Of a DNA stretch of 23,246 nt, positions 1 through 23,246 are shown in pieces. The DNA comes from a virus. The notes beneath the pieces were generated by a model. It ran no database searches and was not told the origin of the DNA. It saw nothing but the letters and a program-made list of their open reading frames with translations. The DNA is taken from IMG/VR virus record IMGVR_UViG_3300017772_000139, positions 1 through 23,246 of that record. The stretch is one strand, 5' to 3'. The position numbers and the translations under genes were made by a program. Numbering within the stretch: position 1 is the first letter of the stretch; each line of letters opens with the position of its first letter.

Positions 1-1
1 A

Positions 2-649
2 CGCCAGTATGTGTTTGATGATCTCAACAGGAACCAATCGTTTAAGTTCCACGCAGGCAGTCTGGCTAGCCAAAGTGAGGTTTGGTGGTACTATTGCTCT
101 GCTTCTAGCAACGAGATTGATAGTTACGTTGTGTATAACTACCTCGAGCAAACGTGGGTATATGGTAAACTAGCCCGTACCGCATGGAATGATAGAGCGG
201 CAGGGCAACGTTCATTCCCTCAAGCAACAGGTGTAGACAGTTATTTGTACAACCAGGAAAATGGTTTGGATGATGGAAGCACAAGCCCCGCATCTCCAGT
301 AGATGCATACGTTCAGTCATCAGACTTTGATATAGGCGACGGCGATCACTTCATGTTGATCAACAAGGTTATACCAGATTTAAACTTTAGCCAATCAACA
401 GCGGCCGCACCAGAAGTAGAATTTACTATGGCTGCGCGTAACTACAACGGTAGTGCTGCAGGCCAAGGGTCAGATAGTGGCGATGTTATTAGAACATCTG
501 TGGTATCTGGCACAGATAATTACACCAAACAATTATTTATGAGACTACGCGGAAGGCAGATGAGCTTGAAAGTATCTAGTGATACAACAGGGGTTAAATG
601 GAGATTAGGCGCACCAAGACTTGAGATGCGTCCTGATGGTCGTAGATGA
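2..649 (+). CDS. Virion structural protein, C-terminal part (tail hub / head-completion-like)
   Basis: The reading frame is open from the left window edge, and the codons before the GTG at 11 (R-Q-Y) continue the protein smoothly, so the real start lies upstream. Visible text such as EVWWYYCSASSNEIDSYVV, EQTWVYGKL.RTAW and IGDGDHFMLINKVIPDL resembles the beta-rich C-terminus of podovirus tail-hub or DNA-stabilisation proteins (P22 gp10-like). Those proteins sit at the portal exit in the virion. The family assignment is recognition by eye and is only moderate; a structural role is more secure because the gene leads a run of virion-type genes. It ends in an ATGA overlap with the next gene, which suggests translational coupling. 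Confidence 0.6.
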   Translation, partial: RQYVFDDLNRNQSFKFHAGSLASQSEVWWYYCSASSNEIDSYVVYNYLEQTWVYGKLARTAWNDRAAGQRSFPQATGVDSYLYNQENGLDDGSTSPASPVDAYVQSSDFDIGDGDHFMLINKVIPDLNFSQSTAAAPEVEFTMAARNYNGSAAGQGSDSGDVIRTSVVSGTDNYTKQLFMRLRGRQMSLKVSSDTTGVKWRLGAPRLEMRPDGRR

Positions 650-930
650 CCAGAAAGATAGTCAGACAGATAATTCCTATTGCTCCGATGGAGTATAGTG
701 CTGCTTATGTAAACCAATTAGCACGAACATTAGACAATTTTATCGACGAACAGCGTAGTCCTATAGTAAATTTCCAAGGAATACCTAGCGACGGCGCGGC
801 AAATACGCTAGATTTAGGGGATGTATTCGAAGCTAATGGCTTTTTGAAGATAATTCGTGTAAACGATGTATATTCGGGAAGTATCTCGGCAGCTAGTTCA
901 GTAGGAACAGTAACGGTGGTGATAACATGA
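646..930 (+). CDS. Small virion-region protein, unknown function (94 aa)
   Basis: This is a 94-residue acidic protein beginning MTRKIVRQI. The start overlaps the stop of the upstream structural gene (ATGA) and the end overlaps the next start (ATGA), so it belongs to a coupled translation chain. The C-terminal half is rich in short beta-prone stretches (FLKIIRVND, VGTVTVVIT), which would fit a small virion accessory or decoration-type protein. No catalytic motif, signal peptide or membrane segment is visible. I do not recognise a named family. The case for it being real rests on tight packing and length; its function is not assigned. Confidence 0.7.
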   Translation: MTRKIVRQIIPIAPMEYSAAYVNQLARTLDNFIDEQRSPIVNFQGIPSDGAANTLDLGDVFEANGFLKIIRVNDVYSGSISAASSVGTVTVVIT

Positions 931-1154
931 GTAATCAAATAATTCAAATGCCTAACGGGACACAGTGGAAACCTTCTACAAGTTCTGATACAGTGCATTG
1001 TGTAAGCTGCACAAACGCAGTTGATACGCCAGAAGAAATTGCATCCTACCCAAGTGGTAACTGCCCTGACTGCGGTGAACCATGGACAGGATCCGAACGG
1101 CGCAGCACAACGATCGTGGTTACAATGCCCGAGCAGATAGTAGGTGAAGCGTAA
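927..1154 (+). CDS. Small zinc-ribbon-like protein (75 aa)
   Basis: Two CxxC pairs are visible, C25-V-S-C28 and C46-P-D-C49, spaced like a single zinc-ribbon knuckle pair. The remaining sequence is polar and low in hydrophobics, consistent with a small metal-stabilised fold. It begins in an ATGA overlap with the gene before and its TAA overlaps the next ATG (TAATG). Zinc binding is inferred from cysteine spacing; no biochemical role is known to me. Its place within the virion block suggests a minor structural or assembly protein, but a regulatory protein carried in the late operon cannot be excluded. Confidence 0.7.
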   Translation: MSNQIIQMPNGTQWKPSTSSDTVHCVSCTNAVDTPEEIASYPSGNCPDCGEPWTGSERRSTTIVVTMPEQIVGEA

Positions 1155-1264
1155 TGGGTTTAGGTCTTGGGGTGTACGCAAACAACACTGCAGCAAAAGC
1201 TGGCGGTTTGATCGAATATGATGTATATAAGACATCAACAGGTGAATTGAGGATAGTGGTATGA
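1154..1264 (+). CDS. Very small coupled ORF (36 aa)
   Basis: A 36-codon frame encodes MGLGLGVYANNTAAKAGG followed by LIEYDVYKTSTGELRIVV. Its start overlaps the previous stop (TAATG), an AGGTG ribosome-binding-like sequence lies about 7-8 bases upstream, and its stop overlaps the next start (ATGA). The pattern AAKAGGL..YDVY.TSTGELR.V recalls very small proteins found among phage structural genes, where a short glycine-containing stretch precedes a beta hairpin ending in a hydrophobic tail. Function unknown. It is shorter than common gene-calling cut-offs and easily missed. Confidence 0.6.
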   Translation: MGLGLGVYANNTAAKAGGLIEYDVYKTSTGELRIVV

Positions 1265-1356
1265 GCAAAAATAATTTAGAAAATAATCCCATAAAACAAA
1301 AAAACGTTAGTGTTTCTATTACTGCTCACAAGCCAGCAGGCGGAGGTGTCTGGTAA
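1261..1356 (+). CDS. Very small coupled ORF (31 aa)
   Basis: A 31-codon frame begins MSKNNLENNPIKQK and ends AHKPAGGGVW. A GAGG sequence lies 8 bases before the ATG, the start overlaps the upstream stop (ATGA), and the stop overlaps the start of the Gly-rich virion gene (TAATG). The segment is AT-rich and Asn/Lys-rich, unlike its neighbours. It may be a genuine micro-protein. It may also serve mainly to keep ribosomes moving through the junction so that the next gene is translated by coupling. Function unknown. Confidence 0.5.
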   Translation: MSKNNLENNPIKQKNVSVSITAHKPAGGGVW

Positions 1357-2135
1357 TGGGTCTTTTATCTTCTTTAGGTAGTCTTGTAGGAATGGCAGTT
1401 GGTGGCCCTGTGGGGGCCGCAGTTGGTGGAGGGATTGGAACCTTGGGAGAGGGCGGATCTTTATCAGATGCTCTTAACTCAGGGATAGGTAACGCATTAA
1501 CTGCAGGGACTATGGGTAACGCTGGTTTAATAGGTAACGCTCTTGGAGGCGGTGCAAGTGCAGCGACTCGAGGCGCAGGTATAGCTTCTTTGTTTGGCGG
1601 CTCTATGGGTGGCATGATGGGTGGCGGTGCACCAATGAGCGCAATAGCAGGCGGTGCTATGGGTGGCGGAGCAGGTGGATACGGTCCTATGCAAGGCGGC
1701 ATAGCTCAGAACTTAATGCAGGGTATTGGAATAACAGACGCTAACGGGCAGACTAACCCTCTTATGGGCGGTATTATGCGTGAAATGTTGTATCAACAGC
1801 GCAGACCACGGTTTGAAAACCTGATGTCCGACACAGAAATGGCTCAGTACAATACAGGGGAAAGACGCCCCGACTACAGAGGGACAGCGGTCCCAGGTAC
1901 TCCTCGGGTGCAGACTCGAGCTATGGGTGGAATGATCGAGGGCCCCGGATCAGGGACCAGTGACTCTATCCCCGCAACTATTTATCAGAACGGTGGCCCT
2001 GTCCAAGAGGCTCGTCTATCTGATGGTGAGTTCGTAATGACCGCAGATGCTGTTAAAGGCGCGGGCGGTGGAAATAGAGGCGCAGGCGCAGCTAAGATGT
2101 ACGAACTTATGAACCAATTTGAAGGGAGGGCTTAA
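1356..2135 (+). CDS. Gly-rich internal virion / DNA-ejection-type protein
   Basis: The 259-residue protein has a strongly Gly/Ala-rich first half (about residues 8-118). Repeated GxxxG glycine-zipper patterns in the first 30 residues are of the kind seen in membrane-inserting ejection proteins. The C-terminal part carries GPGSGTSDSIPA (196-207) and LSDGEFVM (221-228), a signature that recurs in internal or structural proteins of marine podoviruses. A GGAGG Shine-Dalgarno lies 9 bases before the ATG, which overlaps the previous stop. I infer an internal virion component that may help form a channel across the host envelope during DNA entry. This role is not demonstrated, and a scaffold or tape-measure-like role is the main alternative. 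Confidence 0.65.
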   Translation: MGLLSSLGSLVGMAVGGPVGAAVGGGIGTLGEGGSLSDALNSGIGNALTAGTMGNAGLIGNALGGGASAATRGAGIASLFGGSMGGMMGGGAPMSAIAGGAMGGGAGGYGPMQGGIAQNLMQGIGITDANGQTNPLMGGIMREMLYQQRRPRFENLMSDTEMAQYNTGERRPDYRGTAVPGTPRVQTRAMGGMIEGPGSGTSDSIPATIYQNGGPVQEARLSDGEFVMTADAVKGAGGGNRGAGAAKMYELMNQFEGRA

Positions 2136-2138
2136 CTT

Positions 2139-3260
2139 ATGCCGGCTGAAAACGAGTACATCACCAAAAGTATGAACCTCCTTCCTGAGTATCAGGAGAT
2201 GTTCCTTAAAGATTTATTAGCAAACATCTATCAAACAGATGAAGACACAGGTGAGATATCAGGTATCGCGGCTGTAAGTCCGTTGTATGGCGAAGCAGTT
2301 TTAGATGCAGAAGGCAACCCAATGTTCGAGGCTGCAGACGGCAGTGGCTTCACTTCGGATCCTTCATTAGCAAAGACAGATCAGTACGGTAACCCTATCG
2401 AGGGGACTCAAGGTGGCGTTGCTGCCCCTGATGTGATGCGTTTTACGGATGCACAGACGGATGCTATCCGTCGAATGACCGGATACACTGATCCCGAAAC
2501 GGGGGAAGTTGTTTATGAAAGCGGACTTGGTGCATACCAACCTTACCTAGACAAAGCAGAAGATACCTACGACAAAGGTATTGCTTCTATTGCTGGTAGT
2601 ACTGGGGTGTATGACCCTAACTCATATAAAGATTTTTACGATCCATTCGTGGAAGACGTAATCGATGTAACTATGCAAGACATAGATCGAGCGGGTCAGA
2701 TAGAAAACATGGATCAACGGGCTCAGTCTGTTGGTGCTGGAGCGTTTGGCGGGTCTCGTCAAGCCATCCAAGAATCTGAACTGCAACGAAATATTATGGA
2801 TCAGAAGGCTAGAACTGGTGCTCAACTTCGTTCCGCAGCATACACTGGTGCTCAGAACCAAGCTCAGTCTGCTTTTGAAAACCAAATGAAACGTGGTCAG
2901 AATGCAGGTCAACTGTTCCAAGGTTTAGGAACTGGTATCGGAGCACTCGGGGAAGCAGCCCAAGGTCTGGGTATGACAGACATAAACTCATTGTACAATG
3001 TCGGGCAGCTTGAACAAAACCAACTTCAAAAAGAATACGATGTACAACGTGCAGGTCAACTCGAGGAAGCATATGAGCCTTTCTCTAGATTCTCCTACAT
3101 GAGAGACATTCTGTCGGGTGTCCCATCAAGCGGCACTTCTTTGGCAGCGGCGGCTACACCACAAGCCAGCCCCATGAGCAACGTAATGGCAGGGGCAAAC
3201 ATATACGGTGGCGCACAAGGACAAGGAAACATTTTTGGCGGGTTAGGTCAACTCGTCTAA
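2139..3260 (+). CDS. Internal virion protein (GAFGGSRQ family), putative
   Basis: A 373-residue protein starts three bases after the previous stop with a GGGAGGG ribosome-binding site. The N-terminal 100 residues are acidic and beta-prone. Around residue 200 lies GAFGGSRQ, followed by a long Gln/Ala-rich helical stretch (QRNIMDQKARTGAQLR, NQAQSAFENQMKRGQNA) that could form coiled coils. The tail is Gly/Ala-rich. This layout is familiar from internal or DNA-ejection proteins of HMO-2011- and pelagiphage-like podoviruses. It sits between two other virion candidates, in the order expected for ejected core proteins. The specific role is inferred. Confidence 0.6.
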   Translation: MPAENEYITKSMNLLPEYQEMFLKDLLANIYQTDEDTGEISGIAAVSPLYGEAVLDAEGNPMFEAADGSGFTSDPSLAKTDQYGNPIEGTQGGVAAPDVMRFTDAQTDAIRRMTGYTDPETGEVVYESGLGAYQPYLDKAEDTYDKGIASIAGSTGVYDPNSYKDFYDPFVEDVIDVTMQDIDRAGQIENMDQRAQSVGAGAFGGSRQAIQESELQRNIMDQKARTGAQLRSAAYTGAQNQAQSAFENQMKRGQNAGQLFQGLGTGIGALGEAAQGLGMTDINSLYNVGQLEQNQLQKEYDVQRAGQLEEAYEPFSRFSYMRDILSGVPSSGTSLAAAATPQASPMSNVMAGANIYGGAQGQGNIFGGLGQLV

Positions 3261-3274
3261 GGCAGGGCATAAGC

Positions 3275-4285
3275 ATGGATAACGTATACAACCGCAGTCT
3301 ATTCTCCAAGAACAACAGACCTGCTCGACAAAAGTTACAGAAGATGGGTGGAATTATGGCCTCGTCTCCCGAACTTATGGAAGCGGCACAGAAGGTTGGT
3401 AACACACCTAATCAGAATATGGGTGGAGCAGGGTCTACTAAAATGGCGAACCTAGGACCTCCGCCCATGCCCATGCCTATGCCTAGCTCAGTTCAAATGC
3501 CAACTCCTCCTGTGAAACCTATGGCGTATGTCGAGGGCGGAGAAGTAGAGGCTGTAGACATTACAAAAACTCCAACATCTAATTTGAATAGACCAGAGTT
3601 TCTTTCTTCGTTTGAACAATACTTAGGTACAACTCCTTTGCTGGCAAACAAATTAGATGAGGCTTTTGATTCTAGAGAAGAAGCGGCGGCGGAAGCGGCA
3701 AAAACTAAAGATGCTATTGACGCTGCAATCGCCACAGAAAATACAGACAACATTGTTAACACGGTCTTAGATCAGGCAGGGATGCCTTTGAACGATGACT
3801 CTAAGAAAGAGTTTGCTAGGTCAGTGTTTGGGATGGAAGATGTGAACGACATCGATGAGATAAACAAACGTATTGCAGACGTGGCTATTGGATCATCAAT
3901 CGGCAAAGGCCCAGACGCTTTTGCAGAAGCAGTGATACTTGGTCTAGGTGAATACAAGAAAACTGCTACGGCCCGTGCCGCTGCTAAGTCAGGCGGAAAG
4001 TCAGGCATGTCACCTCTTGAGCCTTTCGCAGATGCGGTTCGTGATCTCGCAGGTAAACTTGTGGCTGCTCGAGGCGTTGACATTGATACTGCAATGCAGC
4101 AAGCCGCTGCAGCATTAGCTCCGTACTACGGTGCTGGTGGCGGTGTCCCGGTTGCGTCCTCATCAGGTCCTAGTTTAGATGAGCGAAGAACATTGGTTGA
4201 GCAAGCTTTAAAACAACAGCCTGATAAACGAGAGTTGATTCTTGATCAAGCTGCAAAAGATGGTGTTAACATCGAGGGGCTATAA
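3275..4285 (+). CDS. Putative internal virion protein (MGGIMASSPEL family)
   Basis: This 336-residue protein has an N-terminal basic segment ending in MGGIMASSPEL (24-34), a motif I associate with a conserved protein in marine podovirus virion blocks. A Met/Pro-rich linker follows (PPPMPMPMP, 62-70). The rest is an Ala/Asp-rich, mostly helical region with several DAA/EAA stretches. It contains no enzyme motif. Its TAA overlaps the next ATG (TAATG), tying its translation to the 1372-residue protein after it. The order small Gly-rich, Gln-rich, Met/Pro-rich, giant protein resembles the ejection-protein cassette of podoviruses. The function is inferred from context. Confidence 0.55.
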   Translation: MDNVYNRSLFSKNNRPARQKLQKMGGIMASSPELMEAAQKVGNTPNQNMGGAGSTKMANLGPPPMPMPMPSSVQMPTPPVKPMAYVEGGEVEAVDITKTPTSNLNRPEFLSSFEQYLGTTPLLANKLDEAFDSREEAAAEAAKTKDAIDAAIATENTDNIVNTVLDQAGMPLNDDSKKEFARSVFGMEDVNDIDEINKRIADVAIGSSIGKGPDAFAEAVILGLGEYKKTATARAAAKSGGKSGMSPLEPFADAVRDLAGKLVAARGVDIDTAMQQAAAALAPYYGAGGGVPVASSSGPSLDERRTLVEQALKQQPDKRELILDQAAKDGVNIEGL

Positions 4286-7200
4286 TGGCTGATAATCCGT
4301 ACCTAGACTTGGACAAGCCTAAAGAAACTGTCGAAGATTCCAACCCATACCTGCAAACAGAAGACACTGGGCGCAATCGAGAGCAGTTCGGAGAAGGAAC
4401 TGTTGCCCGTGAGTTTGTCGAGGGTGTTGGATCTGGTTTGATCGGCATCGGAGAAGGTGTCGTGGGCCTTGGAGCATTAGGCGTGGACCTCGTTGCAGGC
4501 ACAGATTATGCGGATAACGTCACAGAGACGGCTGAGTATCTTAGAGATGTAGCGGGTTTTGATCCCGAAGGCATCGTGGGTAAAGGCGCAGAAGTAATTA
4601 CACAATTTGTCGTACCTGGGGTGGGTGTTGCTGGCAAAGTAGGCAAAGGGTTTATGAAAGCTAGACAGCTTGCTGGTAAGACAGGGAAGCTTTCAAAGAC
4701 GGAACGAACCAACCTAGCACTGAGAGAACTTGGTGCGGTTGCTGGGGTTGAGATGGCAGTGTCTGGGGACAACAGCACTACTATTGGTGATTGGGTCGAG
4801 ATGGGTCCAACTCAAACTACAGACTTGATCGGGCTTGAGGGCACAGAAAAAAATCTGGCTCGAGTAGGTAACAGGCTCAAGGTTATGGCAGAAGCAGGCG
4901 TTATAGGTGCAGGACTCCAAGCAGGTTTATCTAAAGCGGGTAAAACCATTGGGGACGCGAAGGTTACAAAAGATATCGCGGGTGCAACAAAACGTAAGAT
5001 CGATGCCGCAGGTACTTATCTTGACGAACTGGTGGACAAACGAACTTTAAACGCACCGGGTGATGACCTGTCTGGTCTAGAGAAAGGTATAGCTGAAGCA
5101 GTTATCTTTACTCGATACCGTGGGGCAACTCCTGCACAGATCGCAGAGAAACGTCTGTTGTTAGATGGTCAGATTAAACCTGAGTTAGACAAAGCCGGAC
5201 GTATCTTTAACAGTATTGAGGCTGACTTAGATAAGATTATAAAGTCTACGCCGAGCGGTTCCACGTTGGATAAAACCGACACGCTAAACAAAGTCCTAGA
5301 TTACATGCGGATCTCAGATCCTGCTGCAAAGAAAACTGCGTTTAACTCTTTGCCTAGAGAGATACGCAAAGACGCAGCTAAGATGCGTGATCATGTGGAC
5401 ACACTGAGTCAAGGCGTATTAGACAGTAAGTTTTTGAATGATAATAACTTTATGACTAAAGATGGTCGTATGATTAAGGACGTTATTCAAGATGGACTTG
5501 GCAGTTATGTTCGACGCAGATACAAAATATTTGAGGATGCTAAGTACACTCCGGATGAAAAAACAATAAAGGTAGCTGACAATTACTTCCGTAAAAACAA
5601 ACGCTTGATTGGTAAAGAGCTAACTAGGTTGGCAAGAGCAGACGTTGACGATGTATTCAATGACCAGTTTTTAAGATCTAACGGTCTTGATCGTACAGGC
5701 ACGGGTGACAAACAGATCATTACTGTTCTGGGTCAGCCGTCCGAAACAGTAGTGAAGAAAGCCCGTGAAGGATACTTAAACAGGTACTCGTTAAAGAAGA
5801 ACGAGAAGTTGAAGGGTGGCTTTGTTGCAAAAGACCGTTTGGATACAGGGATGTTTATCTCCAGGGAAAAGATTGCTCCAGCTTTACGTTCTCTTTTAGG
5901 AGAGGTCGATGATCCTCGAGCCGCTGTCCTTGGTACTGTGGCAGACTTGGCGCAGTTTAATGCTATCGACGATTACTTTGGCTCTATTGCTAAGATGGCA
6001 GAGACAAACACAGGCATAGGAAAGTTCTTTCGCAATGGGAAAGATTTAAGTGAGGCTCAAAAGAAAGAGTTAACTCGCCGTGGATATGTGAAGCTAGGTG
6101 GGGATGATGGCGCAGCAAGTGTCCTCGGATCTGCAGGTAAGAACGCTGACGCAGAAAAACTAATTGGTCGAACAGGTTGGGGTAGTTTGGACGGACACTA
6201 CGTCCCCAAGCAAATCTATAAAGATCTTACTAATCAGGTGGCTGGCGAATCTAACTGGGGCGTGGAAATGCTGAAGGGTGGTTTAGGAGTTGCCCTTAAA
6301 GCCAAGGGTTTATCTCAGTATTCTAAAACAGTTCTGTCTCCAGTTACTCAAGTTCGAAACTTTACAACCGCTGTTATGTTTGCAACGGCAAACGGAAACA
6401 TGCCCGTGCTTGGTCGAGGAAGTAACTTCAAGGATTCTGCAACGGCAGTGTTCTCGGACATCTTCAACAAAGGCAGCGAGGCTGTATTCGATGACCTAGC
6501 TGACGCTCAACGCAGAGGAATCTTAGGAACAAATGCAGAGTTAAGGGAGATCCAAGACCAGTTAAGTAAAGGTATCGGGTACTCGAACTCTGCAGAAGTT
6601 CGTCCTAGAAACTTTATCGAGGCTATCAGAGGCAAGACAACCGACAACAAATACGCACAAGGTGTTGGTAAAGTAGCTGCTGGTTTTGAAAAAGCATATC
6701 AGGGATCAGACGATCTTTGGAAATACTTCTCGTACCATTCTGAGCAGGCTAAGTTACGACACGCCTTGGACGGAGCGTCCGAAGCAGACAAGATTAAGTA
6801 TCTGACTAAGAATATGGATGATGTTACTATCGAATCGCAGCAAGCAATTCGAAACGGAACTGCCAATATGGATGAGTTGATCAAGACTCGCGCGGCACAG
6901 ATCGTGCGGGACACTGTGCCAAACTATAACAAAGGTGCATCTGAGTTTATCAAACTTGGACGAAAGCTGCCGTTTGGTAACTTCATCACGTTCCCTGCTG
7001 AAATGTATCGTACAAGTTTTAATATTGTTCGCCAAAGCTTGGATGATATGGCTTCAGACATTCCTGCTATACAGGCTAGAGGTCGGCAGCGTATGATCGG
7101 GTTTGCAACTACTACTGCAGTTGTTCCTGCCGCTGCGCTAGAAATGGCATACGCTGTGACAGACGTGACTCGAGAAGAGATGGAGGCGTTCAAGAGATCC

Positions 7201-8403
7201 TTTGGTGCACCTTGGATGAAAGGTGCGACCTTGATTCCGACAGGTCGAACAGAAGACGGGAAGATCAAGTACATCAATTACAGTACCTCGAATCCGTATG
7301 ACGTGCTGTCTAGGTTTGCCAACCGCGCTCTTACTGAAGCGGACGCTGCGATGGCAGAAGGAAAAGACCTTGACCAGTGGATCGTGGATGTAGGTATCGG
7401 AACATTGGGCGAGGCGTTTGCTCCGTTCTTAGACGAAGCCATGCTAACAGATGCTCTTTTAGATATCTCGTACCGTGGTGGGCGCACATCTACAGGGGCT
7501 CAAGTGTACAACCCCGAGGACGATGGGGCTACCAAACTATTTAAGATGTCAGGACATGTGGCGAACACAATGATCCCAAACGTTCTGGCTGTCGCGGATA
7601 TATCTGGTGGTAAGATTGAGGCCAGCCGCGCAGTTCGCGGTCTTGTCGGAGACGGACTTGGCATCGATGCCATATCTTCTCAGGACAAAATGGGACGTCA
7701 AAGAACTTGGAAGCAGGAGCTTGCGAGGTTGTCTACTGGTGTGTCTGAGCAAGAGTTTGATCCAAAGCAAGGTCTTAGGTTTGCAGCCTACGGATTCCAA
7801 CGGGGACAGACTGACGCGAAGCGGATGTTCAACAGCCTTACAGATGACTTTGGAGTGACTCCGGCACAACTGTTGAAGGGTTATCAAGACGCTAACGAGG
7901 CGAAGTATCGCAATGACCGTGGCTACTACCGTATGATTCAAGACCTTCGGACCATGGGTATCTCAGATTCTGAAATCCGTAGGACTCTTAAAGAGAACAA
8001 CATCGGTGGTATCAAGGGGATTATGCGAGGTGAGTTCGAGCCATTTAAAATTACACCTGACACATATAAGAAGCTTCTAAGAGTAGATGCCCTGGATAGT
8101 TTACCTCGAGACGCAATCCAGAATGTGCAGGACAACATGAGAAATCTTCCGCTTGATCCGAAAGTTAAAGACAGACGTGAGATAAAACCTGTTGAAATTA
8201 CTCCTTCGGCTCCACAATCAAACCCATACTTGCAGGCTCCAAGCAACCCTGCTCCTGCGAATCCGTATTTAAATTTAGATCAAAGCAGTTTGCCACAAGC
8301 TCCAATACTGCAAGCCAATAACAGAGGGCCCGTAAGTCCTGAGTTGTTGGGCGGTAATCCAGAGGAACGTGCGGCTAACGCTTTCTTAAATAATCGCGGT
8401 TAG
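4285..8403 (+). CDS. Very large internal virion protein (1372 aa), DNA-ejection-type
   Basis: This is the longest gene in the window. The N-terminal ~100 residues include a Gly-rich hydrophobic stretch (GVGSGLIGIGEGVVGLGALGV) able to enter membranes. Blocks typical of giant internal proteins of marine podoviruses are visible: TVLSPVTQVRNF near 681, YQGSDDLWKYF near 805, and RDTVPNYN...PFGNFITFPAEMYRTS from about 875. The tetrapeptide NPYL occurs twice at each end (residues 4 and 20; 1313 and 1326). I see no lysozyme or transglycosylase motif. By size and position it is comparable to T7 gp16-like inner-core proteins, which are ejected into the cell ahead of DNA. Homology to gp16 is not claimed. 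It stops two bases before the opposing operon. Confidence 0.65.
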   Translation: MADNPYLDLDKPKETVEDSNPYLQTEDTGRNREQFGEGTVAREFVEGVGSGLIGIGEGVVGLGALGVDLVAGTDYADNVTETAEYLRDVAGFDPEGIVGKGAEVITQFVVPGVGVAGKVGKGFMKARQLAGKTGKLSKTERTNLALRELGAVAGVEMAVSGDNSTTIGDWVEMGPTQTTDLIGLEGTEKNLARVGNRLKVMAEAGVIGAGLQAGLSKAGKTIGDAKVTKDIAGATKRKIDAAGTYLDELVDKRTLNAPGDDLSGLEKGIAEAVIFTRYRGATPAQIAEKRLLLDGQIKPELDKAGRIFNSIEADLDKIIKSTPSGSTLDKTDTLNKVLDYMRISDPAAKKTAFNSLPREIRKDAAKMRDHVDTLSQGVLDSKFLNDNNFMTKDGRMIKDVIQDGLGSYVRRRYKIFEDAKYTPDEKTIKVADNYFRKNKRLIGKELTRLARADVDDVFNDQFLRSNGLDRTGTGDKQIITVLGQPSETVVKKAREGYLNRYSLKKNEKLKGGFVAKDRLDTGMFISREKIAPALRSLLGEVDDPRAAVLGTVADLAQFNAIDDYFGSIAKMAETNTGIGKFFRNGKDLSEAQKKELTRRGYVKLGGDDGAASVLGSAGKNADAEKLIGRTGWGSLDGHYVPKQIYKDLTNQVAGESNWGVEMLKGGLGVALKAKGLSQYSKTVLSPVTQVRNFTTAVMFATANGNMPVLGRGSNFKDSATAVFSDIFNKGSEAVFDDLADAQRRGILGTNAELREIQDQLSKGIGYSNSAEVRPRNFIEAIRGKTTDNKYAQGVGKVAAGFEKAYQGSDDLWKYFSYHSEQAKLRHALDGASEADKIKYLTKNMDDVTIESQQAIRNGTANMDELIKTRAAQIVRDTVPNYNKGASEFIKLGRKLPFGNFITFPAEMYRTSFNIVRQSLDDMASDIPAIQARGRQRMIGFATTTAVVPAAALEMAYAVTDVTREEMEAFKRSFGAPWMKGATLIPTGRTEDGKIKYINYSTSNPYDVLSRFANRALTEADAAMAEGKDLDQWIVDVGIGTLGEAFAPFLDEAMLTDALLDISYRGGRTSTGAQVYNPEDDGATKLFKMSGHVANTMIPNVLAVADISGGKIEASRAVRGLVGDGLGIDAISSQDKMGRQRTWKQELARLSTGVSEQEFDPKQGLRFAAYGFQRGQTDAKRMFNSLTDDFGVTPAQLLKGYQDANEAKYRNDRGYYRMIQDLRTMGISDSEIRRTLKENNIGGIKGIMRGEFEPFKITPDTYKKLLRVDALDSLPRDAIQNVQDNMRNLPLDPKVKDRREIKPVEITPSAPQSNPYLQAPSNPAPANPYLNLDQSSLPQAPILQANNRGPVSPELLGGNPEERAANAFLNNRG

Positions 8404-8434
8404 GTTTACTCGTCTATTTCCCGATAGGTAAACC
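8403..8434. terminator. Imperfect hairpin at the convergent junction
   Basis: GGTTTAC (8403-8409) pairs with GTAAACC (8428-8434), and inside it CTAT (8414-8417) pairs with ATAG (8424-8427), leaving a four-base bulge on one side. It lies exactly where the rightward virion genes meet the leftward replication operon, within the last codons of the minus-strand gene. No T-run follows on either strand, so it is not a classic intrinsic terminator. It may slow polymerases or be chance. Confidence 0.3.
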
Positions 8435-8642
8435 CTTCTCCTGTAACTACTACATGTAGTCCTTTGCCCCCGAAGAGTTTGATAAGTTCGTCTGAGTCCG
8501 CTTCGACTTCTGCTAGTACCTCTTTATCTTTAAGGGCTGCAGCACAGTTTATAGCGACTGCTATGTAGTCTATGATGGCATCGATTTGTAATTGATGCAT
8601 TTGTTTAAAACCTACAGTTTTAATGTCTTCTAGTTCCATCAT
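8406..8642 (-). CDS. Small protein after DNA polymerase, unknown (78 aa)
   Basis: This is the last gene of the leftward replication operon. I place the start at 8642 because GGGGAG lies 8 bases upstream and the ATG overlaps the polymerase stop (ATGA). A second ATG follows immediately. The protein is acidic with a central helical stretch (IDAIIDYIAVAINCAAALKD) and a C-terminal beta-prone part ending GEGFTYREIDE. No known family is recognised and no catalytic motif is visible. Position next to the polymerase suggests a replication accessory, but this is only context. Confidence 0.7.
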   Translation of the reverse strand: MMELEDIKTVGFKQMHQLQIDAIIDYIAVAINCAAALKDKEVLAEVEADSDELIKLFGGKGLHVVVTGEGFTYREIDE

Positions 8643-10573
8643 TCTATTTCTCCCCAATGGTCTTTGATATCAACGTCGATCTTGGATGGGATTGCCAAAG
8701 GCATTCCGGTCTCCATGATTTCTTTTATTTTAGATGCCTGTTCGTCACTCTCAATACTAAAACATAACTCGTCGTGCACAGTAAGCATCGGAGTAAGTCC
8801 TTCGTTGTAGCAGTCAAGCATCGCCTTCTTAGTTTGATCGGCTGCTGATCCCTGGATCAGCTTGTTCAGTGCCTTGTATGTGAACGCCCTGCGTATGCCT
8901 CTGCCCCCAGGACCCCCGTACTCCTTCACAGCTTCGTCGTAGGGCAGTGGTTTGCCTATTCCGAATGTCACAGGCTCCCAAAGGTGGAAGCGGCATCTAC
9001 GGCCCATTAGAGTGCGTATCTGACCGTTCTTATCTCCCTGCTTAGTGGCAAGGTCTGCCAAACCTTTTACGAAAGGAACCTTCGTGTGGTGTCGGCTGAT
9101 CAAATCCTTGGCTGCTTCTTTAGAAATCCCAAGCTGATCGGCTAGTTTTGCCACGCCCATACCGTACATGATTCCAAGGTTCACCGTCTTCGCTTGCTTA
9201 CGAGTGATGTTTGCAAGGTCCGCTACCATCTGATGCAGGTCAACATCCCCTGTGTTAAACTCTGAAACGATCTGATCAACGATAGGATTGCGAATCGTGG
9301 ACGGAACTAACGAAGCAAAGTGAACCAGTAACCTTGGCTCTTGGCTTGAGTAGTCAAACGATCCCCACTTCTGGCCCTCTTCTGGTATGAATATCCCCCG
9401 TATATAACGTTTGATATCTGGGTCCCGAGCAGGAAGTTGCTGTAAGTTTGGGTTTGAGGAAGAAAATCTTCCGGTAACCGTTCCCCCAGAATCCCTGCGG
9501 GTAGAGTGTAGCTCAGTGTGGATTCTTCCGTTGTGCTCATGACGCAGGATACTGTCGATGAAAGTACTGTCGGCTTTGTCGAACTCTCTTAGCTTAACTA
9601 ATATCTGTGCAACTCTCTCCGGATGCTCGTTAAGAAAACTTTTTGTAAACGATGGAGCCCCTTTCTCTGTGCGAGGATATTCCATCTTCAACTTATCAAA
9701 CATCTTTTGAATAGACGCAGATGCCCAGATGTCTACTTCCATCCCTGCTTCTTTCTCCAACATCCCCCTAAGAAGTTTGCTTTGTTTTTGCAGAGCCTTT
9801 TTGTTTTCATCGGCTCGATCAAGATCAACACGCACACCCTTAGTTCTCATGTCCAAGATACACCTGATCAATCCTGTCTCCATGTTCCAGACATCCCACA
9901 ACTCTTCTTTGTCCAGATGAACTTTTAACGCAGTCCATAGTTTAAGTGTAGCTACCGCATCCTGTTCCGCATAATCTCCCACAAATTTAGGAGGGAGCTT
10001 ATACATTTCAGACTTAGGGTTGACTCCGAAATCTGCAGCCGCCGCCTTGAGTAGCTGTTCATTCTTTCGAACCCCTGCATAATCACGGGCCATAGCATCT
10101 AAGCCAAACGACCAACGGTTCTCATCAACCAAGGCTCCGGTCACCATGGTATCGATGATCCTGCCCTTAATCTCCACACCTTCTGCCCTCAACCAACCTG
10201 CGTCATAGGTTGCATTGTGCATAATCACATCCATCTCAGGAACTGATAGCTGTTTCTTGATCCACTTGAGCGTGATCCTCGGGTCCATGTTGTGCCCGTT
10301 CTCATGCCGCATAGGAAAGTACCCTTTGTATTCTCCGGCAGCGACAGCAATCCCAATGATATGTCCGTTGTTCGTGGCCCATCCAGGACCGAGCGTAGTC
10401 AGGTTAGGGTCTTTTGTTTCCAGATCAACAGCCACCTCCTTGTACCCTGTAAGATCAGGGAACTCAGTTGGTATGTTCCAATCAGTCTCAATCACGTTCA
10501 ACTCGCCTTTGAGTTGGTAATTAAGATCACTGGAATCACCGCTATCTTCTGTAAACAAAAACTTCTGACTCAT
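8639..10573 (-). CDS. polA: DNA polymerase I-like (family A) with 3'-5' exonuclease domain
   Basis: The 644-residue protein replicates the phage genome. The exonuclease domain shows DLET (D50, E52), HNATYDAGWL (D124) and YAEQD (D205). The polymerase domain shows TGRFSSSNPNLQQLP (from 367), motif A FDYSSQEPRL (D407), motif B RKQAKTVNLGIMYG (458-471) and motif C HDE (600-602). All expected metal-binding carboxylates are present, so both activities are likely intact. There is no N-terminal 5'-3' exonuclease domain, as is usual for phage enzymes. The residue matching E. coli Phe762 is Leu466. No DnaJ-type cysteine insertion lies between the two domains, in contrast to what has been reported for HMO-2011. 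The start overlaps the upstream stop (ATGA). Confidence 0.97.
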   Translation of the reverse strand: MSQKFLFTEDSGDSSDLNYQLKGELNVIETDWNIPTEFPDLTGYKEVAVDLETKDPNLTTLGPGWATNNGHIIGIAVAAGEYKGYFPMRHENGHNMDPRITLKWIKKQLSVPEMDVIMHNATYDAGWLRAEGVEIKGRIIDTMVTGALVDENRWSFGLDAMARDYAGVRKNEQLLKAAAADFGVNPKSEMYKLPPKFVGDYAEQDAVATLKLWTALKVHLDKEELWDVWNMETGLIRCILDMRTKGVRVDLDRADENKKALQKQSKLLRGMLEKEAGMEVDIWASASIQKMFDKLKMEYPRTEKGAPSFTKSFLNEHPERVAQILVKLREFDKADSTFIDSILRHEHNGRIHTELHSTRRDSGGTVTGRFSSSNPNLQQLPARDPDIKRYIRGIFIPEEGQKWGSFDYSSQEPRLLVHFASLVPSTIRNPIVDQIVSEFNTGDVDLHQMVADLANITRKQAKTVNLGIMYGMGVAKLADQLGISKEAAKDLISRHHTKVPFVKGLADLATKQGDKNGQIRTLMGRRCRFHLWEPVTFGIGKPLPYDEAVKEYGGPGGRGIRRAFTYKALNKLIQGSAADQTKKAMLDCYNEGLTPMLTVHDELCFSIESDEQASKIKEIMETGMPLAIPSKIDVDIKDHWGEIE

Positions 10574-10893
10574 TTATTTAGCACCTTATCTAATCTATTA
10601 GAGATTTCTTTCTCTCGATCAGAAAAATCTGACCCCAAGGCGCTATACCCACACTTGTCAATCCAAGAATCCTCATGATCTAGCCCGTTCAAAAGACGGG
10701 CGGACTTAACCCAATCCATCATGATCGCAACATGTTGCGCTGTAATGTACCCATGAGTGCGTAGTGCCTCTCGTACTATTATATTCCATCCGTCAGCAAT
10801 ACGCGAGAAGTTATCGTGGGCATCCCCATAGTCCTTGGCTCTCTGCCCGTTGATCAGTTCTTTTGCCTGATCTAATACTTTATCTCTTTTCAT
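10570..10893 (-). CDS. DUF6378-like phage protein (107 aa)
   Basis: Recognisable pattern: AKELINGQRAKDYGDAHDNFSRIA (10-33), VAIMMDWVKSARL (55-67) and HEDSWIDKCGYSALG (73-87). This matches, by eye, the short family usually called DUF6378, common in tailed-phage replication or nucleotide-metabolism clusters. The all-helical layout with acidic residues is reminiscent of MazG/HisE-type pyrophosphatases, but I cannot show a complete metal-binding set. The gene is coupled at both ends: ATGA with the helicase before it and ATGA with the polymerase after it. A role in nucleotide handling is plausible but unproven. Confidence 0.75.
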   Translation of the reverse strand: MKRDKVLDQAKELINGQRAKDYGDAHDNFSRIADGWNIIVREALRTHGYITAQHVAIMMDWVKSARLLNGLDHEDSWIDKCGYSALGSDFSDREKEISNRLDKVLNK

Positions 10894-12419
10894 AGCGTGT
10901 ACCTATACTTGTTACTGGATTGTAGGATATACAGATTGTGCCGCGCTCTTGTGATAGCAACATAAAATGCTCGGTGTTCATCGTCAGGAAACCTAGTGTC
11001 ATAGCAAGCCTTGGTAGAAGCAGTCCAAACCATACAGTTGTCATCTTCACCGCCCTTCATAGCGTGGAAAGTCGATACCTTGATACGAGGTTCTGATAGA
11101 AGATTCTCTCCTCTGCGAAAGATAGCGTCGATGTACTCTTGCTCCGCACCAGATACGTTAAAAATTTCATACGCCCCGTAAGCTGCATCTTTCAGCAGAC
11201 CGTAATCTTTTATCAGATCGTTCATAGATAACATGGTCTCTGCAGGTAAGGCATCGAGCAACTGCGTAGAACCTCGGCGTACAACTGCATCTACACCTTG
11301 TTTCTTTACAGACTCGTAAATCCTTTTGACCTCTGGCAAAGTTATAGACTCGTCCTTACACAGGCTTTCCCAAGCCAATAGGTTGTGCACTAACGTTTCG
11401 GAAAGACTAGACTTACCGTTGCGTGAGTATTTATACCCCTGCCCTCGTAACCAGTTCGCCATCTCTGACACATACCCATTGGTCCTTGCCATCAATGTCC
11501 AAGACCCCTCATGGATTGGAGCTTCAGACAGGTAGTTAACGTACTCTACCTTGCCCTCTTCCTCACGGGCAGTGAACACCTTCTCATGCCGACCAGTAAT
11601 TCTTTTAGATATTGATTGCGCGAGTCGGTGGACCGACTTGGGAATGCGGTACGACTGACTAAGAACCTCGATATTGTCAGAACTTTTGTTGAACTCTGAT
11701 ACCTCAACCCCTGTCCATCGGTGAATAGCCTGATCATCATCCCCTGCAATCCAAACAAACTCAGACTTTTCCGCTATCTTTCTTGCCATGTCCCACTGCA
11801 AAGGGGTGAAGTCTTGAGCCTCATCAATAAACAAGTAGTCCAGATTAGGAGTCTCACCGTGCTCGATAAACTTCTCGATCATGTCTACAAAATCATACTT
11901 GTCTGTAGACATTTTGTATTCAGCTAACTGTTTAGATAGCTGATCTAATTTGGCATGAAACAAATTCCAATCGGCTTCCTCATTGTACTCCTGATCGATA
12001 CTTATTTTTCTCAAACGTGCGCGATTATCTAGCTGAAGATACCGAGCACCCGACCCTCCAACCGTGGGCAATGTAACACCACCGTCTAAAGACGTGTAGT
12101 CTTTGCCTTCAAACGTCAGGCCAATCTCTCTGCCTATGTTGGCATAGTCCTCTGGCCCCATGATATCAGTAGTCTTGAGACCCAGACCATGGAATCCGAA
12201 GGCATGTGTAGTCTTCATGTAAGGAAAGTCTTTGGGCTCTAGCTTAAATTTACCACAGGCTCGAGCAATCATTTCCTCGATGGCCTTTCTTGTAAAAGAA
12301 ATAACTCCAATACGAGAGGGATGAGCGCCGGAGTCTAGTGCCGCCTCTATCTCTTGTATCAAGCGATAAGTTTTACCACACCCAGGTGGACCTAGCAAAA
12401 GCTTACTGTTCTGTATCAT
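10890..12419 (-). CDS. UvrD/Rep-like superfamily 1 DNA helicase
   Basis: A 509-residue ATP-driven DNA helicase, probably unwinding DNA for the adjacent polymerase. Motifs in order: Walker A GPPGCGKT (10-17), Ia VISFTRKAI (39-47), II LFIDEAQDF (D199, E200), III GDDDQAIHRW (226-235), IV QSYRIP (255-260), V STFHAMKGGE (449-458) and VI VAITRARHNLYIL (487-499). All core residues including the motif VI arginines are present. It is shorter than cellular UvrD (about 720 residues), fitting compact phage forms. The ribosome-binding site is AAGAGGAAA, 6 bases from the ATG. It overlaps the AlpA-like gene by 17 bases upstream and couples to the DUF6378-like gene downstream. Confidence 0.93.
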   Translation of the reverse strand: MIQNSKLLLGPPGCGKTYRLIQEIEAALDSGAHPSRIGVISFTRKAIEEMIARACGKFKLEPKDFPYMKTTHAFGFHGLGLKTTDIMGPEDYANIGREIGLTFEGKDYTSLDGGVTLPTVGGSGARYLQLDNRARLRKISIDQEYNEEADWNLFHAKLDQLSKQLAEYKMSTDKYDFVDMIEKFIEHGETPNLDYLFIDEAQDFTPLQWDMARKIAEKSEFVWIAGDDDQAIHRWTGVEVSEFNKSSDNIEVLSQSYRIPKSVHRLAQSISKRITGRHEKVFTAREEEGKVEYVNYLSEAPIHEGSWTLMARTNGYVSEMANWLRGQGYKYSRNGKSSLSETLVHNLLAWESLCKDESITLPEVKRIYESVKKQGVDAVVRRGSTQLLDALPAETMLSMNDLIKDYGLLKDAAYGAYEIFNVSGAEQEYIDAIFRRGENLLSEPRIKVSTFHAMKGGEDDNCMVWTASTKACYDTRFPDDEHRAFYVAITRARHNLYILQSSNKYRYTL

Positions 12420-12630
12420 AGTCTTTTCCTCTTGGTCGTTGGTTAACCCAATCCTCTATCTCTTCGAGAACCCAACGGCTGGCGGATCTTCTATTGTGCT
12501 CACTGCCAAGCACGATAGGTTGGGGGAAGCTTGAGTCTGTTTGTGCCAGTTTGTAAACGTATGACTTAGATACCCCAAGCAGATCGGCTACTTCGGATAC
12601 CCTCATCAGCTTATTAGAACGGGATGTCAT
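12403..12630 (-). CDS. AlpA/excisionase-like helix-turn-helix protein (75 aa)
   Basis: The chosen start at 12630 has AAGGAG 7 bases upstream, while an upstream in-frame ATG at 12672 lacks this and would lie deep in the primase gene. Residues 8-30 (LMRVSEVADLLGVSKSYVYKL) form a MerR/AlpA-type helix-turn-helix, followed by FPQPIVLGSEHNRRSASRW and EEIEDWV, the usual AlpA wing and end helix. It is likely a DNA-binding regulator or origin-binding accessory. Its position between primase and helicase genes favours a replication role over site-specific excision, since no integrase is seen here. It overlaps both neighbours by 17 bases. Confidence 0.85.
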   Translation of the reverse strand: MTSRSNKLMRVSEVADLLGVSKSYVYKLAQTDSSFPQPIVLGSEHNRRSASRWVLEEIEDWVNQRPRGKDYDTEQ

Positions 12631-13891
12631 TTGATATCTCCTTAATTGGTAGTTCAACTTCGCCTTCGTCAAAGGCAGGAATTACCCAACACCTAAGAGT
12701 AGATTTTATTTCGCCTTTCGGGCTGCGCTTAACGATGTTCTGCTTGCCAGTGTCTCCACCCATGTCTCGAATCATCTGCATAAGCTGACCTCTGGTTGGC
12801 CCAGAGAATCTACGGTGGTGCAGGTACTCCAACAAACCATCGAGTTTAAACTTCGTTGTACCTCCATCCGTCCATGGCTTGCCCATATCCATTTCCTCTG
12901 GGGACATGGCTCGTACATGACTTGTGCAGTAGTTACGCAAGTGATCTTTAAACTGTCCTGCGATTGTCAGTTCCGGAGGCACTTCTAAGAAGGTCGCACC
13001 TTGCATCAAACTATTGACCAGTTGCTGCCACTTCTGAGGCTTCATCGTCGGAGGCATCATGTTCTTTTGATCCATGCAAGCACGTTGGAACAACGTCTGA
13101 TTCTGTAGTTGCTCAGTGCTTAACTGTATTCTGTCTCCATCCACGTCCATAAAAAACAGGCGGGGCTCAGAAAGCATGATCGTAAGACCGCCAACAGTGA
13201 CAGCGTCCGGTGCATCATTACCTATCCCAAACTTTCTCGTAGCGCATACTGCAGGATCACAGTAACTCCGCATCGGTTCATCTTTACAGGTGTAGAGATA
13301 TTCTTTTTTCTCATGCTGCTTTGTAAGATTCACGATCTCGCTCGAGGGCAGAGGCGGACTAGCTAGTGTCCGGTTGTACCCTTCAAACTCTTGTTGCCAC
13401 TGATCTGGACTCTTCATCTTGCAGTACCGAGCTACGTTGAACAGCGTGTTGTTTCTGAACTCGTCCACAGGTCCATCTGAAAACAAATGCTCGAGGCAAG
13501 GAGGTCCATCGGTAAAGTGTTGACGGGGCTTGGATAAGCGCATCCCCTCGAGATCGCTTAAAGATACCCTGGATTTGTCCACTGTGTCTAGAAACTCGTC
13601 TAACTCCAAAGCTTCTGTCTTAGAATTAAAGGCATACCGTTGTGGTAGATCCGCATTGAAGTATGGCATGTTGATAAAGTTACCAACGTCACCCCTCTCC
13701 GCGATGATGGTGTCCTGTTTGGGGAACACCTCACAACCACTGTGTCCTAATGCAATGGACATCTCAGTCAAATAATCTCGTATGTCTGCAGCTTGTTCCC
13801 AATCTTTTAAGAACAAATACAAGTGAGCACCGCCCGACTTGGATCGACAATGAACCAAAGGAAGCTTTAACTTCTGGATCTTGTCCTGCAT
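12614..13891 (-). CDS. Archaeo-eukaryotic-type primase, C-terminal frame (split gene)
   Basis: The first ATG of this frame is at 13891, but the frame is open further upstream and there reads CKFGALDIDVYDL, the DxD catalytic motif of AEP-type primases. The annotated ATG would therefore remove the active site. Downstream, CRSKSGGAHLYLF (15-27) is the second hallmark, familiar from phage and TOTE-type primases. The remaining ~390 residues include a Cys-containing segment (YTCKDEPMRSYCDPAVC) and a C-terminal region ending SNDIPF, similar to SSB tail tips. The N-terminal part is encoded in another frame (13918-14145); one missing base near 13947-13953 would explain this. Alternatives are a true inactivating mutation or a programmed -1 shift, though I see no slippery heptamer. 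Confidence 0.8.
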   Translation of the reverse strand: MQDKIQKLKLPLVHCRSKSGGAHLYLFLKDWEQAADIRDYLTEMSIALGHSGCEVFPKQDTIIAERGDVGNFINMPYFNADLPQRYAFNSKTEALELDEFLDTVDKSRVSLSDLEGMRLSKPRQHFTDGPPCLEHLFSDGPVDEFRNNTLFNVARYCKMKSPDQWQQEFEGYNRTLASPPLPSSEIVNLTKQHEKKEYLYTCKDEPMRSYCDPAVCATRKFGIGNDAPDAVTVGGLTIMLSEPRLFFMDVDGDRIQLSTEQLQNQTLFQRACMDQKNMMPPTMKPQKWQQLVNSLMQGATFLEVPPELTIAGQFKDHLRNYCTSHVRAMSPEEMDMGKPWTDGGTTKFKLDGLLEYLHHRRFSGPTRGQLMQMIRDMGGDTGKQNIVKRSPKGEIKSTLRCWVIPAFDEGEVELPIKEISNDIPF

Positions 13892-13917
13892 TTCGTTGTG
13901 GTTTAAATCGTATACAT

Positions 13918-14145
13918 CTATATCAAGCGCACCGAACTTACACTTGTTCTCTCGTTGATTGGGATCGCACCAATACCCTGCTTCCCATCGATGTGGGCTT
14001 GCACAAGTTCCTCGGTCAGAGGTTCACGAACAATCATACTCTTGGATTCTGCTTTTCCATTGCGGCCCACCCGTCCTACAGTTGTAGTACCGTGTGCAGA
14101 TTTAGCCCCAAGAAAAGAGGCAAGCAATCTTTCTGCTTGTGTCAT
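13918..14145 (-). CDS. Primase N-terminal fragment, frameshifted relative to the rest
   Basis: The ATG at 14145 has AGGAGA 5 bases upstream and is the natural start of the primase. The sequence MTQAERLLASFLGAK leads to LTEELVQAHIDGKQGIGAIPINE, and GIGAIPI is the typical lead-in to the primase DxD motif. After INER the frame departs to TSVSSVRLI and stops at 13918, while the shifted frame reads NKCKFGALDID. Adding one A in the run at 13947-13948 would join the two into a primase of about 510 residues. As it stands the product is a 75-residue stub without catalytic residues. It follows directly on the terminator-like hairpin at 14157-14196. Confidence 0.75.
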   Translation of the reverse strand: MTQAERLLASFLGAKSAHGTTTVGRVGRNGKAESKSMIVREPLTEELVQAHIDGKQGIGAIPINERTSVSSVRLI

Positions 14146-14156
14146 GGGTGTCTCCT

Positions 14157-14196
14157 AAAAAAAGGCTCACGCTAACGGCCCGTGTCAGCGTGAGCC
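14157..14196 (-). terminator. Intrinsic terminator / attenuator inside the replication operon
   Basis: GGCTCACGCT (14164-14173) and AGCGTGAGCC (14187-14196) form a perfect 10-bp stem with a 13-base loop. Read on the minus strand, it is followed at once by seven T. This has the full form of a rho-independent terminator for leftward transcription. It lies after the SSB-like gene and just before the primase ribosome-binding site, so it probably lets only part of the transcripts continue into primase, helicase and polymerase. Confidence 0.85.
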
Positions 14197-14203
14197 AAAC
14201 TAC

Positions 14204-15001
14204 TTAAAACGGGATGGAATCATCATCCGGTACAGAACGAACAGTTGTCTGATGTTCTGGGTCTTTAGCAGCTTTTAGTTCTCCTGCAGCAACACTGCTG
14301 CGGAAGGTGAGAGCCTCTTGAAGAAGGTCACGGTCATTGACCAAACCAATCTTCTCGATTGAATAGTTAAACCAAGTACCTTGGTCATTGCTTTCCTCGA
14401 CAGTGCTGAACTTCCACTGGGTTGCGAACAACGGTGGTAGAACCATGGCCCCTGTCTTCGGATGCTTAACCTTTTGCATTGCGATCTGTGTCTTCCAACG
14501 ACGACTGACCTTCAACTGTGTGGACTTCATGTCGATCACAACAGGTTGAGAGATACCATCGGCATCGATCACCAAACAAAAGTGTTGGTCTGACTTAACC
14601 AGTTCATTGCCGCTAGGCAATATTTCTTTTGAACCAGAGCGAGTAGTCTGTTGAAGAACCGGATCGGTTGCATCAATCTCACCTTGGAAACCACCGCCCA
14701 TGTCACGCGGGATAAACTCAAGATACTTTGTGCTTTGATAGCAGGGCAATACTGTGATGCCCTCTTCACCAGAGAACTTATCTCCAGTAACAGTGTTGAA
14801 CATATCCCCTTGCTCTGCACCTTCAATGTACTCTGCTTCCCTCTTCTTTAACTGGGGAGACATAGCTTGAAGTATACGAACAAACGGGATCTGCATCTCG
14901 TCTGCGGCAAAGGTTGCACCTTCACCTGCGAACTCTAAGATATCGTCCATGATATCGGTTGAGACTGCGGTCTCTTTCTTTTTTGCAACTGCGTTAGCCA
15001 T
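14204..15001 (-). CDS. Single-stranded-DNA-binding-like replication protein (putative)
   Basis: This 265-residue protein contains IPFVRILQAMSPQLKKREAEYIEGAEQGDMFNTVT, a pattern common to a conserved phage family in replication clusters. It also has GEEGITVLPCYQSTKYLEF, suggesting a beta-barrel core. The C-terminus RSVPDDDSIPF closely matches the acidic, Phe-ended tip of bacterial SSB, which docks SSB partners. I infer ssDNA binding from this tip and from the position between the coiled-coil gene and primase. No classic OB-fold motif can be read by eye. The ribosome-binding site is AAGAGGAAA and the ATG overlaps the previous stop (TAATG). A strong terminator follows, which would raise its dose over downstream genes. 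Confidence 0.65.
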   Translation of the reverse strand: MANAVAKKKETAVSTDIMDDILEFAGEGATFAADEMQIPFVRILQAMSPQLKKREAEYIEGAEQGDMFNTVTGDKFSGEEGITVLPCYQSTKYLEFIPRDMGGGFQGEIDATDPVLQQTTRSGSKEILPSGNELVKSDQHFCLVIDADGISQPVVIDMKSTQLKVSRRWKTQIAMQKVKHPKTGAMVLPPLFATQWKFSTVEESNDQGTWFNYSIEKIGLVNDRDLLQEALTFRSSVAAGELKAAKDPEHQTTVRSVPDDDSIPF

Positions 15002-15561
15002 TATGATTTCCTCTTGATTACAGCGGTGTTAGAAATGAATGCCCCGAACAGGTCGAGATCGATTGGTTTACCATCAGTGATTCGTTCTTTGACGAATGCT
15101 TTCAGTGTTGATGGGTGGACATGTGTCTTGGTTTTAGGGTCGAAGCCTCGTTCACGCAGGACGCCGACTGCGTCTCCTGCCAAGTTGTCTTCGCCTTTAC
15201 CAAAAGACACAGTGATATCGTTTTTAATAATATCATCGAGCCCGTTTGATCTAAGCCAATCGAACGCTTGATCTTTGTTCGCGACAGGGATTGATGCTGC
15301 CACAATCATTTTACGTTCTACGGTCATACCGTCTACATCCAAACGCTCGACGCCCATTTCATCCATCAAGGCAGGGATGCCTTCAACAGATAGTTTGTGC
15401 TTCTCTGCTTTGAGTGCTTTAATGTGGGACTCGGCATCCTCGATCTGGGACTCAACGTTTCTCAACGTGCGTACCAAATGACTAAGCTGTTTGCCTGTCC
15501 CTGTATCAACTCGACTGACTGCGTCAGCCTCATCGAATATGTCTTCAAATATATCGTTCAT
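15001..15561 (-). CDS. Coiled-coil phage replication-cluster protein (186 aa)
   Basis: First gene of the leftward replication operon. Residues about 24-60 are charged heptad-like helix (LRNVESQIEDAESHIKALKAEK), followed by MDEMGVERLDVDGMTVERK and a conserved-looking C-terminal part, FDWLRSNGLDDIIKNDITVSFGKGED and HPSTLKAFVKERI. I recognise this pattern from phage genes placed beside the SSB-like gene, but no function is assigned to the family that I can name. It is soluble with no signal peptide. The ribosome-binding site is AAGAGGAAA, and a near-consensus promoter lies 60-90 bases upstream. A replication or recombination accessory role is inferred from context only. Confidence 0.75.
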   Translation of the reverse strand: MNDIFEDIFDEADAVSRVDTGTGKQLSHLVRTLRNVESQIEDAESHIKALKAEKHKLSVEGIPALMDEMGVERLDVDGMTVERKMIVAASIPVANKDQAFDWLRSNGLDDIIKNDITVSFGKGEDNLAGDAVGVLRERGFDPKTKTHVHPSTLKAFVKERITDGKPIDLDLFGAFISNTAVIKRKS

Positions 15562-15607
15562 AAGTTTTTCCTCTTCAGGGTTGATTTGTGTGGTAACCTC
15601 ATGCTAT

Positions 15608-15628
15608 CCACAATATAGACAATAGTGG
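15608..15628. promoter_or_regulatory. Imperfect 21-bp palindrome between divergent genes (operator candidate)
   Basis: CCAC at 15608-15611 mirrors GTGG at 15625-15628, with further matching AT/AT pairs inside and a short unmatched centre. It covers the -10 box of the leftward promoter and ends at the ribosome-binding site of the SNF2-like helicase gene. A repressor bound here could control both directions. It is short and imperfect, so chance is possible. Confidence 0.35.
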
Positions 15629-15648
15629 AGGTATGTGATGGATGTCAA
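15619..15648 (-). promoter_or_regulatory. Sigma70-type promoter for the leftward replication operon
   Basis: Read on the minus strand, a perfect TTGACA (15648-15643) is followed after 18 bases by TATTGT (15624-15619), matching four of six -10 positions. Transcription would start near 15612, about 50 bases before the coiled-coil gene start at 15561. The -35 box lies inside the first codons of the divergent helicase gene. Host-like promoter recognition fits a phage without a visible RNA polymerase gene in this window. Confidence 0.6.
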
Positions 15649-17107
15649 CTACAAATTTAAACTTAAACCTTTTGATCACCAGGTAACGGCGCTCGAGCAA
15701 GGGTGGGATCGTCCGGAGTTTGGATACTTCATGGAGATGGGGACCGGAAAATCAAAGGTATTGATCGACAACATAGGCATGTTGTTCCTCGCAGGGCAGA
15801 TAAATTTTGCATTGGTGATCGCACCGAAGGGTGTTTATCGGAACTGGGTGGCTAAAGAAATCCCAGAGCATATGTCTAACGAGGTTCCGCATCGAGTGAT
15901 TCGGTGGGTGTCAGGTGGTAACAAGAAACAACAGGCGGAAGTGCAGTCTGTTAAAGAACCGTTCTCTGGCCTGACAATATTTGTCATGAACGTCGAAGCA
16001 TTCTCTAGTCTTAAAGGAAGTACGGCAGGTAAATGGTTGAGTCGTGCGCTTGGTCCTTATGGTCTCATAGCTATCGATGAGAGTACAACTATTAAGAACC
16101 ACAAGGCCAAGCGCTCGAAACAACTAATGAAAATTGCAGAAGGTTTCAAGTACAGAAGACTCTTGACAGGGTCTCCAGTTACAAAAAGTCCTATGGATAT
16201 CTATTCGCAGTTCGAGTTTATGCGTAAAGGTTTGCTTGGTCATGAATCCTACTACTCTTTTCAAGGTAGATACGCTGTCACGCAGCGTCGAAGCATGGGT
16301 GCTCAAGCTTTCCAACAGATCGTAGGGTACAAGAACATCGATGAACTTACAAATAAGATTGACATGTTTGCCTATCGGGTTCTCAAGAAAGACTGTCTCG
16401 ATCTTCCGGATAAAATTTACACCGCTCGATACGTTACACTGACAAGTGAGCAGCTAAAGATGTACGAAAACCTGCAGCAACAGGCGCTCGTTATGTTCGA
16501 GGATGGAGAGATGGTGTCGGCCCCTGCAATTATTACGCAGATGCTTCGGCTGCAGCAGGTAATGTCCGGACATCTCAAGACTGATGATGGAGAGATGAAG
16601 TACTTCCCATCACGCCGCATGGATGCCCTCGATGAAATCATGGAAGAACACCAGGGCAAAGCTATTATCTGGTCTAGATTCCGGTATGACATCAAACAAA
16701 TCACCGACATGCTCAATAAAAAGTTTGGCCCTGGGTCTGCAGCAGCATACTTCGGAGACACAAAGGATGATGAACGCAATCAGATAGTGAAGAACTTTCA
16801 GAATCCGAACCACCCGCTAAGATTCTTTGTTGGGAATCCATCAACAGCGGGTTATGGTCTAACGTTGACCGAAGCTAACCTTGTGGTGTACTATGCCAAT
16901 GACTACAACTTGGAGACACGCATCCAATCTGAGGATCGGGCCCACCGGATCGGGCAAAAGCACAACGTTACATACGTTGACCTTATCACAGAAGGCACAA
17001 TCGATGAGAAAATTGTGGAGTCTTTGAGAGGAAAGATAAACATCGGAGCCAAAGTGCTCGGAGAAGAGGCAAGAGAATGGCTAAGTTTGAAGCCCACGAA
17101 GAAATAA
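15638..17107 (+). CDS. SNF2-like superfamily 2 helicase/ATPase
   Basis: Start set at the ATG at 15638, which has GGAGG 6 bases upstream; the GTG at 15635 is too close to it. The 489-residue protein shows Walker A MEMGTGKS (32-39), motif Ia VIAPKGVYRNW (60-70), motif II AIDEST (145-150), motif III LLTGSP (175-180) and motif VI QSEDRAHRIGQ (430-440), the full SNF2-type set. Such ATPases move along duplex DNA rather than strand-separate it, and in phages are often linked to replication or recombination. It points rightward, opposite to both flanking operons, and overlaps the next small gene by 31 bases. Confidence 0.93.
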   Translation: MDVNYKFKLKPFDHQVTALEQGWDRPEFGYFMEMGTGKSKVLIDNIGMLFLAGQINFALVIAPKGVYRNWVAKEIPEHMSNEVPHRVIRWVSGGNKKQQAEVQSVKEPFSGLTIFVMNVEAFSSLKGSTAGKWLSRALGPYGLIAIDESTTIKNHKAKRSKQLMKIAEGFKYRRLLTGSPVTKSPMDIYSQFEFMRKGLLGHESYYSFQGRYAVTQRRSMGAQAFQQIVGYKNIDELTNKIDMFAYRVLKKDCLDLPDKIYTARYVTLTSEQLKMYENLQQQALVMFEDGEMVSAPAIITQMLRLQQVMSGHLKTDDGEMKYFPSRRMDALDEIMEEHQGKAIIWSRFRYDIKQITDMLNKKFGPGSAAAYFGDTKDDERNQIVKNFQNPNHPLRFFVGNPSTAGYGLTLTEANLVVYYANDYNLETRIQSEDRAHRIGQKHNVTYVDLITEGTIDEKIVESLRGKINIGAKVLGEEAREWLSLKPTKK

Positions 17108-17328
17108 TAGAGACCATGGTGGATTTTAAGAAAGGACTTCGGACTCTCGATACAGGGGCCAAGGTCCTTGCCGAACAGACAGGGCTCGAGGATGATGTCG
17201 CCCGTGCATTACTTAGAGGCATGAACAAATCATACTCAACAGTCACGCAGATCAGAGGCTACTCAAAAGAAAAACCCTATCAGATCGAAGGCAAGAATAA
17301 AAAAAGACTCCTTAAAAAAGGAGCCTGA
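17077..17328 (+). CDS. Small basic protein downstream of SNF2-like helicase (83 aa)
   Basis: The gene starts inside the 3' end of the helicase gene (31-base overlap) with a GAGG sequence 7 bases upstream. The product is helical, with acidic N-terminal (HEEIIETMVDFKKGLRTLD) and Lys-rich C-terminal (KNKKRLLKKGA) parts. DDVARALLRGMNKSYSTVTQIRGY could be a small helix-turn-helix-like region, but this is weak. Its last codons overlap an opposing terminator hairpin, so the Lys-Lys-Arg-Leu-Leu-Lys-Lys tail may partly be dictated by that RNA structure. Function unknown; likely co-expressed with the helicase. Confidence 0.7.
   Translation: MAKFEAHEEIIETMVDFKKGLRTLDTGAKVLAEQTGLEDDVARALLRGMNKSYSTVTQIRGYSKEKPYQIEGKNKKRLLKKGA
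17299..17323 (-). terminator. Intrinsic terminator of the leftward accessory operon, inside the opposing gene
   Basis: CTCCTT (17308-17313) and AAGGAG (17318-17323) form a 6-bp stem with a four-base loop. On the minus strand it is followed by TC and seven T, the form of a rho-independent terminator for transcripts coming from 17381 and beyond. It lies within the last codons of the rightward 83-residue gene. The plus-strand direction has no T-run, so it should act one way. Confidence 0.8.
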
Positions 17329-17380
17329 TAGTTAGAGGCAGGATGCTGCCGCAGTGCATGGAATACCCTAACAATACACG

Positions 17381-17560
17381 TTAAGTGTTATTCTGTCGAG
17401 AATAAAAGTCATGCGCTTGACGTATCAACACCGATAACTGTCGAGCCATGGACCTTTGTTCTTTCTCTGCGATCAAACGCAGCAAGTCATGATCCTCTTT
17501 TATTAATCCAACGTTCTGAAATTTTTGTTTTTCAGATTCTTTCATTTTTTTTCTAGCCAT
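17381..17560 (-). CDS. Ribbon-helix-helix-like DNA-binding protein (59 aa)
   Basis: The start at 17560 is preferred over an upstream in-frame ATG at 17602, because the latter lies inside a large hairpin behind a C-rich stretch with no ribosome-binding site. Residues 16-53 (NVGLIKEDHDLLRLIAEKEQRSMARQLSVLIRQAHDF) fit an RHH fold: a short beta strand, then two helices with the Arg-Ser turn. The N-terminus is Lys-rich. Such proteins bind short operators as dimers. It is the last gene of the accessory operon, 72 bases after the preceding stop, and its start is masked by the inverted repeat at 17562-17616. Autoregulation is possible but only inferred. Confidence 0.7.
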   Translation of the reverse strand: MARKKMKESEKQKFQNVGLIKEDHDLLRLIAEKEQRSMARQLSVLIRQAHDFYSRQNNT

Positions 17561-17561
17561 G

Positions 17562-17616
17562 TCAGCCCCCAGTTGTTTTAAGTATGTTGGTTTTACATAC
17601 ACAAGTTGGGGGCTGA
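17562..17616 (-). promoter_or_regulatory. Long stem-loop covering the RBS of the RHH-like gene
   Basis: TCAGCCCCCA (17562-17571) pairs perfectly with TGGGGGCTGA (17607-17616). Further in, TTGT pairs with ACAA and GTATGT (17582-17587) with ACATAC (17595-17600) around a 7-base loop, giving about 20 base pairs. On the minus-strand mRNA the G-rich arm is the only Shine-Dalgarno-like sequence before the ATG at 17560. No T-run follows, so a terminator is unlikely. It may be a translational switch or a protein-binding operator. Confidence 0.65.
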
Positions 17617-17632
17617 ATGCAAGTATTTAGAT

Positions 17633-18124
17633 TTAGTCCGGTAAGACTATGCGGTAAGCCTCTGTGCTTTCTAATGCGCCTTGGCTCAGTGTGTCCACAA
17701 GAAACTCTTCTACCCTAGCTGCAGAAATTTTTTCATCTTCTAAATAATTTGCCAATTCATCTGCTGTCCACCAATCAGGGTTTTCAATCATCGTCTCTAT
17801 GATCACTGCAAAGTCTTCGACCTTTGAGTCTACTGAAACGTGATTAGATTCTTCTGCTCGCTCGGGCATGGTCGCTCGAACACAACGCCAAGGTATGTGG
17901 TCTCTCTTATCTGCGTAGTTTGGTACGCAACTTGCATCAACCAAATCCCCTTGGCTAAAGTTTAAAAGTTTTGCAATACGAGCATTGAAGAAAACTGCTT
18001 CGCCTTCATCGGTAACACCAAACGCGCTCCTAGATTCAGTTAAATTTTCAATCATCACATACATAGATTCTGTGTTGAAGTTATGCTCTGAAGTGTGAGT
18101 AAAGTCTTCTGGTAGTTTATGCAT
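17633..18124 (-). CDS. Unknown phage protein with possible OB-like and winged-helix parts (163 aa)
   Basis: The ribosome-binding site AAGAGGAAA lies 7 bases before the ATG, which overlaps the upstream stop by 8 bases. Residues about 33-85 (SAFGVTDEGEAVFFNARIAKLL, GDLVDASCVPNY, PWRCVRA) have the alternating beta pattern of a cold-shock/OB-type barrel. The C-terminal part (NPDWWTADELANYLEDEKISAARVEEFLVDTLSQG) looks like a small winged helix. If so, it could be a nucleic-acid-binding regulator. Both readings are by eye and uncertain; no named family is recognised. Confidence 0.65.
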   Translation of the reverse strand: MHKLPEDFTHTSEHNFNTESMYVMIENLTESRSAFGVTDEGEAVFFNARIAKLLNFSQGDLVDASCVPNYADKRDHIPWRCVRATMPERAEESNHVSVDSKVEDFAVIIETMIENPDWWTADELANYLEDEKISAARVEEFLVDTLSQGALESTEAYRIVLPD

Positions 18125-18419
18125 TTAAATTTTCCTCTTTCGGAAGTTGATCTCGTTTAATAATATTGCAGACCAGTGTCTCTGATACACCCAACAGGTC
18201 TGCAATAGTGGTTACGTCTAGTCTCTTGTGCAAAAGAATATTTATCCGGCGAGATCTTTCGCCAATCTTTTGCTTCTTACTAGCAGGAGAACATTTCTTA
18301 ATGTTTTTTTTTAATAAATCCTGGTTGTGCATATGAGCAATTTTAGGTTTTTTAATAACGTCCATTTGGTTTTGTTTGATCCATGCCTTTCGAAACTTAT
18401 CTTCTTGTTCCGGTGTCAT
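18117..18419 (-). CDS. Basic helix-turn-helix protein (100 aa)
   Basis: A Lys/Arg-rich N-terminal 60 residues precede a helix-turn-helix at about 69-88 (VTTIADLLGVSETLVCNIIK), the type found in small phage regulators and in resolvase or RNA-polymerase sigma-like DNA readers. The ATG at 18419 overlaps the previous stop (ATGA) and has an AGGAAGGA ribosome-binding site. The gene is in the middle of the accessory operon. DNA binding is likely; the target is unknown. The repeated boxes at 21802-21977 are one possible target, which is speculation from the sequence alone. Confidence 0.7.
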   Translation of the reverse strand: MTPEQEDKFRKAWIKQNQMDVIKKPKIAHMHNQDLLKKNIKKCSPASKKQKIGERSRRINILLHKRLDVTTIADLLGVSETLVCNIIKRDQLPKEENLNA

Positions 18420-18619
18420 ATGTTCCTTCCTTTCTGTCTGAGATTACTGGTGAAAGAACGTAATTCCCCCACCGCGTTAAAGATTTCATCGTTGAGTGAA
18501 GGTCTCGCGTCCTTGCGAAACCGTTCTTCCTGCAGATGATCAACTTTATTCCTTAAATAAATAAGGTTCTGTTGCTCTGCGGGTGTTAGTGTCTTAGTGC
18601 ATTCTTTCTTTAGGGACAT
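18416..18619 (-). CDS. Small charged protein, unknown (67 aa)
   Basis: A predicted helical, highly charged protein (LTPAEQQNLIYLRNKVDHLQEERFRKD). Its start lies within the 3' end of the gene before it (26-base overlap) and its stop overlaps the next start (ATGA). The ribosome-binding site is weak (AAGGA about 12 bases upstream), so it probably depends on coupling. The central part could form a short coiled coil. No family recognised. Confidence 0.6.
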   Translation of the reverse strand: MSLKKECTKTLTPAEQQNLIYLRNKVDHLQEERFRKDARPSLNDEIFNAVGELRSFTSNLRQKGRNI

Positions 18620-18998
18620 TTTTTAATCGATCCTTTGCTGACTTAGATGAAATTTGAGATAGCATTTTGAATCCGAACTCCATGTCTTGAGGACTCCAGA
18701 ATTGAGATGCCATAGTCATGAGAGTAGCAACCACATCATCTGGTTCCATATCCTCTGGCAGTACTCGCATGAGATTGTGAATAAGATGTCCCTTTTCCAT
18801 CATGCTCTCTGAATAAAACTCAGTGTGAGTTTCCATCAGACCGTCAAACACTAAAGCCACCGTCCAATATTCAAACTTCTTTGGATCTAAGTTTAGTTCT
18901 GGAAGTATGTGGTCGATCCAATCTTGAACCTCGATCCATGTGTCCATGAACGCGGCCTCAAAACCCGAGTGTTCTGTCTTCGTTGTTACTTGATACAT
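18594..18998 (-). CDS. Unknown helical phage protein (134 aa)
   Basis: AAGGAG lies 6 bases before the ATG at 18998, a strong start. The protein is acidic and aromatic in its first half (WIEVQDWIDHILPELNLDPKKFEYWTVALVFDGL). A Met-rich helical second half follows (DVVATLMTMASQFWSPQDMEFGFKML) and it ends with a basic tail that overlaps the next gene. No enzyme motif, signal peptide or membrane helix is visible. Its place in a coupled run of small genes suggests an early host-interaction or accessory protein, but nothing more specific can be said. Confidence 0.65.
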   Translation of the reverse strand: MYQVTTKTEHSGFEAAFMDTWIEVQDWIDHILPELNLDPKKFEYWTVALVFDGLMETHTEFYSESMMEKGHLIHNLMRVLPEDMEPDDVVATLMTMASQFWSPQDMEFGFKMLSQISSKSAKDRLKNVPKERMH

Positions 18999-19012
18999 TT
19001 TATTCTCCTTTT

Positions 19013-19204
19013 TTAAACATCAAGATCCTCGAACCCTTCGTCCTCGATATCGCCGTAGCCATTGCAATACTCGCAGTCCTCGAGCCGCGTGTCCAAATAT
19101 CCTACGTCACGGTTTATGTTGTGAGGTACAGCGTACTCCACTTCAACTTGTCCATGCCCGTCACATTCTGGGCATGGCATTCTTCGTTCTTTTTTACTGC
19201 TCAT
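19013..19204 (-). CDS. Small DnaJ-type zinc-finger protein (63 aa)
   Basis: The start at 19204 has AAGGA about 7 bases upstream and avoids the 41-base overlap that an upstream ATG would create. Two CxxCxGxG motifs, CPECDGHG (11-18) and CEYCNGYG (44-51), match the repeat of the DnaJ central zinc-finger domain, enough for one zinc centre. There is no J domain. Such stand-alone cysteine-rich proteins may bind unfolded protein or nucleic acid. A DnaJ-type segment has been reported inside the DNA polymerase of HMO-2011; here the motif is a separate early gene. The tail is acidic. Confidence 0.85.
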   Translation of the reverse strand: MSSKKERRMPCPECDGHGQVEVEYAVPHNINRDVGYLDTRLEDCEYCNGYGDIEDEGFEDLDV

Positions 19205-19208
19205 TGAT

Positions 19209-19442
19209 TTATCCTTCTCTGTTAAACTCCAACCAATTATGTCCCTCATTATCGATGGCTTCTTTGATTCTGTCCAACTCTATTTCGAATTGATTGGTGT
19301 ATCTTTGGTTGTAGGTTCCCGTCTGCTTAGACGCAGAAGACAATTTATCCACAGTCCAATGATGAACTGTGTAGATTATGCTTTCTGAAAGTCTTTCTTC
19401 AGAGGGGGCCTGATGCCCCCTAATCGCTCCATTTTTTGTCAT
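19209..19442 (-). CDS. Unknown small phage protein (77 aa)
   Basis: The ATG at 19442 overlaps the previous stop (ATGA) and GGAGCG lies about 6 bases upstream. The product is polar, with YNQRYTNQFEIELDRIKEAIDNEGHNWLEF suggesting a helix followed by a short strand. No motif is recognised. It is coupled on its 5' side and ends four bases before the DnaJ-type zinc-finger gene, whose ribosome-binding site overlaps its stop. Confidence 0.65.
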   Translation of the reverse strand: MTKNGAIRGHQAPSEERLSESIIYTVHHWTVDKLSSASKQTGTYNQRYTNQFEIELDRIKEAIDNEGHNWLEFNREG

Positions 19443-19972
19443 GATGTCGCTCCATTAACTGGGATCTTGCCCATGTAATACATCAACGCGATATCTTCGG
19501 GCATGTCGTTGAGGATCTTACGGCGAACCTTCTGATTCGGAAGCTTAGTCCAATCACCATTAGTGACAGGTGGATGCCAATCAGATTGATAGACGCCCTC
19601 CTCGTTCTCAAACAAGAACAAACATTTCTTCTTCATGGCGCGTTTCATATCCTTCCGAGCAAGGTGCTCGTCCAAACGTTTACCGCACCATGTCTCCAGA
19701 TTCTCACCCCATCCCTCTGGAAAGAGTTCGCATGGTGCTTCCCGAGGGAATAAGTTCTCATCATTGAAAGCCTCGGTCACTTCACGCATGACCTTGGACC
19801 AATCGCCCTTGTACTTGGGATCTCGATCCACCCGATCAGGACCACCGTGTCCTTCGTTGCTGACATATGCAAACGACTTCCCGTCCACATAAAGTTTGGC
19901 TTGATAACAGGCAGTCTCTTGGCTTGCCCATTCAGAATACTTAATCGCTTTTAATAGTAATTGATGTGCCAT
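19439..19972 (-). CDS. Conserved-type phage protein of unknown function (177 aa)
   Basis: The start at 19972 is chosen because GAGGAGG lies 7 bases upstream and the ATG overlaps the preceding stop (TAATG); the ATG at 19999 lacks this. Text near the N-terminus (IKYSEWASQETACYQAKLYVDGKSFAYVSNEGHGGPDRV) looks like a compact beta fold and is of a type I have seen in phage accessory regions without assigned function. The middle has basic patches (RKDMKRAMKKK). No catalytic motif can be named. Confidence 0.7.
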   Translation of the reverse strand: MAHQLLLKAIKYSEWASQETACYQAKLYVDGKSFAYVSNEGHGGPDRVDRDPKYKGDWSKVMREVTEAFNDENLFPREAPCELFPEGWGENLETWCGKRLDEHLARKDMKRAMKKKCLFLFENEEGVYQSDWHPPVTNGDWTKLPNQKVRRKILNDMPEDIALMYYMGKIPVNGATS

Positions 19973-20418
19973 TATACGGCCTCCTCTTCTGGTGTCCAAG
20001 TTGTGTCCACTCCATCGATGAACGTTCCTTCATACATCATGCCCTCGTCTTGGTATGATGCATCTACAATGATGCCCATTTCATGAAGCTTCTCCCAAAC
20101 TTTGATCGGTGGGCTCCATGCAGTTTCGCAGTTAAATTGAAAACTAACTTCCGCGTCACGTTCTAAAACGTCAGGGTCAGAAATCTCTTGGCTTATTTCT
20201 ACACTGTAGATGTCCCACTTGGTGTCCCAGTTATCGAGACGCCATTGATACCATGCAGGAGTATGGGTCGCACCTTCGATATTGTCCTGAGACCAAACCT
20301 CGAAAGGCATTGGACAAATAGTCTGGCATAAAGTTTCGTTTTTCACAGCTTCATATATATGAGCCATGAGATATTGTGGTCCAGTAAGATGAACCTGTTG
20401 TGCTGTGTGATTAGGCAT
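19972..20418 (-). CDS. YubB/DUF1281-like ferredoxin-fold protein (148 aa)
   Basis: The start at 20418 has a near-perfect AAGGAGG ribosome-binding site; the longer frame back to 20514 lies inside the methyltransferase-like gene. The pattern MPNHTAQQVHLTG, PMPFEVW, WRLDNWDTKWDIY (59-71), FQFNCETAWSPPIKVWEKL (94-111) and YQDEG matches the plasmid/phage family known as YubB or DUF1281, with a ferredoxin-like fold. These proteins are found on mobile elements and their function is not established. It overlaps the upstream gene by 8 bases and couples to the next by TAATG. Confidence 0.8.
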   Translation of the reverse strand: MPNHTAQQVHLTGPQYLMAHIYEAVKNETLCQTICPMPFEVWSQDNIEGATHTPAWYQWRLDNWDTKWDIYSVEISQEISDPDVLERDAEVSFQFNCETAWSPPIKVWEKLHEMGIIVDASYQDEGMMYEGTFIDGVDTTWTPEEEAV

Positions 20419-21157
20419 GTGAGCCTCCTTTTTGATTGAATAGTTGAACCGCTTTGGCGAATCCTCGCGGCGTTGCACTGCGTATATCTTTTGTCCTTTT
20501 GGACTTGCCCCCAAGCTTCATCATGGCGGTGCTATAACCATTACCATGATAACGCTCTGGGTCAACAGATACCTTGGTGGGCATACGAAAGTTATTACCA
20601 GTCCATAAACAAGTTTTCTTTTTGTATGCATCCCGAGGCGCAATGTACTCAGGCCATCGAGGGTGCTCTGCGGCATTGTCCTCGATGTATCCCCCATACT
20701 CATATGGGTGGAATGAATAGTCAGGTTTACGCCACTTGGTAGCCAAAACACTGACAGGATTTTCTATAAAATATGGGACGCCAAGGTCCTCATAAAATCT
20801 GGCACAAGTCATGGCATGATTAACAGCCTCATCTTGAAACCATGGGTTGGCCTCTGCTTTTTTCTTGAACCATGCCGCGCCCGAAACCGCGAGGTCTGTG
20901 CAAACAGGGAAGGCCATGCCAAAAATAACAGGCTGATCCATGAAAGGCAGAGTTCTTTTTATATCAGCAAAACTCTGCGGATCATGCAAATCTGCATAGT
21001 GATACTCAATCGACCCATTCCCGATCCTGTGATAATATTCTTTTGTGATCTCATGTGGATCATGCTGAATATCAAAGGCATAACATTCGTGTCCGGCATC
21101 AGCCCAAGGTTTCAATGCCTCGCCTGTGTAATCATACAAACTTAATACAACACCCAT
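20411..21157 (-). CDS. Cytosine-DNA-methyltransferase-like protein
   Basis: The start at 21157 overlaps the previous stop (TAATG) with GGGAGAG upstream. The 248-residue product shows an AdoMet-binding motif I (VLSLYDYTGEALKPWADAGH, 4-23), a motif IV-like AFPVCTDLAVSG with the candidate catalytic Cys86, and IENP (131-134) in place of the usual ENV. It lacks a clear target-recognition domain and motif VIII, and is short for a stand-alone C5 methyltransferase (usually over 300). It may modify cytosine in phage DNA to escape host nucleases, or act on nucleotides. Family-level call is good; substrate is unknown. Confidence 0.75.
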   Translation of the reverse strand: MGVVLSLYDYTGEALKPWADAGHECYAFDIQHDPHEITKEYYHRIGNGSIEYHYADLHDPQSFADIKRTLPFMDQPVIFGMAFPVCTDLAVSGAAWFKKKAEANPWFQDEAVNHAMTCARFYEDLGVPYFIENPVSVLATKWRKPDYSFHPYEYGGYIEDNAAEHPRWPEYIAPRDAYKKKTCLWTGNNFRMPTKVSVDPERYHGNGYSTAMMKLGGKSKRTKDIRSATPRGFAKAVQLFNQKGGSHA

Positions 21158-21360
21158 TAGTCTCTCCCTTCCCTGTGCCAACACTCTTTCAAGTGCGCCT
21201 CTTCTGCTACTTCCCAACGCGCCATGAAATTTGTGATCCACTTGCTTTGCTTCGGAGTAAGCTTGTGCTCACACAACAACTCCATAGCATCTACGCATTC
21301 AAAACCCTGTGCCTTGCACCACCGAGCATACTTGTCATGTAATCTGTGGATCATGCTCAT
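21157..21360 (-). CDS. Small unknown protein (67 aa)
   Basis: A GAGGGAG ribosome-binding site lies 7 bases before the ATG, which overlaps the preceding stop (ATGA). The protein is helical, with three cysteines (C15, C22, C30) and a Trp/Glu-rich end (WITNFMARWEVAEEAHLKECWH). LTPKQSKWITNFMARWE could be a short helical hairpin. No family recognised. It sits between the first gene of the accessory operon and the methyltransferase-like gene. Confidence 0.65.
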   Translation of the reverse strand: MSMIHRLHDKYARWCKAQGFECVDAMELLCEHKLTPKQSKWITNFMARWEVAEEAHLKECWHREGRD

Positions 21361-21719
21361 ACGTTTACTCCCTCGATCTTAATGTAAGGAAGAAAAGTTC
21401 CATTAATTATATTAAATGTAGCCTCATAGTGAGTGTACCCATAGAATAACTCATCAAGATACTTGCCATTTAAGTCGATGATAGGACGCGCCTCGGTCCC
21501 TGCAACACGGTGCTTGCCGTAGTGTGGGTCAGCAATCAGTTCCATTTTTACATATTTTAATTCTTGGTGCATGACCCTTGAGAACACGCGCCCTCTTCTG
21601 AAACCAAAGTCCAAGAGCATCTTGCCCTCGATCCACACACGCTTGTGTCCACGATTGCTTCCAACCTTGTAGGTTTTCTTTACATCATACCCATATACAA
21701 ATTCGTGTTTGTCTGTCAT
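21357..21719 (-). CDS. First gene of accessory operon; possible SymE/AbrB-like fold (120 aa)
   Basis: The ATG at 21719 has GAGG 7 bases upstream and follows a leftward promoter. The middle section RVWIEGKMLLDFGFRRGRVFSRV followed by VKMELI resembles the swapped beta-hairpin of AbrB/SymE-type proteins (strand, Gly-x-x-Leu, GF..G, strand). HRVAGTEARPIIDLNGKYLDEL may form a second similar unit. This is weak, pattern-level similarity. If correct, it would be a DNA- or RNA-binding early regulator placed next to the repeat-rich control region. Otherwise it is a phage protein of unknown function. Confidence 0.55.
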   Translation of the reverse strand: MTDKHEFVYGYDVKKTYKVGSNRGHKRVWIEGKMLLDFGFRRGRVFSRVMHQELKYVKMELIADPHYGKHRVAGTEARPIIDLNGKYLDELFYGYTHYEATFNIINGTFLPYIKIEGVNV

Positions 21720-21740
21720 AGTTGAACCTCATAATTGAAT

Positions 21741-21767
21741 TGTTGATATTGAACAAGTTAATCAACA
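21741..21767. promoter_or_regulatory. Inverted repeat over the leftward -10 box (operator candidate)
   Basis: TGTTGAT (21741-21747) mirrors ATCAACA (21761-21767) with a 13-base spacer. The -10 box of the leftward promoter (21755-21760) falls between the arms. A dimeric repressor or an RNA hairpin in the leader could act here. Seven-base arms are short, so this is tentative. Confidence 0.4.
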
Positions 21768-21783
21768 GGCCACAGGTAGTCAA
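21755..21783 (-). promoter_or_regulatory. Promoter of the leftward accessory operon
   Basis: On the minus strand TTGACT (21783-21778) matches the -35 consensus at five of six positions. After exactly 17 bases TAACTT (21760-21755) matches three of six -10 positions. The start codon of the first gene lies about 36 bases further on. The weak -10 box suggests help from an activator or control by the overlapping inverted repeat. Confidence 0.5.
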
Positions 21784-21801
21784 GTTTTATTTTTAGGGAG
21801 G

Positions 21802-21987
21802 TAGTACGTTGAGTTACACTATAGGCACATTCTCCAGAAAAAAAGTAAAAAAGTTTTTATCCATTCAAATCTGACGTAATAAACGTACTAAACGTACTAT
21901 TCAAAAACAAAAAGTAATGTTTACAACCTTCTAAGTAGCCCATGAAGTAGTACGTTTGGCAGTACGGTAGTACGTTTCTCTGGAGAA
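21802..21987. repeat. Iteron-like TAGTACGTTT boxes in a 342-bp non-coding region (possible origin/control region)
   Basis: Boxes: TAGTACGTT at 21802-21810, inverted AAACGTACTA at 21881-21890 and 21890-21899 (sharing one base), TAGTACGTTT at 21948-21957 and 21968-21977, and a degenerate CAGTACGG at 21960-21967 between the last two. The set is enclosed by TTCTCCAGA (21830-21838) and its exact inverse TCTGGAGAA (21979-21987). The stretch between is A/T-rich. No open frame of note lies in 21720-22061. Repeated boxes of both orientations plus AT-rich DNA between divergent operons fit a replication origin or a multi-operator switch. Confidence 0.75.
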
Positions 21988-21990
21988 AAC

Positions 21991-22002
21991 TCCTATATAG
22001 GA
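21991..22002. promoter_or_regulatory. Perfect 12-bp palindrome TCCTATATAGGA
   Basis: TCCTATATAGGA is fully self-complementary and follows directly after the TAGTACGTTT boxes and a GGAG-AAAA-CTCC hairpin (21982-21993). Its centre TATATA could also serve as a -10 element for rightward transcription toward the terminase gene, though no good -35 box is placed for it. It is 60 bases before the terminase start. Confidence 0.4.
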
Positions 22003-22061
22003 AAGATGGACATCATCCGGTCTATGGTTTATCTTGTTTGTAATACACAACGGGGAACATC

Positions 22062-22631
22062 ATGTCGATGCAGGAAAAGATAGAAGATGGGGAAGAACGT
22101 GTCCTCACAAACAGGCAAAAAACTTTCGCTAGGTTTATTGTAGAAGGCATATACTCGAATGCCGAGGCCGCGAGGAAAGCAGGATTTGCTGAATCAACAG
22201 CCAGTAAACATGCATCCCTACTGTTAAATGGCAGGGACTATCCGCATGTGCTCGAGTATATTCAAGAAATGAGAGAGGAACGGGAACGCAGATATGGCGT
22301 GTCAACTCTCGGTCAACTCGAAAGGCTGTACAAATTATCGGTTGGTGCTGAAGAAAACGGTCAATTTTCTGCGGCTATTAATGCTGAGAAAATCCGCTCC
22401 GCATTGGGCGGTTTAACTGTTGATCGAAGAGAGCAAGTGAACACCATCGATCAGCTATCTCGAGACGAAATTGTTGGACGTTTAGCAGACCTCCAAAAGA
22501 AATACCCCCAAGCTTTTGAGATCGAGGGGACAGCAAAGGATATTACACCAAATGAGCAAGGGACCAGAGGCGAACTTTTGGAACACATTGAGGTCGAATC
22601 TGCCTCCGAAATGCCAAGCGACAAGGATTGA
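22062..22631 (+). CDS. Terminase small subunit
   Basis: The 189-residue protein has an N-terminal LTNRQKTFARFIVEGIYSNAEAARKAGFAESTASKHASLLLN (15-56), the helix-turn-helix layout of small terminases, which recognise packaging sites on phage DNA. An acidic helical stretch (REERERRYGVSTLGQLERLY) then suits ring assembly. The tail is acidic. GGGGAA lies 6 bases before the ATG. It is followed by a nuclease gene that begins 80 bases before its own stop. The large subunit is not in the window, and is expected to the right or on the other side of the genome. Confidence 0.88.
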   Translation: MSMQEKIEDGEERVLTNRQKTFARFIVEGIYSNAEAARKAGFAESTASKHASLLLNGRDYPHVLEYIQEMREERERRYGVSTLGQLERLYKLSVGAEENGQFSAAINAEKIRSALGGLTVDRREQVNTIDQLSRDEIVGRLADLQKKYPQAFEIEGTAKDITPNEQGTRGELLEHIEVESASEMPSDKD

Positions 22632-22974
22632 AAACAAACATGGCGGCGGTGTTCCTGATGTACATTTAATATGGGATGGCTTGCCTTGTTGGATCGAACT
22701 AAAGGTATCTAAAGGAAATGCTGTAAAACTCTCGGCTCATCAAGTCGCATGGAATACAGTGTATTGGGCTCGAGGTGGTGCAAATTTCATCTTAGTAAAG
22801 AGGTCCTCTGAGCGTGATCTACTTTTATTTGAGGGGGGTCAAAGCGCCCAACTTGTGGAAAAAGGGCTGTCTGGAACCGTTGGTTCGAGGTTCGTGGGCC
22901 CTGCGCCTTTATTTGAGGGTCTGCGGCCCCGACTTCTGGACCGATACTCTGCGGCTCTGCGCCCTGCGCCCTAG
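22552..22974 (+). CDS. VRR-NUC-type nuclease (PD-(D/E)xK fold), 140 aa
   Basis: Start taken at 22552 (MSKGPEANFW), where similarity to the family begins; the upstream ATG at 22516 adds an unrelated-looking segment. Residues 25-51 carry RIENKHGGGVPDVHL and CWIELKV with D36, E49 and K51, the PD-(D/E)xK catalytic set, and a following Q64. Such small nucleases occur in phages as junction-resolving or structure-specific enzymes, acting in recombination or before packaging. It overlaps the terminase gene by 80 bases in another frame. The last ~30 residues (from GSRFVGPAPL) are encoded by GC-rich repeats and look added on rather than part of the fold. Confidence 0.85.
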   Translation: MSKGPEANFWNTLRSNLPPKCQATRIENKHGGGVPDVHLIWDGLPCWIELKVSKGNAVKLSAHQVAWNTVYWARGGANFILVKRSSERDLLLFEGGQSAQLVEKGLSGTVGSRFVGPAPLFEGLRPRLLDRYSAALRPAP

Positions 22975-23017
22975 TTTTTTGGTCTGCGGCTCCGCTGCCC
23001 TGCGGGTCTGCGGCCCC
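22917..23017. repeat. GC-rich GGGTCTGCGGCCCC repeats
   Basis: GGGTCTGCGGCCCC occurs at 22917-22930 and 23004-23017, with a variant GGTCTGCGGCTCCGC at 22981-22995. Related CTGCGCC/CTGCGGC units fill much of 22900-23017, and the word TTATTTGA lies next to both perfect copies. The first copy falls inside the nuclease gene, the others after its stop. Each unit can form a small hairpin. Base composition is far more GC-rich than the surroundings. Confidence 0.7.
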
Positions 23018-23047
23018 ATGTTATTTGAATCTATTATGCAGCGCAAT

Positions 23048-23070
23048 AAAAAAGGGGCCGAAGCCCCTTT
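23048..23070 (-). terminator. Strong intrinsic terminator with UUCG tetraloop
   Basis: GGGGC (23054-23058) and GCCCC (23063-23067) form a stem extended by A-T pairs. On the minus strand the loop reads TTCG closed by C-G, the very stable cUUCGg type, and is followed by six T and then ATT. It would end transcription of the Cys-rich gene at the right edge. On the plus strand only three T follow, so it may also act weakly for the nuclease transcript. Confidence 0.88.
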
Positions 23071-23072
23071 CC

Positions 23073-23246
23073 CTAGTGTTCTACTATCGCGATTGATTTT
23101 GCTAGGCTAGATCCCTTGCATAGTTTGCAAGCTGTGCATTGGACGCGGCGTCCTGCTTCTTTCGATGCAGGACAAAGTGCCTCGTTTGTTTTGTCGAGAT
23201 CCTCTAATCCTGTGATAACTCGGAAGGTGCGCCGACCCTCGGACCA
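23073..23246 (-). CDS. Cys-rich phage protein, C-terminal part (DUF7227-like)
   Basis: The minus-strand frame is open from the right window edge for 57 codons and ends in TAG at 23073-23075; its start lies outside. The text reads FRVITGLEDLDKTNEALCPASKEAGRR and CTACKLCKGSSLAKSIAIVEH. The block CPASKEAGRRVQCTACKLCKG followed by KSIAI..H matches a small family of phage proteins of unknown function that I know as DUF7227-like, in which the cysteines probably bind a metal. It has its own strong terminator three bases after the stop and converges with the terminase/nuclease genes. Confidence 0.75.
   Translation of the reverse strand, partial: WSEGRRTFRVITGLEDLDKTNEALCPASKEAGRRVQCTACKLCKGSSLAKSIAIVEH

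Follow-up and report, generated by a model that had tools for sequence, protein, structure and literature searches.

Box arrays upstream of terS covary with the primase C-terminal domain and mark a probable replication origin in a group of marine phages

The alpha protein of satellite phage P4 is a multidomain primase whose single polypeptide also provides the helicase and recognises the origin, and it binds short repeats in two regions (ori1 and crr). In SaPI/PICI elements, two sets of iterons are accompanied by an AT-rich region and are read by the C-terminal domain of the replication protein (PMC6092414, PMC7581432); the first of these papers also refers to P4 alpha and the site it binds. 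For pRN1 a minimal replicon and origin have been mapped (PMC4234260). In geminiviruses the short iterons of close relatives differ, and each set fits its own Rep (PMC12548392). No iteron array laid out like the one reported below was found in the literature consulted on pRN1 ORF904 and phage NrS-1.

The DNA analysed here is a 23.2 kb IMG/VR record (23,246 nt; hereafter the window), in which structural genes run rightward to 8403 and an early operon, mostly in leftward orientation, extends from 21719 down to about 8400. The gene for the small terminase subunit, terS (22062–22631, + strand), starts at 22062, and the 342-bp gap between it and the leftward gene 21357–21719 is flanked by divergent operons and holds a set of short boxes. 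Judged from sequence, positions 21802–22002 are probably the phage replication origin, with the boxes acting as iterons that would be bound by a covarying hairpin of the primase C-terminal domain. An iteron-like control region and candidate origin had already been proposed here by a sequence-only reading, and on our computational evidence this is the best-supported interpretation, because it is specifically the C-terminal domain of the primase, an enzyme of replication, with which the box sequence covaries.

The locus resembles SaPI/PICI elements in its two iteron sets accompanied by AT-rich DNA, in having a replication protein's C-terminal domain as proposed reader and in the character of a mobile-element replication module. 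Unlike in those elements, the reader here would be an AEP primase and not a Rep helicase, the array lies 8–11 kb from the primase gene whereas the SaPI/PICI ori directly follows its gene, and the clusters are oppositely oriented with the most AT-rich tract outside them. Since reader, gene distance and position of the AT-rich tract differ, the array is not a SaPI/PICI replicon as described. P4 alpha is similar, by description, in being a primase protein that binds short repeats, as is proposed here, but the present phage encodes its helicases in genes of their own and has a single array. With pRN1 ORF904 and the phage NrS-1 primase-polymerases the protein shares the AEP fold, at the level of weak structural matches; no match to their accessory domains was found. 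Geminivirus Rep provides an analogy only, as it is a rolling-circle initiator of single-stranded DNA viruses and belongs to an unrelated protein family.

The exact box TAGTACGTTT occurs four times in the whole window, always inside 21881–21977, and with a further 9/10 copy the set spans 176 bp; in 300 dinucleotide-preserving shuffles of the window, exact copies averaged 0.02 and never exceeded 1. The inner layout consists of three leftward boxes (period 9), a core and three rightward boxes (period about 10), and thus of two inner clusters. Two exact leftward copies (− strand) at 21881–21890 and 21890–21899 have base 21890 in common and are preceded, at the same period of 9, by a decayed third box, TATTACGTCA (7/10; 21872–21881, −), that is better preserved in some relatives (L109, L138). 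On the other side, exact rightward copies (+ strand) at 21948–21957 and 21968–21977 enclose a decayed middle box, CAGTACGGTA (21960–21969, +), which in other box types, e.g. that of G014, is a full third box. The spacer between the two opposed clusters is AT-rich, measures 40–50 bp and contains the central core CAACCTTCTAAGTAGCCCAT (21924–21943), nearly invariant in relatives with the same boxes, its GCCCA being retained beyond them. In most near relatives AGTACG is retained at the position of the outer box, B0 (TAGTACGTTG, 9/10; 21802–21811, +).

The array is framed by two arms. The left arm, CTATAGG-N4-TTCTCCAGA (21819–21838, +; CTATAGG at 21819–21825 and TTCTCCAGA at 21830–21838), is a conserved frame element that occurs in variant form in relatives with other boxes. 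Its inverted copy, the right arm TCTGGAGAA-N3-TCCTATATAGGA (21979–22002, −; TCTGGAGAA at 21979–21987), ends in the 12-bp palindrome TCCTATATAGGA (21991–22002), and TTCTCCAGA and TCTGGAGAA are parts of a longer inverted pair that includes CTATAGG and TCCTATA. The A/T tract at 21837–21862 is a candidate unwinding region and forms part of the 100-bp stretch with the highest AT content in the window (24% GC), located in the array. It is found at the same position in relatives; in G001 the array is again the AT-richest 100 bp, and in G014 and G015 it is among the six most AT-rich stretches. The sequence-only reading had described five clear boxes and one degenerate box (CAGTACGGTA), two inverted boxes with a common base, and an outer inverted pair with a 12-bp palindrome and AT-rich DNA between divergent operons. 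Our coordinates agree with it on every one of these elements and the boxes it listed are real, although its inventory overlooked the second decayed box at 21872–21881 (−).

Just left of the array lies a candidate leftward (early) promoter of the sigma70 type, TTGACT-N17-TAACTT (21755–21783, −; −35 at 21783–21778, −10 at 21760–21755), recognised by motif and retained as TTGACY-N17-TARCWT in the aligned relatives. A rightward terS promoter, ATGGAC-N17-TTATCT (22006–22034, +), is tentative, being weak in the window and read from the letters on a weak basis; relatives show TTGNNA-N17-TARMTT at its position. An array placed between divergent operons and flanked by a conserved leftward sigma70-like promoter and a candidate terS promoter could be an operator, on which the primase C-terminal domain would mainly control the divergent promoters while replication started elsewhere. 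We regard this as unlikely, given the AEP primase domain of the proposed reader and the agreement of two opposed clusters beside an A/T tract with the PICI origin as published. The operator and origin readings may both hold. A T7-like promoter reading of the left arm (CACTATAGG) was dropped; no RNA polymerase was seen by eye among the ORFs of G001, a near-complete relative.

Several features of the surrounding genes were recorded in passing. The early operon of G001 encodes a protein that by eye resembles sigma70 region 4 (L181 19561–20205); the window lacks an equivalent at this position. Outside the window, a conserved gene that runs towards terS encodes a cysteine-containing protein (CPMRGE...CTACKLCKG; L181 16365–17111 in G001, +978 to +1718 relative to terS in G014). 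Downstream of terS, at about 22850–23020 of the window, there are GC-rich short repeats of the CTGCGGCCC/CTGCGCCCTGCG type, and relatives have a similar GC-rich spacer (in G014 at −4160 to −3700 relative to terS) that differs greatly even where the phages are almost identical.

Relatives were collected from IMG/VR with the neighbouring TerS as bait, which yielded 80 loci; blastn against phage records gave no match. In the near group (TerS at least 88% identical) and in some phages at about 75%, the same boxes are found at the same place, which is the conservation in related genomes that the sequence-only reading had called for. The genome-wide scatter that it had named as contrary to its proposal is not seen, the boxes being confined to one locus: neither the window nor relatives of up to 57 kb contain a second cluster of them. 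Its appeal to GC skew fared less well. In two near-complete relatives the array and the detrended minimum are about 4 kb apart, and this is weak, uninformative evidence because skew follows the direction of transcription, the reversed SNF2-like gene included. Features of an iteron origin are present in the form of repeats confined to one locus, an adjacent AT-rich region and a cognate replication protein, the latter identified by covariation only.

Other relatives retain the frame upstream of terS and carry a different box sequence, and the boxes within one array change jointly. In the rightward reading the box types include, among others, TGGATAC, TGATGAC, TGTTTAC, TGAGTCA, TGAGGAC, TGAGAAC, TGAGTAC, TGATTAC and GTATTAC, and in more distant phages, whose primases are 42–50% identical, TCGTTAC, TTGTATC, TTGTTCC and GTGAGAC. 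Upstream of terS in L032 the leftward cluster has apparently been lost and GGTGTCA stands beside TGGATAC, which points to recombination or to a chimeric assembly.

In two pairs of long contigs, from phages that are 95–99% identical and match almost fully over most of the early region, the boxes differ, namely G018 (TGTTTAC) versus G015 (TGAGTCA) and G014 (TGATGAC) versus G023 (TGGATAC). AlpA is 100% identical in both pairs and TerS is 100% identical in the first and 99% in the second; hence, neither alone sets the box type. In lambda, cos lies directly upstream of terS and the R-sites of cosB are read by TerS. The present array is likewise directly upstream of terS and possesses outer inverted arms and a palindrome, so that it might be a cos or pac packaging site with boxes read by TerS. 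This is highly improbable, as boxes differ between phages with identical or nearly identical TerS and as TerS tracks box type with a correlation of only 0.31. A packaging role for the arms or the palindrome is still conceivable.

The boxes might instead be read by one of the small early proteins, whether AlpA-like, SymE/AbrB-like (OB-wH), HTH or RHH, or by a protein encoded outside the compared contigs. Some of these do vary: G018 and G015 have exchanged C-terminal halves in their OB-wH proteins, and a 17% difference separates the HTH proteins of G014 and G023. Among those tested, however, none changes in both pairs (AlpA is constant, OB-wH is 98.8% identical in G014/G023 and HTH 97% in G018/G015), and the correlations with box type are 0.11 for the AlpA-like and 0.14 for the OB-wH protein. 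There is accordingly very little probability of another regulator as the reader, and both the AlpA-like protein, unchanged despite different boxes, and the SymE/AbrB-like protein, which tracks box type poorly, drop out as the box binders that had been suggested for them. Twelve proteins other than the primase were tried over the 17 contigs that contain both primase gene and array; ten gave 0.08–0.31, a 134-aa protein was negative over six contigs, and for the HTH protein homologues were too few for a correlation. TerS, AlpA, OB-wH, HTH, DUF1281-like and other early proteins were set aside as readers through the pair comparisons and correlations. A Myb-like gene downstream of terS (in G014 and G016, absent from G035 and G032) was also set aside since it is missing in phages that possess the array. 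In the OB-like protein (17633–18124 in the window) the first 77 residues are 98.7% identical between G018 and G015 and the remainder is unrelated; its homologue is missing in other phages.

Sliding comparison of the two pairs revealed few divergent places, and the 3′ end of the primase gene diverges in both. The whole primase differs at 14 positions in one pair and 11 in the other, with 9/14 and 7/11 of these inside the 38 C-terminal columns before RCW. In the window, residues 86–510 of this AEP-TOTE-type primase, the proposed box reader, are encoded at 12614–13891 (−), and its N-terminal part (aligned residues 1–66) lies in another frame at 13918–14145 (−) that is continuous with the rest in relatives. 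The frame is broken in the window only (13892–13947, residues 66–86), by an assembly error or a mutation; in about a dozen relatives the primase is one open frame of 507–511 codons.

Intact relatives matched the Pfam family AEP-TOTE (PF22548) with E-values of 5e-14 and 2e-15 (52.8 and 57.9 bits; curated cut-off 27) and the PHROG primase family phrog_21866 with 4e-92 and 6e-93. The motifs DxD (D75, D77) and GGAH (G105, G106, A107, H108) are invariant across 36 primase sequences. An AlphaFold2 model (mean pLDDT 81) matched structures of CRISPR-associated Prim-Pol (CAPP; E 2e-10) and, weakly, the RepB′, S-2L, pRN1 and NrS-1 primases; the match to SaPIbov1 Rep was weak and non-significant. By these sequence scores, above the curated cut-off, the protein is an AEP primase of the TOTE type, for which primer synthesis is predicted. 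The AEP primase domain is the only confident Pfam domain in it and no helicase domain was detected; the phage encodes PolA and separate UvrD-like and SNF2-like helicases in the same region.

In the model, the C-terminal domain is composed of two helices (435–444 and 452–461) and a hairpin (465–490) and has a winged-helix-like look. The varying residues are situated on the hairpin, and the preceding helix is conserved. The predicted β-hairpin GGDTGKQNIVKRSPKGEIKSTLRCW (12686–12760, −), with residues 466–474 and 483, covaries with the boxes. Foldseek searches of the C-terminal domain alone against solved structures returned no significant match, and for this reason we infer its DNA binding from the covariation.

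Distances between boxes correlate with distances in the 38-column stretch at r = 0.56 (17 contigs), and a partial Mantel test controlling for the rest of the primase gave 0.52 (p = 0.0002); with four later contigs (n = 21) the partial value was 0.43 (p = 0.0002). The contigs that hold both the primase gene and the array are few and related, and these p-values serve as a guide only. A 30-residue window slid along the primase peaked at starts 450 and 465 (0.57 and 0.61), compared with 0.01–0.37 for all starts from 90 to 435. Most of the association lies in residues 466, 468, 470, 472 and 474, which alternate on the predicted strand 465–475, and in residue 483 on the partner strand.

Simple rules describe two of these positions. 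Residue 470 corresponds to box base 3 (N to A, H to G, A to T) and residue 483 to box base 5 (T or S to T; N or K to G or A). Of 21 contigs, 20 obey both rules, though the majority of these contigs had also served to derive them. The exception is G015 in the framing TTGAGTC; it fits if the box is framed TGAGTCA, a choice made post hoc. One prediction recorded beforehand was borne out: the L351 lineage, with A470 and T483, should have boxes of the form xxTxTAC, and L404 of the same lineage then showed TGTTTAC and TATTTAC. For the L267, L252 and L277 lineages, for which boxes had also been predicted, no contig among those collected carried primase and array together. L418 (N470, T483; TGAGTAC) as well as L421 and L434 (A470, T483; TGTTTAC) also conform, without having been named in advance. 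Covariation strongly indicates that the primase C-terminal domain reads the boxes base-specifically.

The nearest cultured relatives are HTVC023P-type pelagiphages (PolA 47–53% and TerS 31–35% identical), which PMC10149686 places among the ocean's most abundant phages. They have box clusters of their own: CTAGGAAAA in HTVC023P, where some 245 bp separate it from the downstream terS (L318 11621–11770), TGGCACAC in 023Pt_psg01 and TGTTTCAC/TGTAACA in HTVC027P (L180 about 17100; L179 about 16908). In two of them, unlike in the present phage, the cluster does not immediately precede terS, and their primase C-termini are not closely similar to the one described here. The literature searched, with partial coverage, contained no origin description for phages of this type. 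Distant relatives of the AEP primase are present on bacterial contigs (a Mesorhizobium-labelled one of 580 kb; Rhodospirillaceae), possibly in prophages or other integrated elements, with three tandem boxes and inverted partners nearby (L466 about 12341, L470 about 2983, L472 about 4191).

If the array is the origin, several primase molecules would gather on the two opposed clusters via their C-terminal hairpins, and the adjoining A/T tract would open after primase binding. The AEP domain would then lay primers for the phage PolA, assisted by the UvrD-like and SNF2-like helicases. Bound primase may also influence the divergent early and late promoters that flank the array. Beyond this, we lean slightly towards an undescribed class of origin and initiator, in which a helicase-less AEP primase would be the origin binder and its hairpin would read 7-bp iterons by a simple residue-to-base code. 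Lytic phages that are otherwise nearly identical would then differ in origin specificity, much as incompatibility groups do, through a small number of hairpin substitutions accompanied by exchange of the whole box set.

For this marine phage group the result places a probable origin and names the protein expected to bind it. The code is simple enough for boxes to be predicted in part from the primase, as was done once in advance here. It also raises the question of why these phages have switched origin specificity repeatedly; speculatively, this may avoid cross-replication in co-infected cells or permit escape from satellites that imitate the origin.
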